DNA of 64,000 nucleotides from Rhodobacteraceae bacterium DSL-40 (GTDB lineage Bacteria > Pseudomonadota > Alphaproteobacteria > Rhodobacterales > Rhodobacteraceae): assembly GCA_003258405.1 (NCBI GenBank), contig QKPN01000001.1:558001-622000 (forward strand), read 5' to 3'. The notes below the pieces were generated by a model. That model had not been told where the DNA came from, ran no database searches, and saw only the letters and a list, made by a program, of their open reading frames with translations. The stretch's first letter is position 1, and each line of letters opens with the position of its first letter. This document shows positions 1 to 64,000 of the stretch, one piece after another. The translations under genes and the position numbers were made by a program.

Positions 1-43
1 ACAAGGCCTGAGCCCCTCACCAGATATTTCGAACACCGATCCT

Positions 44-1354
44 TCACAGACGATCGCGAAGCGCATACCAACTCATCGCGAGCGCCAGAAGTGGCGCCCG
101 CAACGCCCCGCCACCGGGGAAACGCGTCTGGGGCAGCTTGGAAAATACATCAAAGCGCCCGGCCTGACCGGCAACTGCCTCCGCCATCAGCTTGCCCGAG
201 AGCGTTGCCATCGCCACGCCATGACCGGAGAAACCGGCCGCGGAATAGACATTCGGGGCGAGCCGCTGCAGCGCGGGCATCCGGTTCACCGTGATCGCAA
301 GCGTGCCACCCCAAGCGTAAGCAATCCGTGTGTGCGCAAGCTGAGGATAGACCCGGAGCATGTTTGGCCGCACAAGCGCCGCAATGTCGCCCGGGAAACG
401 ATAGCCATAGGTTTCGCCGCCCCCGAACAGCAGTCGCCGATCTTCGGAAAGCCGGAAGTAGTTGACCACGAAGCGGGTATCCGCCACGGCGACATCGTCG
501 CGGATCAAGGCACGGGCCGCGTCCTCGCCCAAGGGGTCGGTGGCAATGATAAAGTTGTTGATCGGCATGACCCGAGTCGACACTTCCGGCTCAAGACCGC
601 AAAGATAGCCGTTGCAGGCAAGGACCACATGCCGCACCCGCACACTGCCATGCGCGGTCTCGACCTGCGGCCGCGGTCCTGGATGAATTGCCGTCACCCG
701 GCTTCGTTCATGGATGCGCACCCCGGCTTCGCCTGCGGCTGAGCCAAGACCCAGCGCATAGGAAAGTGGGTGGAGATGTGAGCCTCCCTTGTCGAGCACG
801 CCGCCCCAATAGGCCTCCGTTCCGAGCGCCAAACGGATCGCGTCGCGGTCAAGGGGTTCGGTTTCCAAATAACCGTAGGTCCTGGCGAGGTTCTCTGCAT
901 CCGCATGTAGCGCGCGGACATAGCTCTTGCGATGCGCTGCGTGGATGACGCCAGGCCGAAGGGCGCAGTCGATTGCGTGACGTTCGATGCGCCGCCGGAC
1001 CAAGGCCTTTGCCTCCTCGGCCATGGACCAGAACCGCCGCGCCATGTCGATACCTACAGCCTTCTCAATCCAGGACTGGTCCTGACGCTGGCCCGATCCG
1101 ACTTGACCGCCATTCCGGCCCGATGCCCCCCAGCCAAGACGCTGCGCCTCCAGAAGCACGACGTCGAAGCCGGCTTCCGCGAGATGGAGCGCAGCTGAGA
1201 GGCCAGTATATCCCCCGCCGATCACGCAAACATCCGCGCTCGCGGCGCCAGCAAGCGCAGGAAGCGGTGGCGGGGCTGCGACACTTGCGGCGTACCAACT
1301 CGGGGCATGCCGCCCGGGCGTGTCATTGACGGTAAGAAGATCGAGTTGCCGCAT
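44..1354 (-). CDS. puuB: FAD-dependent gamma-glutamylputrescine oxidase-like protein, copy 1
   Basis: A 436-residue DAO-type flavoprotein. The N-terminal dinucleotide-binding motif is VCVIGGGYTGLS (about residues 42-53). It is followed by GWGASGRNGGQVG near residue 74, a stretch typical of PuuB and related amine oxidases, and the C-terminal FAD contact GFSGHGVAMAT. Family members oxidise gamma-glutamylputrescine to the aldehyde in the cytoplasm, releasing ammonia and peroxide. It lies on the same strand as the polyamine genes from 2474 to 11614 but is separated from them by a decayed GGDEF gene, so it may have its own promoter. A second copy lies at 8961-10271. The amine substrate is inferred from the neighbours; other DAO-family amines are possible. 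Confidence 0.8.
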   Translation of the reverse strand: MRQLDLLTVNDTPGRHAPSWYAASVAAPPPLPALAGAASADVCVIGGGYTGLSAALHLAEAGFDVVLLEAQRLGWGASGRNGGQVGSGQRQDQSWIEKAVGIDMARRFWSMAEEAKALVRRRIERHAIDCALRPGVIHAAHRKSYVRALHADAENLARTYGYLETEPLDRDAIRLALGTEAYWGGVLDKGGSHLHPLSYALGLGSAAGEAGVRIHERSRVTAIHPGPRPQVETAHGSVRVRHVVLACNGYLCGLEPEVSTRVMPINNFIIATDPLGEDAARALIRDDVAVADTRFVVNYFRLSEDRRLLFGGGETYGYRFPGDIAALVRPNMLRVYPQLAHTRIAYAWGGTLAITVNRMPALQRLAPNVYSAAGFSGHGVAMATLSGKLMAEAVAGQAGRFDVFSKLPQTRFPGGGALRAPLLALAMSWYALRDRL

Positions 1355-1701
1355 GTCGAATCCGGTGGTTGCGCGCGCTCGGTATCAGGATGCGTGTCGG
1401 CTGGCCAGCTGGCAGCACATTAGTACTGCTTCACCCGGATTGACTAGGATCCGCCGAAAACACAATCATAGATGTGACTTTTATGGGATTCCTGCACGCA
1501 ATTTTCGAACGACTGAAACTTGCCGGCACTCCTCAGCCTGCATCGCGTATTGATCTTCAGACCCTTGCCGACAGCTTCTAGTATACGGCCATGCAGGGCG
1601 CGCGCGCCGGAGAGTGTATGCTCGCAAGGGTGGCTTTGCCATTCTGTAAGATGTACCGTTGGTGCAGGCATCCATGAAGCGAATGATGGTCGGGCAACGC
1701 C
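1355..1701. other. gene-free stretch upstream of puuB copy 1 and of the GGDEF remnant
   Basis: No intact reading frame here has recognisable protein character. The left part should carry the promoter of the minus-strand puuB copy 1. The right part may hold further eroded PAS-domain sequence of the plus-strand GGDEF pseudogene, but I could not recognise a convincing motif. Confidence 0.4.
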
Positions 1702-2378
1702 ATGATCATCTCGAGATACGAGCGCGCCACGAGGACGGGGCAGGTCATACGGCTCGACGGAATAGTGCAATTCACTCAGCGCAACGGCCTCTCGTCAGGC
1801 GAAATGACAATCGTTCTGCGCGATATCGGCGAGCGAAAAACCTGGAAGAGGGAACTGGACGCGCTTGCCTTCACGGATGCGATCACTGGGCTGGCAAACC
1901 GTCGCGGCTTTGACTTGGCAATCGGGCACTACTGCCAGGATACCACGTACATCGGTTCCCGCCTCTCGCCCATCCTGATCGATCTCGATCACTTCAAAGA
2001 GGTGAATGACCATTTCGGTCATCAGGTCAGCGACGACTATCTGCGCGTGATCGCGACGTTCTGCGGTCGGGCATAGTGGCGCACGATGCGATCGCAGCGC
2101 TATGGCAGTGAGAAAATGGCGCTGATCCTTCCCGCTGTGGACACTAGAGGCGCCGTGGAGCGCACCAAAGCAGTCCGAGGCGATTGTCCTCGGCCTCCGG
2201 CTGCTGGGACCACCCTTGGAGATGCCACGTGCGGTCTCTCAAGCATAAGTGCGGGCATCGCGACGGAACTGCTGCGTCCGGAGGAAGCATCGATATGCCC
2301 GCAGGGCCGCTCATGGCCGCTGACCGGGCGCCCCGCAAGGCAAAGAGAGAGTGCGCAACAGCACTGAGTCAGCGGTAA
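1702..2378 (+). pseudogene. decayed PAS-GGDEF diguanylate cyclase
   Basis: The first frame reads like the end of a PAS domain (IVLRDIGERK) followed by the start of a GGDEF domain (DAITGLANRRGF, then ILIDLDHFKEVNDHFGHQ). It ends at a stop codon at 2074-2076. Between about 2055 and 2095 the alignment to the family is restored only by changing frame: the +2 frame gives IVAHDAIAA, then the original frame gives RYGSEKMALILPAVD. The signature GGEEF is therefore changed to GSEKM. A third frame change near 2290 is needed to reach AADRAPRKAKRE before the stop at 2378. Several lesions plus a destroyed active-site signature mark this as a dead gene. It sits between the two halves of the polyamine locus on the opposite strand. 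Confidence 0.85.
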
Positions 2379-2406
2379 TTTTGCGGCCGGAGCAGTGCCT
2401 CGCGAG

Positions 2407-2452
2407 CTAGATCAAAACCGTTTCAGATTGAATCGCAATCTAAAAGAGGATT
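2407..2452 (+). repeat. 46-bp dispersed palindromic repeat, copy 1
   Basis: Begins CTAGATCAAAACC and ends GAGGATT. The core is a hairpin, AGATTG-AATCG-CAATCT, with extra T/A pairing outside it. It matches the reverse complement of 52559-52604 and, in plus orientation, 56044-56089, all exactly 46 bp. It is intergenic, just downstream of the puuA copy 1 stop. Confidence 0.75.
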
Positions 2453-2473
2453 CCACTCCAAGCAGCATGATGT

Positions 2474-3850
2474 TCAGACGTTCAAGAGCAGATGGGCCCG
2501 CTCCCAAGGCGAGATGACCCTCAGGAAAGTTTCAATCTCGTCGCGCTTTATCGCCTTGTAAACGCTACAGAATTCCCGGCCCAGCAAAGCTGCAACCTCA
2601 CTCCCCTCGGCTTCGAAGAGATCGAGCGCGGGAAGGAGATCGCGGGGAAGCGCCCTCGCCCGTCGATAGGCCTCTCCCGTCACCGGATCGCGCGGTGTCA
2701 TCCCTTCCTTCATGCCCAGATAGCCGCACGCCAGCGATGCCGCCAGCGCTAGATAAGGATTGCAGTCCATGCCAACGATGCGGTTCTCAATACGGCGGGC
2801 CTCCGGCGGCCCAATGGGAATACGCAAGCCGGTGGTGCGGTTGTCGGGACCCCATTCGAGATTGATCGGCGCAGACCCTTCGGGAACGTAGCGGCGGTAA
2901 CTGTTCACATATGGTGCGAAGATGCACACGACGGAGGGAAAGTGGAGCTGCTGGCCGGCAAGATATCCGTAGAACAGACTGCTGGCGCTGCCGTCCGGCT
3001 CGCTGAAGAGGTTTCGCCCGGACTTTGTGTCCACCACCGACTGGTGGATATGCATGGCGCTTCCCGGCTCATCCTGCATCGGCTTTGCCATGAAGGTTGC
3101 GAAGCAATTGTTCCGGAGCGCCGCTTCGCGGATCGTCCTCTTGAAGAAGAACACCTGATCCGCGAGCTTCAGCGGATCGCCGTGAATGAAATTTATCTCG
3201 ACCTGACCCGCGCCACCTTCCTGGATGATCGTGTCGATCTCGAAGCCCTGCACTTCGGCGAAATCGTAGATGTCGTCGATGACCTTGCCATACTCGTCAA
3301 CCGCCGACATCGAATAGGCCTGCCGGCTCGCCATCTGACGCCCCGTGCGGCCGAGCGGGGGTTCGATCGGCTCGTTGGGATTGAGATTGGGCTTGATGAG
3401 ATAGAATTCCATCTCTGGCGCAACGACCGGCTCCCAGCCTTCGCGGGCATAGAGATCAAGGACTCGCTTCAGAACGTTCCGCGGCGCGACCGGAACAGGA
3501 TTCCCGCTCAGATCCTCGATGTCATGTATGACCTGCACGGTGATATCATCGGCCCAGGGCGCAGCGGTGGCCGTCGTGTAGTCGGGTTTCAGGACCATGT
3601 CTGCTTCGGTCCACTGATGCGCGATATCCATATCGACATAATCGCCCGAGATCGTCTGGTAAAAGAGCGAGGTCGGCAGATACATCCGGTCGCCACGCGA
3701 GAACTTCTGGAAGGGCATGGCCTTGCCGCGCGAAATCCCTGCGATATCGCAGATCACGCATTCAACTTCCTCGACCCGGCGATCTGCAACCCAGTCGCGA
3801 AAGCCCGCGGGAAGCTTGTCGAAAGCGATGCGGCGGATATCCTCACTCAT
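2474..3850 (-). CDS. puuA: gamma-glutamylputrescine synthetase (glutamine synthetase family), copy 1
   Basis: A 458-residue glutamine-synthetase fold enzyme expected to ligate glutamate to putrescine with ATP. Visible family motifs are APEMEFYLIKPN (metal-binding Glu), IQEGGAGQVEINF, MHIHQS, and the C-terminal RRIENRIVGMDCNPYLALA, with an ending SPWERAHLLLNV like that of PuuA proteins. The frame is open further upstream, but that extension would overlap the end of speB. The ATG at 3850 (MSEDIRRIAF) matches the normal N-terminus. It lies 85 bp after speB on the same strand. A second synthetase is at 10268-11614. The substrate is inferred from context; other amines such as cadaverine or ethanolamine are alternatives. 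Confidence 0.85.
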   Translation of the reverse strand: MSEDIRRIAFDKLPAGFRDWVADRRVEEVECVICDIAGISRGKAMPFQKFSRGDRMYLPTSLFYQTISGDYVDMDIAHQWTEADMVLKPDYTTATAAPWADDITVQVIHDIEDLSGNPVPVAPRNVLKRVLDLYAREGWEPVVAPEMEFYLIKPNLNPNEPIEPPLGRTGRQMASRQAYSMSAVDEYGKVIDDIYDFAEVQGFEIDTIIQEGGAGQVEINFIHGDPLKLADQVFFFKRTIREAALRNNCFATFMAKPMQDEPGSAMHIHQSVVDTKSGRNLFSEPDGSASSLFYGYLAGQQLHFPSVVCIFAPYVNSYRRYVPEGSAPINLEWGPDNRTTGLRIPIGPPEARRIENRIVGMDCNPYLALAASLACGYLGMKEGMTPRDPVTGEAYRRARALPRDLLPALDLFEAEGSEVAALLGREFCSVYKAIKRDEIETFLRVISPWERAHLLLNV

Positions 3851-3935
3851 GCGTGTTCCGTTTCTGTTGGCGGCGCACATTCGAGCGCCTTTCGATTCCG
3901 TCGCGTCAGGACGTTCCTTCAATTGGTAAGGCGGG

Positions 3936-4916
3936 TCAGACTCCCGCTTCCAACCCGATCTCCACACCGCTTGCGCCCGACCTCTCGGCAATTAGACAGA
4001 GCCAGTCATGCGCAAGGTGTGCCGCAGCCAATGCCGTTATTTCAGCACTATCGTATGGCGGAGACACCTCCACGATGTCCATCCCCACGAGATCGAGCCC
4101 GGCGAGCCCTCGGACAATCTCGAGCCCCTGCCAGCTTGCCAGACCGCCGGGCACTGGCGTGCCGGTCCCTGGCGCGAAAGCCGGGTCAAGGCCGTCTATG
4201 TCGAAGGAAAGATAGACGGGCGCCCCGCCGGCCCGGGCCCGCACCGTTTCGATGGCCCGGCCGACTCCGTAGCGATGGATCCAAGGTGACGTCAGTATCC
4301 CGATCCCGAGACTGTCATCGTGATAGGTCCGGATACCGAGCTGGGTCGAGCGCGCCGGATCTATGAGCCCCTCGCGTATCGCCCGGCCCATCATCGTGCC
4401 ATGATCGATACGATCCGGATCGTCCGGCCACAGATCTCCATGGGCATCAACTTGCACGAGCGCAAGGGGGCCGTATTTTGCCGCATGGGCCCGCAGCAGA
4501 GGCCAAGTAACGAAATGGTCGCCGCCTAGCGAGAGAAGCTTCGCGCCGCTCTCGAGAACGTCCCCCGCCGCGGCCTCGATTGCTGCCGGGACGGCCGCAG
4601 GATGATGAGGGTCCAGCATGCAATCGCCGCGATCAACGATTGCGAGGCTGGTCAGCAGATCGAAGCCGAATGGGAAGGCCTTGAGTTCGGCGAGTTGCAC
4701 CGAGGCCGCCCGGATCGCGCGCGGGCCGAGTCGGCAGCCGGGACGGTTGGTCACGGCACTGTCAAACGGGAGGCCCATCACGGCCACGTCAACACCCTCG
4801 AGATCCCGAGAATATCGGCGGCGCAGAAAGGACAATGCGCCGCCATAGGTCATTTCCGTAACGCGAGAGCGATTGTCTCTGGCGCGAAACGCGCCGTCTC
4901 CTTCCACTTCGGTCAA
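3936..4916 (-). CDS. speB: agmatinase / arginase-family ureohydrolase
   Basis: A 326-residue ureohydrolase with all three manganese-binding signatures: LSLGGDHFVTWP, VQVDAHGDLWPDD and SFDIDGLDPAFAPGTGTP. Agmatinase cleaves agmatine to putrescine and urea; close relatives act on guanidinobutyrate or arginine. Its start overlaps the end of the potC-like permease gene by 4 bp (ATGA), so translation is probably coupled. Placement inside a polyamine uptake and glutamylation locus supports agmatinase and suggests that imported agmatine is converted to putrescine before PuuA acts. Confidence 0.85.
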   Translation of the reverse strand: MTEVEGDGAFRARDNRSRVTEMTYGGALSFLRRRYSRDLEGVDVAVMGLPFDSAVTNRPGCRLGPRAIRAASVQLAELKAFPFGFDLLTSLAIVDRGDCMLDPHHPAAVPAAIEAAAGDVLESGAKLLSLGGDHFVTWPLLRAHAAKYGPLALVQVDAHGDLWPDDPDRIDHGTMMGRAIREGLIDPARSTQLGIRTYHDDSLGIGILTSPWIHRYGVGRAIETVRARAGGAPVYLSFDIDGLDPAFAPGTGTPVPGGLASWQGLEIVRGLAGLDLVGMDIVEVSPPYDSAEITALAAAHLAHDWLCLIAERSGASGVEIGLEAGV

Positions 4917-5713
4917 GAACGCCGGCTCCGTTTGAGCTGCCAGGTGGCGACAAGGACACCCAAGGCAACGATGGCGATAATGATTGTCGCAAGAGCGTTT
5001 ATGTCCGGACTCACGCCCAGGCGGACCTTCGAGAAGATGACCATCGGGAGGGTCGATGCGCCAGGGCCGGTCACAAAGCTCGCGATCACGAGGTCGTCCA
5101 GAGAGAGCGTAAAGGCCAGCAACCAGCCCGCAATCAGAGCCGGAGCGATGACGGGGATGGTTATGTCGAAGAAGACCCTGACGGGCCGCGCGCCGAGATC
5201 CATTGCAGCCTCCTCAAGACTACGATCGAGGCTCGCGAGGCGCGACTGCACAACCACCGCCACATAGGCCATGCAGAAAGTCACATGAGCGATAATGATC
5301 GTCGTCATGCCACGCCCGGCCGGCCAGCCAATGAGCTGATCCATTGCAACGAAGAGCAGGAGAAGCGAAAGGCCGGTAATGACATCGGGCATGACGAGCG
5401 GTGCAGTGACCATCCCCGTCAGCAAGGCCCGGGTCCGAAAACGGCCAAAGCGGGTCAGAACATAGGCCGCGAGGGTTCCCAGGACGACCGCAGCGGTGGC
5501 CGACACCACGGCGACCTGGATGCTAACCCAGGCTGCGCGCAGGATCTGGGGATCGCGAAAGAGCTCGCCGTACCACTTTGTCGAGAAGCCACCCCAGACG
5601 GTCACGAGCTTGCTCTCATTGAAGCTGAAGATGATGAGCGACAGGATCGGCGCGTAGAGAAAGATGAAGCCCAGAACGCAGAAGATCACCAAGAACGTCG
5701 AGGCTCGCATCAT
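4913..5713 (-). CDS. potC: polyamine ABC transporter permease, PotC type
   Basis: A 266-residue inner-membrane permease with about six hydrophobic segments. The first is LGFIFLYAPILSLIIFSF. The cytoplasmic EAA loop that contacts the ATPase is visible as SLEEAAMDLGARPVRVF. The chosen start is the ATG at 5713, which overlaps the potB TGA in the classic ATGA arrangement; the open frame continues upstream but reads as potB out of frame. It pairs with PotB to form the channel of a putrescine/spermidine-type importer fed by PotF. Confidence 0.88.
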   Translation of the reverse strand: MMRASTFLVIFCVLGFIFLYAPILSLIIFSFNESKLVTVWGGFSTKWYGELFRDPQILRAAWVSIQVAVVSATAAVVLGTLAAYVLTRFGRFRTRALLTGMVTAPLVMPDVITGLSLLLLFVAMDQLIGWPAGRGMTTIIIAHVTFCMAYVAVVVQSRLASLDRSLEEAAMDLGARPVRVFFDITIPVIAPALIAGWLLAFTLSLDDLVIASFVTGPGASTLPMVIFSKVRLGVSPDINALATIIIAIVALGVLVATWQLKRSRRS

Positions 5714-6651
5714 GTCTCCTCCTGGGCGTGCGCCTGCGCGTTGCGCAATATCATGATGGGGATGACGAGCGCGATGAGCATGGCGATCGCCACTGCACTC
5801 GCAACGGGCCAATCGCGATTAGAGAAGAACTCGCTCCAGAGCACCCGGCCAATCATGAGCGTATCCGGCCCGCCGAGCAGTTCCGGAATGACGAACTCTC
5901 CGATTGCCGGAACGAAGACCAGCATAAACCCTGCAATGATCCCCGGCATGGAGAGCGGGAGGGTCACGTTGAAGAAGGTGGCGAGAGGGCGTGCGCCGAG
6001 ATCGGCCGACGCCTCGAGCAGGGACGGATCGAGCTTCACTAGATTGGCGTAAAGCGGAAGGATCATGAAGGGAAGATAGGTATAGACGATGCCGAGATAG
6101 ACCGCGAAATCAGTCTGAAGCATGACAAGGGGCTGATCAATAAGGCCCGTCCAGAGGAGAAAATTGTTGATGACGCCGTTGGAGCGCAGGAAGCCCTGCC
6201 ACGCATAGACCCGCAGCAGAAACGAGGTCCAGAACGGCAGCATGACCAAGGTGAGCAGGAGCGTACGGCGTGGCTCGGGGCTCCGGGCGATGTAATAGGC
6301 CATCGGGTAGCCGACCAAAAGCGCGATACAGGCCGAAATGAAAGCAACCTTCAGCGAAAAGACATAGGCGTTGAGGTAGAGCGGATCATCCAGAAGATAT
6401 CGATAGTTCCCCAGATTGAAGCTGAAGATCGCCCTTTCCCCATCCCACTCGAGGATCGGGAGATAAGGCGGAAGAGCGATCGCAGCCTCGCTGAGGCTGA
6501 TCTTTGCCACAACGAGGAAGGGGATCAGGAAGAAGACTGCAAGCCAGAGCACCGGCACGGCTATCACGAGACTTCGACCGCCAAGCCCGAAGCGCTGCAG
6601 CAGGGATGCCGTGAGACGAAAGGGAGCGAAGGTGGTCAGAGCGCGGCTCAT
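5710..6651 (-). CDS. potB: polyamine ABC transporter permease, PotB type
   Basis: A 313-residue permease. It has an N-terminal membrane segment (VIAVPVLWLAVFFLIPFLVV), an extracytoplasmic loop containing PYLPILEW, and later hydrophobic segments. The EAA loop is SLLEASADLGARPLATF. Length and layout match PotB/PotH of putrescine importers. It overlaps both the potA gene upstream and the potC gene downstream by 4 bp, so the transporter genes are translated as a coupled block. Confidence 0.88.
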   Translation of the reverse strand: MSRALTTFAPFRLTASLLQRFGLGGRSLVIAVPVLWLAVFFLIPFLVVAKISLSEAAIALPPYLPILEWDGERAIFSFNLGNYRYLLDDPLYLNAYVFSLKVAFISACIALLVGYPMAYYIARSPEPRRTLLLTLVMLPFWTSFLLRVYAWQGFLRSNGVINNFLLWTGLIDQPLVMLQTDFAVYLGIVYTYLPFMILPLYANLVKLDPSLLEASADLGARPLATFFNVTLPLSMPGIIAGFMLVFVPAIGEFVIPELLGGPDTLMIGRVLWSEFFSNRDWPVASAVAIAMLIALVIPIMILRNAQAHAQEET

Positions 6652-7784
6652 CGAGTCAGCACCACACCAGCATTGTCATCCCAGGACACCCAGACGTTCT
6701 CATCCCAGGAGATCGCATCTTCGACATGGCGCGACAGATTGACCTGCGTCGCGTTCAGATGCCTGCCCGAAGGAAGCCGCAGCCGATAGATCGATAGATT
6801 TCCCATGTAGGCGACTTCATCGACCATCGCCGGAAAGGTGTTCGGCAGATCTGGTCTTGCGCGGCTGAGCCTGAGCTTTTCGGGCCTGATCGCGTAGAAG
6901 AGCTCCTGACCGGGGCTGCAGGAGACACCGTGTCCGACGTGGATCACACCTTCGAGCTCCGGCGTCGCTATGTCGATATGGTCAGCCTCGTCCACCGTGA
7001 CATGGCCGGCGAAAAGGTTCACCGAGCCAATGAAGTCGGCCACGAAACGCGAGTTCGGATGCTCATAGATCTCCGCCGGCTCACCCACCTGCACGATGCG
7101 GCCGGCGTTCATGACGCCGATGCGTGAGGAAATCGTCATTGCTTCCTCCTGATCGTGCGTAACGACGATGAATGTGACGCCGAGGGTCTCCTGGATCTTC
7201 ACCAGCTCAAACTGAGTCTCTTCGCGAAGCTTCTTGTCGAGTGCGCCAAGCGGCTCATCGAGCAACAGCAACTTCGGACGCTTGACGAGGGCACGGGCCA
7301 GGGCCACGCGCTGACGCTGCCCCCCTGACAGCTGGTCCGGCTTCCGGCCGGCAAAACGTTCCAGCTGTACGAGCCGGAGCATATCTGCCACGCGCTCCAT
7401 GGCCTCGGCCTTGCGAACGCCTTCACGCAGCAGCCCATAGGCGATGTTGCGCTCTACCGTCATGTGCGGGAAGAGCGCATAGGACTGGAACATCATGTTC
7501 GTCGGACGGTCATATGCCGGAATACCGGCCATATCCTGCCCGTCGATTTCGATGCTGCCCTCAGTCGGCGTCTCGAAACCGGCCAACATTCTGAGGAGCG
7601 TGGACTTTCCACAGCCGGACCCACCGAGAAGGCAGAACAGTTCACCCTTGTAGATATCGAGAGAAACATCGTCGACGGCGACGAAATCATCGAACTTCTT
7701 CGTGATGCTCTGAATGCGGACAAAGGGCTGCGCACTTCCGGAAACCCATGGTTTTGCCAGGGCGGCAACTTCCTTGATGGTCAT
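6648..7784 (-). CDS. potA: polyamine ABC transporter ATP-binding protein
   Basis: A 378-residue ATPase. Walker A is GGSGCGKSTLLRML, the ABC signature LSGGQRQRVALARAL, Walker B LLLLDEPLGALD, and the H-loop THDQEEAM. The C-terminal part has the regulatory TOBE-type beta domain (FYAIRPEKLRLSR). The start at 7784 (MTIKEVAAL) is preceded by GGAGG; the open frame continues about 14 codons upstream without such a site. It energises the PotBC channel and is translationally coupled to potB. Confidence 0.88.
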   Translation of the reverse strand: MTIKEVAALAKPWVSGSAQPFVRIQSITKKFDDFVAVDDVSLDIYKGELFCLLGGSGCGKSTLLRMLAGFETPTEGSIEIDGQDMAGIPAYDRPTNMMFQSYALFPHMTVERNIAYGLLREGVRKAEAMERVADMLRLVQLERFAGRKPDQLSGGQRQRVALARALVKRPKLLLLDEPLGALDKKLREETQFELVKIQETLGVTFIVVTHDQEEAMTISSRIGVMNAGRIVQVGEPAEIYEHPNSRFVADFIGSVNLFAGHVTVDEADHIDIATPELEGVIHVGHGVSCSPGQELFYAIRPEKLRLSRARPDLPNTFPAMVDEVAYMGNLSIYRLRLPSGRHLNATQVNLSRHVEDAISWDENVWVSWDDNAGVVLTR

Positions 7785-7849
7785 CGGGCCTCCGGAAAAG
7801 CAACGGGAAACGGGGCGCAGCTTCACGCCCCGCGGGACACCAACAGATC

Positions 7850-8935
7850 TTACTGACCGGTGCGGACCTGCGTCCAGAGCCGCGTGAAGTCACGCTCGGT
7901 GCGTGCGTCACGCATCGCGGACGGGAAGAGATTTGCTAGCACATCCGCGGGCGGATAGATTTCCGGATTATCCTTGATCTCGGGGCTCACGAACTCAAGC
8001 GAGTCAGGGACCGCGTTCGGATAGAACACGTAGTTGGTGATATCCGCCATGATTTCCGGCTGAAGGATGAAGTCGATGAACTTGTGAGCTGCATCCGGGT
8101 TCGGGGCATCCGCGGGGATTGCCATCATGTCGAACCACTGCAGGGTCCCTTCCTTCGGGATTGAATAGTTGACCGTGATCCCGCGCGCCGCCTCCTCCGC
8201 CCGGTCCGCCGCAATGAAGACGTCGCCCGAAAAACCGACGGAAACGCAGACTTCTCCGTTCGCAAGGTCCGAGATGTATTGCGAGGAATGGAAATACCGG
8301 ATGTAAGGGCGAATTGCCTCGATCAGGCCGGCAGCTTCGGCAATCTCGTCACGGTTGCTCGTTCCCGGATCGTAGCCGAGATAGTGGAGAAGCGGCGGAA
8401 AGACTTCGGTCGCGCTGTCGAGCACGGTAATACCGCAATCGGCAAGCTTTGCCGCGTTCTCTGGATTCAGGATCAAATCCCAACTGTCAACCGGTGCATC
8501 CTCGCCCAGGCGCTCGCGCACCATGTCCGGATTGTAGCCTATACCGTTGGTGCCCCACATGTAGATGATCGCATGATCATTGTTCGCATCGTAGGCTGCG
8601 GCACGCTTCATCTGCTCAGGATCGAGATTGTCAAGGTTGGGAATCTTGGACTTGTCCAGCGGCATGTAGATTCCGCCCGCGATCTGGCGGCGCAGGAAAT
8701 CAGAAGTCGGCACGACAAGATCATAGCCGGATGAGCCCGCGAGAAGCTTTGCCTCGAGTACCTCATTGGAGTCGTAGACGTCATAAATGACGTCAATCCC
8801 GGTCAACGTCTCGAACTTTGCGATGGTGTCTTCGGCAATGTAATCGGACCAGTTGTAGATATGCAGCTCTTCCGCGAACGCGGGAGCTCCGAATGCAAAT
8901 ACGGCTGCTAGGACGGGAGCTTGACGCAAATTCAT
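7850..8935 (-). CDS. potF: periplasmic putrescine/polyamine-binding protein
   Basis: A 361-residue secreted binding protein. It has a short signal peptide ending near APAFAEE, then ELHIYNWSDYIAEDTI, which is the characteristic opening of PotD/PotF mature proteins. GYDLVVPTSDFLRRQI and CGITVLDSATEVFPPLL are further family blocks. It should deliver putrescine-type substrates to PotABC. It is 65 bp upstream of potA. PotF and PotD differ in ligand pocket residues that I cannot assign reliably by eye, so putrescine versus spermidine remains open. Confidence 0.87.
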   Translation of the reverse strand: MNLRQAPVLAAVFAFGAPAFAEELHIYNWSDYIAEDTIAKFETLTGIDVIYDVYDSNEVLEAKLLAGSSGYDLVVPTSDFLRRQIAGGIYMPLDKSKIPNLDNLDPEQMKRAAAYDANNDHAIIYMWGTNGIGYNPDMVRERLGEDAPVDSWDLILNPENAAKLADCGITVLDSATEVFPPLLHYLGYDPGTSNRDEIAEAAGLIEAIRPYIRYFHSSQYISDLANGEVCVSVGFSGDVFIAADRAEEAARGITVNYSIPKEGTLQWFDMMAIPADAPNPDAAHKFIDFILQPEIMADITNYVFYPNAVPDSLEFVSPEIKDNPEIYPPADVLANLFPSAMRDARTERDFTRLWTQVRTGQ

Positions 8936-8960
8936 ATAAGCATCCTTCTACGATTCGGGA

Positions 8961-10271
8961 CTACATTCCCAGGCGATCCCTCAACGCATACCACCAAGAT
9001 CCCACGACGGAATAGGGCACGGCGAACCGGCGGCCACCGGGAAAGGGAATCCAGGGCACTTTCTGGAACACATCAAAGCTGCGGCGATCACCATCGACCG
9101 CCTTGCCCAGAATCTGCCCAAAAAGATGGCTGCCAACGACACCATGACCGCTGTAGCCTTGGGCAAAATAGGTCGCATTCCCAAGACGCCCCATCTGGGG
9201 CACCCGGCTGAAAGAGATTGCACAATTGCCGGACCAAGCGAAATCGACGCCCACCCCCTTCAGATCCGGGAAGACCTTTTCGAGACTGGGTAGCAGCTTT
9301 GCGCGGATATCGGCTGGATCGCTTCCACCGTAGACCGTTCCGCCACCAAAGAGCAGCCGCCCGTCCGCCGAAAGCCTGTAGTAGTCGAGTATGTAGCGCA
9401 CGTCCTCGACACACATGTCAGTGGGCAAAAGTGCCCTGCCACGTTCACCCAGCGGCTCGGTCGCGATGATCTGGGTAGAGAATGGCATGATCCGGTTCTC
9501 GAGCTCCGGCACAAGGTGACCTAGATAGGCATTTCCTGCCAAGATCAGTACTTCCGGCCGGATCGCCCCGGTCGCCGTCCGCACGACAGGCCTACCGGCA
9601 GGATTCTCGACAGAGATCACCCTGCTCAGTTCGTGGATGGTTCCGCCCAAGCTCTCAAACGCCGCAGCTTCGCCTAGGGCAAGATTGAGAGGGTGCATGT
9701 GACCGCCAGAATGATCGAGCATGCCGCCAAGATAGATATCTGACGCTATGTGCCTGCTCAACGCGGCCCTGTCGAGCATCTCGAAATTATCGTGACCGTG
9801 ACGCCGCCAGAGCGACTGCTTGGCTTCGAGCTCCTGCATCTGCTTCGCAGTGAAGGCGGTGAAGATGTTACCGTCCCTCAGATCGCATTCGATACCATAT
9901 CGTGCAACCCGATCCCGGATGATCTCGCCACCCGTTTGAACCACTGTCCCGACAAAATCGGCGGTATCTCGGCCGTAACGCGCCGTGATCGTCTCGAGAC
10001 TTGCGTTGAGGCCATTTACAATCTGCCCACCGTTGCGCCCAGATGCGCCCCATCCGATCCGAGCGCCTTCCAGCAGAACGACCTCATGCCCCCGCTCCGC
10101 GAGCTCAATCCCGGCTGAAAGGCCGGAGAATCCGCCGCCGACGATGCAGACCTCCACCTTCCGCTCGCCTTCGAGCGGCGGGCGCGCTGCTGCAGGATTG
10201 GCCGACGCCGCGTAATAGCTTTCGGGATAGGCGCCTCCGGCCGTGTAATCCTTCGCCGCGCGGGCCATCAC
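8961..10271 (-). CDS. puuB: gamma-glutamylputrescine oxidase-like flavoprotein, copy 2
   Basis: A 436-residue DAO-fold flavoprotein of the same family as the copy at 44-1354. Both share the CIVGGGFSGLSAGIELAE-type FAD motif, the GWGASGRNGGQI block and the C-terminal GYSGHGVVGSHLFG. They also share the AVDG/FDVFQKVPWIPFPGG-type tail. It sits directly after the glutamine-synthetase-like gene (overlap of a few bases) and before potF, the arrangement expected for a PuuA-PuuB pair. The two copies are clearly diverged, so this is an old duplication or separate acquisition rather than a recent one. Confidence 0.82.
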   Translation of the reverse strand: MMARAAKDYTAGGAYPESYYAASANPAAARPPLEGERKVEVCIVGGGFSGLSAGIELAERGHEVVLLEGARIGWGASGRNGGQIVNGLNASLETITARYGRDTADFVGTVVQTGGEIIRDRVARYGIECDLRDGNIFTAFTAKQMQELEAKQSLWRRHGHDNFEMLDRAALSRHIASDIYLGGMLDHSGGHMHPLNLALGEAAAFESLGGTIHELSRVISVENPAGRPVVRTATGAIRPEVLILAGNAYLGHLVPELENRIMPFSTQIIATEPLGERGRALLPTDMCVEDVRYILDYYRLSADGRLLFGGGTVYGGSDPADIRAKLLPSLEKVFPDLKGVGVDFAWSGNCAISFSRVPQMGRLGNATYFAQGYSGHGVVGSHLFGQILGKAVDGDRRSFDVFQKVPWIPFPGGRRFAVPYSVVGSWWYALRDRLGM

Positions 10272-11614
10272 ACTTTCTCCAGGTAGGTTTCAAGTTCGAA
10301 CGGACTGATCCGCTGGGAGAACACCTGCAATTCCTGCCGCTTCATTCCGAGGAAGGCGTCTATGAGCGTCGGCGAAAAGATCCGCCGCATAGCCTCACTC
10401 GTCTCGAAGAGTTCGATGCCATGCCGCCAGTCCGAAGGGAGCACCTCTCCCGCAAGCGCATCGCTTGGGGAGGTGATCGGAGCGGGCGGCTCAATCCGAC
10501 GTTCAATTCCCTCAAGCGCCGCGCCGAGAATTGCCGCGAGTACAAGATAGGGATTGGAATCAGTTCCCGCGACCCGATGTTCGATCCGCCGCGAGCGATG
10601 CGATCCACCCGGAATCCGAACCGCCGCGTGGCGGGTCTCATACCCCCAACAAACACTATGGGGAGCATGCGATTCAGGCTGCCAGCGACGATACGAATTC
10701 AGGTGCGGCGCAAAGACGAGAGCTGATTGTCGCATCATCGCGAGAACGCCGCCAACCGCGTGCCGCATCACTTCCGAACCTTGGCTGCCTCCGTCGTCGA
10801 AGACGTTCCGGCCCTCGCTGTCGATGAGGCTGAAATGCACATGGAAACCGGACCCAGCCCGATCGAGAAAGGGCTTGGCCATAAAGCTCCCCGCCAGATT
10901 GTAAGTTCGGGCAATGCCCTTCACCAGGCGCTTGAAATACAGCGCATCATCGGCAGCGCGCATGGGATCGTCGACATGCAGCAGATTGATCTCAAACTGC
11001 CCGCCTCCGTTTTCCGAGATCGCACTGTCGGCCGGGATGCCATAATCTTCGCAGGTCCGGAACACGTCCGCAAAGAAGCCCTCAAAATGATCGATGTCAT
11101 CGAGGCTCAGAACGTCATTGCCATCAAGCAGCTGCCCCGTGACCGGGGACGTGGGCGGAGTCGGCATATCGCCGCTGGTGTCCACAAGATAGAATTCCAG
11201 CTCGGTGGCGACGACCGGTCGAAGCTTGAGCGCGTCATATCGCGCAACGATCGCGGCAAGCGCACGGCGCGGATCTGCAAGGTGCGGCTCGCCCGCCTCC
11301 GTCTGCATCCAGAGCGGCAAAAGCGCGGTCGGTGAGCCGAGCCAGTCCATTGGAAGGATCCCGCGGCCGGTCGGAAGACAAATGCCGTCGGCATCGCCTT
11401 GTGCAAACACCAGCGGATTGTCCTGGACATCCGCGCCCCAGATATCCGGGCAGGTTACCGAAAGCGGCATCCGGAGTTGACCGTCGAGAATCTTTTCGGC
11501 CTGCACTATTGGCATGCGCTTGCCGCGCAAGACGCCATTAAGGTCACAGACCGCGGCGCGAAGACTTGTGATTTCGGGGCGGGCTCCCAGCCACTGCAAC
11601 GGTTCCTGGCTTGT
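10268..11614 (-). CDS. puuA: gamma-glutamylputrescine synthetase (glutamine synthetase family), copy 2
   Basis: A glutamine-synthetase-like ligase of about 448 residues. Motifs are TELEFYLVDTSGD, SENGGGQFEINLLH, GFHVHFSLIDSEG, RRIEHRVAGTDSNPYLVLA, and the tail ISPFELETYLEKV. The start is uncertain. The frame is open to a TTG at 11656, but the GTG at 11614 (reads VTSQEPLQW) has a GGAG eight bases upstream and gives a normal N-terminus. It is probably the first gene of the polyamine operon running down to puuA copy 1. It differs from that copy in most positions, so the two may use different amines. Confidence 0.83.
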   Translation of the reverse strand, partial: TSQEPLQWLGARPEITSLRAAVCDLNGVLRGKRMPIVQAEKILDGQLRMPLSVTCPDIWGADVQDNPLVFAQGDADGICLPTGRGILPMDWLGSPTALLPLWMQTEAGEPHLADPRRALAAIVARYDALKLRPVVATELEFYLVDTSGDMPTPPTSPVTGQLLDGNDVLSLDDIDHFEGFFADVFRTCEDYGIPADSAISENGGGQFEINLLHVDDPMRAADDALYFKRLVKGIARTYNLAGSFMAKPFLDRAGSGFHVHFSLIDSEGRNVFDDGGSQGSEVMRHAVGGVLAMMRQSALVFAPHLNSYRRWQPESHAPHSVCWGYETRHAAVRIPGGSHRSRRIEHRVAGTDSNPYLVLAAILGAALEGIERRIEPPAPITSPSDALAGEVLPSDWRHGIELFETSEAMRRIFSPTLIDAFLGMKRQELQVFSQRISPFELETYLEKV

Positions 11615-11975
11615 CACTTCGCACTCCGAAAACTGGCATCCGCCCCACTCCACCAAGAAAAGCCCAGACGAGCCCGCTCAAACTCCATCTAGCGACGGGC
11701 GATCTCCGGACTGTTGCCGTGGAGGGTGAAGCCACAATGAACCACGCAACGGCAAGATTACATCGCTCCGACTTGCTGCGTCCACATCAAGCTATAGAAA
11801 AGAGCCGCAATGGTGAAACGCTAGGACCGGCGCGCCACAAATCATTCACGACAATGTTACAAAATGAAGAACTCACTCAACTGGAAGGTGAAGCATTGAC
11901 GTCGCGCGAGGGAGATGCTGGATTGCAGTCGAGCATACGCTAAATAAGAATGGCTCCAGGGAAAACAGAAGAGAA
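11615..11975. promoter_or_regulatory. divergent intergenic region, polyamine operon and Nudix gene
   Basis: This stretch lies between the minus-strand polyamine operon and the plus-strand Nudix gene and must carry both promoters. Short open frames in it have no protein character. It becomes more AT-rich towards the Nudix start. I see no clear inverted repeat to assign as an operator. Confidence 0.45.
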
Positions 11976-12470
11976 ATGAAATTGTTGATGGAGGATTTCA
12001 CAATCGTTCAGAGCAGGCGCAGCGCGGTAGCGGCAATGACCAAGCATGGTCAGCCCCGCAGCCTGCAGGTTGCTGCTTTGTGCTGGCGGCGCAACCAGAG
12101 GGGTAAAATCCGGATACTGCTCATTACGAGCCGTGATACCGGGCGCTGGGTCATACCGAAGGGCTGGCCAATGCATAACCGAAGCCATGCCGAAGCCGCA
12201 GAGCGCGAAGCCTTTGAGGAAGCTGGCGTTCAGGGCAATCTGCGCCACGAAAGCCTTGGCCTCTTTACTTACCGTAAACAGCTGGGTCGCGGGCGCTCGA
12301 TCCTTTGCGTCGTCCAGGTTTTTGCCCTCGAAGTGCAGACACGTCTCAAAAAATATCCCGAGAATGGTCAGCGCCGTGACGTCTGGCTTTCGCGCAAGAA
12401 GGCAGCACGCGAAGTCAGGGAACCGGAGTTGCGGACCCTTATCCGGAAATTCAACCCGGATGCGCGCTGA
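11976..12470 (+). CDS. Nudix hydrolase
   Basis: A 164-residue protein with a Nudix box, KGWPMHNRSHAEAAEREAFEEAGV in outline (key residues Gly, the REAFEE core and the final Gly). The catalytic metal-binding REXXEE part is intact. The first conserved Glu of the box (GX5E) is Arg here. Proteins with PKGWP before the box resemble the diphosphoinositol/diadenosine polyphosphate type, which remove pyrophosphate from signalling or damaged nucleotides. The C-terminus is basic (RTLIRKFNPDAR). It stands alone between oppositely oriented genes. The substrate cannot be assigned from sequence. Confidence 0.8.
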   Translation: MKLLMEDFTIVQSRRSAVAAMTKHGQPRSLQVAALCWRRNQRGKIRILLITSRDTGRWVIPKGWPMHNRSHAEAAEREAFEEAGVQGNLRHESLGLFTYRKQLGRGRSILCVVQVFALEVQTRLKKYPENGQRRDVWLSRKKAAREVREPELRTLIRKFNPDAR

Positions 12471-12494
12471 TCCGGCGATTTGCCTGTGAGACTT

Positions 12495-12830
12495 CTATTT
12501 CTTGCCGTCATCGAAGAAGGGCGTGACCTCAACGACGATGACGGCATTCTCTTCAGCGGCGCGGTCCATCAGGGCGCGCTCTTCCAGATCAAGGCCGCCA
12601 TCCGCTTCCCGCTCTGCGCGCGTGCCGTACGCGGTGACGTCTAGGGGGGCGAGTCCTGCGGTCTTCAGCACGGCGACCGTTTCGCGCACGGCTTCCGCTT
12701 CATCCCGCGCCGACGCGTAACAGAGAAGGCCTGCCCCCGTCGCACGATCGGGAAGCCCGTCACCGAGCTTCCGACCGACCTGAACGACCAAGGTGTGAAC
12801 TTCGGATTCTGCTGACTCGGGGCGCGTCAT
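12495..12830 (-). CDS. conserved hypothetical protein downstream of dapD
   Basis: A 111-residue acidic protein (start MTRPESAESEVHTL) with no signal peptide or membrane segment. Alternating helical and strand-like segments (LVVQVGRKLGDGLP, ETVAVLKTAGLAPLDV, ENAVIVVEVTPFFDDG) suggest a small alpha/beta fold. It begins 8 bp after the dapD stop on the same strand, so the two are almost certainly co-transcribed. I do not recognise a family and assign no function. Confidence 0.6.
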   Translation of the reverse strand: MTRPESAESEVHTLVVQVGRKLGDGLPDRATGAGLLCYASARDEAEAVRETVAVLKTAGLAPLDVTAYGTRAEREADGGLDLEERALMDRAAEENAVIVVEVTPFFDDGKK

Positions 12831-12837
12831 GCAAAGC

Positions 12838-13674
12838 TCAATCGCGGAGAAGGTCGTTGATAGATGTCTTGGACCGCGTTTTTGCATCTACCCTTTTGAC
12901 GATGACTGCGCAGTAGAGATTTACGCCGCCCTTGGACGGCATGGAGCCAGCGACGACGACGGAACCCGCAGGCACCTCGCCGTACATAGTCTCGCCCGTC
13001 TCACGGTCGACGATCTTGGTCGACTGCCCAATAAACACGCCCATACCAAGGACAGAGCCTTCACGCACGATGCAGCCTTCGACCACCTCCGAACGTGCTC
13101 CGATGAAGCAGTTGTCCTCGATGATCGTCGGCCCGGCTTGCATCGGCTCGAGAACACCTCCGATCCCGACGCCGCCCGAGAGATGCACGTTCTTGCCGAT
13201 CTGCGCACAGGAGCCGACCGTCGCCCAGGTGTCGACCATCGTCCCGGTGTCGACATAGGCGCCAAGGTTGACGAAAGAGGGCATCAGCACGACACCGGGG
13301 GCTATATAGGCGGAACGCCGCACTACACAGCTCGGCACGGCGCGAAATCCTGCCTGCTTCCAGTCGTCAGGTCCCCAGCCCTTGAACTTGGAGTCGACCT
13401 TGTCCCACCAGCCGCCACCTTGCGGTCCGCCGTGTTGCGGTTCCATGTCCTTTAGGCGGAATCCAAGCAACACGGCCTTTTTCGCCCACTGGTTGACGTG
13501 CCAGACGCCATCCTCGCCACGCTCCGCCACACGCAGTGAACCGTTGTCGAGCGCGTTAAGCGTCGTCTCGATGGCCGATCGCGTGGCGCCGCTGGTTTCA
13601 GGCGTGATGGACTCGCGTGTATCCCAGGCGGCCTCGATGGCAGCCTCGAGTTCAGCATGGGAATCTTGCGACAT
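12838..13674 (-). CDS. dapD: 2,3,4,5-tetrahydropyridine-2,6-dicarboxylate N-succinyltransferase
   Basis: A 278-residue enzyme of the succinylase branch of lysine and diaminopimelate synthesis. The N-terminal helical part begins [18 protein letters not shown]. The rest is a left-handed beta-helix of hexapeptide repeats ([37 protein letters not shown]). Length matches the family. The frame is open 62 codons further upstream, but that part reads as noise and overlaps the divergent promoter. The start at 13674 gives the normal protein. It is divergent from the LOG-family gene. Confidence 0.93.
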
Positions 13675-13780
13675 GATCGGCCCTCTCGATGCGTTCGCGG
13701 TAGCGGAAATGCGGGCGAAGCTATAATTCGGTAATGTCGGGGTGGCAATCTGCCCGGAAAAAATTCCCTTGAGGACAATC

Positions 13781-14584
13781 ATGACCGAGCTGAGCCGGCA
13801 CCAGCGCCGCTTTCCAGACGCCAAAGAAGACCTCCGCCGCACCCGCCGCGTGCCTGCCACGCCGCAGACCCAGAGCCCGAGCTACAGGCTGGCTTTCAAC
13901 GATACGGATTTTCTCGCGCGCGATGAGCTCCGGCCCGTGCGGCTTCAACTTGAGCTCCTCAAGACGGAAATGTCACTTGCCGAACGCGGGATTGTCTCAA
14001 CCGTGGCAATGCTTGGCAGCGCACGCATCCGTCCTGAGGGCAGCGCCCTCTCTCACCACTACTCCGAGGCTTGCGAATTTGCCCGGCTCTCTACCCTGCG
14101 CGCGCTCGAGAGTGGCAACCGCGAGAATGTCGTCTGCACAGGCGGCGGGCCTGGCATCATGGAAGCCGGCAATCGCGGTGCGACCGAGGCCGGCGGCATC
14201 TCCGTCAGCCTCAACATCGTCCTTCCCCACGAGCAGGTACCGAATTCCTACGGCACACCGGAGCTGAGCTTCAACTTTCACTATTTTGCCGTGCGAAAGA
14301 TGCATTTCCTCATGCGTGCCCGTGCCGTGGCAGTCTTCCCGGGCGGCTTCGGCACGCTCGACGAGTTCTTCGAGACCCTGACCCTTGTGCAGACCCGTCG
14401 GATGGCGCCTCTGCCGATCGTGCTCTTCGGCCGGGACTTCTGGGACAAGCTCATCGACTGGGACGTGCTGATCGAGGCGGGCACGATCTCGCCCGACGAC
14501 ACGCGGCTCTTCCACTACGCCGAAAGCGCTGCCGAGGCCTGGGCCTATATCGACGCCTGGAAACGTCCCGGTGCCGAAGAATAG
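13781..14584 (+). CDS. LOG-family protein (putative nucleotide 5'-monophosphate phosphoribohydrolase)
   Basis: A 267-residue Rossmann-like protein with both LOG signatures: [16 protein letters not shown], and [20 protein letters not shown], which holds the PGGxGTxxE catalytic motif. Family members cleave N6-modified adenosine or other nucleoside monophosphates to base and ribose phosphate. Many were earlier misannotated as lysine decarboxylases. The start at 13781 ([11 protein letters not shown]) has GAGGA upstream. An N-terminal basic extension of about 40 residues precedes the fold. The gene is convergent with the RTX gene, with only 1 bp between stops. Confidence 0.85.
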
Positions 14585-14585
14585 G

Positions 14586-16274
14586 TCAGACGAAGGCGAA
14601 ATCGTCTGAGCTCAGCGACCCGGAATAGTCTTCGAGCGTGATGCGGAGCATCGCGTAACCTGGGTCTTCTGCATAGTTGTTCGCCTCGATACCGGTATTG
14701 AAGAGCACCGTGGTGTTCGTCACGCCTGCGCTGTCCTCCTTGCGAACATAACTGAGCTCGAAGACGCCCGGCTCGTTGCTCTCGCCGATGAAGGTGGGTG
14801 TGAGCCCGTCAGGATTGTCTTCGATCTCGATACAGAACACATCCCCTTCTGCCGTGTCGAAATCACGGATCGACCCCCAATGACCGCGGACCTCCGACAA
14901 CCAATAACCAAAGTCTCGCGTCGCATTGCTGAAGCGGAACTGATCCGCGCCGGCCCCTCCCTCCATGTCCATGTAGCCAAACCCCGCAACAAGGGTATCG
15001 TTGCCCTTCCCGCCATGGAGTTCCTCGCCCGTCGGATCGTAGTAGCTGCGGAAGAAGCTGAACTCGTTGTAGAAGGCCCCGCCGCTGAGGATCAGGTCGT
15101 CGCCCGCGCCCCCCTTCAGGATCTCGATGTCCCCATCGGAATAGACTTCCGTTCCACCCTGGATGGTGTCGTTTCCCCCGCCACCGTCGACGACATTCGC
15201 CCCGTTCCCGGCCGCGATGAAATTGGCCTTCCCATCGCCGAACACCGTGTCGTCCGTATCTCCGAGCCGGAGGTTCTCGATCGAGACGAGCCGGTCGACC
15301 GGCCCGCCCCCATTGCTCCAGCGTGCCTCGCTGGCGACGAGGTCGATCGTCATGTCCTGGCCGTGCCCGATGCCGGAGCCAAAGTGGTACTCTGCATCGA
15401 CATAGACGGCGGTATCGCGGCCTTCTCCACCCTTCAGCAGGTCCGATCCGTCCTTGAGCGCTCCGGCAAAATCCGGTTCAGGATCGTCTTCCTCGTAACC
15501 GAGATCAATCTGCTCCGAGGCCCCGCCCGCAAGCGTATCGTCCCCCGCACCGCCTCGCAGCGTGTCATTGCCGACGCCGCCGACGAGGCTGTCATCGCCC
15601 GCGCCGCCGTCGAACCAGTTGGCAGCGTCGTTGCCGATGAGGATGTCGTCGCCCGAGCCCGTCCGCGCCTCCTCGATCGAGACGAGGGTCTCCGCTCCCC
15701 AGGGCGTGCCGGGAAAGCTCGCCTTGCCCAGGGCAAGGTCGATCTGCACCGGCCCGGTGTTTTCCGCATAGAGCACGCGGTCGCGCCCCGCCCCGCCGTC
15801 GAGGAAATCGTGCCAGCCGCCGCCGTCGAGCGTGTCGTGCCCCGCGCCGCCGAAGAGCCGGTCGTTGCCGTCGCCGCCCTGCAGCAGGTCGTTGCCCGGG
15901 CCGCCGCGCAAGTCGTTCTTCGCCGCGTTGCCGATCAGCGTGTCATTGCCCGCACCGGTCTCCACGTTCTCGATCGAGATGAGCGCCTCGTCCGCCCAGG
16001 ACTGGCCCGGAAAGCGCGCGAAGCCGCGCGAGAGATCGATGCGCACCGGCGTCTTGTTGAAATCGTAGAGCGCCCAGTCGCTCCCCGGCCCACCGTCGAG
16101 CAGGTCGTGCCAGCCGCCACCGTCAAGCACATCGTCGCCACCCCGGCCATGGAGCGCATCGTTGCCGTCGAGCCCCCGGATGAAGTCGTTGCCGCCCGTG
16201 CCATTCAGCACATCGTTGCCCGCGGTTCCGTCAATACGTGTGTAACCGCCTGCACGGCGCAATGATGAGGCCAT
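14586..16274 (-). CDS. RTX-type calcium-binding secreted protein (562 aa)
   Basis: Built from nonapeptide repeats of the GGxGxDxLx type, for example [36 protein letters not shown] and [19 protein letters not shown]. The repeats are concentrated in the N-terminal 250 residues. Interspersed blocks near [14 protein letters not shown] and [14 protein letters not shown] recur and look like a longer internal repeat unit. The C-terminus ends SSDDFAFV, the acidic-hydrophobic tail of type I secretion substrates, and there is no Sec signal. The repeats bind calcium outside the cell. No catalytic domain is recognisable, so the role (adhesin, surface layer or matrix protein) is unknown. Eight G residues lie just upstream of its start. 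Confidence 0.85.
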
Positions 16275-16277
16275 TTA

Positions 16278-16285
16278 CCCCCCCC
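16278..16285 (-). repeat. G8 homopolymer in the RTX ribosome-binding region
   Basis: On the coding strand eight consecutive G residues stand three bases before the ATG at 16274, doubling as the Shine-Dalgarno sequence. A change in tract length would alter spacing or strength of ribosome binding. Confidence 0.6.
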
Positions 16286-16503
16286 ATAACTCGGCGATTT
16301 CAGTGCTGTCCGGGCACGCTCCCCCGCAGTGCGCGCCGAAAGCAGAAAATCTCATTAGAATAAATATCTCGATTAATCGGAACGTTAAGGGTCGGCTTGC
16401 AGGCATGTCAATAAGCTTGGGAATGCCAGAAACGAACGTCACCAGCGAGGCGCAAGGACGTATGGACAATTCCGCGCTGCTCGAGACGGCCGAAATATCC
16501 GCT

Positions 16504-16809
16504 TCACGGCAGTCGTTCGATTACGACCTCCCCAGAGTGCGGATCGGTCACAGTTCCCCCCTCGGCCAGTTCTTCCAGCATGTCCCTGAAGTCATCAAGC
16601 GCTGCAATCATCGTTGGCCGTGTGGCCGCCAAGGCTTCCATGCTGATCCATTTGCCGAGAACCATATACTCATGCTCTCCAGTCCGGATGACCCGAAGCG
16701 ACGTCATGCCCTCGAAATCCCCGATGTCCCGTTCTCGATGAAAACGCAGCCATTCGGCTTCGCGCTCCGGCTTCACGCGCATCCGCACAATGTTCATGGC
16801 AGCCATCAT
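16504..16809 (-). CDS. antibiotic-biosynthesis-monooxygenase-like small protein
   Basis: A 101-residue protein beginning MMAAMNIVRMRVKPERE with GGAGGGG six bases before the start. Its pattern, NIVRMRVKP followed by FHRE, GMTSLRVIRTGEHEYMVLGKW and a helix EALAATRPTMIAALDDFRDML, is that of the dimeric alpha+beta barrel (ABM) fold. Members include small monooxygenases and stress proteins with unknown substrates. The open frame continues more than 200 codons upstream, but that part is not protein-like. The gene stands alone between the RTX gene and the divergent copper genes. Fold assignment is fair; function is open. Confidence 0.65.
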   Translation of the reverse strand: MMAAMNIVRMRVKPEREAEWLRFHRERDIGDFEGMTSLRVIRTGEHEYMVLGKWISMEALAATRPTMIAALDDFRDMLEELAEGGTVTDPHSGEVVIERLP

Positions 16810-17001
16810 TTTCCCCTCCACTGTCGACAGAAACGCAACGGAGCAGAGTAGCACGAAATGCGCAGTGGCGTTGCGGCAATTCGCGGTATTGTATCCGGAT
16901 ACGCCACCTTGACCTTCCACGCGGCCACCGTTGATATGATCCCAGCTCGCGTCAAATGACGATCGATACAGGTTGCGTGACGCGCGTGGGGAAGAGGCCA
17001 T

Positions 17002-17397
17002 ATGACCGGAAAGGGGACAAGGGCGTGCGAGGGGGCCAAAGCAGTTCTGCTTTGGCTTTCTCTTATTCCGTTCCTGTTGACCCATCTCATCGCCGAAGGT
17101 GCGATGCCACAGAGCAGCCCGGCGGGCTTCACTGTCGTGCTCTGCACCGGCGACGGGCCACTCGAAATCGAGATTGGTCCTGACGGGACACCGCACCCGG
17201 TCGCCCCGGACAGCCAACATCATTCTCCGTGTCATTGGGCAACAGGCACACCTGTCTTCCTCGGTCTGGATGCGCCATGGCTCCTGACCGTGGCGCCAGT
17301 CGAGATAGCGGCCGATACCGTCGCGAGCGCCGAACTTGAGGCGCATGGCACAGCCCTGCGCTTGCCTCCTCCTCGAGGCCCTCCGCTCCAGATCTGA
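17002..17397 (+). CDS. DUF2946-like periplasmic protein of the copper cluster
   Basis: A 131-residue protein with one N-terminal hydrophobic segment (KAVLLWLSLIPFLLTHLIA) and a periplasmic part opening GFTVVLCTGDG. The middle is rich in His and Cys (HPVAPDSQHHSPCHWATG), which could bind a metal. It ends with a proline-rich PPPRGPP. This layout fits the DUF2946 family, often found beside copper-handling genes. It lies about 100 bp before the YcnI-PCuAC fusion and probably starts that operon. A metal-binding role is an inference from residues and neighbours. Confidence 0.65.
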   Translation: MTGKGTRACEGAKAVLLWLSLIPFLLTHLIAEGAMPQSSPAGFTVVLCTGDGPLEIEIGPDGTPHPVAPDSQHHSPCHWATGTPVFLGLDAPWLLTVAPVEIAADTVASAELEAHGTALRLPPPRGPPLQI

Positions 17398-17500
17398 TCC
17401 AGTATCGTCAAGATGACCGGAGCCGCGACAGCCATCATTGCGCCTTTGCGGCCCACGATCTTTCCGGCGCAGCCGGACAAACTCGTCCATGGAGTCAGAT

Positions 17501-18445
17501 ATGAAACGTGATCCGCAAGTAATGATCAGTGTGAGTACAGCAATGATGTTGTTTGCCGGAATGGCCAGCGCTCATGCCACCCTCACCCCCCCAGAAGCGC
17601 AAGTTGGCGCCGCCTACAACGCGGTCATCCGCATTGGCCATGGCTGCGATGGAGAGGCAACCCACACCGTCCGCGTGACCATTCCCGAAGGCTTTTACAA
17701 TGCAAAGCCCATGCCGAAGCCCGGCTGGACCCTCAAGACCGTGCGCGGTTCCTACACTAAACCCTATGTTTCCCACGGAGTGACCTACGAAGAGGGGGCA
17801 CAGGAGATCATCTGGTCAGGCGGCTCGCTTCAGGACGACTGGTACGATGAGTTTGCCTTCCTAGGGACGTTCGGACCGGAGCTCGAGGCCGGGGCGGAAT
17901 TCCACTTCCCGACCGTCCAGACCTGCGATACCGGCCAAGTTGCCTGGACAGAGCGGTCCGCCCTATCCGACGCGCCCGCACCCTCGGTTGTTCTCGCGGC
18001 GGCCGACGAGTCAGCGCAGGCCACGCCGATGCATGAGAGCGCCATGCTTGGAGACCTTACATTGACCAACACTTTCGCCTTTGCCACCCTGCCACATTCG
18101 CCGGTCGCTGGAGCTTTCCTCACCATTACAAACGACGGAGAAACCAGTGACAAACTTGTCTCCGCCTCTTCCCCCATCGCTGGAATGGTCCAGATACATG
18201 AGATGGCAATGGATGGCGATGTCATGAAAATGCGGGAGCTTGCCGATGGCCTGAAACTGCCTGCGGGAGAGACCGTGATGCTGAAGCCCGGCGGCTATCA
18301 TATCATGCTCATGGACCTCAAGGAGCCGCTTGTCGAAGGCGAGGCGGTCGACATCACGCTGCAGTTCGAGAATGCTGGCACGATTGCCCTTCCCTTCGGC
18401 ATTCAATCCCGCACTCGCGGCGCCGGTCATGAGATGAAGCACTGA
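17501..18445 (+). CDS. YcnI (DUF1775)-PCuAC fusion, periplasmic copper chaperone
   Basis: A 314-residue secreted protein. After a signal peptide ending MASAHATLTPPEA, the mature N-terminus would begin with His, as in YcnI proteins where this His is a copper ligand. Residues about 25-165 form the DUF1775 domain. Residues about 195-305 form the PCuAC domain with its H(M)X10MX21HXM-type copper site: VQIHEMAMDGDVMKMREL and later GGYHIMLMDL. PCuAC delivers Cu(I) to the CuA site of cytochrome oxidase, working with Sco. The start at 17501 has GGAG ten bases upstream. The sco gene follows after 1 bp. Confidence 0.85.
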   Translation: MKRDPQVMISVSTAMMLFAGMASAHATLTPPEAQVGAAYNAVIRIGHGCDGEATHTVRVTIPEGFYNAKPMPKPGWTLKTVRGSYTKPYVSHGVTYEEGAQEIIWSGGSLQDDWYDEFAFLGTFGPELEAGAEFHFPTVQTCDTGQVAWTERSALSDAPAPSVVLAAADESAQATPMHESAMLGDLTLTNTFAFATLPHSPVAGAFLTITNDGETSDKLVSASSPIAGMVQIHEMAMDGDVMKMRELADGLKLPAGETVMLKPGGYHIMLMDLKEPLVEGEAVDITLQFENAGTIALPFGIQSRTRGAGHEMKH

Positions 18446-18446
18446 T

Positions 18447-19046
18447 ATGACACCGGTTGCATGGAAAATCCTGCGGGCCGTGCTCTACGGCGCGGCTGCG
18501 CTCGCTCTCCTCGCAACGCTCTGGTTCCAGGTCGTCGCGCCCCGTATGGGGCGCGACATCGCAAGCGAACTGGGGCGTGGCGATTACCGTCTGACGACCA
18601 CAGACGGCGAAAGCTTTACCGAGGAAACCCTTCGCGGCGCGCCCTCGGCGGTGTTCTTTGGCTTCACGCACTGCCCCGAGGTTTGCCCGACGACACTGTC
18701 CGACATCACGATCTGGCAGGACGATCTCGGCGACAAGGCGAAAGATCTCAGGATCTGGTTTGTCACGGTGGATCCGGAACGCGACAGCCCGCAGATGATG
18801 AAGGAGTATCTCGGCTGGGTTCCCGGCGTCACTGGCGTCTCCGGCTCCCCCGAGGACATCGCAAAGGCGGAACGTGCCTTCAGGATCTTCGCCAGAAAGA
18901 TCCCGCTCGAGAGCGGCGGCTATACGATGGACCACACTGCCTACATCCTGCTTTTCGATGACCACGGCCGTTTTGCCGACCTCATCGGGTATCAGGAGAA
19001 GCCCGAGACTGCACTTGCCAAGCTGCGCAAATTGCTCGGGGCCTGA
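18447..19046 (+). CDS. SCO1/SenC copper chaperone for cytochrome oxidase CuA
   Basis: A 199-residue thioredoxin-fold protein anchored by an N-terminal membrane segment (ALRRGCA-free frame; hydrophobic stretch VLYGAAALALLATLWFQVVA). It has the copper motif FFGFTHCPEVCPTTLSD, with the CxxxC pair, and the distal ligand His in TMDHTAYILLF. Sco proteins insert copper into, or reduce, the CuA centre of cytochrome c oxidase subunit II. It is 1 bp after the YcnI-PCuAC gene, so the two chaperones are co-expressed. Confidence 0.92.
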   Translation: MTPVAWKILRAVLYGAAALALLATLWFQVVAPRMGRDIASELGRGDYRLTTTDGESFTEETLRGAPSAVFFGFTHCPEVCPTTLSDITIWQDDLGDKAKDLRIWFVTVDPERDSPQMMKEYLGWVPGVTGVSGSPEDIAKAERAFRIFARKIPLESGGYTMDHTAYILLFDDHGRFADLIGYQEKPETALAKLRKLLGA

Positions 19047-19122
19047 TCGCGGGTGGCCGGTTGCCAGAACCGGCGGCCTGCCATAGCTTCCCGCGACCAG
19101 TTCGAGGGAGGCTTACCATACC

Positions 19123-20412
19123 ATGACCGAGAGATCGCTTGGCTTCGATACGCTGCAGATTCATGCAGGCGCAAGACCCGATCCGGCAACCGGCGCGCGC
19201 CAGACGCCGATCTACCAGACGACCGCTTATGTCTTCCGCGATGCGGATCATGCGGCAGCACTCTTCAACCTGCAGGAAGTTGGCTACATCTACTCGCGGC
19301 TGACTAATCCCACCGTCGCCGCCTTTCAGGAGCGTATCGCGGCGCTTGAAGGCGGCGCAGGCGCCGTCTGCACCTCGTCCGGGCACGCAGCGCAGATCAT
19401 GGCGCTCTTCCCGCTGATGGCGCCGGGGCGCAATGTCATTGCTTCGACTAGACTATATGGCGGCACGGTAACCCAGCTCACGCAGACGATCCGCCGCTTC
19501 GGCTGGGAAGCCCGCTTCGTCGATTTTGACGACACTGACGCCATCGAGGCTGCCGCGGACGAGAATACGCGCGCCGTGTTCTGCGAGAGCATCGCAAACC
19601 CCGGCGGCTATGTGACAGACATACCTGCCGTCGCGGAGGTCTCGAAGCGGCTTGGCGTGCCGCTCATCGTCGACAATACGTCGGCCACTCCGTGGCTCTG
19701 CCGGCCCTTCGATCACGGTGCAGACCTTGTGGTGCACTCGACCACTAAGTATCTGACGGGAAACGGGACCGCGACCGGCGGCGCCGTGGTGGATTCCGGC
19801 CGTTTTGACTGGTCCGCGTCGGACAAGTTTCCCAGTCTGACCGAACCCGAACCCGCCTACCACGGCCTGAAGTTTCACGAGACCTTCGGCGCAATGGCAT
19901 TCACGTTCCACGGAATCGCCATTGGCCTGCGCGATCTCGGCATGACAATGGCACCGCAGACGGCATTCCTGGGCCTTCTCGGAACCGAGACCCTCAGCCT
20001 GCGCATGGCGCGCCACGTGGAAAATGCGCAGAAGGTCGCGGCGTGGCTTGAAGCCGATCCGCGCGTGGAATTCGTCACCTATGCCGGACTGCCATCCTCA
20101 CCCTATCACGACCGGGCGCGGCGGCTTTATCCCAAGGGTGCAGGAGCCCTTTTCACCTTCGCGCTCAAGGGCGGCTATGAATCCTGCGTAAAACTGGTGG
20201 ATTCGGTTGCGCTCTTCAGTCATGTCGCCAACCTTGGCGACACTCGCTCGCTCATCATCCACTCGGCGTCCACCACCCACCGCCAGCTTTCGCCAGAACA
20301 GCAGGAGGCTGCCGGGGCGGGTGCAAATGTTCTGCGGCTCTCGATCGGGATCGAAGACGCCGATGACATCATCGCGGATCTGGATCAGGCCATGGCGAAA
20401 GCCACGGTATGA
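19123..20412 (+). CDS. metY: O-acetylhomoserine sulfhydrylase / aminocarboxypropyltransferase
   Basis: A 429-residue PLP enzyme of the Cys/Met metabolism family. The opening GFDTLQIHAGARPDPATGAR and TPIYQTTAYVF are typical of MetY. The PLP-binding Lys is in VVHSTTKYLTGNGTATGG, and the C-terminus has the substrate block SLIIHSASTTHRQLSPEQ. It converts O-acetylhomoserine plus sulfide to homocysteine. The 429-residue length distinguishes it from the shorter MetB and MetZ. It is 76 bp after sco and may have its own promoter. Confidence 0.9.
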   Translation: MTERSLGFDTLQIHAGARPDPATGARQTPIYQTTAYVFRDADHAAALFNLQEVGYIYSRLTNPTVAAFQERIAALEGGAGAVCTSSGHAAQIMALFPLMAPGRNVIASTRLYGGTVTQLTQTIRRFGWEARFVDFDDTDAIEAAADENTRAVFCESIANPGGYVTDIPAVAEVSKRLGVPLIVDNTSATPWLCRPFDHGADLVVHSTTKYLTGNGTATGGAVVDSGRFDWSASDKFPSLTEPEPAYHGLKFHETFGAMAFTFHGIAIGLRDLGMTMAPQTAFLGLLGTETLSLRMARHVENAQKVAAWLEADPRVEFVTYAGLPSSPYHDRARRLYPKGAGALFTFALKGGYESCVKLVDSVALFSHVANLGDTRSLIIHSASTTHRQLSPEQQEAAGAGANVLRLSIGIEDADDIIADLDQAMAKATV

Positions 20413-20424
20413 TCACCGCCTCCC

Positions 20425-20451
20425 ACCGGCGCGCCCTTAAGGCGCGCCGGT
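20425..20451. terminator. bidirectional terminator-like hairpin between metY and the SIMPL gene
   Basis: A perfect 11-bp inverted repeat, ACCGGCGCGCC and GGCGCGCCGGT, around a five-base loop CTTAA. It separates the convergent stops of metY (20412) and the SIMPL gene (20437). The SIMPL TAA stop lies in the loop. No long T run follows on either side. Confidence 0.65.
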
Positions 20452-21168
20452 CTCCTCGCTGCCGATCTCGAAGACTACCGTTACCTCCGCGTCGACGTTA
20501 AGACTTCCCCGCGCCACAGGCATCGCGAAGGCCGCATCCGCCCGCGGCGCCGCGTTGACGGCATAGGGCTTCGGCATTGCACCACCAGGTTCGCTGATCG
20601 ATACGATCGGCCCGAGTTTTATGTTCGCAGCATCGGCGTAGAGCGTCGCGCGCGCCATTGCGTCCGCCACAGCTTTGCGCCGCGCCTGCTGCACGACCTC
20701 GGAGGGATCTGCGAGGTCAAAGGAAATGCCGTCGATCCTGTTCACGCCCGCTCCGGCAAGCGTATCGACGAGCGCGCCGACAGTATCGATATCATGAAGG
20801 GTGAGCGTCAGCATGCTCCGCGCCCGATATCCGGTTATTTCTGTGTCATTTATCCCGCCATCCTCACGCTGGGCGTAAAGCGGATCGAGGCCAAGGCCGG
20901 AGGTTTGGCGATCCTTTTCGGCGAGGTCCGCCCCATCAAGGGCGGCAAAGATTGCCTGCAGGCGCTCGCTCATCGCAGCCAGCGCGGCTTCCGCAGTATT
21001 CGCGTCAGCCTCCACCCCGAGCGTGAGGAGCGCCACGTCCGGTATGGCAATCTCACTTCCACTACCGGTGACGGTGATAAGTCGCGGCATCTCTTCAGCC
21101 GGCGCGGCCTCGAGCATCAGGACCATCGCCAGCGTGGCGGCAATGGTAATCGGAAACGGTTTTCTCAT
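20437..21168 (-). CDS. secreted SIMPL-domain (DUF541) protein
   Basis: A 243-residue protein with a signal peptide (ITIAATLAMVLMLEAAPAEE) and one SIMPL domain. The domain starts RLITVTGSGSEIAIPDVALLTLGVEA and ends in LNVDAEVTVVFEIG. Such proteins are periplasmic or outer-membrane associated and are linked to oxidative stress protection in some bacteria, but no activity is established. The open frame runs 160 codons further upstream through the divergent gene; ATG 21168 gives the expected secreted protein. Confidence 0.85.
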   Translation of the reverse strand: MRKPFPITIAATLAMVLMLEAAPAEEMPRLITVTGSGSEIAIPDVALLTLGVEADANTAEAALAAMSERLQAIFAALDGADLAEKDRQTSGLGLDPLYAQREDGGINDTEITGYRARSMLTLTLHDIDTVGALVDTLAGAGVNRIDGISFDLADPSEVVQQARRKAVADAMARATLYADAANIKLGPIVSISEPGGAMPKPYAVNAAPRADAAFAMPVARGSLNVDAEVTVVFEIGSEETGAP

Positions 21169-21313
21169 GCTGGGATCCTCCAATGCGATTAGTTCTCCCG
21201 ATCCGAATGGATTCGCAACTGAAAGTTGTCTCAAGCATATTCGACTCACTGGATTGTCAGATACTTGCGGCCTATAGTGACCATAGGAAACACTCGACGG
21301 AGATCGAGGCGTC

Positions 21314-22975
21314 ATGAGCAGTGGAACACCCGCCACGCGAACGTGGCTGAGGATTATTCTGGACAAGGCTGAAATTGCCCTCCTCGCGGCAGGTGCGCGC
21401 GATCCGCTTGTGCTTGTCCATCTCGACGATCCGGCGATCGAGGATCGCCTGTGGGATCTGGCCGCGGCCGTGCGTGCACATGGCGGGCCACTGGAAGTCG
21501 TGCTGCCTGAATTTGAGATTCGCCGCGGACATCTTGATGCCGCTCTTTCACACGGCAGAGCCCAACGGGCGCGTGCAGCGTTGGCGCGTGCCTCTCTCTC
21601 CCTTGCCATGCCCATCGACCACATTGTGGCAGTGGCAGGAACGCCGGACAGCAAGGGCCAAGTCCCGTGGGCTGCGGTGAAACTCGACGTTCTCGCGCAA
21701 ACTGATGCCTTTCTCGCGCGCTACGGCCTTTCGGCGGACCGGATCTCGGCGCCGGATAGCCTTCCCCCCTTCAGAGAGCGATCGCACCAATCCATCTTCC
21801 CCGCTGTCCTAACCCGAGGCAAACCTCTGTTCGCCGGATCGGCCGCAGCGGCAGTTGCATTGGCAATCTTTCTGGGACTTTCCAACACCGCGGAAGAGGA
21901 CCGCGAACTGCAGACAGAGATCCGGACCGGGCTCCACAACGCAGTGGAGACGGACATGGCTGATGTACCGCCTCCTGACTCGCCGCCACACCGCATGGCA
22001 GTGCCTGCCGACATTTTCCCACCGCGGGCGCGACCTGAACGGCTTGCATTGGTGCGCGTGGAACCTCCGCTGGCGGCTCCTGCGCCCACGCGGGTTGCGG
22101 AAGTCGCACCGCCGATCGCGCGTATAATTCCTCCGGCTCAGATGTCTGCACCGACGATCACTAAAGCCGCTCGAAACTTTCCTGCCACTCTGCTCAGTGT
22201 GCCCGAGCTGAACGCTCCGTCACCACTCGCCCTGCCAGGCACTGGTGAGTCCAAGCTACCGGACCCGGCGATCCCTTCCGAAGTTCTGGCCCAGATCGTC
22301 GAGACATTGCCTCGCACGGCGCCCGAGGTTCTCGGCACCACGCGTCTTGCCTCCCTCCGTCCTCTCCACCGGCCGACGATCTCTGATTCCGCCCCGGTGA
22401 CGAGCCCCAGCACCCCGAGAATGAGCCGCCCACTCCCGCGGCCGGGAGTGAGTAACCAGACCCGTGCTGCAGTCTCTGCGGCGATTACCGACGCTGTAGC
22501 CAGTGCCACAGCAGAAGACCTCGGCAGCGGCTCCATCGTGGATCGCCCCAGACCTCGGAACCGTGCGCCTGCCGCGTCGGCAGCAACGGTGTTCCAGCCT
22601 CCGGCACCAAGTGTTATCCGCACAGCGCCCCCCGTCGCCAGCACCGCGGCCTTGGCAGCCCCGGCCGATGCAACCTCCAGTCCGCCCACCCTCAAGGTGC
22701 AGTCCGCTGTACGCGTTGCGACTGCCACTCCCCCGCCGCAGACGACAGCGACGCGTGTCAATGAGCAGGTTGGTATAGATCCGCGGGAGCTCTCGCTCAT
22801 CGGTGTCTTTGGCAGCCCGCAGTACAAACGGGCAATCCTCCGTCTGCCCAATGGGCAGATGCGTAAGGTGCGCGCAGGCGACCGGATCGAAGGAAACCGC
22901 GTGATCGCCATAAGCGACGACTCTGTTCGCCTGACCGGCAAGGGTCGCGATCAGGTCCTGCGCATGTCGGAATGA
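21314..22975 (+). CDS. proline-rich single-pass protein with a GspC/PilP-like C-terminal domain
   Basis: A 553-residue protein in three parts. Residues 1-165 are a cytoplasmic domain of unknown type (LVLVHLDDPAIEDRLWD, IDHIVAVAGTPDSKGQ). One membrane segment, PLFAGSAAAAVALAIFLGL, follows near 175-195. A low-complexity Pro/Ala/Ser-rich periplasmic stretch extends to about 480. The last 75 residues (ELSLIGVFGSPQYKRAILRL, MRKVRAGDRIEGNRVIAI) resemble the homology region of GspC and PilP, which links inner- and outer-membrane parts of secretion or pilus machines. No secretion genes are adjacent. The assignment of the C-terminal domain is by pattern only. Confidence 0.7.
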   Translation: MSSGTPATRTWLRIILDKAEIALLAAGARDPLVLVHLDDPAIEDRLWDLAAAVRAHGGPLEVVLPEFEIRRGHLDAALSHGRAQRARAALARASLSLAMPIDHIVAVAGTPDSKGQVPWAAVKLDVLAQTDAFLARYGLSADRISAPDSLPPFRERSHQSIFPAVLTRGKPLFAGSAAAAVALAIFLGLSNTAEEDRELQTEIRTGLHNAVETDMADVPPPDSPPHRMAVPADIFPPRARPERLALVRVEPPLAAPAPTRVAEVAPPIARIIPPAQMSAPTITKAARNFPATLLSVPELNAPSPLALPGTGESKLPDPAIPSEVLAQIVETLPRTAPEVLGTTRLASLRPLHRPTISDSAPVTSPSTPRMSRPLPRPGVSNQTRAAVSAAITDAVASATAEDLGSGSIVDRPRPRNRAPAASAATVFQPPAPSVIRTAPPVASTAALAAPADATSSPPTLKVQSAVRVATATPPPQTTATRVNEQVGIDPRELSLIGVFGSPQYKRAILRLPNGQMRKVRAGDRIEGNRVIAISDDSVRLTGKGRDQVLRMSE

Positions 22976-23409
22976 CAGAAAGATCCTGTCTGGTCCTTGA
23001 AAGGCCGCTCTGCACTCGCCCGCAACCCCGAGGATGCGACCGATGATAGCCCGGCGAGCTTGACCGGCGTGAAATCGGAGTGCGGCGCGGACATCTGCAA
23101 GCTTTCCAATTCCCGTATCTGCTGACGAAACTGGCACGCTCTTTTCGAACGTGAAAGTTCGCGGCCGGACTCCGCCTCGCAATGAAAGATCAGTTGCGGG
23201 ATTTCAGCGCCCGGATATTAGTTACCCCATGGCTCTCAGACAACGACTGTCTGGATGTGGCAGGGAGCGAGAACGATGCGCCGAACGACGTCACCTGAGC
23301 TGCAAGATCAGCCCGAGTGGCATATGGAAGGCGCACTTCTTTTCCGTCCCCCAGCCACTAGAGAATGGCCGTAACCAACCCGAATAGTGCCCGATGGAGA
23401 TTCTCTGAA
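22976..23409. other. gene-free leader region of the large RTX gene
   Basis: 434 bp without a believable coding frame. It should contain the promoter of the RTX gene at 23410. A ribosome-binding GGAG lies ten bases before that start. I saw no clear promoter boxes or repeats. Confidence 0.45.
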
Positions 23410-26400
23410 ATGGCTTTCTTGACAGGCGACGACTCCGCCGAAACCCTCAGAGGCGGTGACGAATTCGACTATATCTATGGCCGCGGTGGTGCCGACAGCA
23501 TTCTGGGCGGCTTCAACGGTGACTATCTCTATGGGGAAGATGGCGCTGATACCGTCGATGGCGGCTTCCAGAACGACATGGTATCAGGTGGCGTGGGAAA
23601 TGACCTTCTGAGAGGCGGGTCCGGCGACGACACTCTCTACGGCAACGCGCTCTACAGTTTTGAGACTGACGCAGGCACTGACACAGCCTATGGCGGACTT
23701 GGAGACGACCGGTTCGGAACCTACACGCCCGCTGATGTCCGTGCAGGCGGTGACCGGCTCTTCGGCGAAACCGGCTTCGATATCGTTGGCCTGGATTTCT
23801 CCGGACGTTCTGGCGCGGTCACATTCGCTACACCCGACAGCATAGCAACCACTACGATTCTCGGTGGCTTGCGTCTCCTCAGTGTCGAGCGTTTCGACAT
23901 CACGGGGACTACGGACGACGACAGACTTACCGGAAGCCTTTTCTCCGATACCCTCAACGGCGGTGACGGGAACGACACACTGCGCGGCGGCGGCGGCAAC
24001 GACTGGCTCAACGGCGGTGACGGCCGTGACAACATTATCGGCCAGGATGGCGCCGACCAAATGGAAGGCGGGGAAGGCGCAGATACGCTCGACGGCGGAA
24101 ATGGCGCCGACTACGCGTACGGCGGCGATGGCAATGACGTCATCTCGGGCGGCCGGGGCAACGACTATCTCTTAGGGGATCTCTATTACGGCGATGCCAC
24201 GGGAAATGATCGTATCAGCGGCGGGGACGGGAACGACTACATCTTCGGCAACACCGGAAACGACTCCCTCTCCGGCGACGATGGCGACGACAATCTCTCT
24301 GGCGGCAATGGCCTCGACACACTCTCCGGCGGGAATGGCGACGATACTCTGGATGGTGGCACCGGGCGCGACCGCCTGATCGCAGGAGCTGGCAACGACC
24401 GGATCGCACACGCCGTTGGAGAAGGCGCTGACGTGATGGATGGGGGTCGCGGCAACGACACCTTCGTGCTCACCGGTCTCTCCGGAACCTTTCGTGCGAC
24501 AGCTTCCGGCACGCAGAATACGCTCTCCGACGGCGCCAAGATCGTGAACATGGAGACCTATTCGATCAACGGTTTGAACAGCGCCGATCGCATCGTGACG
24601 CTCGGAGGCAATGACACGCTCTCTGGCGGCGGTGGCAAAGACACACTCTCGTCAGGTCAGGGCAATGACTTCGTTGCCGGCGGAGCGGGCAACGATTCCC
24701 TGATCGGTGGCGGAGGCAGTGACTACATCGATGCAGGTACTGGGCGCGACACCGTCTTGGGCGGAAGCGGTGCCGACAGGATTGATGTAGGCGCAGGCGG
24801 ACCTGATCGCGTCGAGGCCGGTAGTGGGATCGACTTTATCGAAATCGATCGCTCAAGCCAGAATCGCAACGATTTCGTATTCGACATATCCGGCCGCCGG
24901 GCGACACTGAATGACGGAACGGTCGTGCTGGATGGCGAGCAGTTTTCGGTCTCAACCGCAGGCGGAGACGATACCCTCAACGGCAACGGGGCGCTCTACG
25001 TCTACTTCGACAGTGGGGCCGGGAACGACCGTCTGACTGGCACATCGGGCACCGACTATCTCAACGCCGGCAGCGGCAACAATGTCGTCAACGGCGGAAA
25101 TGGTGATGATACGATCTACGCAGAGTTCGGCAACAACCGCATCAGCGCCGGGTCCGGCAACGACAACATCCGCATCAATACGCTGACGAATGCCAGCGAC
25201 TCCATCAAGGGCCGCTTTACCCTGGATGGTGGAGCTGGGACTGACGTCGCAACAATCAATCGTGAGGGTGCAACTGCAAACCTCACCTTCAAGCTTGCTG
25301 CCAGCGCAACGCTCGTCAATGGCGGTGTCACGCTCGAAAGCATCGAGCGAGTCTCCATCACGACGGGCAGCGGCCGCGACCGGCTGACGGGTGGAGCGCT
25401 CGCCGACAGCCTGAGCGGAGGCAGCGGAGCCGATACCCTGACGGGGCTAGGTGGCGATGACTGGATTTCAGGCGGAGACGGCAGCGACAAGCTAATCGCC
25501 GGCAGCGGCGATGACAGGATATACGGCGACAGCGGCAACGATACCCTTACGGCAGGCGCCGGCAGCGACGAACTCCAAGGCGGCGAAGGTCTGGACAATA
25601 TCGACGGAGGCGACGGCAACGACACCCTTGCCGGAAACAACTATTACGGCTTCTCCTACGGATCCTACGGCTTCAGCGCCGATGATGGCTCACGCGACGT
25701 GCTCACGGCAGGCGCAGGAAACGACGCGCTCTACATCAATCACCTGGATCGCGCCGTGGGCGGTGCCGGTATCGATTACATCTATGTTGATCTTTCAGAT
25801 ACGGCCAATGCGGCGAACTTCGTCTTCTCGAACGGAAATGTCGCGGTAAATGCCAGCACATCCTTCGCTCAGATGGAAGGGCTCGGCTTCAACGGAAGCA
25901 CACGCGGAGACAAGGTCACTGGCAGTGCGCGCGGCGATATCCTGCTCGGCAATGAGGGCAACGACACGCTGGTGGGCGGTCGGGGCGATGACCAGTTCAA
26001 TGACGGCGAAGGCAACGACCGGCTTCTTGGCGGCGGCGGCAACGACAACTTCGTACGTTCCGACGGCGACGGCACCGACCTCATGGACGGCGGTGATGGT
26101 TTCGATAGCCTGAGCTTCGATTTCTATTCGTCACTCTCTGCTGTCGTCGATCTGGCCAACGGCAACAGAAACGATGGTATCGCTCGAGGCTTGACCCTGA
26201 GGTCGATTGAAGCTGTGCACGGCAGCTCGCAGGACGATGATATCCGTGGCAGCGGACGTGCCGAGAGTCTTGCCGGGGGCGGCGCGGGCGACCTTCTGAA
26301 TGGGCGGGGCGGCAATGACACACTAGAAGGAGGAGCAGGTGCAGATTTGCTCACCGGGGGTTCTGGCGCGGATCATTTCGTATTCGGTTATGATGCGATC

Positions 26401-26673
26401 GGCTCTGGCGATGACATTACCGATTTCACCCGCGGGACAGACAAACTGGTGCTTGAAGGAGCCGACTTCGGCTTTGACAGTCGCGCCGATTTCAATCTGG
26501 TGACCGGCACGTCGCCCAGCGTGACCGGTGGCTTGCCTCAGTTCCTATTCGAAACAGATTCGAGCCGCCTGTGGTATGACGCGGATGGCTCGGGCGGTGA
26601 TTCTGAGGCCGTGCTCATGGCAACATTGAACGACGTTCACAACCTCACGAAGGCTGACTTCCTCATCACCTAG
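23410..26673 (+). CDS. large RTX-type calcium-binding secreted protein (1087 aa)
   Basis: Almost entirely RTX repeats from start to about residue 980, such as [40 protein letters not shown] and GGNGDDTLDGGTGRDRLIAG. They are broken by non-repeat blocks (RTSGAVTF-like, QNTLSDGAKIVNMETYSING, NFVFSNGNVAVNASTSF). The end is an M10/serralysin-type C-terminal module: GADHFVFGYDAIGSGDDITDF, then a tail finishing LTKADFLIT, the type I secretion signal. No catalytic domain is visible. The start at 23410 (MAFLTGDDSAETL) has GGAG upstream. No ABC exporter is nearby, so export must rely on genes elsewhere. Likely a calcium-dependent surface or matrix protein. Confidence 0.87.
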   Translation: MAFLTGDDSAETLRGGDEFDYIYGRGGADSILGGFNGDYLYGEDGADTVDGGFQNDMVSGGVGNDLLRGGSGDDTLYGNALYSFETDAGTDTAYGGLGDDRFGTYTPADVRAGGDRLFGETGFDIVGLDFSGRSGAVTFATPDSIATTTILGGLRLLSVERFDITGTTDDDRLTGSLFSDTLNGGDGNDTLRGGGGNDWLNGGDGRDNIIGQDGADQMEGGEGADTLDGGNGADYAYGGDGNDVISGGRGNDYLLGDLYYGDATGNDRISGGDGNDYIFGNTGNDSLSGDDGDDNLSGGNGLDTLSGGNGDDTLDGGTGRDRLIAGAGNDRIAHAVGEGADVMDGGRGNDTFVLTGLSGTFRATASGTQNTLSDGAKIVNMETYSINGLNSADRIVTLGGNDTLSGGGGKDTLSSGQGNDFVAGGAGNDSLIGGGGSDYIDAGTGRDTVLGGSGADRIDVGAGGPDRVEAGSGIDFIEIDRSSQNRNDFVFDISGRRATLNDGTVVLDGEQFSVSTAGGDDTLNGNGALYVYFDSGAGNDRLTGTSGTDYLNAGSGNNVVNGGNGDDTIYAEFGNNRISAGSGNDNIRINTLTNASDSIKGRFTLDGGAGTDVATINREGATANLTFKLAASATLVNGGVTLESIERVSITTGSGRDRLTGGALADSLSGGSGADTLTGLGGDDWISGGDGSDKLIAGSGDDRIYGDSGNDTLTAGAGSDELQGGEGLDNIDGGDGNDTLAGNNYYGFSYGSYGFSADDGSRDVLTAGAGNDALYINHLDRAVGGAGIDYIYVDLSDTANAANFVFSNGNVAVNASTSFAQMEGLGFNGSTRGDKVTGSARGDILLGNEGNDTLVGGRGDDQFNDGEGNDRLLGGGGNDNFVRSDGDGTDLMDGGDGFDSLSFDFYSSLSAVVDLANGNRNDGIARGLTLRSIEAVHGSSQDDDIRGSGRAESLAGGGAGDLLNGRGGNDTLEGGAGADLLTGGSGADHFVFGYDAIGSGDDITDFTRGTDKLVLEGADFGFDSRADFNLVTGTSPSVTGGLPQFLFETDSSRLWYDADGSGGDSEAVLMATLNDVHNLTKADFLIT

Positions 26674-27005
26674 CGTGCCCGAAGCTTTGCCTTCGGGTGC
26701 GCCCGCAGCCGAAGGCTTCAAGCATGAAAGACCAAGTCCCAGTCTGATCGCATGACGGGCCTTGGTACATCTGAATTTTATTTAAAGTTGATTTACATCT
26801 TCTCATTCTGAAAATATCCGAAAAATTTCGTCAGTTCATGACGCTATAAACAGATTATTCTTGATTTCATATTTGAGTCGGTCCGGACTACCTTCCGACT
26901 GCCAGCAAGTGCATCGGCCGGAGGGGCGACCGAGGCACATACCGGGTTAGGTAACTTGCGCTGGTCGTGAATTTATTGGTTCGAAGGCCTGGAAAGGTAC
27001 GATCA
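26674..27005. other. intergenic region with hairpin and AT-rich promoter zone
   Basis: 332 bp. The left part holds a terminator-like hairpin. The middle, about 26770-26880, is clearly more AT-rich than its surroundings and is the likely promoter of the Tat-peptide/GMC oxidoreductase pair. No operator repeat was recognised. Confidence 0.5.
26678..26697 (+). terminator. terminator-like hairpin after the large RTX gene
   Basis: CCCGAAG and CTTCGGG form a perfect 7-bp stem around the six-base loop CTTTGC, five bases after the RTX stop. There is no following T run, so termination strength is uncertain. Confidence 0.5.
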
Positions 27006-27176
27006 ATGAAGAGCCGCAGGAGCTTTCTCAAAGCATTTCTGACACTTGTCGCAACGCCTGCAACACTTGCGCTTGGCCGCATCATGCCAGCGCACGCTGC
27101 AACACAGGAATTTCATGTCGTCAACGGCTGGATCGTCACCGACCACGATCTCGAGGTGTTGAAGAGACATGCTTAG
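27006..27176 (+). CDS. 56-aa Tat-signal peptide, putative export subunit for the GMC oxidoreductase
   Basis: Starts MKSRRSFLKAF, an exact twin-arginine SRRxFLK motif. A hydrophobic stretch and the cleavage site PAHAATQ follow. The mature part would be only about 24 residues and contains FHVVNGWIVTDHDLEVL. The stop overlaps the start of the GMC oxidoreductase by 8 bp. That enzyme has no signal of its own. In known FAD dehydrogenase complexes a small Tat-bearing subunit carries the flavoprotein across the membrane; this looks like a minimal version. Function is inferred from signal and overlap. Confidence 0.75.
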   Translation: MKSRRSFLKAFLTLVATPATLALGRIMPAHAATQEFHVVNGWIVTDHDLEVLKRHA

Positions 27177-28698
27177 TGACACGCGTAGTGCCGACCGGAG
27201 CCTGTTTTCGCAGACCTTCGACATTTGCATCATCGGCGCGGGACCGGCCGGCATCACCCTCGCCCGCCGCCTCGCCAGGAGCGGATGGAACGTTGCCCTC
27301 ATGGAAGGCGGCGACGTCGATTTCACCGATGAAAGTCAGGATCTCTACATCGGAGAAATCACCGGCATACCCTACACCGATTTGGATGCGGCGCGCCTGC
27401 GCTATCTCGGCGGCACCTCCAACCATTGGGGCGGGGCCTGCAGGGAGCTCGACGCCTACGATTTCACGCCCTGGCCCCATATCGCATTGAGTGGCTGGCC
27501 GATCTCCAAAAGTGATCTCGATCCTTACCAGCCAGAGGTCAACGACATCCTCGACCTCAAGCCGCCGGCCGGCTTCCCCGATCATCCAATCGATCATGAC
27601 GAGCACCTCTTCCGCAAGATCGACTACCGGCAATCCGGCCCGACCCGCTTTGGTCCGAAATACAAGGACGAGCTTGTGGCGTCGGACAAGATCCAGCTCG
27701 TGCTCAATGCCAATCTCGTCGATCTCCGGCTCGATTCTGAACTCCAGACCGTAACCGAGGCTGTCTTTCGCGGTTATGGTACTGACGATCCAGGCTTTAC
27801 GGTTCAGGCACGCATCTACTGCCTCTGCTGTGGAGGCATGGAGAATCCACGCATTCTCCTAAATGCCCGGAGTCAGGCCCTGAAAGGCATCGGCAACAAC
27901 TACGATCTTGTCGGGCGCTACTTCTGCGAGCACCCATTCATCACTGCAGGGGAGATCCTCTTCGAGGAGCCATTTTACGTGCGTGAGGAGTTCGCCCCGA
28001 CTCCCGCGGTGATCGGCGAGACCCGGATCCTCAACTACAACATGCATGTGGCACCCTGGAGCTACGGCAGCCCCCTATCCCTGCCCAAGGAAGTCGCGCG
28101 ATCGGCAGCCTGCGCCACCCCGTTTCTCGACCGCCTCGTGACGGAAGTGCTCGGAAAGTCGCTCAAATGCGACAATGATGCTTACGGCATAACCGGCTAC
28201 CGGGCTAAGCGCGAGGAAGCGTTTCACGGCCGCCTTGACCTCCAGATGGAACAGAGCCTCCTGCCAGGCAACCGCATCATGCTGATCGAGGATACCGATC
28301 GTTTCGGCCTCAACAAGATCGCTATGGACTGGAATCTCGGGGCGCTTGATCACCGCACGATACGGGCCGCTGTGATGGGCATCGGCACCCACCTTGCCGC
28401 CCACGGCATAGGCCGGGTCAAGGTGCCCGACTGGCTGCTTGACGATGACTGGGACGCTATGGTCAGCTCCGGCTCCATCCGGGGAAGCATGCATCACATG
28501 TGCACGACCCGCATGTCGGACAACGCGCGCGAAGGTGTCGTCGATGCGGACTGTCGCATTCACGGCATGACCAATCTCTACGTCGGAGGATCAAGTGTCT
28601 TTGCCACGGCCGGGCATGCAACGCCGACCTATACGATCTGCCAGCTCGCGCTCCGACTTGGAGACCATCTGACCCAGGAAGCGGCAAACCCGGCCTGA
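27169..28698 (+). CDS. GMC-family FAD oxidoreductase
   Basis: A 509-residue flavoprotein. The FAD motif is FDICIIGAGPAGITLARRLA (residues about 17-36), followed by the GMC signature LRYLGGTSNHWGGACREL. The C-terminal domain holds GSMHHMCTTRMSDNAREG and GGSSVFATAGHATPTYT, giving the expected active-site His. It belongs to the sugar/alcohol dehydrogenase branch that includes gluconate, sorbitol and glucose dehydrogenases. It has no signal peptide. The preceding overlapping Tat peptide suggests a periplasmic location after co-export. No cytochrome c electron-acceptor subunit is adjacent. The substrate is unknown. Confidence 0.85.
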   Translation: MLSDTRSADRSLFSQTFDICIIGAGPAGITLARRLARSGWNVALMEGGDVDFTDESQDLYIGEITGIPYTDLDAARLRYLGGTSNHWGGACRELDAYDFTPWPHIALSGWPISKSDLDPYQPEVNDILDLKPPAGFPDHPIDHDEHLFRKIDYRQSGPTRFGPKYKDELVASDKIQLVLNANLVDLRLDSELQTVTEAVFRGYGTDDPGFTVQARIYCLCCGGMENPRILLNARSQALKGIGNNYDLVGRYFCEHPFITAGEILFEEPFYVREEFAPTPAVIGETRILNYNMHVAPWSYGSPLSLPKEVARSAACATPFLDRLVTEVLGKSLKCDNDAYGITGYRAKREEAFHGRLDLQMEQSLLPGNRIMLIEDTDRFGLNKIAMDWNLGALDHRTIRAAVMGIGTHLAAHGIGRVKVPDWLLDDDWDAMVSSGSIRGSMHHMCTTRMSDNAREGVVDADCRIHGMTNLYVGGSSVFATAGHATPTYTICQLALRLGDHLTQEAANPA

Positions 28699-28828
28699 TC
28701 CCCGCTAGGGCTGGCAGCAGGCCCCATGCCTGCGGCCATTGCTGCGTGATCCGCAGCCAGATCAAGTCTTGCCCAGACGCCGAACGCGGGATAGGACGCG
28801 GACCGTAAGGGGTCTGGATCGCATCATC

Positions 28829-29446
28829 ATGTTCACCGGGATCATTACCGACATCGGCCGGATCGAGAGCCTCGAAGATCGGGGCGATCTGCGCGCGCGC
28901 ATCGTTTGCCATTATCAGCCCGAGTCGATCGCGCTCGGCGCTTCAATCGCCTGCGATGGCATTTGCCTCACCGTGGTTGATCTGGGCCCCTATGGCGACG
29001 GCGCATGGTTCGACGTCGATATCTCCGCGGAGACCCTGTCGAAGACAAACGTGCGCCATGGCCGCACGGCTTGGGCACCGGGCATCGGCATCAACCTCGA
29101 GCGCGCGCTCCGGCTTGGCGACGAGCTCGGCGGACACGTGGTATCGGGGCATGTCGATGGGGTGGCAGAGATCGTCTCGGTCAAGCCGGAGGGTGACAGC
29201 ACACGCGTGACCTTCCGCGCCCCCGATGAACTGGCTCGCTTTATTGCGCCGAAGGGCTCCGTTGCACTCAACGGAACATCGCTCACGGTGAACGAGGTTG
29301 ATGGCGCCGAATTCGGGGTGAACTTCATCCCCCACACCAAGACAGAGACGACTTGGGGCGACATAGCCCCAGGCGATCTTGTCAATCTCGAGATCGACAC
29401 GCTGGCCCGCTATGTCGCGCGGCTTGCAGAATACAACGCGGCCTGA
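28829..29446 (+). CDS. ribE: riboflavin synthase, alpha subunit
   Basis: A 205-residue enzyme made of two lumazine-binding repeats. The first opens [16 protein letters not shown] with the catalytic N-terminal MFTGI. The second begins near [14 protein letters not shown], and each repeat has a SLTV/CLTV block ([21 protein letters not shown]). It dismutates two 6,7-dimethyl-8-ribityllumazine molecules to riboflavin. The open frame extends 30 codons upstream without family likeness. It heads the rib-nusB cluster. The leader shows no FMN riboswitch that I can recognise. Confidence 0.93.
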
Positions 29447-29462
29447 GGGAGGAGCGACAGGG

Positions 29463-30587
29463 ATGGAAGATGGTCTCAAGTCGCAGAGCGACGACAGCTT
29501 TACCGACGCGATTTCCTCCATCGAGGAGATCATCGACGACGCCCGCAACGGTCGGATGTTCATCCTCGTCGACCATGAGGACCGCGAGAACGAAGGCGAT
29601 CTGGTGATTCCCGCCCAGATGTGCACGCCCGACGCCGTCAACTTCATGGCGACCCACGGCCGCGGCCTCATCTGCCTCACGCTTCAGGGCGAGCGGCTCG
29701 ACTCCCTCGGCCTGCCCATGATGGCTCAGGCCAACTCCTCCCGGCATGAAACGGCCTTCACGGTCTCCATCGAAGCCCGCGAAGGCGTAACGACAGGCAT
29801 CTCGGCGCACGACCGCGCCCGCACTGTCGCAGTGGCGATCGATCCCCGCTCGGGACCGCAGGACATTGCAACCCCGGGGCATGTCTTCCCGCTCCGCGCC
29901 CGCGAGGGCGGCGTTCTGGTACGCGCCGGTCATACGGAAGCTGCGGTCGATATCTCCCGGCTCGCCGGACTGAATCCCTCGGGTGTGATCTGCGAGATCA
30001 TGAACGAGGACGGCACAATGGCGCGACTGCCCGATCTCGTGGCCTTCGCACAGCGCCATGGTCTAAAGATCGGCACGATTTCCGATCTCATTGCCTACCG
30101 GCGCCGACACGACAATCTCGTGCGCCGCACGCGAAGCGAAACTGTGACCTCCGAGTTCGGCGGTCAGTGGCATTTGCATGTGTTTTCCGACGTCACCGGC
30201 GGCGCCGAGCATATCGTCCTCACCAAGGGCGATCTCACCACGTCAGAGCCTGTCCTCTGTCGCATGCACGCCATCAATCCTATGGAAGACCTGCTCGCCC
30301 TTCATCCTGGCCGCTCGCACCAGCTCCGCGATGCAATGCGCACCATCGCAGAGGAAGGACGCGGTGTCGTCGTCCTGCTGCGCGACATGTCGACGAAGCT
30401 CGAGATCGGCGATCACGTCAGCCCGCACAAGCTTCGCCAGTACGGTCTCGGCGCTCAGATCCTGAGCTCGCTGGGCCTTACCGAAATTGTGCTGCTCAGC
30501 AATTCCCCCAGCCCCAAGGTCGTCGGTCTTGACGGCTATGGCCTCAAGATCATCGGCACCCGGCCGATTCCGACGACGGAGACCTGA
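29463..30587 (+). CDS. ribB: RibBA: 3,4-dihydroxy-2-butanone-4-phosphate synthase with degenerate GTP cyclohydrolase II domain
   Basis: A 374-residue two-domain protein. Residues 1 to about 210 are an intact RibB domain: [36 protein letters not shown] and [12 protein letters not shown]. The C-terminal domain follows the RibA fold ([35 protein letters not shown]). The stretch that should carry the zinc cysteines GDxxxSxRCDCG instead reads [18 protein letters not shown], with no cysteines. The protein should make dihydroxybutanone phosphate but not act as a GTP cyclohydrolase. GGAGG precedes the start, 16 bp after ribE. Confidence 0.9.
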
Positions 30588-30588
30588 A

Positions 30589-31125
30589 ATGGCCAGCCAT
30601 GAGCAAAAAGATGCCCTGCCGCTTCCAACCTTTGAGCGTCCGACGCGGGTCGCGCTGATCGTCGCGCCGTTTTACCGAGATATCGCCGACAATCTGATCG
30701 CCGGTGCGTGCAAGGTACTCGACACGGCAAATGTCGCGCACGAGACCATCGAGGTACCCGGCGCGCTCGAGATCCCGACCACCGTGGCGCTTGCTGCCCG
30801 CAGCGGTGAATTCGACGGGTTCGTAGCACTCGGCTGTGTTATCCGCGGCGAGACGACCCACTACGATACCGTCTGCAACGACAGCTCTCGTGGCCTCACG
30901 CTGCTCGGGCTCAAGGGGGTTTGCATCGGCAACGGAATTCTTACCGTCGAAAACACCGCGCAGGCGATGGCCCGTGCGCGGCCTTCGGAAATGAACAAGG
31001 GCGGCGGTGCAGCGGAGGCCTGTCTTCATCTCATCACGCTTGCCCGCCGTTTTGCGCCCAGCACAACCCCGCTCCCCGAGGGAAGCTTCCGCCTTGCGGG
31101 TGAGGTAGATGGAGAATTTGCCTGA
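30589..31125 (+). CDS. ribH: 6,7-dimethyl-8-ribityllumazine synthase
   Basis: A 178-residue enzyme that condenses dihydroxybutanone phosphate with the pyrimidine intermediate. Key blocks are VALIVAPFYRDIADNL, EVPGALEIPTTVALA, and GCVIRGETTHYDTVCN, which has the catalytic His. The C-terminal LHLITLARRF is typical. The start at 30589 lies one base after the ribBA stop, so translation is coupled. The upstream open frame is a shadow of ribBA. The product feeds RibE. Confidence 0.93.
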   Translation: MASHEQKDALPLPTFERPTRVALIVAPFYRDIADNLIAGACKVLDTANVAHETIEVPGALEIPTTVALAARSGEFDGFVALGCVIRGETTHYDTVCNDSSRGLTLLGLKGVCIGNGILTVENTAQAMARARPSEMNKGGGAAEACLHLITLARRFAPSTTPLPEGSFRLAGEVDGEFA

Positions 31126-31126
31126 G

Positions 31127-31612
31127 ATGAGCGAAACCGTCCGCATCTCGGCTGCGGAGGCCCGGCGCCGACGCTCGGCCGCGCGGTTCTATGCCGTGCA
31201 GGCCCTCTTCCAGATGGAAGCAGCCGGCGCCGCTCTCGACGACATCGAGGCCGAGTTCGAGGTTCACCGCATCGGCACCGAAATCGATGGCGTGCCCTAT
31301 CAGCCCGCCGACCTCGAGCATTTCCGCAATCTTCTGCGCGCGAGTGTGAAGCACCAGGCGCGCATTGACCAGATGACGAACCGGGCGCTTGTCGCGCGTT
31401 GGCCGATCGAGCGGATTGACCCGACGGTGCGCGCCGTCTTCCGCGCGGCGGGCGCCGAACTCGTGGCCTGCGACACTCCGCCCAAGGTGACGATCACCGA
31501 GTTTGTCGATGTGGCAAAGGCCTTCTTTCCGGACGGCAAGGAAACCAAGTTCGTAAACGCGGTTCTCGATCACATGGCACGCGAGGCGAGACCGAGCGCG
31601 TTCGCCTCGTGA
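31127..31612 (+). CDS. nusB: transcription antitermination factor NusB
   Basis: About 161 residues, all helical. The RNA-binding N-terminus is ARRRRSAARFYAVQALFQME and the NusE-contact region lies near ITEFVDVAKAFFPDGKETKFVNAV. NusB joins NusA, NusE and NusG to suppress termination in rRNA operons. The start is uncertain: ATG 31127 follows the ribH stop by one base, while an in-frame ATG at 31109 would overlap ribH. The linkage ribH-nusB is common across bacteria. Confidence 0.9.
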   Translation: MSETVRISAAEARRRRSAARFYAVQALFQMEAAGAALDDIEAEFEVHRIGTEIDGVPYQPADLEHFRNLLRASVKHQARIDQMTNRALVARWPIERIDPTVRAVFRAAGAELVACDTPPKVTITEFVDVAKAFFPDGKETKFVNAVLDHMAREARPSAFAS

Positions 31613-32358
31613 GCATCTCGAGTGGAGGCCCGCTTCGGTCCCTGGAGGCCCGACGACTTCTGGCGGAGAGCTTTCGGCTCCTGAGCCAGCATTTTGGTAT
31701 TTTTCTTCCTCTGGCACTTGCCCCTGCGCTTCTTGAGGAGGCAGCACTTATTGCGCTTCTGCCCGGAGGCGATGCTCAGGCCCCGGACACCTTTACCCCG
31801 GGCCTCGCGATAGCGGCGTTCGCCAGCAGTCTTGCGAGTCACATCGTCATCGCACTGGTCACCCTTGCGAGCATCGATTTCATCGCGCAGCGTAACCGCA
31901 GCCTCGACACCTACTTGCGCATCACATTCTCGCAAGTGCTACCGATCCTGGTGATTGGCACACTTGTCTCGGTCGTGGCCGGGCTTGCTGCGATCTTCTT
32001 CGTCATTCCTGGCCTGTATGTCTATGCCCAGTTCTTCGTCTGGCTGCCATGTCTGCTCTTCGAGCGTGCAGGCTTCGGCTGCCTCAGCCGCGCTCAAAGT
32101 CTCACGAGAGGCCATCGCTGGCCGCTCGTTGGCATCCTTCTGATCCTTGCGCTCGTCTTTTTCGGTCTGATGGTATTCCTCGGCCCTGTCTGGACAGCGC
32201 TGACAACAGGGCTGCACGGCATATTGGCCGCTCTTCTGAGTGCCGCACTGTCAGGCTTCAGCTACGCAATCATCGGCATCTTCGGCGCCAAGGTCTATCT
32301 TCGCCTGCGCTTTCTGGAGGATGGCGAGACACCGGACCGGATTGCCGACGCGCTCTGA
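31609..32358 (+). CDS. polytopic membrane protein of unknown function
   Basis: A 249-residue protein with about six membrane segments, for example HFGIFLPLALAPALLEEAAL, VLPILVIGTLVSVVAGLAAI and WPLVGILLILALVFFGLMVF. The segment after GLYVYAQFFVWLPCLLFE with a following SLTRGHRW resembles the YciC/DUF975-type membrane domains. It starts with GTG at 31609, whose GTGA overlaps the nusB stop, so it is the last gene of the rib-nusB operon. No catalytic residues are recognisable. Confidence 0.7.
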   Translation: MSISSGGPLRSLEARRLLAESFRLLSQHFGIFLPLALAPALLEEAALIALLPGGDAQAPDTFTPGLAIAAFASSLASHIVIALVTLASIDFIAQRNRSLDTYLRITFSQVLPILVIGTLVSVVAGLAAIFFVIPGLYVYAQFFVWLPCLLFERAGFGCLSRAQSLTRGHRWPLVGILLILALVFFGLMVFLGPVWTALTTGLHGILAALLSAALSGFSYAIIGIFGAKVYLRLRFLEDGETPDRIADAL

Positions 32359-32415
32359 ATGCAACCTGCCTTGGATGTCAGGCTCACCATCGCAGTAGCC
32401 GGAGCGCGAAATGAA

Positions 32416-32466
32416 AGCGCCCGCCATGGGGGGGCGGGCGCTACCTGATCCGGCCCCCTAAGGGGC
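32416..32466. terminator. tandem hairpins between the rib-nusB operon and ribokinase
   Basis: First hairpin: perfect 10-bp stem AGCGCCCGCC / GGCGGGCGCT with a seven-base loop (32416-32442). Second: GCCCC / GGGGC with loop CTAA (32453-32466). They lie between convergent transcription units, so they probably act on both. No T run follows. Confidence 0.6.
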
Positions 32467-32592
32467 AGTCTGACCCGGCTTACGCACTATTACATATATC
32501 GATAATGATGCACAAATACTGTGCAACGAATTCCTTAATTTCCGGGAGTGCGGAATGCGTCGCCACGCTAACAGCATTCTGCGACTGCCAGA

Positions 32593-33516
32593 TCAGCCGC
32601 GAAGCAGTGCGTCAACTTCTGCACGCGAAGGCATGGAAGCTGCAGCCCCCGGCCGCGTCACAGAAAGTCCCGCGACCGCACAACCGAAGCGGACCGCTTC
32701 CAGTGGAGGACGCCCTTCCGCAAGAGCCGCGGCGAAACCCCCATTGAATGCATCTCCCGCCCCTGTCGTGTCGACGACCGGCCCTGCCGAAACCGCCGGA
32801 ACAATCTGCGAGATCCCTTCTCCGTGAAAGAGTGCCCCCCGCTCACCCAGCGTAAGGATCACCGTCCCGGCGCCCTTCTCTCGCAAGGCATTGGCTGCCG
32901 CGCGCGCGCCCTGCAGCCCCTCGACTGAAAGCCCGGTGAGCACAGCCGCCTCGGTTTCATTCGGCGTCAGATAGTCGCACAAACTAATCACCTCCGCCGG
33001 GAGGGGCTGGGCAGGCGCCGGATTGAGGAGTGTGGCGACCCCTGCCGCACGTGCAATCTCAAGCCCGCGGACAGCGGCCGCCAAAGGCTGCTCAAGCTGT
33101 GTCATGAAGATCGAGGCTCCGGAAATCCGCGCGGCCTCGGCGTCAAGGTCTTCCGCGGCAATTGTCCCCGCCGCCCCTGGCGCAATGATGATCGCATTCT
33201 CGCCGGTTGCTTCATCGAGAAAGATAAAGGCCGAACCGGTATGGCTCTCTGGGCAGGAGCGGACCACCGGCGTTACCCCTGCGTCCGCCCATGTCTGTGT
33301 TGCCATCTCGGCAAAGGCATCCGCTCCAAGCCGGGTGACGAAAACCGTCTCGGCGCCCATGCGTGCCGCCGCCACTGCTTGGTTCGACCCCTTGCCACCG
33401 GGTCCGAGCGCAAAACCAGATCCGAGCAGTGTCTCGCCCAGCCTTGGCAGCCGGGAGGCCCGATACGCCGCGTCCGCAACAAATACCCCGAGGATCACTA
33501 CCTTACCCATCTGCAT
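32593..33516 (-). CDS. rbsK: ribokinase (PfkB family)
   Basis: A 307-residue sugar kinase. Visible are the N-terminal substrate motif GPGGKGSNQAVAAARMG and the C-terminal PfkB signature DTTGAGDAFNGGFAAAL, with the catalytic Asp and anion hole. NPAPAQPLPAEV and LTPNETEAAVLTG are typical of ribokinases. It phosphorylates ribose or a related furanose at O5. It starts 3 bp after the hybrid-kinase gene, so it is read as the last gene of a signalling operon. No ribose transporter is nearby, which is unusual. Confidence 0.87.
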   Translation of the reverse strand: MQMGKVVILGVFVADAAYRASRLPRLGETLLGSGFALGPGGKGSNQAVAAARMGAETVFVTRLGADAFAEMATQTWADAGVTPVVRSCPESHTGSAFIFLDEATGENAIIIAPGAAGTIAAEDLDAEAARISGASIFMTQLEQPLAAAVRGLEIARAAGVATLLNPAPAQPLPAEVISLCDYLTPNETEAAVLTGLSVEGLQGARAAANALREKGAGTVILTLGERGALFHGEGISQIVPAVSAGPVVDTTGAGDAFNGGFAAALAEGRPPLEAVRFGCAVAGLSVTRPGAAASMPSRAEVDALLRG

Positions 33517-33519
33517 ATC

Positions 33520-35745
33520 TCATCCCATCAGGCGACTGGTGGCAGGCACGACACTCGCCAGCAACGCTCTCAGGCGCGCCGGCGCTACGGGTTTGTTCAG
33601 AAGCACAACCCCGAGCTGCCGGCACCGCTCGGCCACCTCGTCGGTCCGGTCGGCAGTTACCAGCGCCGCGGGAATGATCCCCTGCGTAGCACGGATCGCG
33701 GTGATCGCATCGAGGCCGTTTTTTCCATCATCGAGGTGATAGTCGGCGAGCATGATGTCCGGTGCAATGCCCAGTTCTTGGAGCAGTGCATCTGCATCGG
33801 CAAGGCCGCTTGCCTCAAGCGTGCTGACTCCCCAGCTTTCCAGCAGGGCCGTTAGCGCCATGCGGACCACCTTGTCATTCTCGATCACGAGCACGATCAG
33901 ATCGGCGGGATGCACCTCCTCTGAGGACGGTCTGCCCAGAAGCTCCGATGCCGCTATCTCCTCGCCATCAGCCAGCGCCACGCTGACACGAAACCCGGTG
34001 CCACGCCCGACTTCCGAAACGAGATCGAGATCGTGCCCAAGCAGCGCGCAGGCGCGCTCGACAATCGCCAGGCCGAGCCCCATGCCCTCCTCGGCACCTA
34101 CCGAGGTGCCGAGCCGCTGGAATTCGCGAAAGATCGCCGCGCGCTCGGCCTCGGGAATACCTGGTCCAGTGTCCCACACCTCGATCCGCGCTCGCCCACC
34201 ACGCCGCCTCACCCCAAGCAACACCTTGCCCGTCCGGGTATAGCGTACCGCATTGGCAAGGAGATTCTGCACGATCCGGCGAAGATAGGACGCATCGCTT
34301 CTCACAACGAGCCGGGTCGGCACCACTCGCAAGTCGAGCCGTTTCTGGCGGGCAATCTCGCGGAATTCGCTGCCAAGCTGCGCTAGCACCTGCCCGAGCG
34401 GGACGTTGGTAATGGAGAGAGCCGCATTGCCACTATCCAGCCGCGAGATATCTAGAAGCGCCCCGAGAATGCCCTCGACACTTTCGAAAGCGCTCTGAAC
34501 TCTACGGACCGTGTCGAGAACATCCTCTCCAGCGCTCGAACGCTCAAGCGAGGCAAGAAAGAGCTTCGCAGCCGAAAGCGGCTGGAGGAGATCATGGCTT
34601 GCCGCAGCAACAAATCGAGACTTCGAGGCATTCGCGAGTTCAGCTTCGGCCAGCGCCTCCTGAAGCGCGATGGTGCGTTCCTGCACCCGCCGCTCGAGGC
34701 CTGCATTTGCCGCGTTCATGGCGATCTGCGCTTCCCGCTCGGCGGTCACATCGGTGAACGAGATCACAAACCCCCGATCCGGCATCTCTTGGCCGAAAAC
34801 GTCGAGATAGACGTTGTCCCGGGTGTGAAGCTCCATCGTCAACGGCATGCGGGCTTCCGGGCAATCCACCCACTGCCCGAGCCGCCGCGGACCCTCGGTC
34901 TCGTCGAAAAGACGCGACCGGCCGAAATGCTCAGAAAATACCGCGAAAGGTGTCCCGACCCGTAGAATTTGGATCGGCGGAGACAGCAGATCGCGGAGCC
35001 GCGCGTTCCAGCCCACCAGACGCTGATCCCTGTCGAAGATGCAGATGCCCTGATCGATATGATCAAGCGTCGCGCGGATGAGGCGCGCCTGTTCGTCGAG
35101 GAGCTTGTCACGCTCCTGCCGCTCCATCTTGATGAGTTCGGTAATTTCGGTCTGGAGCATTGCCGTGCCCTGACCGGGTGTGCGCTGCTCGCTCACCTGC
35201 AACCAGCGATCACCGCTCAGCCTCACATTGAAGTTGACCGACTGCCGCCGATGAGTGGCCAGACGCTGCGTAACCCAATCCTGGCGGCTCATGTCCTCGG
35301 GAAAGATGATGAACCGGCTGTGCGAGCAGAACCGTACGTAATCGACGAAATTGAGGCCTGGCCCCAGTTTGTCGGCCACATCGGGAAGAGTCTGGGCAAA
35401 ACGACTATTGTGCATTACCAGCACATCGTCGCTATCGAACAGCGCGAAACCTTCCTTCACCGCCTCGATCGCATCATAAAGATCCGATCGAGCCCGCTCC
35501 GCATCCGACATCGCCTGCGCAAGCCGGGCGTTAGACTCATTCAGAAGCTGGAGTGTCTGCTCGAGATCCCGGGTCCGAGCGCGCACCTCCGCCTCGAGCA
35601 TGAGCGCACGCTCGAAATTCGCGAAGGCCTCGCCCGAATCTGCTGAGGCCTGTTCGACCCGGCGCATCAAAGCCGAGGCAATCTTCAATAGCTTCTCGTT
35701 CTGCCGCTCGAGAGAATCCCGCGGGTTGACGATGGAAAGGTTCAA
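33520..35745 (-). CDS. hybrid histidine kinase with coiled coil, two PAS-like domains and receiver (NahK/ErcS'-like)
   Basis: 741 residues, soluble. An N-terminal coiled coil lies at about 10-90, PAS-like domains at about 90-205 and 225-340, and a linker coil. The dimerisation/phosphoacceptor site is FVAAASHDLLQPLSAAKLF (His 384), followed by the ATPase with NLLANAVRYT and DTGPGIPEAE and GMGLGLAI. A C-terminal receiver has Asp 668 in PDIMLADYHLDDG. The SHDLLQPL H-box and this layout match the kinases paired with FIST-domain proteins in pseudomonads. Its start overlaps the FIST gene by 4 bp. Absence of membrane segments fits a kinase controlled by a soluble partner. Confidence 0.87.
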   Translation of the reverse strand: MNLSIVNPRDSLERQNEKLLKIASALMRRVEQASADSGEAFANFERALMLEAEVRARTRDLEQTLQLLNESNARLAQAMSDAERARSDLYDAIEAVKEGFALFDSDDVLVMHNSRFAQTLPDVADKLGPGLNFVDYVRFCSHSRFIIFPEDMSRQDWVTQRLATHRRQSVNFNVRLSGDRWLQVSEQRTPGQGTAMLQTEITELIKMERQERDKLLDEQARLIRATLDHIDQGICIFDRDQRLVGWNARLRDLLSPPIQILRVGTPFAVFSEHFGRSRLFDETEGPRRLGQWVDCPEARMPLTMELHTRDNVYLDVFGQEMPDRGFVISFTDVTAEREAQIAMNAANAGLERRVQERTIALQEALAEAELANASKSRFVAAASHDLLQPLSAAKLFLASLERSSAGEDVLDTVRRVQSAFESVEGILGALLDISRLDSGNAALSITNVPLGQVLAQLGSEFREIARQKRLDLRVVPTRLVVRSDASYLRRIVQNLLANAVRYTRTGKVLLGVRRRGGRARIEVWDTGPGIPEAERAAIFREFQRLGTSVGAEEGMGLGLAIVERACALLGHDLDLVSEVGRGTGFRVSVALADGEEIAASELLGRPSSEEVHPADLIVLVIENDKVVRMALTALLESWGVSTLEASGLADADALLQELGIAPDIMLADYHLDDGKNGLDAITAIRATQGIIPAALVTADRTDEVAERCRQLGVVLLNKPVAPARLRALLASVVPATSRLMG

Positions 35746-36944
35746 GCGCCGAAGCTCCGTTCCGGCGGGTAGATCGCCATCCCCGTGAAGGTCTGGTTCA
35801 CATGCACCGCGCCTGATTGCTCACCGTAGGTATTGAAACCCACCACGCGGTTATCGGCAAGGAGCTGCGATATGACACGGGTCTGCTGCGTCTGCTCGAC
35901 AACGATCCTGCGAAAGAGACACTCACAGCCAATGATTGCATCGGGCGGCCCACCGCGCGAGATGCTCGCGAGCGCTGACGTCATATGCTGCGCGATATCC
36001 GTCGATTCCGCGAGCGTGAGCACCAGTCCCTCGTCGATTGCTGAAAAGAAGACGAGATCGCCATTCTCCTCGACCTTCTGGATCGCGCGCACATGGTGCT
36101 GTCCGCCGACATTCACCACCACAGGATAGGCAGAGAAGATGAAGGGTGAGAGATCATTAGGGTCGAGCCCGACAAGCCGAGCATACTCCCGCGCCGCGGG
36201 CTCGGCATTTATCTCCCGCACGATTCGGCGCTCGGGAATTGCCCCGGTGACCACCATCTTGACATTCGTTGGCGTGAAGTTATCGAACTTCACCACCTGC
36301 ACCGGGCAGCGCGAGCGGCAGACAGCGAGCACGGCGGCATCCTCGCGAAAAACGCCATCGACTAGCACATAGGTATGGCCGAACTCCATTCCATCCCCGG
36401 CGGAACCTCCGAAGAATGGCATGCCGCCCACTCCGAGACGCAACATCGAAACGACCTGATCCTCGCGTAGCGACATTCCGTCGATTAGCAGGAAGCTGAA
36501 CTCCCAAGGCCACTCCGGCTGCACCGCGGCAAGCTCCGCACGTGCTCGCACCGCGCTCTGCGCAGCGCGAGCGACGTCTGGCTTGGTAAGACCAAGGATC
36601 GGCACTGTGCGGGCGATGATATGACTTGCCCGCAAGGCAACGACCACAACCGAGCCGTCCGTGTAGCCCTCGCGGCAAATCTCCCCGGCTGTCGTGCAAC
36701 CGATCGTCTCGGTCGCCGGAAAGACCTCCGCTGCGATCGCCGCAATGCGCTCGAGATTTCCCTGCGGCGAGGTAAAAACTGCGAGCAGGCCGCAGCCTGT
36801 CTCGCCGAGCTGTGCCTTCACTTCAGCAAATGCCCGCTCGGGCTGATCGGCCGGTGCGCAGGCCGAACAAACGGCACTACGACCCTCCACGCCCGACCGC
36901 GTCAGGCGGTCCGGCAAAAGGCCTTCATCCCCAAACAGCTCCAT
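35742..36944 (-). CDS. FIST-domain sensor protein (NosP-like)
   Basis: A 400-residue soluble protein with FIST N and C domains. The N-terminal part contains TIGCTTAGEICREGYTDGSVVVV, the usual FIST core, and WEFSFLLIDGMSLREDQVV, GGSAGDGMEFGHTYVLVDG. The C-terminal part contains DVGGQ-like VVVNVGGQHHVRAIQKV and NTYGEQSGAVHVNQTFTG. In Pseudomonas such proteins (NosP) bind haem and nitric oxide and regulate the adjacent hybrid kinase. Here it sits between a response regulator (28 bp upstream) and the hybrid kinase (4-bp overlap). The ligand is inferred from gene order; I cannot assign the haem ligand by eye. Confidence 0.83.
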   Translation of the reverse strand: MELFGDEGLLPDRLTRSGVEGRSAVCSACAPADQPERAFAEVKAQLGETGCGLLAVFTSPQGNLERIAAIAAEVFPATETIGCTTAGEICREGYTDGSVVVVALRASHIIARTVPILGLTKPDVARAAQSAVRARAELAAVQPEWPWEFSFLLIDGMSLREDQVVSMLRLGVGGMPFFGGSAGDGMEFGHTYVLVDGVFREDAAVLAVCRSRCPVQVVKFDNFTPTNVKMVVTGAIPERRIVREINAEPAAREYARLVGLDPNDLSPFIFSAYPVVVNVGGQHHVRAIQKVEENGDLVFFSAIDEGLVLTLAESTDIAQHMTSALASISRGGPPDAIIGCECLFRRIVVEQTQQTRVISQLLADNRVVGFNTYGEQSGAVHVNQTFTGMAIYPPERSFGA

Positions 36945-36972
36945 TCCTCCCCGAATATTTTCGGGGAAAATA

Positions 36973-37695
36973 CTAGATTTCGGAGGTATCGTGCAAGATG
37001 GACGCGAACCGTGCGTTCTGGGCGATCAGGACAGCCTGTGTGCGACTGTGGACATTGAGCTTTCGCAAGATTGCGGTGAGATGTGCCTTTACCGTCGTTT
37101 CGGCAATATCGAGATCGTAAGCAATCTGCTTGTTCAGCTTCCCTTCGCACACGAGTCCAAGGATGCGCGCCTGCTGCTCGGTCAGTGTCGAGAGCCGCTC
37201 GATCGCGCCACGCTCGTCGATTACGCCAGCCTCCTCCGGGTTCGGCGGCACATAGCCCTCGGGCGTGAAGACGTCACCAGCCCAGATACGATCGAACGCC
37301 GTGACGAAGACATCGCGCTGGCTGTGCTTCGGAATGAAGCCCGACGCGCCGGCCTCCAGCACCGAGGCAATTACCCGGTTTTCCGCAAGCGAAGAAACCA
37401 CGATAACCGGGATCCCCTGAGCCGCCTTCTTCAGGCGGATCACCCCGTCGAGCCCATCGACATCCGGAAGCTTTAGGTCCAGCAGGACGACATCAGGTGC
37501 CGGCTTCTGCCCCAGCCTTTCGATCCCTTTAGCAAGACTCGGCGCCGTAACCACCTCGTTCACGCCGAGGGCGGATTTGAGCGTCATCGAGAGCGCCTCG
37601 CAGAACAGCGGGTGGTCATCCACTACAAGTGCCAGGGGAACCTGCGTAACTACACCACCGGCCGGCCCCGTGCTGCTGCTTGTCGTCTCGGTCAT
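36973..37695 (-). CDS. NarL/LuxR-type response regulator
   Basis: A 240-residue regulator. The receiver domain opens PLALVVDDHPLFCEALSMTL with the phosphoacceptor Asp in PDVVLLDLKLPDVDG. The C-terminal HTH is LTEQQARILGLVCEGKLNKQI followed by the recognition helix region ETTVKAHLTAILRKL. The start at 37695 (MTETTSSS) is preceded by GAAGGA; the open frame extends 50 codons upstream without receiver likeness. It is the first gene of the operon with the FIST protein and hybrid kinase and is the likely DNA-binding output. ErbR-type regulators in pseudomonads occupy the same neighbourhood. Confidence 0.85.
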   Translation of the reverse strand: MTETTSSSTGPAGGVVTQVPLALVVDDHPLFCEALSMTLKSALGVNEVVTAPSLAKGIERLGQKPAPDVVLLDLKLPDVDGLDGVIRLKKAAQGIPVIVVSSLAENRVIASVLEAGASGFIPKHSQRDVFVTAFDRIWAGDVFTPEGYVPPNPEEAGVIDERGAIERLSTLTEQQARILGLVCEGKLNKQIAYDLDIAETTVKAHLTAILRKLNVHSRTQAVLIAQNARFASILHDTSEI

Positions 37696-37898
37696 GCCTG
37701 AAATATCCTTCTCTCTCCGCAGACAGGCGCTCGCTACCCCAGTTCCGATGCTATCAGAGCGACAGTGCCCTGGACAGCTCGACCAATGGACAAGGCCCAC
37801 CAGCGGAACGAGCGCGCGGCATGCCTGCGCATTCCATTGCCGCACCGGATCAAGCGCAATATACCGAACCCAGCATCAGGAGAAGGGATACGCCAGAC

Positions 37899-38303
37899 AT
37901 GATCGGTCGCCTTAACCACGTCGCAATTGCCGTACCGGACCTTGAAGCCGCGTCCGCCCAGTATCGCGATACACTTGGCGCAAATGTGGGCGCGCCACAG
38001 GACGAACCGGATCACGGTGTAACCGTCGTCTTCATCGAGCTGCCCAACACCAAGATCGAGCTCCTCTATCCCCTCGGCGAGAACTCTCCGATCAAGAGCT
38101 TTCTCGAAAAGAACCCTTCGGGCGGCATCCATCACATCTGTTATGAGGTTGAGGACATCAAGGCTGCGGCCGAGCAGCTCCGCAATCAGGGCGCCCGCGT
38201 GCTCGGATCCGGCGAGCCCAAGATCGGCGCCCATGGCAAACCGGTGATCTTCCTGCATCCGAAGGACTTCACCGGCACTCTGGTGGAACTCGAACAGGTA
38301 TGA
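37899..38303 (+). CDS. mce: methylmalonyl-CoA epimerase
   Basis: A 134-residue vicinal-oxygen-chelate protein. Metal ligands lie in RLNHVAIAVPDLEAA, SGGIHHICYEVEDI and GTLVELEQV, and the length matches the family. It interconverts the (R) and (S) isomers of methylmalonyl-CoA in propionate breakdown. The start at 37899 (MIGRLNHV) follows an AGGAGAAGG site about 12 bases upstream. A membrane protein gene overlaps its end by 4 bp, a pairing common in Rhodobacterales. Confidence 0.9.
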   Translation: MIGRLNHVAIAVPDLEAASAQYRDTLGANVGAPQDEPDHGVTVVFIELPNTKIELLYPLGENSPIKSFLEKNPSGGIHHICYEVEDIKAAAEQLRNQGARVLGSGEPKIGAHGKPVIFLHPKDFTGTLVELEQV

Positions 38304-38563
38304 CAATTACCGCCGCCATCGTCCTTTATGCGGTGCTGTGGTTTCTCACGCTTCTCGTGGCCCTGCCGATCCGCGTCAGGACACAAGGTGAGGACGGTGA
38401 GATCGTGCCCGGCACTCCGGCCTCCGCTCCGACCGATCCGATGATCGGGCGCAAGATGTTCTGGGTCACGATCGTAGCGAGCATACTTTGGGCAGCACTC
38501 GTCTCCTTCATCGTCTGGGGCGGCGTCACCGTGCGCGACATAGACATCTGGCACCGGATGTAA
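38300..38563 (+). CDS. DUF1467 family membrane protein
   Basis: An 87-residue protein with two membrane segments, ITAAIVLYAVLWFLTLLVAL and KMFWVTIVASILWAALVSFIV, joined by a loop with IRVRTQGEDGEIVPGTPASA. This pattern is the alphaproteobacterial DUF1467 family. Its ATG overlaps the mce stop (ATGA). The function is unknown, though it accompanies mce in many relatives. Confidence 0.85.
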   Translation: MTITAAIVLYAVLWFLTLLVALPIRVRTQGEDGEIVPGTPASAPTDPMIGRKMFWVTIVASILWAALVSFIVWGGVTVRDIDIWHRM

Positions 38564-38642
38564 CGGCTCACGGAAAAGCGAGGGGCATGCCGCGCGGCCC
38601 GTGTTATGCTCTCACCTCGCTGAACTGGCCAAGGATGGGGCA

Positions 38643-38777
38643 ATGAAACGACTGACACCCTTGTTACTCGCGGTGCTTCCCTTGCTGGGCATGACGGCCC
38701 TCGCGTCGGCCTGCCCGGATCACAGCTCCCACGAGGAAGCTCAGATCCCGCCGCCGCCCGGAGGCACAAGCTCGTGA
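38643..38777 (+). CDS. 44-aa small secreted protein, possible lipoprotein
   Basis: Reads MKRLTPLLLAVLPLLGM, then ALASAC followed by PDHSSHEEAQ and a PPPP tail before the stop. The N-terminus is a clear signal sequence, and ASAC could be a relaxed lipobox giving a lipid-anchored peptide of about 21 residues with two His and several acidic residues. It is 79 bp after the DUF1467 gene on the same strand. GGGGCA precedes the start. It is too short for homology judgement and could be spurious. Confidence 0.5.
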   Translation: MKRLTPLLLAVLPLLGMTALASACPDHSSHEEAQIPPPPGGTSS

Positions 38778-38811
38778 CTTTCGCAGCGGCCAGTCGGCCG
38801 CTGCACCTTTG

Positions 38812-39225
38812 TCAGTAGATCGAGACCTCGAGCGTGTATTCGACCGTCTTGCCCGTATCCTCGTCATTTCCCATGAGATAGACCCGGATCGTGTAATTCC
38901 CGCTGTCTGTGAGGGTGACTTCGCCGGTTGGACCGTAGCTCATCGAGCCGTTGAAAATCGCAACATCATCGCTGCCGGGTGGCAAAATGTTGAAATAAGC
39001 CGTCCCGTCGCCGTTCCCTCCCACGACGTTGAGCGTGGCCCTCATGGTCTGCCCTGCCGACGCGCCGAGGACATGGTCGGCATATTCATGGCCAGTGACC
39101 GAGCCGTTCACCACCGCCCGGCTACTTCCTCGATTGAAGTGAACCTCGGAGCGGCTCTGTGCCCAGGCGGGCGCTATGGCGACAAGACAGAGTGCAGTGA
39201 CCTTCGCAATCCATGAAAGCGTCAT
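38812..39225 (-). CDS. secreted single-domain protein, g-type lysozyme inhibitor-like
   Basis: A 137-residue protein. A signal peptide (LCLVAIAPAWAQS) is followed by one beta-rich domain: GSVTGHEYADHVLGASAGQTM, TAYFNILPPGSDD, and a closing strand DSGNYTIRVYLMGN. This pattern is seen in proteins annotated as PliG-type lysozyme inhibitors or DNA breaking-rejoining proteins; the latter name is probably meaningless. The same domain appears twice in the upstream neighbour at 39246. Periplasmic or secreted location is confident; lysozyme inhibition is a tentative family inference. Confidence 0.65.
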   Translation of the reverse strand: MTLSWIAKVTALCLVAIAPAWAQSRSEVHFNRGSSRAVVNGSVTGHEYADHVLGASAGQTMRATLNVVGGNGDGTAYFNILPPGSDDVAIFNGSMSYGPTGEVTLTDSGNYTIRVYLMGNDEDTGKTVEYTLEVSIY

Positions 39226-39245
39226 AATGAAGCCTCTCGATGAAG

Positions 39246-40325
39246 TCAGGGAAGCGAATCCTGCTCCGCCTCCTCGATGCCGAAGGTGATTTCGTAGGCA
39301 GCCGCATCGTCGCCGCTGTTGTAGACAGTCACCGTATGCTCGCCATCCTGCCGCATCGTGCCACGATAACCACCACCCGCAGCAACGGATTCGTAAAGAG
39401 ACGATCCATCCGGTGCAAAGATATTGAAATGCGCACCATGCGACTCTGTCGCCAAGGCTACGGACAAAGATTGTTCGGAGCGGCCTTCAAGGACGTAGTT
39501 CATTGCCTGACCCGGTCCGAGATTGCCCTTGAAGCCCGTGGCAGACCCGCCAGTTGCGAGAACAACCGATGTTGTATCTTTTCGAGCACGGTCTTTATCC
39601 AGCGCCGGGTCCGAGCCCTCGACGAGATAGGCACCAGCAACCCATCCCTCGCGGCCTTCATCCAGTACGGCCACACGACACCACCGCATGCCCTCGGCCA
39701 TCCGGCAGCCGAGATTGCGAAGGATCTGCCCGTTTGCCAGCCCCGCCAGCACCTCGGCGTCCGTCGAAGCTGCCGCACGCAGGCGCAGGCTGCTCTCGTC
39801 ATGGGCCGTACGAACGGCCCAAAAATCCGGCCCGCCCACAAGCCCGTCGGCAAAGTCGCCCTCGACGACCTGCCCCGGCTCGCCCGTCAGCGCAATCTGC
39901 AGGCTGTAGTCCGAAACCTCGTCCCGCCGCGCCGCCGCCCGCAGCAGATAAACGGAAACTGTATAGAATCCGGACACCGGCAGCCGTGCTTCGAACCGGT
40001 TGAGCTCCGGCACCATCAATCCTGTCAGGCCGGAATTCGCGATGGCCTCGTCCCCTGGGCCTTTCCCGGGGGCATAGACATTGAAATAGGTGGCAAGATT
40101 CGAGGGTGCCAGCGTCACGGCAAGCCTCTGCCCCGCCTCTGCACCAATCTGGTAGGAAACCGTATCCCGCCCGCGAATACTGTCCGAAATGCCGTTCGCG
40201 CCAGCCGCAAGCTCGACCTGCACGAGGCGCACGTCCTGAGCGGAGGCTGAAACCACCGGAAAAAATACAAACAGCAGCGCACACCGCCACACGGCCAGCA
40301 CCATGCCGGTTCCTCCGTTCTTCAT
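39246..40325 (-). CDS. secreted protein: two PliG-like domains flanking an SH3b domain
   Basis: A 359-residue protein. After a signal peptide ending VVSASAQD, domain 1 (about 35-145) contains YQIGAEAGQRLAVTLAPSN and ATYFNVYAPGKGPGDE. A bacterial SH3 domain (about 170-235) has SSLRLRAAASTDAEVLAGL and REGWVAGAYLVEG. Domain 2 (about 255-355) has MNYVLEGRSEQSLSVAL and GAHFNIFAPDGSSLYES. Domains 1 and 2 share the fold pattern of the neighbouring 38812 gene. SH3b domains often bind cell-wall peptides, so an envelope role is likely. The two genes are 20 bp apart and co-directional. Confidence 0.7.
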   Translation of the reverse strand: MKNGGTGMVLAVWRCALLFVFFPVVSASAQDVRLVQVELAAGANGISDSIRGRDTVSYQIGAEAGQRLAVTLAPSNLATYFNVYAPGKGPGDEAIANSGLTGLMVPELNRFEARLPVSGFYTVSVYLLRAAARRDEVSDYSLQIALTGEPGQVVEGDFADGLVGGPDFWAVRTAHDESSLRLRAAASTDAEVLAGLANGQILRNLGCRMAEGMRWCRVAVLDEGREGWVAGAYLVEGSDPALDKDRARKDTTSVVLATGGSATGFKGNLGPGQAMNYVLEGRSEQSLSVALATESHGAHFNIFAPDGSSLYESVAAGGGYRGTMRQDGEHTVTVYNSGDDAAAYEITFGIEEAEQDSLP

Positions 40326-40377
40326 GCCATTGCCTGATAGCAGACCTGCGCCAACGGAAAAGTGCCAGTGGGCAAAT

Positions 40378-41082
40378 TCAGGTCGAGGGACGATCGCCCA
40401 TAAGCCGGTGATACTGATGCGTAAAGAACGCCACGCCGATCACCGGAACCACAAGGTTGAGGATCGGAATGCTGAGCGGCACAGCCATCGCGATGCCGGA
40501 AAGCCAGATCCTCGCGCCATGCCGGCGGCGCAACTCTTTCGCGCCCTTGGGACCGAGCCGCCGCATCGCCACCAGCGTAAAATACTCACGCCCGAGCAGA
40601 AATCCGTTCACTACCCAGAAAATAAATGGCGCGAAGGGCGGCACGAGGAAATAGATCAACAACGCGAATAGGTTCGCAAGGATCACCACCCCAAAGAACA
40701 CGATGGCGTCCCAAAGCTGCTCACCGATCCCAAGGGCACTCACCGCCGGCAGATGCGGATAATGCCGGACCTCCACAGCCGCGACGATGCCGTCCAGGAA
40801 GAACCCGACAACCACCGCAGCGACCGGCACCATCAGGACCACAGAAAGGAGCAACATCAGACCAATAGCCGCCCATGACGCAAAGGTTTCGATGAAGGTC
40901 ACGTCTCCGACCCACGGCAAGACCACCGTGTCGGGCATCACCCAGCCGAGTAGCAAAATCACCGCCCAGAAGAGGGCAGCGAGCACGGCGACGGTAATTC
41001 CCAGTGACCAGGCAAAAACCCCCAGGAAGCGCCGGTCCCCGATCTGGGCGACGGCCCGGGCAAGATCCTCAACAAAGCTCAT
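40378..41082 (-). CDS. EI24/CysZ-type membrane protein
   Basis: A 234-residue protein beginning MSFVEDLARAVAQIGDRRF. It has about four to five membrane segments, including LGITVAVLAALFWAVILLLG and MLLLSVVLMVPVAAVVVGFF, and the family block FVVNG-like FWVVNGFLLGREYFTLVAMR. EI24-domain proteins include CysZ sulfate transporters, but substrate is not established for this branch. The ATG at 41082 overlaps the nitroreductase stop by 4 bp; a longer open frame upstream is a shadow of that gene. Confidence 0.8.
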   Translation of the reverse strand: MSFVEDLARAVAQIGDRRFLGVFAWSLGITVAVLAALFWAVILLLGWVMPDTVVLPWVGDVTFIETFASWAAIGLMLLLSVVLMVPVAAVVVGFFLDGIVAAVEVRHYPHLPAVSALGIGEQLWDAIVFFGVVILANLFALLIYFLVPPFAPFIFWVVNGFLLGREYFTLVAMRRLGPKGAKELRRRHGARIWLSGIAMAVPLSIPILNLVVPVIGVAFFTHQYHRLMGDRPST

Positions 41083-41636
41083 TCCTCGACCCATGTGGTA
41101 ATCTTGGCCATGTCCGGCCGCGGCCGCTCCGGCACCGAAGTCCCACATGATCCCACATGAACGAATGCAGCGATCCATTCTCCGGGTGTGAGCCCGAACG
41201 TGCCTTCGAGCAGCACGCGGTCGCGCGAGATCCAGCCGGTCAGCCAGTTCGCCCCCCAACCACTCGCAAGAGCCGCGCTGAGCACATTGTATGCCGCGCA
41301 GCCCGCAGAGAGGGTCTGCTCGATTGCGGGGATCTTGTCGCTCGTCTTCGGCACTCCGACCACCACGATCGCCACCGGCGCACCCTCGAAGGCGCTCGCG
41401 GCCTTGTCGCCATCCTCGCCGGTCTCAGCACCACGCGCCCGGATCATCGCCGCAACCCGGGCAAGAGCTGCGCCTTCGAGAACGATGAAGCGCCAGGGCT
41501 CAAGCTTGCCGTGGTCAGGCACCCTGCCGCCTGCCTGAAGAATGCGTTCGAGTGTCGCCCGGTCGGGTCCGGGCCCCGTCAGGAGCTTGGCCGGGCGAGA
41601 CCGGCGGGTGAGCAGAAAATCCATCGCATCGGTCAC
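41079..41636 (-). CDS. nitroreductase-family flavoprotein, small YdjA type
   Basis: About 185 residues. The FMN-binding opening MDFLLTRRSRPAKLL and GGRVPDHGKLEPWRFIVLEG are typical of small dimeric nitroreductases like YdjA. The C-terminal FHVGSCGTSVP-like IAAFVHVGSCG closes the fold. These use NAD(P)H to reduce nitro compounds or quinones; the natural substrate is rarely known. The start is uncertain: GTG 41636 has AGGGAG at suitable spacing, while ATG 41624 and GTG 41648 are also in frame. It is coupled to the EI24 gene downstream. Confidence 0.83.
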   Translation of the reverse strand: MTDAMDFLLTRRSRPAKLLTGPGPDRATLERILQAGGRVPDHGKLEPWRFIVLEGAALARVAAMIRARGAETGEDGDKAASAFEGAPVAIVVVGVPKTSDKIPAIEQTLSAGCAAYNVLSAALASGWGANWLTGWISRDRVLLEGTFGLTPGEWIAAFVHVGSCGTSVPERPRPDMAKITTWVEE

Positions 41637-41729
41637 GGCAACAAACACTCCCTAGGCAATCGGAACCATCAGTGCCCGAAATGTTGCGCTGATGGGCTCA
41701 CGTCAAGTCCCAATCCCTGCCCAGTCTGC

Positions 41730-42449
41730 TCACTCGCGCCCAAGCATCCTGTCAGCAACTGTGCGCCCCAGCCGTGAACCACGATGCGCCGCCGTCAGCG
41801 CCTCGCGATCGTATCGTGTCTCCAGCCAGTCACGAAAACCAATTGATCTCTCTGCATGCGCATCTTCGTAGGCGGCGAAAAGATTGCCGAGCACGCCGGC
41901 GGCTGAGCCGCGAAAATGCAGGTAGCGAGGAGACAGCTGGGCACGCGCCTCCGCCGGCGTTCCGCCGCCCTCCAGAAGCAGATAGAGCGCCGCAACAAGT
42001 CCAGAGCGGTCCGCTCCCGACTTGCAGTGAAAGAGCAGCGGCTTCTCCGCACGGCAAAGGATTTCGTCGAGCGCCCTGATCTCCTCCAGTGTCGGCAGAC
42101 GGCGTGAGGAGAGCTTCATGTCAATGAGCGCGATACCCGCGTCTTCACAGGCTGCGCGTTCGAGCAGGTAGGCGCCATGCTCGGTCTCGCCGCGCAAATT
42201 AAGAATGGTCTTAAGCCCGTGCCGCTCGGCAAGCCGTCGGATTCGCCCCGGCGTGGGCTGCGCGCCGCGCCATATCCCTGGCCGGATCTCATGCAGGTTC
42301 GGCCACGCAAGCCGCGCAAACCCGTCATCGAAGATGATCGTGTCAATCCAGGCATTGCGCCGCCGCCGCGCATCTGGCGTGCCCTCGGCTAGCCAGCTGT
42401 CCTTCCAGCGCCGCTGCCATGCGCGGAGCGGTCCTCGCCGCCGCGCCAT
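41730..42449 (-). CDS. dual-specificity/tyrosine phosphatase-like protein
   Basis: A 239-residue protein with the cysteine phosphatase P-loop LLFHCKSGADRSGLVAALYL (CX5R). Upstream are RPGIWRGAQPTPGRIRRLAE and KTILNLRGETEHGAY, which match the DSP/tyrosine phosphatase group found in many alphaproteobacteria. The N-terminus is very basic (MARRRGPLRAWQRRW), suggesting membrane or nucleic-acid association. The substrate may be a phosphoprotein or phospholipid; nothing here decides it. It stands 80 bp downstream of no co-directional partner and is probably transcribed alone. Confidence 0.8.
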   Translation of the reverse strand: MARRRGPLRAWQRRWKDSWLAEGTPDARRRRNAWIDTIIFDDGFARLAWPNLHEIRPGIWRGAQPTPGRIRRLAERHGLKTILNLRGETEHGAYLLERAACEDAGIALIDMKLSSRRLPTLEEIRALDEILCRAEKPLLFHCKSGADRSGLVAALYLLLEGGGTPAEARAQLSPRYLHFRGSAAGVLGNLFAAYEDAHAERSIGFRDWLETRYDREALTAAHRGSRLGRTVADRMLGRE

Positions 42450-42569
42450 CAGTCAGCTTCGCCTGAAAAATGGGCATGGCCCCGCAAGACATTCTCCCGA
42501 AACACCAATCCGTGAACCGAGCCTTTCGCACGACCGCGCGCGCGCTGCAATGTTTGCGCCGCCATATGC

Positions 42570-44237
42570 TTACTGACCCGCGCGCAACTCCTTGCGAACC
42601 ACTCCCAGAGATCCACCCAGCGTAAGCCCGTCTCGTGTCGTGACATTCATTTCAAGCGGAATATTCTTCGGCAATGCCTTGAAGGCGTTGGGTGTAAGCC
42701 GGTCGATCTTTCCGTCGATCTCGATCGGGCCAAGCTTGGCCTTGCAGTTCGCGAGCTTGAAGAGCGGCCCATCTACGCCACCTCTGAGATCGAGGTCTAT
42801 AAAGCGAACGTTTCCTGTGGTGATATTGCAGGAGCGGAACCGGAAGGGCTCACGCTCGGGCGCACCCCGTGGCGTCGTGGAGAGCCCCCGGAAGGTTATG
42901 TTGCGAATATCCTTATAAGGCGCGACATCGTCCCAGTCGTTATTCTCGATGAAAGCGACCAGCTCAAGATCACAGCACTCCACCGAAAATGGGCCGATCT
43001 CCACATCCGTACTGTCGCCGATCGCAAAGATCAGTCCCCGCACGTCATCCTTGCCCTGGCGCATCTCGCTCCGCACGCTTCCCTTGCCGATGCGTATGCC
43101 ATCGGCGTGGCTGATGCGGATAGCGTGAGAGGCCTTCGCATTTTTTCCCGTCTGCCGGAACGGATCGATGATATTGACCTCCGTAAAAGTCACGTTGGTC
43201 ACCCGCGCACCCGATCCCGGATTGATCTTGAGCGCGGAGGCCGACTGGCGCCGGATGGTAAGCGGATCGAAGCGAACGTTGTTGGAGAGGTAGTTATGCC
43301 CCACGCCACCCCCAGCAAAACGGATCGCATGTTCCGGTGCGTCGCCGAGATCCATCGGCCCGAAATGTCCGTTCGTCAAGCCGCCAAGCAGAAGGTTGTT
43401 GCGGCCCGGCCGCTCGTTCGCCGACTTGGGCGACCTCCCGCGCTGCCGTCCACCACCAACGTCAAAATTGGTGACATTGTACATGCGGATCCCGCGCGCG
43501 ATGCTCTCGAAATCAAACCAGCCGAGTCGGAAGCCGTTGATTACGCCCTCATCCGGTTCGACCTTGAGCGGTCTGCCGAAGCGCTTGGACCGCATCTGAC
43601 CGATATCCACACCATCGCCCGCAACATGCACAGCCAGAGCATCAAGCTGTCGGTCGGCCTCTAGCTCAAGCGAGCCAATCCGGACGTCCTTCTCGATCCG
43701 GATCGAAGGCGTGGTCCCTCCGAGAGTCTCGGTGCCGGCCGTATAGATCAGTCGGTCCCACGCCACGCCGGCTCCGAGCGTCAGGACCGTCTCCCTGTTG
43801 TCGGGCCCGATATATCGCAGCGTAGCCCCGGTGCCTGAAACTCGGGTCCCCGGCGGCACGTCAAGATGCATGAAGCCGTAGGTTCGTCCGGCTGTCAGTT
43901 CCACCGCCCCGGTGGCCAGCGCCGCAACGAGGGCCGCAGTATCGTCACGGCCATCCCCCACGGCACCGAAATGCTCGGGATGCGCAGGAAATGACGGCGT
44001 CCACCCAGGCAGATCGCCAATGGTCCGGCTTCCGCTTGCCGCAATATAGTCGACCCCACCCGCCTGCACCGTGGTACCGTCCGGCGCTGAATAGCCGTTA
44101 GCGACACGTGCGGTAAAATCGCTCCGTTGATCAAAAAGCTCGGAAGCAGCAGACTCCTGCGCGAACACGGCGAAGATCCCGGACGCGGGAGCAAGCAGCA
44201 GCGCCAAAGCGAAAACAACCGATTTCAAGACACACAT
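42570..44237 (-). CDS. secreted right-handed beta-helix protein (pectate-lyase superfamily)
   Basis: A 555-residue protein. A signal peptide (SVVFALALLLAPASGIFAVF) ends near AQESA. The catalytic-family entry block is PEHFGAVGDGRDDTAALVAAL, followed by a long array of short beta strands (INGFRLGWFDFESIARGIRM, NLLLGGLTNGHFGPMDLGD, KASHAIRISHADGIRIGKG), the pattern of a parallel beta-helix. Relatives include polysaccharide lyases, glycosidases and phage tail spikes. No catalytic residues can be assigned. The ATG at 44237 gives the signal peptide at the N-terminus. A role in exopolysaccharide processing is plausible but unproven. Confidence 0.72.
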   Translation of the reverse strand: MCVLKSVVFALALLLAPASGIFAVFAQESAASELFDQRSDFTARVANGYSAPDGTTVQAGGVDYIAASGSRTIGDLPGWTPSFPAHPEHFGAVGDGRDDTAALVAALATGAVELTAGRTYGFMHLDVPPGTRVSGTGATLRYIGPDNRETVLTLGAGVAWDRLIYTAGTETLGGTTPSIRIEKDVRIGSLELEADRQLDALAVHVAGDGVDIGQMRSKRFGRPLKVEPDEGVINGFRLGWFDFESIARGIRMYNVTNFDVGGGRQRGRSPKSANERPGRNNLLLGGLTNGHFGPMDLGDAPEHAIRFAGGGVGHNYLSNNVRFDPLTIRRQSASALKINPGSGARVTNVTFTEVNIIDPFRQTGKNAKASHAIRISHADGIRIGKGSVRSEMRQGKDDVRGLIFAIGDSTDVEIGPFSVECCDLELVAFIENNDWDDVAPYKDIRNITFRGLSTTPRGAPEREPFRFRSCNITTGNVRFIDLDLRGGVDGPLFKLANCKAKLGPIEIDGKIDRLTPNAFKALPKNIPLEMNVTTRDGLTLGGSLGVVRKELRAGQ

Positions 44238-44336
44238 TCGGGTGGAACTCCAGCCAGTCCGGAGGCGAGTCACCCCCCCAATCTGCCGCAAGCCTAAGCC
44301 GGGAAAATCCGCCTGCAAAGCCGCTCGAACGCCCGC

Positions 44337-45053
44337 CTACACCTCCACTTCGTCATCGGCAGAGCCACGCCCGGGAAAGATCTGCATCACTATGCCGACG
44401 AAAAGCAGCCAAAGCGAGGTCAAGAGCAGCAACACACGCGCGATCTCGGGCGGATCCAGGTTCTCCCAGACGGACCAGGCTGCAAGCAAGAACCAGATGA
44501 GCTGCACCGGCAGGTTCAAGGTGCGCCAGCGAGCGGTCCGCACAGGATGAATGAATTTCAAATAGGTAAACTGTCCGAGCGCGAGTGCCACGACAATCGT
44601 GCCCGTGGCCCAGGCGGGAGGCGCAAAGACCACAAGCACCAGAAGTGGCATGTGCCAGACAGCCGGGAATCCAGAAAACGAATTATCCTTTGATTTCATC
44701 CTCGTATCCGCAAAATATATCACGCCAGTCGAGGTGATAAGAAGTGCTGCCAGCAACCCCCAGGGAGCAGGAAGAAGTCCAGTATGGATGAGGGCGAAGG
44801 CCGGGATGAAAACGTAGGTGAGATAGTCGATGACAAGATCAAGAATGATCCCGTCCCAGTTCGCGGCATTGCGCTTCACATCGACCTTGCGCGCAAGCGG
44901 CCCATCGATCCCGTCGACGACCAGACCAATGCCCAGCCAAAGGAACATTTCGCGCCAAGCGCCGTGGCTTGCGGCCACGAGAGCCATCAATGCAAGTGCG
45001 GCACCAGAAGCGGTGAAAAGATGGACGGCAAAGGCTGAGGGTCGTGTCGTCAT
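44337..45053 (-). CDS. pcs: phosphatidylcholine synthase
   Basis: A 238-residue membrane enzyme of the CDP-alcohol phosphotransferase family with about eight hydrophobic segments. The active-site motif is DGIDGPLARKVDVKRNAANW continuing to DGIILDLVID, the DGxxAR...G...D...D pattern with the longer spacing of Pcs. It condenses CDP-diacylglycerol with choline to phosphatidylcholine in the inner membrane. It also contains the Pcs-typical IYFADTRMKSKDNSFSGFP. It stands apart from other lipid genes, 99 bp downstream of nothing co-directional. Confidence 0.92.
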   Translation of the reverse strand: MTTRPSAFAVHLFTASGAALALMALVAASHGAWREMFLWLGIGLVVDGIDGPLARKVDVKRNAANWDGIILDLVIDYLTYVFIPAFALIHTGLLPAPWGLLAALLITSTGVIYFADTRMKSKDNSFSGFPAVWHMPLLVLVVFAPPAWATGTIVVALALGQFTYLKFIHPVRTARWRTLNLPVQLIWFLLAAWSVWENLDPPEIARVLLLLTSLWLLFVGIVMQIFPGRGSADDEVEV

Positions 45054-45504
45054 CCACCTTGGAATAAAGCGAAGCGCCTGCGGATTAAAGCGTATTTTCG
45101 CTGAAGAGAGGGCATTTCACCCCGCATTTTCAGCCTCCGGCGTTTTTTCCCGTGCCCGGCGAGCGAAAGTTCCACCGTCCTCAACACTCCGCATTCCCGA
45201 TACCCAATTGCGATACATCATGGGGTGGATGCGGCCGGTTCAAGCCGAGAGAGACTCATCTCCCACTGCTTTCTTTTCACGTTTTGGCTTTGCCGCTTTT
45301 GGCTTTTCTAAACGCGACGACGAAATTCGTTGAGCCCAGTGAGTCTACCGGCCGGGTCCGGCCCATTCGCTTCACGTCACCGCCTCCGAAACCAGGTGCG
45401 AGCTTTTCGAAGCCCGGAGCGCGGTGCTTGCCACGCGTCGTCCGGAGTTCGCCTTCGAGTTCCCGTTTGCGGGCTTATCTTCCGCGCCGCCCACCCACGC
45501 CTAA
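45054..45504. other. gene-poor stretch, left part of a degraded region
   Basis: Several overlapping open frames cross this segment, none with convincing protein character. It contains the pcs promoter at its left end. The right end leads into a solute-binding-protein remnant, so part of this sequence may be eroded coding DNA. Confidence 0.5.
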
Positions 45505-45771
45505 GTGAGCGCGGAACTGGCGCCGATAAGCCGCCCGATGACTGCCAACGATATCGCGGCCTTCACGGCCACAAGGGTTGCTCTCAGACCGGGCTCGAGG
45601 TCGCTCTCGACGCGCGCCGGCTATCCGCCGCCCTGCCCGCTTTCTATCAGGATCGAACGCGTCGACAGTGGCGAAGGCAACCCCGCCGTCGCCGAATTCC
45701 TGCGCTCCAACTTTTCCGACGAGGGCCAGAAGATCGTCGAGAAAATCGGACTTTTTGCTGCTTCACGCTAA
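45505..45771 (+). pseudogene. C-terminal fragment of a PstS-like substrate-binding protein
   Basis: The last 40 residues of this frame, from YPPPCPLSIRIERVD through NPAVAEFLRSNFSDEGQKIV to EKIGLFAASR, match the C-terminal signature of phosphate/PstS-like periplasmic binding proteins (P-L-x-I-R near the fold end, then FL...LSDEGQxxVxKIG). The N-terminal 45 codons do not resemble the family, and no upstream frame supplies the rest. It is best read as the surviving end of a truncated, decayed gene. Confidence 0.55.
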
Positions 45772-46217
45772 CCGGATCGCCCCCACCCTCGCCGGCTACG
45801 CGCAGGAGTTGCCACTCCCCGATTCATTGCAAGTCATTCGTAAGCCAAGAGGTTTAGGTAGAGAGCAACCATCGGCCGGACCGTCTCGTTTACCCTTGTC
45901 TTCGGCCATCCAGCGATCAACAGCCTGATCGGGAGGTGAGAGCGACCCGGCCCAGACCGCCCCGTCCAGAGGGAAGCCGCCGATGCCGGAACTGGCGCGG
46001 TCAACTACTGCCGCCCGGCCTGCAGGTTCAGCCGGATACCCGTAACACTCTGAGTGGCGGCCACACTCGGAAGCCTGGAAATAAAACCCCAACACGGAAA
46101 ATAAAAAACCAAATTAAATACTATTTCTTTGCTAGATGCATTATGCGGCGCGTGCCGAATTTTGTCTGCTTTAGTCCTCCATGTTGTCGAAATGATCTCG
46201 ATTGCCTAGAATATGGA
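45772..46217. other. gene-poor stretch before the BCCT-like transporter
   Basis: No recognisable gene. The last 130 bp (about 46085-46200) are strongly AT-rich compared with the surroundings and probably hold the promoter of the transporter at 46218. The open frame of that gene runs back to 45936, but this part lacks protein character. Confidence 0.5.
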
Positions 46218-47411
46218 ATGACCCAAGTCATCAGCATAGCTTATGCCATCACGCTTTTGAGCGGATTGTTCGTCATTCTATGGTGGGGACGCGTCCGGTG
46301 CGTCGGAACCATGCCCGTGACAACCTTTGTGCTCGTGGCACTCCTCTTCACCGCCGGTCTCGACATGGGGCTTGTCATGCTGCCCCTGACCGAGTTCCCG
46401 ATCTATGCCGACGACCCGGCCTATGATTTTTCCAATCCGCTCGCTGTCGAGTTCGGAATGTGGGGGCCGCTCGTCTGGCTCATGTATTTCCTCTCGACCT
46501 TCTACTTCGTCAAACTCGAACCGAAGCTGCAGGTATTCGAGATCCCGCTGGTCAAGTGGGTCTACAACCTCACGGTAATCGCAACCGCCGCCTTCACCTG
46601 CTATCTCTTCATGAGCGCGCTCCCGAGCTACGTTCCAGGTATCCCCGATTGGACACGCTGGGTGCTGACCGTCGCGGTGATCGGCTCGGCAGTCTATTCG
46701 AGCTCGAACGTCAACTTCATGAAGTGGCTCGCCGTCACCTCGACCTGGATGTTCGTGGGCCTTACGCTGGTGATGCTGATCGCCGCAGCTTATGTCTTCA
46801 GCGGCGCCGGCCTTTCAGCGCTCTTCGCCAATGTACTCTCGCTGCTCGACTACTTCCCGAATATCCTCCATTTCACGACACCGATCACGGAATACCATGA
46901 GTTCTACCTGTTCTGGTGGTTTGCCTGGAGCATCATGATCGGCCAGTTCGTCGCGACCTTCGTGACCGGGCTCCACGCCTGGCGCCTGGCGGGTGCGATG
47001 ATCTTCCTGCCCGCCATCCCGCTCGGAATCTGGTTCTGCGTGATCTACATCTATTTTCAGCGCGACATAACGATCCCCACATGGCTCAACATGGCCATGG
47101 TCGCGGTGGGCATCGTCTTCGTGGTGAACTCGCTCGACTCACTCATGCGGCTCTACAGCAGCAATCTCGCCATCGACATCGAGCGCCTTGGCCGGAAGGT
47201 CTACTTCCCGCTGCATTTCACCATTCAGATCGCGCTGGTGATGGCCTATCAGTTTACGCCGTTCCGCATCGAATGGGTCGGAGTAATCGTGATCCTGCTC
47301 TATGGCGCCGTCTATGTGGTGATCTACCGGCAGAAACATGCGATCGGAAGCCATGTGCGCGCGGTACCTGAGCCCGCATTACCGGAAGAAGAGCCCGGGC
47401 GCGTCAACTGA
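46218..47411 (+). CDS. BCCT-like (betaine/choline/carnitine) membrane transporter, short form
   Basis: A 397-residue protein with about nine to ten hydrophobic segments. The block EFYLFWWFAWSIMIGQFVAT corresponds to the conserved Trp-rich segment of BCCT transporters (FWWxxW). LDMGLVMLPLTEFPIYADDP and NSLDSLMRLYSSNLAIDIER are further blocks. Usual BCCT proteins exceed 500 residues, so this is a short or atypical member. The start MTQVISIAYAI at 46218 gives an N-terminal membrane helix. Substrate may be a choline-type compound, but no catabolic enzyme is adjacent. Another secondary-transporter family is possible. Confidence 0.6.
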   Translation: MTQVISIAYAITLLSGLFVILWWGRVRCVGTMPVTTFVLVALLFTAGLDMGLVMLPLTEFPIYADDPAYDFSNPLAVEFGMWGPLVWLMYFLSTFYFVKLEPKLQVFEIPLVKWVYNLTVIATAAFTCYLFMSALPSYVPGIPDWTRWVLTVAVIGSAVYSSSNVNFMKWLAVTSTWMFVGLTLVMLIAAAYVFSGAGLSALFANVLSLLDYFPNILHFTTPITEYHEFYLFWWFAWSIMIGQFVATFVTGLHAWRLAGAMIFLPAIPLGIWFCVIYIYFQRDITIPTWLNMAMVAVGIVFVVNSLDSLMRLYSSNLAIDIERLGRKVYFPLHFTIQIALVMAYQFTPFRIEWVGVIVILLYGAVYVVIYRQKHAIGSHVRAVPEPALPEEEPGRVN

Positions 47412-47484
47412 TTGCCACCTTTCATGCCTCAACCTTGGCGAATGCAGCGCCATGGGGCAATTCGCCGGGCACTTTCAGCGGGGC

Positions 47485-48492
47485 TCAGCCCTTCGAGATC
47501 TCGACCTCGAGACGCTGGAAATAGGGCGTCTCCGGGCTCCGGATGATGCTCGGCCAGTCGGGGTTGTGCAGGGAATCCGGGTAATGCTGCGCCTCGAAAC
47601 AGAGCCCCGCAAAGGGCCCGTAGGTTTCGCCGCCGAGCCCCGGCGCGCCGATCGTCATGGTGGCGGCGTTGAAGATCTGAAGCCCCGGCTGGTCGGTCCA
47701 GACCCTGAGCCGCAGGCCCGTCCGCGGGCAGCTCGCCCAGGCTGCCGGATCGGACTGGTCCCGTCCCGGCCGCAGGATGTAATTATTGTCGATCCCCTTT
47801 CGCTCGGGATCGCTCTCCTCGATGCTCCGGGCGTCGCAAAAGTCGAGATGCGTGCCCTCGACCGGTGCAATCGTCCCGAGCGGAATGTTTTCAGCATCGA
47901 GGGGGGTGTAATCCTCCGCATCGATCCAGAGCACATGATCCCGCACGGTGCCCGTGCCCCCAAGATTGAAGTAGTTGTGGTGGGCCAGATTGATCGGTGT
48001 CGGACGATCCGGCAGGCCCGACATCTCGCAGACCAGCTTCGGACCCTCAAGCCGGTAGGTCACCCGGAAATCGACGCTTCCAGGAAACCCATCCTCGCCA
48101 TCCGGGCTCAAATAGCGCAGGTGCACCGCTTCGCCGGTACTGTCGCCCTCCATCTCCCAGAGTCTGTCCGCGAGGCAGCCGTGGATATGGTGCTGCTGCT
48201 TCGGCCCGTGATTGCGGGTGAGATGATAGGTTTTGCCCTCAAGTTTGAATTCCGCATTGGCGGTCCGGTTCGCCACTCGCCCCACGATTGCGCCATGCCC
48301 CCGCGAATGCTGCACGTAGGAGCCGATATCGGGAAAGCCCAGCACCATCGGAAGGCTGCCGCGCGGCCCGTCGACCCGCCAGTCCCGGGTGATGCAGCCG
48401 TAGTTGAGGATCGAGACCGCGGCGTCGGCACTTTCCAGAACCAGCTCTTCGACCTGGCCTTGGTCCACCTTGCCAAAATGCCGTTTCTTCAT
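47485..48492 (-). CDS. galM: aldose 1-epimerase
   Basis: A 335-residue beta-sandwich enzyme that interconverts alpha and beta anomers of aldoses. Family markers include VGRVANRTANAEF, HHIHGCLADRLWE, NLAHHNYFNLGGTG (catalytic His) and LCFEAQHYPDSLHNP (catalytic Glu). The ATG at 48492 overlaps the upstream dehydrogenase stop by 4 bp. The longer open frame upstream is only a shadow. The pairing suggests sugar or sugar-acid catabolism. Confidence 0.88.
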   Translation of the reverse strand: MKKRHFGKVDQGQVEELVLESADAAVSILNYGCITRDWRVDGPRGSLPMVLGFPDIGSYVQHSRGHGAIVGRVANRTANAEFKLEGKTYHLTRNHGPKQQHHIHGCLADRLWEMEGDSTGEAVHLRYLSPDGEDGFPGSVDFRVTYRLEGPKLVCEMSGLPDRPTPINLAHHNYFNLGGTGTVRDHVLWIDAEDYTPLDAENIPLGTIAPVEGTHLDFCDARSIEESDPERKGIDNNYILRPGRDQSDPAAWASCPRTGLRLRVWTDQPGLQIFNAATMTIGAPGLGGETYGPFAGLCFEAQHYPDSLHNPDWPSIIRSPETPYFQRLEVEISKG

Positions 48493-49496
48493 GCAGTTGC
48501 CCCCAGTTTCTCGATCTCCGCCACAAGTTTTTCCGGCACGCTCATACCGCTCTGTCCCGCTTGGGCCCGCGCGGCAAGCCGCCGCGATCCGGGAAGCCGC
48601 GCGCCGAGTGCCTCGAAGTTCGCCGCCAAGGCCTCCATCCGCCCGGCAAATGCCCCCCCGGAGAGCGCATCCGGATCGAGTGCGAGAATCGTCTGGCCGA
48701 GATCCGGCGGACCGCCCTTGTCGTCGAAGAGACTGGAGGCCTCCGATCCGAGTGCGGAGCCGACGAGGCAGGCAGACATGACCTCGACCATGAGAGCAAG
48801 GGCCGCGCCCTTCGGGCCACCCATTGGGGCAAGCGTGCCCCTCATGGCAAGCGCTGCATCGGTCGTGGGCGCGCCGTCCGGCCCGTACGCCCAGCCTTCC
48901 GGGATCGGCGCGCCGCTCTGGGCGGCCGCCATGATCTTGCCCTTGGCGACCGTCGTGACCGCAAGATCGATTACCAGCGGCTCTCCCGCCATCGGTGCGG
49001 CAAACGCGATCGGATTGGTGCCGAGAAGCGGGGCCGTTGCCCCCCAGGGTGCCAGAGCCTTCGGGGCATTGCCGTAGACAAAAGCGACAAGCCCCTCGCG
49101 AGCGAGATCCTCGCAATGATGGCCGGCCACACCGAAATGATGCGATCGCGCGATCGCACAGGCGGCGATTCCCTGAATGCGCGCCCGATAGACGAGCTCT
49201 GGCATCGCAATGCGGATCGCGGGATAGGCAAAGCCATGCGCGGCGTCGACCCGAAACAGGCCCGGCCGAACATCCCCCAGCGAGGGCTTGGCATGGCCAT
49301 CGACTTTACCTGCCCGCGCCTGTGCCGCGTAATAGGGCACACGCGACAGCCCGTGCCCCTTCTGACCGTCGGCCTCCGCCCGCACCAGCGCCGCAGCAAC
49401 GCAGAGCGCGATATCGGGTGCGCAGTTGACGCGCTCGAGCGCGCGCGCGACCAGCGTGACACCTTCCTCAGGTGCAAGCGTTCGAAAGCCGTTCAT
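48489..49496 (-). CDS. Ldh_2-family NAD(P)-dependent oxidoreductase
   Basis: A 335-residue enzyme of the malate/lactate/ureidoglycolate dehydrogenase (type 2) family. Markers are RAEADGQKGHGLSRVPYY, IAACAIARSHHFGVAGHHCE and PLLGTNPIAFAAP, with the C-terminal MGGPKGAALALMVEVMSACL. Such enzymes reduce or oxidise 2-oxo/2-hydroxy acids, ureidoglycolate or delta-1-piperideine-2-carboxylate. It is translationally coupled to galM. The exact substrate cannot be told from sequence; a sugar acid is an inference from galM. Confidence 0.82.
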   Translation of the reverse strand: MNGFRTLAPEEGVTLVARALERVNCAPDIALCVAAALVRAEADGQKGHGLSRVPYYAAQARAGKVDGHAKPSLGDVRPGLFRVDAAHGFAYPAIRIAMPELVYRARIQGIAACAIARSHHFGVAGHHCEDLAREGLVAFVYGNAPKALAPWGATAPLLGTNPIAFAAPMAGEPLVIDLAVTTVAKGKIMAAAQSGAPIPEGWAYGPDGAPTTDAALAMRGTLAPMGGPKGAALALMVEVMSACLVGSALGSEASSLFDDKGGPPDLGQTILALDPDALSGGAFAGRMEALAANFEALGARLPGSRRLAARAQAGQSGMSVPEKLVAEIEKLGATA

Positions 49497-49530
49497 CTAC
49501 AGACCGTATGTTCCGGCCGTCCGGGGAAGC

Positions 49531-49986
49531 CTACCGGAAGGCGTTCTTCAGTTCGGAGCAGGCCTGAACGAAGTCCATGCGGCCTGTGTGCTTCGCCTTG
49601 AGGTGTGCCATGACACGGTTGATGTCGCGAACGGATCGCGCGCCCGTGTGCTCTATGGCGCAGGCAATCGCCTGACTCACTTCGCGCTCCGTCAGAGGGC
49701 GCGGAAGATATTCACGTATGATGCTGATTTCATTCCGTTCCTGTTCGGCAAGATCAAGCCGACCAGATTCCTCGTAGCCCGAGACACTTGCCTCGCGCTG
49801 CTTGATCATCTTCGTAAGGATCGCGAGGATATCCCCGTCGCTCACGCCTTGGATATTGTCACTGCGCTGGGCTGCTAGGTCGCGGTCCTTCACCGCGGCG
49901 CAAATCAGACGCAGAGTCGCAATCCGTTCGGCATCATCATCGCTGATTGCAGCCTTCAGATCGCCTGAAAGTCTCTCTCGGAGCAT
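49531..49986 (-). CDS. GatB/YqeY domain protein
   Basis: A 151-residue helical protein: MLRERLSGDLKAAISDDDAER, ATLRLICAAVKDRDLAAQ, then EYLPRPLTEREVSQAIA. It is the stand-alone YqeY domain related to the tail domain of amidotransferase GatB. It may act in tRNA-dependent amidotransfer, but no function is established for the free form. It is divergent from carA, an arrangement frequent in alphaproteobacteria. Confidence 0.88.
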   Translation of the reverse strand: MLRERLSGDLKAAISDDDAERIATLRLICAAVKDRDLAAQRSDNIQGVSDGDILAILTKMIKQREASVSGYEESGRLDLAEQERNEISIIREYLPRPLTEREVSQAIACAIEHTGARSVRDINRVMAHLKAKHTGRMDFVQACSELKNAFR

Positions 49987-50117
49987 CCTTCACCCATGTC
50001 CCGTTAACCTGCAGGAGGTCAGAGGGACTGACTATACTCCTGTCACCGAACCGCCGCAAGGCAACGGAGTAACGCATAAGCCATTGTTATTTAATGTTTT
50101 TTACTGAAGCGCACCTC

Positions 50118-50146
50118 TTGACCCCCCCGGTGTCAGGCCTTATTTT
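50118..50146 (+). promoter_or_regulatory. candidate sigma70-type promoter of carA
   Basis: TTGACC at 50118-50123 and TATTTT at 50141-50146 with 17 bases between them, about 30 bases before the carA ATG. The boxes are a fair match to the housekeeping consensus. Assignment is by pattern only. Confidence 0.4.
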
Positions 50147-50173
50147 CCGCAATGTCACATCCAGGATTCGCAG

Positions 50174-51382
50174 ATGCCACAGTTTCTCGCCCACACCGAC
50201 CAGCCCTTGGTCGCGGGTCCCGCGGGGGCGCGCAGGCCGACCGCCTGCATCGTGCTCAATGACGGCCAGATCTTCTACGGCACCGGCTTCGGCGCGACCG
50301 GTACCGCCGTGGCGGAACTGTGCTTCAATACCGCCATGACCGGCTACCAGGAAATCATGACCGACCCCTCCTATGCGGGGCAGATCGTCACCTTCACCTT
50401 CCCCCATATCGGCAATGTGGGGACGAACGACGAGGATGATGAAACCGCCGAGCCCGTGGCGTCTGGCATGATCGTGAAGTGGGATCCGACCGCCCCATCG
50501 AACTGGCGCGCGGCGGGAACGCTCTCCGACTGGCTCGAGAAGCGCGGGCGGATCGGGATCGGCGGTGTCGATACCCGAAGACTTACCCGATCGATCCGGC
50601 TTCAGGGTGCCCCGCATGCGGTAATCGCCCACGATCCGGATGGGAATTTCGATCTCGATGAAATGCTTGCTCGCGCCAAGGCCTGGCCGGGGCTCGAGGG
50701 CATGGACCTCGCCCGCGACGTCACCTGCGCTCAGAGCTACCGTTGGAACGAGATGCGCTGGGCCTGGCCGGAAGGCTACGCACGGCGTGAAACGCCGGGG
50801 CATCGTGTGGTCGCAATTGATTACGGCGCGAAGCGCAATATCCTGCGCTGCCTCGCCTCGGCGGGCTGCGACGTGACGGTCTTGCCGGCGACCGCGACGG
50901 CGGAGGATGTGCTCGCTCATGATCCGGAGGGGATCTTCCTCTCGAACGGGCCCGGTGACCCGGCTGCGACGGGGGTCTATGCCGTGCCGATGATGAAGAC
51001 CATCCTCGAGACCACCGACCTCCCTGTCTTCGGAATCTGCCTCGGCCATCAGATGCTCGCCCTCGCCCTCGGGGCCCGGACCATCAAGATGAACCATGGC
51101 CATCACGGCGCGAACCATCCGGTGAAGGAACTCGCGACCGGCAAGGTCGAGGTCACATCGATGAACCACGGCTTCACGGTCGACAGCCAGACCCTTCCGG
51201 AGGGCGTGATCGAGACTCATGTTTCGCTCTTCGACGGCTCGAACTGCGGCATCGCCATCGAAGGCCGGCCGGTCTTCTCGGTCCAGCACCACCCGGAAGC
51301 GAGCCCCGGCCCGCAGGACAGCTTCTACCTCTTCGAGCGCTTCGTCGCCGCGATGAAGAAGCGCACAGAGGTCGCAGCCTGA
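50174..51382 (+). CDS. carA: carbamoyl-phosphate synthase small subunit
   Basis: A 402-residue glutaminase subunit. The N-terminal domain begins ACIVLNDGQIFYGTGFGATG. The class I amidotransferase domain has the nucleophile Cys in LPVFGICLGHQMLALALG and the catalytic His in FSVQHHPEASPGP. It supplies ammonia to CarB for arginine and pyrimidine synthesis. carB is not adjacent. A good terminator follows. Confidence 0.95.
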   Translation: MPQFLAHTDQPLVAGPAGARRPTACIVLNDGQIFYGTGFGATGTAVAELCFNTAMTGYQEIMTDPSYAGQIVTFTFPHIGNVGTNDEDDETAEPVASGMIVKWDPTAPSNWRAAGTLSDWLEKRGRIGIGGVDTRRLTRSIRLQGAPHAVIAHDPDGNFDLDEMLARAKAWPGLEGMDLARDVTCAQSYRWNEMRWAWPEGYARRETPGHRVVAIDYGAKRNILRCLASAGCDVTVLPATATAEDVLAHDPEGIFLSNGPGDPAATGVYAVPMMKTILETTDLPVFGICLGHQMLALALGARTIKMNHGHHGANHPVKELATGKVEVTSMNHGFTVDSQTLPEGVIETHVSLFDGSNCGIAIEGRPVFSVQHHPEASPGPQDSFYLFERFVAAMKKRTEVAA

Positions 51383-51402
51383 CCACCCGCGTCACACAAA
51401 TA

Positions 51403-51441
51403 TTTTCACGGTGAAAACAAGATTTTTCGCCGTGAATTTTC
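51403..51441 (+). terminator. carA terminator / palindromic element
   Basis: TTCACGG (51405-51411) pairs with CCGTGAA (51430-51436), and GAAAA with TTTTC inside, giving a nearly perfect 13-bp stem followed by TTTT. The left arm is itself a 15-bp palindrome, TTTTCACGGTGAAAA, which could alternatively be an operator. Confidence 0.6.
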
Positions 51442-51863
51442 CAGTTATCCCATTGAACTGATAACATGTTTCTTCGGAATGTTCCGCGAACATCGGCATT
51501 CCGGCCCGCTGACGCCAGCCCTTTTTCACAGCACGAAGACAAAGATCGTAACAGGCACAACACCCTCGCACGGCCGGGTGTTTACGAAGGCTCACGCAGA
51601 TGAACCGCGCGGTTTTCCAAGCCCCAAAAACCACTTCAGATTGAGTGTTTGTCGCAGCTCTCCAAGGACCGCAAGACTGTGCTCGACCTTCGCTTCAAGC
51701 ACAGATCTTTTTGGCGGAGCCCTGGCCCGGCGCGAGATCCTTATCCGACTTTGTTTCTATAATGCCTTCAACCTGTTTGCGGATAACCGATCCGTTTCCG
51801 GTTGAAGCAGCTATTCTCCCGATACATATCAAGGCCAACACGAAACACGATAAGGAGGGACAG
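51442..51863. other. gene-free region with a second inverted repeat
   Basis: No coding frame is believable here. At 51475-51503, CGGAATG and CATTCCG bracket an inner inverted repeat, TGTTC-CGC-GAACA. About 51790-51863 is AT-richer and carries the flavin-reductase promoter and its GGAGGG ribosome-binding site. A stretch near 51627-51645 partly resembles the 46-bp repeat family, but not over its full length. Confidence 0.5.
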
Positions 51864-52409
51864 ATGCTCAAGGTATCGGTGCTCGTCGGAAGCCTTCGCA
51901 AGGGCTCGGTCAACCGCAAGCTCGTCGAGGCGCTCGCAAAGCTCGCCGAAGGAACGCTGGAATTCGATTATCCTAGCCTCGATCTCCCGCTCTACAACGA
52001 AGACCTCTGGGCCGATCCACCAAAGGGCGTGCTCGCGCTCAAGAAGAGCGTCGAGGCCGCCGATGCGGTGCTCTTCGCGACGCCCGAATACAACCGCTCG
52101 TTCTCGCCTGCGATCCAGAACGCCATAGACTGGGGCTCGCGGCCCTGGGGCAAGTCCTCCTGGCCCGGCAAGCCCGCCGGCATCGTCGGCGCCGCCGGCG
52201 GCAAGATCGGCACAGCCGCCGCGCAGGCTCATCTCCGCTCGGTCGTCGCGGGTCAAGGCATGATCCTCATGGGCCAGCCGGAGGTCTACCTTGAATACCC
52301 GGAGGGCCTCATCGACGAGTCCGGTACGATCACTGACGAGGCGACGCAGAATTTCCTCAAGGGCTATCTCGAGAAGTTCACCGACTTCATCGGCAAGGTT
52401 TCCGCCTGA
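51864..52409 (+). CDS. NADPH-dependent FMN reductase / quinone reductase
   Basis: A 181-residue flavodoxin-like enzyme. The FMN-phosphate loop is VLVGSLRKGSVNRKLVEAL, with FATPEYNRSFSPAIQNAIDW and GIVGAAGGKIGTAAAQAHLR as family blocks. It belongs to the group with chromate and azo reductases, which protect against quinones and oxidants. AAGGAGGGA precedes the start. It is monocistronic; the substrate is not determined. Confidence 0.9.
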   Translation: MLKVSVLVGSLRKGSVNRKLVEALAKLAEGTLEFDYPSLDLPLYNEDLWADPPKGVLALKKSVEAADAVLFATPEYNRSFSPAIQNAIDWGSRPWGKSSWPGKPAGIVGAAGGKIGTAAAQAHLRSVVAGQGMILMGQPEVYLEYPEGLIDESGTITDEATQNFLKGYLEKFTDFIGKVSA

Positions 52410-52558
52410 GCAGACTTTCTCACGACAGACAGGTCAGAGTAGGGCCGGGCCGACAGGGTCCGGCCCGGTCTGCAATGCGGCGGCTACCGCGCCTGAATGT
52501 CCAGCTCCGAACGCCTACGGTCTGGCGTGGCTTCGCTCTAACCCTTTGAATAAGCCAA

Positions 52559-52604
52559 AATCCTTTTTCAGATTGCGATTCAATCCGACACGATTCTGGT
52601 CTAG
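52559..52604 (-). repeat. 46-bp dispersed palindromic repeat, copy 2
   Basis: On the minus strand it starts CTAGACCAGAATCG and ends AAAGGATT, with the core GGATTG-AATCG-CAATCT, close to copy 1 at 2407-2452. It lies 36 bp upstream of the solute-binding-protein gene. Confidence 0.75.
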
Positions 52605-52640
52605 GGTCGAGATCTTCGTCCGCCGCAGAAGGATCTCGCG

Positions 52641-53486
52641 ATGCGTCCCCTTGCCCGTCTTGCCCTGTCGTTCGCGCTGCTCGGAGCGGCCCTGCCCGCT
52701 TCGGCACAGACGCTCGACCACATCCGCGAAACCGGCGAGATCCGGCTCGGCATCCGCAGCGATGCGGCCCCGCTCTCCTACGTCGACGCCGAGGGGCGCC
52801 CCTCGGGCTACACGCCCACGGTCTGCGCTCATGTCGCCGAGCTGATCGCGATCGACCTGGAGCTTGAGAATCTGAACGCGAATTTCGTGCCCGTCGACGC
52901 GGAGGATCGCTTCGAAAAGGTCGCGAACGGCGATATCGACCTGCTTTGCGGCGCTGCAACCATCACGATCGAGCGGCGCGAGACGGTCGATTTCTCGATA
53001 CCGACCTTTGTCGACGGCACGGCCGTGCTGCTTCCGGTCGGGAGCGGCACGGATTTCAGCGCTCTGGCAGGCAAGAAGGTCGGCGTGCGTGCTGGCACGA
53101 CCACCGAGGAGATCCTCGCCAATTCGCTCGAGGCGGCGGGCGTGCAGGCCGAGATCGTGGCCTTCGACACCCACGACGCGGGATTGGCGGGCCTCGAGAA
53201 TGGCGAGATCTCGGCCTATTTCGGCGACCAGTCGATCCTTTACGAGCTCTTCCACAAGAGCGACCTGTCCGAAAACTTCACCATGTCTGACAACACGCTC
53301 ACGATCGAGAAGCAGGGGTTGGCGCTGCGCCGAGGCGATGCGGATTTCCGCCTCGTGGTCGACCGCGCGCTGAGCCAGCTCTATGCGAGCGGCACCATGC
53401 GCGAGATCTTTCAGGGCGCGTTTCCGGGCGCAACCCCAGGGCTTGCGCTGAAGGCGCTCTACCTGATTGCACCCGACCTGCCGTGA
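52641..53486 (+). CDS. orphan amino-acid ABC transporter substrate-binding protein
   Basis: A 281-residue secreted protein. A signal peptide (LSFALLGAALPASAQ) is followed by the family-3 binding protein opening TLDHIRETGEIRLGIRSDAA. Further blocks are GDIDLLCGAATITIERRE and ALAGKKVGVRAGTTTEEIL. Such proteins bind polar amino acids. No permease or ATPase gene is adjacent, so it may serve a transporter elsewhere or a sensor. It is convergent with the PLP dehydratase gene. Confidence 0.85.
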   Translation: MRPLARLALSFALLGAALPASAQTLDHIRETGEIRLGIRSDAAPLSYVDAEGRPSGYTPTVCAHVAELIAIDLELENLNANFVPVDAEDRFEKVANGDIDLLCGAATITIERRETVDFSIPTFVDGTAVLLPVGSGTDFSALAGKKVGVRAGTTTEEILANSLEAAGVQAEIVAFDTHDAGLAGLENGEISAYFGDQSILYELFHKSDLSENFTMSDNTLTIEKQGLALRRGDADFRLVVDRALSQLYASGTMREIFQGAFPGATPGLALKALYLIAPDLP

Positions 53487-53495
53487 AGGCGGGGC

Positions 53496-54467
53496 TCAGG
53501 CCCCCGCGACCGTCTCGGCGTAGAAGCCGCCATCGACGTTGCCGCCGCTTGCAACCGCTATGATCGCTTCGCCCGGAATGCCCTCGCCGCGGAAGAGTGC
53601 CGCGGCGAGGGCTACGGCGCCGCCGGGCTCGACGACAATCTTGAGGTGACGGAAGGCGAGCGCCATGGCCTCGCACGCCTCCGCATCGGTCACGGTAAGG
53701 CCGGGCCCCGCGTACCGATGCAGGATCGGGAAGGTCAGTGTGCCGGGTTCAGGCGTCAGAATCGCATCGCAGATCGAGCCGCTGAGATGAGCGTTGCGCA
53801 GGGGCTTTCCGGCGGCCAGCGATCGGGCCGTGTCGTCGAAGCCCATCGGCTCGACGGTACGCGGCCGGAGGTCGGGCGCCTTTGCGGCAAGCGCCAGCGC
53901 GATCCCGGCCGAAAGCCCGCCACCGCCGCAGCAGATCAGCACGTCCGCCGCCGCGATTCCCGCCTCCTGCGCCTGGGCCGCGATTTCGAGCCCGACGGTG
54001 CCCTGACCCGCGATGACGTCGGGGTGGTCGTAGGGCGGAATGAGGGTCATGCCGCGTTCGGCGGCAATGACCCGGCCGATGTCCTCGCGCACCTCGGTTG
54101 CGCGATCATAGGTCACGACCTCCGCGCCGTAGCTCTTCGTTCCCGCGATCTTTGCCCCGGGCGCATCCGACGGCATCACGATCACGGCGGGCACGCCGTG
54201 CGCCGCCGCCGCCCAGGCAATGCCCTGCGCGTGATTGCCGGAGGAATAGGCGAGGATGCCGCGGGCGCGGGCCTCGGGCTCGAGCGCCGAGATTGCCGAC
54301 CAGGCACCACGCGCCTTGAAGGAGCCGGTGATCTGCAGGCATTCGGCCTTCACGAGGATCCGCCGCCCGGCGATGCGGTCGATCCCGGGTGCGGAAAGCA
54401 GCGGCGTGCGGCGGACATGGCCCTCGAGCCGGCCGGCCGCGGCCTCGATGCGGGCAATATCGGTCAT
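53496..54467 (-). CDS. threonine/serine dehydratase-family PLP enzyme
   Basis: A 323-residue fold-type II PLP enzyme. The cofactor Lys is in ITGSFKARGAWSAI, the PLP-phosphate loop is CCGGGGLSAGIALALA, and SSGNHAQGIAWAA is typical of the family. It lacks the C-terminal ACT domain of biosynthetic IlvA, so it resembles catabolic threonine or serine dehydratases and hydroxyaspartate dehydratases. The ATG at 54467 overlaps the hydrolase stop by 4 bp. It is the last gene of a three-gene coupled operon. Confidence 0.85.
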   Translation of the reverse strand: MTDIARIEAAAGRLEGHVRRTPLLSAPGIDRIAGRRILVKAECLQITGSFKARGAWSAISALEPEARARGILAYSSGNHAQGIAWAAAAHGVPAVIVMPSDAPGAKIAGTKSYGAEVVTYDRATEVREDIGRVIAAERGMTLIPPYDHPDVIAGQGTVGLEIAAQAQEAGIAAADVLICCGGGGLSAGIALALAAKAPDLRPRTVEPMGFDDTARSLAAGKPLRNAHLSGSICDAILTPEPGTLTFPILHRYAGPGLTVTDAEACEAMALAFRHLKIVVEPGGAVALAAALFRGEGIPGEAIIAVASGGNVDGGFYAETVAGA

Positions 54468-55300
54468 GCCGGCAAGGCCGCGATGAAGGCCCGGATCGCC
54501 GTCTGGCACTCGGGCTCGTCGAGAAACGGAATATGCCCGCGGTCCTTCACCGGCACATAGGTGAGATCGGGCCGACGCGACCGCATCTCCGCCACGGTCT
54601 CATGGGTGAGGATGTCGGAATTGACACCATGGAGCACTGCCAGAGGGAGCCCCGCGAAAAGGTCGAAAACCGGCCAGAGATCGGGCGCGGGTCCCTCCTC
54701 GAGCTGGGTGATGACCGCATCGCGCAGCCGGCTGTCGTAGCAGAGTTCAAGCCCCTCGGGCGTTTCGCGAACGTTTCCGGCCAGAAAGCTCCGCCACTTC
54801 GCCACGCTCACGCCCGGAAAGGACGCCGCGGTCTCGCGCGCGTGCCGCTCCGCGAGTGCGTCAAGCGTCTTCTCCACGGGCGGAAGGCCGAGAAATCCGA
54901 CGATCCGGGCCATGCCCTCGGGATCAACATGCGGGCCGATGTCATTGAGGAGTACAGCGCGGAGCCTGTCACGGGCAAGCGCAGCCAGGGCGAGCGCGAT
55001 AAGCCCGCCGCGAGAGGTGCCGAAGACCGTCACCTGCGGGAGGCCGAGATGATCGAGCAGCTCGATGACGTCCCGCGCCTCCGTCAGCACGTTGTAGTTG
55101 AGGAAATTGTCGTCGTACTGCGAGGCGCCGCGGCCGCGCAGGTCGATGCGGATGATCCGCGCGACATCGCGAAATCCGTCGGCCACCGGCAGGAAATCGG
55201 CGCCGTTGCGGGTGAGGCCGGGAATGCAGAGGATCGGCGTGCCTTCACCCTCGTCCTCGTAGGCAAGCGAAAGACCATCGGAAGTGACGAAATGCTTCAT
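54464..55300 (-). CDS. alpha/beta-hydrolase
   Basis: A 278-residue hydrolase. The oxyanion region is IPILCIPGLTRNGADFLPV, the nucleophile elbow VTVFGTSRGGLIALALA has Ser, and the catalytic His is in VPVKDRGHIPFLDEPE. The start at 55300 (MKHFVTSDGLS) overlaps the HAD stop by 4 bp, and the upstream open frame is a shadow. Such proteins hydrolyse esters, amides or halides; the specific substrate is not evident. Confidence 0.82.
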   Translation of the reverse strand: MKHFVTSDGLSLAYEDEGEGTPILCIPGLTRNGADFLPVADGFRDVARIIRIDLRGRGASQYDDNFLNYNVLTEARDVIELLDHLGLPQVTVFGTSRGGLIALALAALARDRLRAVLLNDIGPHVDPEGMARIVGFLGLPPVEKTLDALAERHARETAASFPGVSVAKWRSFLAGNVRETPEGLELCYDSRLRDAVITQLEEGPAPDLWPVFDLFAGLPLAVLHGVNSDILTHETVAEMRSRRPDLTYVPVKDRGHIPFLDEPECQTAIRAFIAALPA

Positions 55301-55980
55301 GGCCTGGCCGCGATCAATGGAACATCCTCGAGATTCGGCAAGATCCAGTCCGGTTTCCATGGCAGACGCTCCTGCGGTTCTGTGTTGCGATTGACCCAGA
55401 CGGTGCGGAACCCGTAACCGGCGGCCGCAGCGGCATCCCAACCGTTAGATGAAATGAAGAGAACGTTCCCGGCGCTGACCCCGAAGGTGCTGCCGACGAG
55501 ATCGTAGACGGCGCGTGCCGGCTTGAAGACGCCCACCGTCTCGACCGAGAGAACCGCATCGACCAGCTCGCCGATCCCGGCGCTTTCCACGGCGGCATCG
55601 AGCATGCCAGGCGATCCGTTCGAAAGAATTCCTGTGGCAAACCTGCCATCCTTCAATTGCCTCAAGACCTCCGGAACTTCCGGATAGGCATCCAATGTCC
55701 AGTAGAGGGCAAGAAGGCGTTGGCGCAGCGCTGGGTCGGGCACTCCCGCGGCATCCAGCGCCCAATCGAGGCTGTCTTGCGTCACGCTCCAGAAATCGGT
55801 GTGCGCGCCGCAAATCGCACGCAACCAGGAATAATGCAGCTGCTTGAGACGCCAGTCCCGTGCGACCTGTTCCCAGATCGCGGCGAATTCCTCCCCTCCT
55901 GGCTCTCCGGCCAGATGTCTAGCCGCAGCACTTACATCAAAGAGCGTGCCATATGCATCAAAAATCGCGACCCTTTTCAT
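55297..55980 (-). CDS. haloacid dehalogenase type II / HAD hydrolase
   Basis: A 227-residue HAD enzyme. The nucleophile Asp is in MKRVAIFDAYGTLFDV, motif II is TGILSNGSPGMLDAAV, and motif III/IV shows VGVFKPARAVYDLVG and VLFISSNGWDAAAAAGYGF. The SSNGWDAAAA block is characteristic of L-2-haloacid dehalogenases. The start at 55980 is after AAGAG-like sequence, with the longer frame unsupported. It leads a coupled operon with an alpha/beta hydrolase and a PLP dehydratase, which may form a small catabolic pathway. Confidence 0.86.
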   Translation of the reverse strand: MKRVAIFDAYGTLFDVSAAARHLAGEPGGEEFAAIWEQVARDWRLKQLHYSWLRAICGAHTDFWSVTQDSLDWALDAAGVPDPALRQRLLALYWTLDAYPEVPEVLRQLKDGRFATGILSNGSPGMLDAAVESAGIGELVDAVLSVETVGVFKPARAVYDLVGSTFGVSAGNVLFISSNGWDAAAAAGYGFRTVWVNRNTEPQERLPWKPDWILPNLEDVPLIAARP

Positions 55981-56043
55981 CCGCGCGTCCTCCCTGTCGC
56001 CGCAGCGCGCCGGAATCGGCCGGCGCACTGCGGGAAGATGAGG

Positions 56044-56089
56044 CTAGAGCAAAACCTTTCACGACGGAAACGCCGTCTGGGGCAGGATT
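56044..56089 (+). repeat. 46-bp dispersed palindromic repeat, copy 3
   Basis: Starts CTAGAGCAAAACC and ends CAGGATT, as in copies 1 and 2, but the core stem reads GACGG-AAACG-CCGTC. The base changes on both arms keep the pairing. It lies between the HAD start and the RTX stop. Confidence 0.65.
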
Positions 56090-56123
56090 TCGCCCGGCGG
56101 CATTTTCGCCCTGCCGCCCGCGC

Positions 56124-56759
56124 TCAGATCAGGAAGTCCGAGGCGTCAAAGGTCGAGAGCTCGGTGTTGCGGAAGGTGACAGAGCTGTCGGCAGAGAAGC
56201 TGAAGACCACATCTCCGTCCTGCTGCACGCCACGCGAAAGCACTGCGGCGGCATTTGCGAAGTCGAAATCGGTCACGTCGATCCGGTCGAGCCCATCCTC
56301 GAAATCGCGAACCACATCGTAGCCGTCACCGAAATCGAACTCGAAGACATCGGCACCGCGGCCACCGAGCAGCGTGTCGTTGCCTGCGCCGCCCTCGAGC
56401 GTGTCTCGCCCTGCCCCGCCGTAAAGCCGGTCGTTGCCCGAGCCTCCCTCGAGGTCGTCGCGGCCCCGGCCGCCCTGGAGCGTATCGTGGCCGCTGTTGC
56501 CTTCGAGCTCATCATTACCGTCGCCGCCGTTCAGAAGATCGTTGCCGCCGCCACCCTCAAGGTCGTCGTTGCCGGTGCCCCCGAAGATCCGGTCGGCCCC
56601 GCGGCCGCCCTCGGCATCGTCATCGCCCGATCCTGCGGAGATGTAGTCGTTGCCGTCATTGCCATGGATCTCGTCATTTCCGGCAAACCCGTAGATGCGG
56701 TCGCCGAGGCCCGTGCCCCGCAGGATGTCTGCTGCGTTCGTGCCGTTGATCCTTGCCAT
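56124..56759 (-). CDS. small RTX-type calcium-binding protein (211 aa)
   Basis: A compact RTX protein. It starts MARINGTNAADILRGTG and carries about nine GGxGxDxLx-type repeats (GGTGNDDLEGGGGNDLLNGG, GGRGRDDLEGGSGNDRLYGG). A C-terminal module has ADVFEFDFGDGYDVVRDFED, the M10-type pattern, and the tail STFDASDFLI, the type I secretion signal. No catalytic domain is present. It is 110 bp downstream of no partner and probably transcribed alone. A function in calcium-dependent surface or matrix structure is a general inference. Confidence 0.83.
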   Translation of the reverse strand: MARINGTNAADILRGTGLGDRIYGFAGNDEIHGNDGNDYISAGSGDDDAEGGRGADRIFGGTGNDDLEGGGGNDLLNGGDGNDELEGNSGHDTLQGGRGRDDLEGGSGNDRLYGGAGRDTLEGGAGNDTLLGGRGADVFEFDFGDGYDVVRDFEDGLDRIDVTDFDFANAAAVLSRGVQQDGDVVFSFSADSSVTFRNTELSTFDASDFLI

Positions 56760-56866
56760 TCCCTGGCTCCCTCCGATTGAAGTCACAGATCCGCCTCATG
56801 GGGCGGCTGCGTTTCCTCTCGCACGCCGGGCCTGACAGGGGGCTGACGCGCCGTGTCAGGAAAGTG

Positions 56867-58225
56867 TCAGACCACCGCCGGCGCGGCCAACGGCAGGCGG
56901 ATCGCAGCCTCGAAGCCTTCGCCGGTATTGGCAAGCGAGAGGGTGCCACCAGATGCGTCGCAGATGTCGGAGACGATCGCGAGGCCGAGCCCGGTGCCAG
57001 GCCGGGCGAGATCGAGCCGCGCGCCACGCGCGCCAAGCCGGGCGAGATCGTCTGCGGCGACCCCTGGCCCGTCGTCCCGTACCGCGATCACGCTCTCGTG
57101 CCCCTCGCGCCGGATCTCCACGCTCACCCGGCTGCGGGCATGGCGCGCGGCGTTCTCAAGAAGTGCTCCGAGCGCCTCGGTGAGATCGCCTGCATCGATG
57201 CGGACCCGGAGCCCCGCGTCGCCGTGCACCGCCATCTCGAGCCCCGCGCCATCCGGGGTCCGCTTCAGCACGCGCAGGATCGGGGCCGCGACCGCCGCCG
57301 GATCACTCGAGACCGCCCAGCCGCCCGTGGCGATCCGGGCGCGGGAAAGCTCGCGATCCACATGGCGCTGGATGATGCGCACCGCTTCCTCGATCGCCGC
57401 CGAGCTCTCGCCCGCGCCGCGGTCCGCGAGCCGCCGGGCCTCTCCGAAGAGCGCCTGAAGCGGCGTTTTCAGGGCATGCGCGAGATCTGACGCGCGCGCC
57501 CGGGCGCGCTCCACATCCGTCTCGCGTGAGGCGATCAGCGCATCGACTTCCGCCGCGAGCGGCTGCACTTCGCGCGGAAAGGCCGCGCCAAGGCGGCTCT
57601 CCGCCCCGGAGCGCACCGCCGAAACCCGCGCGCCCACGGCTGCGAGCGGCCGCAGCCCGACAGCAACCTGAACCCAGCCCGCCGCGATCAGCACCGCGCC
57701 GAGGAGGCCAAGAAACGGGACCAGATCGCGCAGGAAGGCGCGGGAGGCCTGGCGCAGCTCTGCCCGGTCCATTGCCGCGACCACGCGCACCGCCCGGCCG
57801 CCGAGGCTTGCGGGCAGGATCGCGCGACGCTCCACCACGAGCAGCGGCATCCCCTCGGGCCCTATAAGCGTATATTCCCGCAGCGGTCCGGTAGTACGGG
57901 CGACGGGCGGCAGCGCAAGCGGGCTGTCCCAGAGCGAGCGCGAGCCGAGCTGCACGCCATTGGCCAGATCGACCTGCCAGTAGTGGCCGGAAAACGGCTG
58001 CTGGTAGCGCGGATCCGCCGGAGGATTGCGCATCTCGAGACTGCCTTCGGGGCCGCGCTCGAGCCCGGCGATAAGCTGGTCGATGTGCGAGGAGAGCTCG
58101 CCCACCGCCCGGCGCTCCACGTGGCGCTCAAAGAGGATGCCGAGGCCTACGGCCGCCACCGTCAGCAGGAGCACAACGGAGGCTGCGCCCGCCAGCACGA
58201 GCCGCAGCCGCAGCGAATTCCACAT
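56867..58225 (-). CDS. sensor histidine kinase, QseC/PhoQ type
   Basis: A 452-residue inner-membrane kinase. Membrane helices lie at about 8-32 and 168-190, flanking a periplasmic sensor domain of about 135 residues. A HAMP-like segment follows, then the H-box in ARASDLAHALKTPLQALFGEA (His 250). The ATPase has ALLENAARHARS, VRDDGPGVAADD and GTGLGLAIVSDI. The H-L-A-H-x-L-K-T-P form is typical of the PhoQ/QseC group. The gene begins within the response-regulator stop (TGATG), so the three genes 58890-56867 are coupled. Confidence 0.88.
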   Translation of the reverse strand: MWNSLRLRLVLAGAASVVLLLTVAAVGLGILFERHVERRAVGELSSHIDQLIAGLERGPEGSLEMRNPPADPRYQQPFSGHYWQVDLANGVQLGSRSLWDSPLALPPVARTTGPLREYTLIGPEGMPLLVVERRAILPASLGGRAVRVVAAMDRAELRQASRAFLRDLVPFLGLLGAVLIAAGWVQVAVGLRPLAAVGARVSAVRSGAESRLGAAFPREVQPLAAEVDALIASRETDVERARARASDLAHALKTPLQALFGEARRLADRGAGESSAAIEEAVRIIQRHVDRELSRARIATGGWAVSSDPAAVAAPILRVLKRTPDGAGLEMAVHGDAGLRVRIDAGDLTEALGALLENAARHARSRVSVEIRREGHESVIAVRDDGPGVAADDLARLGARGARLDLARPGTGLGLAIVSDICDASGGTLSLANTGEGFEAAIRLPLAAPAVV

Positions 58226-58890
58226 CAGCCGCTGCCGTCCCCGGCGAGATAGCCAAATCCACGCCGGGTGCGGATCACCTCGGCGCCGAGCTTGCGCCGA
58301 AGCCGCGCGATCAGCGCCTCGAGCGCGTTCACCTCGCGCGCATCCTCATCACCATGGAGATGCTCGAGCAGTTCAGTCGGCGCGATCACCCGGTCCGGGT
58401 TATGGGCGAGATAGGCGAGCAGCCGGTATTCGAGCGGCGAGACCGGCACAGGCACGCTGCCAGCCGTGACGGCCATGCGGTTCGTATCGATGCGAACCGT
58501 ACCGATCCGCAGTATCGCCGTGCCCTGACCTGCGGCACGGCGGACGAGACCGCGAGCACGCGCGACCAGTTCCTCCATGTGAAAGGGTTTCGGGAGATAG
58601 TCGTCGGCACCGGCCTCGATACCCTCGACGCGCTCGGTCCAGGCGCCACGGGCGGTCAGCACGAGGACCGGCATGTGCCGACCGCCACCGCGCCAGTTCT
58701 TCAGGACCGAAAGCCCGTCAAGTCCGGGAAGACCGAGATCGAGCACAACCAGATCGAAAGTCTCTGTATCGCCGAGGAACCAGGCCTCCTCGCCATCGGC
58801 GCAGCAGCGCACCGCAAAGCCCGCAGCCTCCAACGCGGCGGCCACATCGGCCGCGATTCGGGGATCGTCCTCGACGACCAGCACGCGCAT
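58225..58890 (-). CDS. OmpR/PhoB-type response regulator
   Basis: A 221-residue regulator. The receiver begins MRVLVVEDDPRIAADVAAAL with Asp in DLVVLDLGLPGLDGL. The winged-helix DNA-binding domain has SPLEYRLLAYLAHNPDRVI and VNALEALIARLRRKLG with the final RGFGYLAG. It should act with the adjacent sensor kinase. The TGATG overlaps on both sides show coupling with a PepSY protein and the kinase. Confidence 0.92.
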   Translation of the reverse strand: MRVLVVEDDPRIAADVAAALEAAGFAVRCCADGEEAWFLGDTETFDLVVLDLGLPGLDGLSVLKNWRGGGRHMPVLVLTARGAWTERVEGIEAGADDYLPKPFHMEELVARARGLVRRAAGQGTAILRIGTVRIDTNRMAVTAGSVPVPVSPLEYRLLAYLAHNPDRVIAPTELLEHLHGDEDAREVNALEALIARLRRKLGAEVIRTRRGFGYLAGDGSG

Positions 58891-59207
58891 CAGTCGTCCT
58901 CGTCCTCATCCTCGATCGCCAGCGTCTCGCCGCTCGCCGCATCGACGGTGACTTCGACGATGCGGCCGTCGGGCTGGATCAGCTCGAGCTCGTAAAGGTG
59001 CCGGCCGTCCTCGATCTCGAACTCCACCTCGATCATCCGTCCACCGGTTTCGGCCTCGACACGCTGCAGGATCTCCGTGAGCGGCAGGATTTCGCCGCGC
59101 GCCACGGCCGCCCGCGCCCGTTCGTAATCCTCGAACGTGGCAGCGGCGAGCGTGGCTGCACCCGCCAGGATGGCAAACATCAGCGCGGCAGCAAGCAGAC
59201 CCTTCAT
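58890..59207 (-). CDS. secreted PepSY-domain protein
   Basis: A 105-residue protein. A signal peptide (LLAAALMFAILAGAATLAAAT) is followed by a single PepSY domain: ARGEILPLTEILQRVEAETGG, ELELIQPDGRIVEVTVDAASG, and a very acidic tail EDEDEDD. PepSY domains often inhibit proteases or act with two-component systems as signal inputs. The stop overlaps the response-regulator start. The ATG at 59207 (MKGLLAAA) is the likely start. It is probably a periplasmic partner of the sensor kinase, as in other PepSY/OmpR/QseC operons. Confidence 0.8.
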   Translation of the reverse strand: MKGLLAAALMFAILAGAATLAAATFEDYERARAAVARGEILPLTEILQRVEAETGGRMIEVEFEIEDGRHLYELELIQPDGRIVEVTVDAASGETLAIEDEDEDD

Positions 59208-59280
59208 TCCGGGCGTCCTCCTCGGCGTCATCTATGCCAGTCTGACGGATCGCCGCTGACATGACACTGACGGAAGGGGC

Positions 59281-60069
59281 TCAGAGGTTCTCCGGCTGCG
59301 CCATCCCGAGGATGTGGAAGCCCCCGTCGACAAAGAGCGTCTCGCCTGTCGTGCTCGCAGAGAGATCGGAGAGCAGGTAGAGCGCAGCACCGCCGACAGC
59401 CTCGAGCGAGGCGTTGGCGCGCAGCGGCGCGTTCTGTTCGGTGACCTTGTAGACCTTGCGCGCGCCCGCGATCGCGGCCCCCGCAAGCGTCCGCATCGGC
59501 CCCGGACTCACCGCGTTCACCCGGATGCCGACCGGCCCGAGATCGTTGGCGAGATAGCGCACTGCACTCTCGAGTGCGGCCTTGGCGATACCCATCACGT
59601 TGTAGTTCGGCGTCACACGCTGCGCGCCAATGTAGCTCAGCGTGACGACCGAACCGCCATTCGTCATCAAGGGGGCGGCACGCCGGGTGAGCTCCACAAG
59701 GCTGTAGCAGGATATATCAAGAGATTTCAGGAAGTTATCGCGCGTCGTGTCCACAAATCGCCCATCGAGCTCGGCCTTGTCGGAATAGGCGATGGCATGG
59801 ACGAGGAAATCAAGGCTGCCCCATTCGGCCTCGATCCGCTCGAAGAGCGCATCGAGCGAGGCGCCGTCCTGCACATCGGCGGGCAGGATGATGCCGGCGC
59901 CGAGCTGTTCGGCAAGCGGCCTGACCCGGCGCCCGAACCCCTCGCCCTGATAGGTGAACGCCATCTCGGCCCCGTGCGCGGCGAGCACCTGCGCGATGCC
60001 CCATGCCAGGGAGTGGTCGTTCGCCACCCCCAGAACCAGGCCGCGCTTTCCGGCCATCAGTTGTGCCAT
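59281..60069 (-). CDS. fabI: enoyl-[acyl-carrier-protein] reductase (NADH)
   Basis: A 262-residue short-chain dehydrogenase of the FabI type. It has GLVLGVANDHSLAWGIAQVLA as the cofactor loop, DFLVHAIAYSDKAELDG, and the catalytic Tyr-Lys pair in YNVMGIAKAALES. It reduces enoyl-ACP in the last step of fatty-acid elongation. It follows fabB by 3 bp and completes a fabA-fabB-fabI operon. FabI is the target of triclosan-type inhibitors in other bacteria. Confidence 0.93.
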   Translation of the reverse strand: MAQLMAGKRGLVLGVANDHSLAWGIAQVLAAHGAEMAFTYQGEGFGRRVRPLAEQLGAGIILPADVQDGASLDALFERIEAEWGSLDFLVHAIAYSDKAELDGRFVDTTRDNFLKSLDISCYSLVELTRRAAPLMTNGGSVVTLSYIGAQRVTPNYNVMGIAKAALESAVRYLANDLGPVGIRVNAVSPGPMRTLAGAAIAGARKVYKVTEQNAPLRANASLEAVGGAALYLLSDLSASTTGETLFVDGGFHILGMAQPENL

Positions 60070-60072
60070 GCT

Positions 60073-61302
60073 TCACCCATGAAATCTGCTGAGCAGCATC
60101 GAGCCGTTGGTTCCGCCGAACCCGAAGCTGTTGGTCATCACCGTGTCGAGCCCGGCCGCATCGACCCGGGCGGTCGCGATCTCGGCCGGTGCCAGCGCCG
60201 GATCGAGGGTCTCGACATTGATCGAGGGCGCAATGAAATCGTCCTTCAGCATCAGGAGGCAGTAGATCGCCTCCTGGGCGCCGGTCGCTCCCTGGCTGTG
60301 GCCGGTCATCGACTTGGTCGAGGAAATCGGCGGCGTCGTGCCTTCGCCGAAGACCCGGCGCACCGCCTCGACCTCGCCGACATCGCCGACCGGCGTCGAG
60401 GTGCCATGAGCGTTGATGTAGCCCACCTTGCGCTCGGCCGGCAGCCCGGCAAGCGCAAGGCGCATCGCACGCTCGCCGCCCTCACCCGAGGGCGCCACCA
60501 TGTCATGGCCGTCCGAGGTTGCGCCATAGCCGGTCACCTCGGCATAGATCTTCGCGCCGCGTGCCCTGGCGTGTTCCAACTCCTCGAGGACCACCATGCC
60601 ACCGCCGCCCGAGATCACGAAACCGTCGCGATTGGCGTCAAAGGCCCGCGAGGCCTTCTCCGGCGTGTCGTTGTATTTCGAGCTCATCGCGCCCATGGCG
60701 TCGAAGAGGCAGGAAAGCGTCCAGTCGAGCTCCTCGCCGCCGCCGGCGAACATCACGTCCTGCTTGCCGAACTGGATCTGTTCGACGGCATTGCCGATGC
60801 AGTGGAGCGAGGTCGAGCAGGCCGAGGTGATCGAATAGTTGATGCCCTTGATCTTGAAGGGCGTCGAGAGGCAGGCCGAGACCGTCGAGGACATGCAGCG
60901 CGTGACCATGAAGGGCCCCATGCGCTTGGGGCTGCCCTTTTCGAGCACGATCTGGTGGGCGGCGAACATGTTGCGCGTCGAAGGTCCGCCGGAGCCCGCG
61001 ATCAGCCCGGTGCGCTCGTTCGAGACATCGGAGGGCTCGAGGCCGGCATCCGCGATCGCCTGTTGGAGCGAAAGATAGGCGAAGGCTGCGCCATCGCCCA
61101 TGAAGCGGATGAGCCGCTTGTCGATATGCTCGGCCGGATCAAGCGCCGGCTTTCCGTGGACCTGGCTGCGAAACCCTCGCTCCGCATACTCCGGCGCGAA
61201 ACTCACGCCCGACTTGCCCGCCTTGAGTGCGGCGGTGACTTCCTCGGCATTGTTCCCGATCGAGGATACGATGCCCAGGCCGGTGACGACGACACGGCGC
61301 AT
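60073..61302 (-). CDS. fabB: 3-oxoacyl-[acyl-carrier-protein] synthase I
   Basis: A 409-residue ketosynthase. The catalytic Cys is in [20 protein letters not shown], and the two active-site His are in [15 protein letters not shown] and [16 protein letters not shown]. The opening [20 protein letters not shown] at 61302 is the normal N-terminus; the open frame continues upstream into fabA. It elongates unsaturated acyl-ACP. It lies between fabA and fabI. Confidence 0.94.
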
Positions 61303-61319
61303 GATGCGGCTGCCCCTCT

Positions 61320-61826
61320 CTACTCCTGGAATAGACCGACCTTCATGTCGGTGGTGGTGTAGATCACCTCGCCATCCGCCTTCATGATCCCGTCGGCAAT
61401 TCCGAGTTTCAGCTTGCGGTCCAGAACCCGCGTGAAATTGACCGTGTACTCGACAAGCTTCACATCGGGCGTGACCATCCCGGTGAATTTGACTTCCCCG
61501 ACACCGAGCGCGCGGCCCTTGCCCAGCATCCCGCGCCAGCCGAGATTGAAGCCGGTGAGCTGCCAGAGCGCATCGAGCCCGAGGCAGCCCGGCATCACCG
61601 GGTCGCCAAGGAAATGGCACTGGAAGAACCAGAGATCGGGCTTGATGTCGAACTCCGCGACCACATGGCCCTTGCCGGAAGGGCCGCCATCGGCAGAAAT
61701 CTCGGTCACCCGGTCCATCATCAGCATGGGCGGCGCGGGCAGTTGCGGATTGCCGGGCCCGAACATTTCACCACGGGCACATGTCATAAGCCCCTCGAAA
61801 TCAATGCTCGTCGGCCGATCAGTCAT
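61320..61826 (-). CDS. fabA: 3-hydroxydecanoyl-[acyl-carrier-protein] dehydratase/isomerase
   Basis: A 168-residue hot-dog-fold enzyme. The active-site His is in [20 protein letters not shown] and the partner Asp/Glu region is [17 protein letters not shown]. It introduces the cis double bond used for unsaturated fatty acids. The chosen start [11 protein letters not shown] (61826) matches relatives; an in-frame ATG at 61844 would add six residues. It starts the fabA-fabB-fabI operon, divergent from irr. Confidence 0.94.
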
Positions 61827-62001
61827 TCCCTGCCAGGCTCCCATTCCCTAGTCTGCGATGGCTTTGGCGACCTGTAACACCGCATCCGAACGGCGTGCAA
61901 GGCCGCGTCGTCGCCCTCCGTATCCCGCCATACCCGGCTCGGGGCTGGAAATCACGGGAAAATCCGGTATAGAGGACAGTGCAACAAGCCAGGTGAATGA
62001 A

Positions 62002-62442
62002 ATGACTGCCTCGCGGGAAATGACAGCCGACCCGGCGGGACGCGCCGAGGAGTGGCTCGCCTCCGGATCCCTGCGCCCCACGCGACAGCGCCTCGCGTTG
62101 GCAAATCTTCTTGTCGGCGACGGACGCAACCGCCATGTGACCGCCGAAAGCCTCCATGAAGCCGCCAGCGCGCTCGACGTCCCCGTCTCGCTCGCGACCG
62201 TCTACAACACGCTCCGGGCGTTCTGCGACGCGGGCCTCATGCACGAGATCACCGTTGACGGCACGCGCTCCTATTTCGACACCCGCATCGACGATCACCC
62301 GCATTACTATTGGGAAGACGAAAGCCGACTGTCGGATGCGCCGAACGACGCGATCCGGCTCGCCTCCGAGCCGAAGATTCCCGAGGGCGCCTTGCTCTCC
62401 CGTGTCGATGTGGTGATCCGCCTTCGCGGCCGGTCCTCGTAG
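62002..62442 (+). CDS. irr: Irr-type Fur-family iron-response regulator
   Basis: A 146-residue regulator. The DNA-binding helices appear in LRPTRQRLALANLLVG and VSLATVYNTLRAFCDAGLM, the Fur/Irr signature. The metal/haem region reads RIDDHPHYYWEDE, lacking the two-His HHH form and the N-terminal haem-regulatory motif of rhizobial Irr, as in Rhodobacteraceae. Irr controls haem and iron genes in response to haem status. AGGTGA precedes ATG 62002; a second ATG at 62020 is possible. It is divergent from fabA, a placement conserved in the order. Confidence 0.88.
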   Translation: MTASREMTADPAGRAEEWLASGSLRPTRQRLALANLLVGDGRNRHVTAESLHEAASALDVPVSLATVYNTLRAFCDAGLMHEITVDGTRSYFDTRIDDHPHYYWEDESRLSDAPNDAIRLASEPKIPEGALLSRVDVVIRLRGRSS

Positions 62443-62498
62443 CGCGAGGGCGCCGGCCCGGCTCCTGGTCGGGAAGTCCCACCAACCCGGCCGATGGC

Positions 62499-63029
62499 TC
62501 AGTCGATGGTCTCGTTCGGGCCGACGCCCCAGATCAGGCGCCGCGGCACCCATCCCGTGATGCGGTCCGCCTCGAGCTCACACCAGTCGCCCTCGCATTT
62601 CTCGATCCGCGCGATCACGCCGGGCTCGGCCATCGCGACGACCAGCGCATCCTCCTCGGGCTTCGCGCGCATCGCGATATTCTCGTCGCCCTGCAGCAAG
62701 GCCGTGCGCACGCCGGAAATCAGCGTGTGATGCACCCAGCCGCCCTTGCCGTCCATGTCGCGTACCCGGCGCCAGTTGCCGTATTCGGCGGTGACCTCGA
62801 CCGGCAGGCCGCGGCGCACGAATTCCCAGTCGATCCGCTGGTCCATTCCCGGCCCGCGCCGAGCGTTTGCCGTATCTGCGCGGATCGAGACGAAGCGCGG
62901 CAACGGCAGGTTCGTCACCTGTCCGCGCGCCACGATCTCGTCACCACGGACCGGCGCAACAGCGGATGTCATGCCCAGAAGAAGAATCGCTACGAAGGCG
63001 GCGGCGTATCCCGCCGTTTGCTTCTCCAT
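62499..63029 (-). CDS. secreted bacterial SH3-domain protein
   Basis: A 176-residue protein. The signal peptide is AAFVAILLLGMTSAVAPVRG. Two SH3-like domains follow: TANARRGPGMDQRIDWEFVR with VRDMDGKGGWVHHTLI, and IAMRAKPEEDALVVAMAEPG with WCELEADRITGWVPRRLIWG. This layout is common in alphaproteobacterial SH3_4 proteins of unknown function, presumably bound to the cell wall. The ATG at 63029 is used because the upstream frame is not signal-like. It is divergent from the hydroxyacid dehydrogenase. Confidence 0.82.
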   Translation of the reverse strand: MEKQTAGYAAAFVAILLLGMTSAVAPVRGDEIVARGQVTNLPLPRFVSIRADTANARRGPGMDQRIDWEFVRRGLPVEVTAEYGNWRRVRDMDGKGGWVHHTLISGVRTALLQGDENIAMRAKPEEDALVVAMAEPGVIARIEKCEGDWCELEADRITGWVPRRLIWGVGPNETID

Positions 63030-63143
63030 CTTTGGTCCTGCTCTCGCCTCTCGCCGGGATAGTGTCTGGATTTCCAAGACCTCCCCGTGCCATTAAGACG
63101 CGACGATAATCGAAAAGCAGCGCCAGAAAAACAGGAATCAATA

Positions 63144-64000
63144 TGCCGACCAAACCTGTGAGCGTCTTCGTGACACGCCGACTTCCCGAGCCCGTCGAAG
63201 CGCGGATGCAGGAACTGTTCGATGTAACGCTCAACACTCAGGACAAGCCTCTGTCGAACGAGGAACTCGCCCGGGCGATGCAGACGGCAGACGTGCTGGT
63301 TCCCACGATCACCGACCGGATCGACTCGCGGCTGCTGGCGCAAGCCGGTCCGCAGCTGAGGCTCATCGCCAACTACGGTGCCGGCTTCGACCATATCGAC
63401 GTCGCCACCGCGCTGCAGCGCGGCATCGCGGTGTCCAACACGCCGGGCGTACTCTCCGAAGACACCGCCGACATGGCCATGGCACTGATCCTCTCGGTAC
63501 CGCGGCGGATGCCCGAGGGCGTACACCTGCTCCAGAGCGGCAACTGGGAGGGCTGGAGCCCGACCGCGCTCATGGGCCACCGCATCGCGGGCAAACGGCT
63601 GGGCATCCTGGGGATGGGCAACATCGGCCAGGCGGTTGCGCGCCGGGCCAAGGTCTTCGGCCTCGACATCCACTATCATGCCCGCCGCCAGCTCGCGCCC
63701 GCCCTCGAGCAGGAGCTCGGGGCACACTGGTGGGAAAGCCTCGACCAGATGCTCGCGCGGATCGACATCCTTTCGATCAACGTGCCGCACACCCCCTCGA
63801 CCTTCCACATCATGAACGCCCGCCGGCTGAAGCTCATGAAGCCGACCGCCTATATCGTGAACACCGCCCGCGGCGAGGTGATCGATGAAAACGCGCTCAC
63901 CCGGATGCTGCGCGCCGGAGAGCTCGGCGGCGCGGGCCTCGATGTCTACGAGCAGGGCCACGACGTGAACCCCCGCCTCATGCAGCTCCCGAATGTCATG
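63144..64000 (+). CDS. D-isomer specific 2-hydroxyacid dehydrogenase, truncated by the window end
   Basis: At least 285 residues, starting MPTKPVSVFVTRRLPEPVEA. The frame stays open to the window edge. The NAD-binding motif is RLGILGMGNIGQAVARRAKV, followed by the catalytic Arg in VNTARGEVIDENAL. ANYGAGFDHIDVATA and NTPGVLSEDTADMAMALIL are typical of glyoxylate reductase/D-glycerate dehydrogenases. The catalytic His would lie past the end. It most likely reduces glyoxylate or hydroxypyruvate; other 2-oxoacids are possible. Confidence 0.88.

Follow-up and report, generated by a model that had tools for sequence, protein, structure and literature searches.

The window, the whole 64,000-nucleotide stretch of Rhodobacteraceae bacterium DSL-40 DNA that was analysed, carries on its plus strand a small ORF (27006..27176, stop included; ATG at 27006, TAG at 27174-27176) directly 5′ of a gene for a GMC-family flavoprotein. 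From the ORF itself, a profile match and its conservation, we propose that it encodes a minimal carrier subunit. A Shine-Dalgarno-like GGAAAGG lies 8 nt 5′ of its ATG (26991..26997, +), and the 56-aa product, MKSRRSFLKAFLTLVATPATLALGRIMPAHAATQEFHVVNGWIVTDHDLEVLKRHA, begins with a Tat signal peptide of 31 residues (27006..27098, +) in which an exact twin-arginine motif, SRRSFLK, is followed by a hydrophobic stretch and by a cleavage site, predicted by eye, after AHA (PAHA/A). Cleavage there would leave a mature peptide of about 25 residues (27099..27173, +) containing a conserved segment, VVNGWIVTDHDL (27117..27152, +), which the models of relatives predict to be a beta-hairpin around NGW followed by a short helix, and which is our candidate docking site. 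A Pfam scan of the peptide returned only a weak TAT_signal match, under the cut-off. The stop of the peptide gene overlaps the start of the GMC gene by 8 bp (27169..27176, +); the relatives often show overlaps of a few bp as well, and this arrangement makes translational coupling of the two genes likely.

The GMC gene (27169..28698, +) encodes 509 aa without a signal peptide: its N-terminus, MLSDTRSADRSLFSQTFDICIIGAGPAG, offers 17 residues before the FAD-binding strand, which leaves no room for a signal, and the same is true of its relatives. In these respects the locus is as an earlier note on this DNA had described it, with the exact SRRSFLK motif, the cleavage site and the short mature part borne out by the ORF and its translation, the 8-bp overlap by the position of the GMC ATG (27169), and the missing signal by the short N-terminus. 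On the 5′ side the pair is bordered by a gene for a 1102-aa RTX calcium-binding repeat protein (23365-26673); farther upstream, the minus strand encodes another RTX-like repeat protein (562 aa; 14586-16274), whose name comes from its translation. About 130 bp 3′ of the pair begin homologues of the riboflavin synthesis genes ribE, ribBA and ribH, followed by nusB (28829-31612; all four names read off translations), so that in the window a flavoenzyme gene adjoins flavin pathway genes. TatC is present in the genome.

Membership of the window protein in the GMC superfamily is indicated by a GMC_oxred_C match of 70.3 bits (Pfam cut-off 24.6), a GxGxxG FAD motif and the active-site His. This catalytic residue, His442, is conserved in 47 of 47 aligned proteins, and His86 corresponds to the covalent-FAD-type His of the glucose and fructose dehydrogenase and oxidase families. 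The catalytic Asn, present in 39 of the 47 relatives, is replaced in the window protein by Thr485 (codon 28621-28623); Thr also occupies this position in two other aligned sequences, the closest relative among them, and as a one-residue change within the GMC family it is no ground for excluding the protein from that family. By both sequence and fold, the closest solved chains are the catalytic subunits of the FAD glucose dehydrogenase of B. cepacia (BcGDH) and of Gluconobacter fructose dehydrogenase, the large subunit of the latter being the best fold match, and C-glycoside oxidases and pyranose oxidases come next. The score against the pyranose oxidase model (TIGR02462, pyranose_ox), 59.4 bits, is far below its cut-off of 544.9. 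The large subunit of BcGDH has a 3Fe-4S cluster on Cys212, Cys218 and Cys222 and is accompanied by a tri-haem subunit, both of which are absent here: the corresponding part of the window protein (residues about 129-181) is much shorter and has no Cys, and no multi-haem cytochrome c subunit is encoded among the window neighbours (the RTX protein and the rib genes). The lack of an adjacent cytochrome, which the earlier note had pointed out, extends beyond the window, since among 49 loci with the peptide just one contains, within 2 kb, a CxxCH ORF in the same direction.

The carrier interpretation had been made to depend on the peptide being kept beside GMC genes elsewhere, and it is. We examined 106 GMC relatives, obtained from genome searches and from a collection scan in which the single window protein retrieved no relatives and an alignment query retrieved 80 loci. 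Rows with the peptide alone, which misaligned to the enzyme, were left out. A strict pattern was applied: a small ORF ending directly at the GMC start had to encode both twin arginines and, C-terminally, [N/D/K/R/S/G/E]GW[V/I/L]. This pattern was found immediately upstream of 65 of the 106 genes, compared with none in the downstream control and none in the reverse-complement control, which argues that the adjacency of peptide and enzyme is not due to chance; because many of the relatives are kindred Mesorhizobium loci, the 65 are a count of loci and not of independent events. Further cases fall outside the strict pattern (SRW in L069 and L128, GWE in L070). The pair occurs in many Alphaproteobacteria and in some Beta- and Gammaproteobacteria.

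Two parts of the peptide are conserved, the twin-arginine motif and the segment that had been picked out beforehand as the docking site. Twin arginines before a hydrophobic stretch were present in all 71 unique upstream peptides (63 assigned by script classes and 8 by reading). Across 21 aligned short peptides, no variation is seen at the second Arg or, within the GW segment, at the Trp and the Asp; the first Arg and the Gly of that segment are retained in at least 90%. The ratio pN/pS over the conserved parts of 18 Mesorhizobium peptides was ∼0.20, from which we conclude that the ORF is translated and that selection acts on it. A profile built from the 21 sequences matched the window peptide with E=5.9e-18, the window peptide being itself one of the 21. 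Across 16 genomes, the near-full-length matches to this profile adjoin a GMC gene with one exception (in G004), and the remaining matches are partial and mostly fall in the Tat-signal part of longer ORFs. The short peptide, apart from its sub-threshold Tat signal, is covered by no family in Pfam or NCBIfam scans, nor is the longer protein described below; the homologue in Azospirillum thermophilum is annotated as a ‘hypothetical protein’ whose start is apparently missing.

Peptides of the window type, which consist of a Tat signal and the GW segment, are about 38-70 aa long, the smallest having 38-41 residues in total (L097, L082, L017). In Bacteroidota, Gemmatimonadota and some Proteobacteria, the same position 5′ of the GMC gene is taken by a longer protein of about 109-137 aa that combines the same twin-arginine signal and GW segment with a helical domain, the GW segment being followed by a TEARxCAL helix. 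In the long form the twin arginines and the GW segment are 83-115 residues apart, against a median distance of 35 in short forms, and a comparison of the two profiles aligned exactly the GW segment (probability 81%, E 1.3e-5). Judged by their sequences, the short peptide is related to the long helical small subunit through the common signal and GW hairpin. In a tree of 93 GMC proteins, a branch with 99% support divides all 36 short cases from all 17 long cases. Since a longer protein with the same signal and hairpin is encoded in the same place, the short peptide resembles a genuine subunit in shortened form; reduction from long to short is the more natural reading of an unrooted tree by which the direction is not proven.

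Structural models of two natural pairs related to the window pair, in which peptide and enzyme share a frame, point to where the two proteins might touch. One pair has a short peptide (L060, from a Mesorhizobium-like MAG, with an enzyme about 48% identical to the window GMC) and the other a long one (L116, from Bacteroidota), and each was given to AlphaFold2 as one joined chain with the stop read as Gly. In the L060 model, the signal (residues 1-47) had pLDDT <50, the block 51-60 (ELVMRDGWVL) had a mean pLDDT of 85 and formed two strands around DG, the linker block fell to 68, and most of the enzyme exceeded 90. For L116, the signal (1-27) again fell below 50, and the mature small subunit (30-125) was predicted in blocks at pLDDT 84-98, with strands at 103-106 and 109-112 around KG followed by a helix, which is the same hairpin as in L060. 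A ten-residue hairpin that is ordered between poorly ordered stretches would be unlikely unless it packed on the enzyme. We infer such packing from the confidence values of joined chains, in which the covalent joining itself favours contact.

Tat hitchhiker export, in which a signal-bearing protein takes a folded partner with it, is an established principle. We know of no carrier peptide for pyranose 2-oxidases or C-glycoside 3-oxidases, which resemble the GMC half of the pair in fold and in having His residues of the same type. For GMC enzymes, the carriers on record are complete subunits some 170-180 residues long, and one of them also binds beside a metal cluster. The small subunit of BcGDH, described as a Tat hitchhiker required for both folding and secretion (PMC6719666), is, like the window peptide, a small Tat protein encoded with a signal-less GMC enzyme; however, this member of the FAD-SLDH family (Pfam PF12318) has about 168 aa with helices. 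Gluconobacter fructose dehydrogenase (PDB 7W2J, 8JEJ) likewise pairs a Tat small subunit with a GMC large subunit, but its small subunit is of the PF12318 type, with 183 aa, and its partner is a membrane cytochrome c. The similar layout led us to suspect that the long form might be a PF12318 homologue, which profile comparison did not support: hhalign against a PF12318-type small subunit gave a probability of 4% for the long form and 9% for the peptide, that is, no detectable similarity, the PF12318 model matched neither of them, and a profile search of the PDB with the long form yielded chance matches only. Gluconate 2-dehydrogenase subunit 3 (Gluconate_2-dh3, PF13618) is also a Tat-signal small subunit that serves GMC dehydrogenases, yet its Pfam model matches neither the peptide nor the long form. 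A search of the genome for a PF12318 or a PF13618 small subunit found neither, so that neither type is available there to carry the GMC protein instead. In E. coli PaoABC, hydrogenase and formate dehydrogenase, according to two papers (PMC4273604, PMC10924467), a signal-bearing partner carries signal-less ones through Tat; unlike the window peptide with its 25 mature residues, that partner is a large cofactor protein. Searches of full texts, with most subscription journals outside their scope, turned up the hitchhiker principle and no description of this pair. The mechanism is known, and what is new is a carrier in such a reduced form.

The window pair has the attributes of a hitchhiker system, with a twin-arginine signal on the small partner, an enzyme that lacks one, and conservation of the partner with the enzyme. 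We favour, with a probability of roughly 80%, the explanation that the two genes form an export unit in which the peptide is a near-minimal Tat hitchhiker carrier that docks through its hairpin. The GMC protein, having no signal of its own, would fold in the cytoplasm and take up FAD there, probably covalently via His86, and insertion of FAD in the cytoplasm would be a reason for using Tat instead of Sec. The peptide would bind the enzyme in the cytoplasm by the small beta-hairpin of its conserved segment, its free N-terminal twin-arginine signal would take the complex through the Tat pore, and after passage the signal would be cleaved, with about 25 residues remaining on the enzyme as a tiny subunit. 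Binding, co-export, a periplasmic location and action on a sugar or glycan are inferred; the closest solved relatives of the enzyme are exported by hitchhiker small subunits. The proposal of a near-minimal carrier, already made in the earlier note, thus gains support from the recurrence of the pair, from the hairpin predicted in two unlike natural pairs and from the existence of a longer counterpart.

The peptide is not always found beside a GMC gene. Of the 49 GMC genes in the short clade, 12 lack an adjoining peptide, so either the peptide acts in trans or these enzymes stay inside the cell; some of the peptide-less genes are paralogues, which indicates that the peptide is not obligatory in cis. 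Each of the orphan-GMC genomes checked (G004-G007, G009, G155 and G191, from Amaricoccus and other Rhodobacterales) has a peptide copy elsewhere, which might allow a single peptide to act for several enzymes; alternatively, the orphans may be cytoplasmic. We considered that every orphan might have an unseen peptide of its own and rejected this, the profile having found one copy per genome, two in G009, plus a stand-alone copy in G004. A broader scheme, in which a Tat signal on a separate gene with one docking hairpin has been reduced from a helical subunit and a single peptide serves several paralogues in trans, is one that we offer only tentatively. Neighbouring pairs of GMC paralogues with a peptide beside only one of them were observed at L057 (L010 and L023), in G191:C1 and in G155:C3. 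The stand-alone peptide (L151; G004:C14:596-751, minus strand, an Amaricoccus MAG) is followed by a sulfotransferase-like gene and not by a GMC gene, and its genome also has GMC genes without a peptide. In the same genome, the peptide gene 5′ of the GMC gene at L012 (G004:C31, about 1350-1510) appears to be frameshifted, with the twin-arginine signal and a degenerate hairpin segment in different frames.

A different explanation for the conserved pairing is that the peptide serves chiefly as a subunit for structure or maturation, needed for the enzyme to fold, remain stable or load FAD, or else as a membrane tether, and that export is only one consequence of binding. Most of the long form is predicted to fold as a helical subunit, the small subunit of BcGDH is described as needed for folding besides secretion (PMC6719666), and several peptides (for example, those of Mesorhizobium and L017) have no AxA cleavage site; the lack of a clear site in many relatives would leave a membrane anchor, and some peptides may indeed stay as such. 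In the short form, however, only the twin-arginine signal and the hairpin are conserved, which leaves little for the peptide to do beyond carrying. We regard this explanation as unlikely, although a structural role is compatible with export and the two may coexist.

It is less probable still that the enzyme is cytoplasmic and that the peptide is exported alone, or is a substrate of the enzyme or a regulatory leader, with adjacency reflecting co-regulation. Although GMC paralogues without a signal or a nearby peptide and the copy in G004:C14 without a GMC gene directly downstream would fit such an arrangement, the hairpin is predicted to be ordered in both the short and long forms, a long folded version occupies the same place, the nearest solved relatives of the enzyme are exported via a small subunit, and an invariant Tat motif would be superfluous in a leader. 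Roles as a leader or substrate peptide were set aside. The existence of long forms, the Thr in place of the catalytic Asn in the window GMC and the apparent frameshift at L012 might suggest that the short ORF is what decay has left of a larger small subunit and has lost its function in this genome, but this is very improbable given the coding constraint on the Mesorhizobium peptides, the retention of the twin arginines and GW across short forms, and an intact window ORF with a ribosome-binding site.

If the window peptide is a hitchhiker carrier, it has apparently been pared to a signal and a hairpin, and the least that a folded enzyme requires for passage through Tat becomes testable; in laboratory strains, the hairpin could also be put to use as a small clip-on tag for export. 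Because such small ORFs can be missed or mis-started by gene callers, a group of enzymes that at present carry no label beyond ‘GMC family oxidoreductase’ may be located in the periplasm, where they would probably act on glycans or glycosides. For enzymes of the window type, a glycan or glycoside is weakly suggested as substrate by polysaccharide-related neighbours scattered among the relatives, several of whose names were read off translations. These include a CpsD-like kinase and sulfotransferases at L057, MBOAT-like genes at L012 and L026, and UbiA and PMT at L110. A further hint to the substrate comes from L065 (Hoeflea olei), where a gene for MdoG-type periplasmic glucan synthesis (8715-10271) lies near the peptide-GMC pair.
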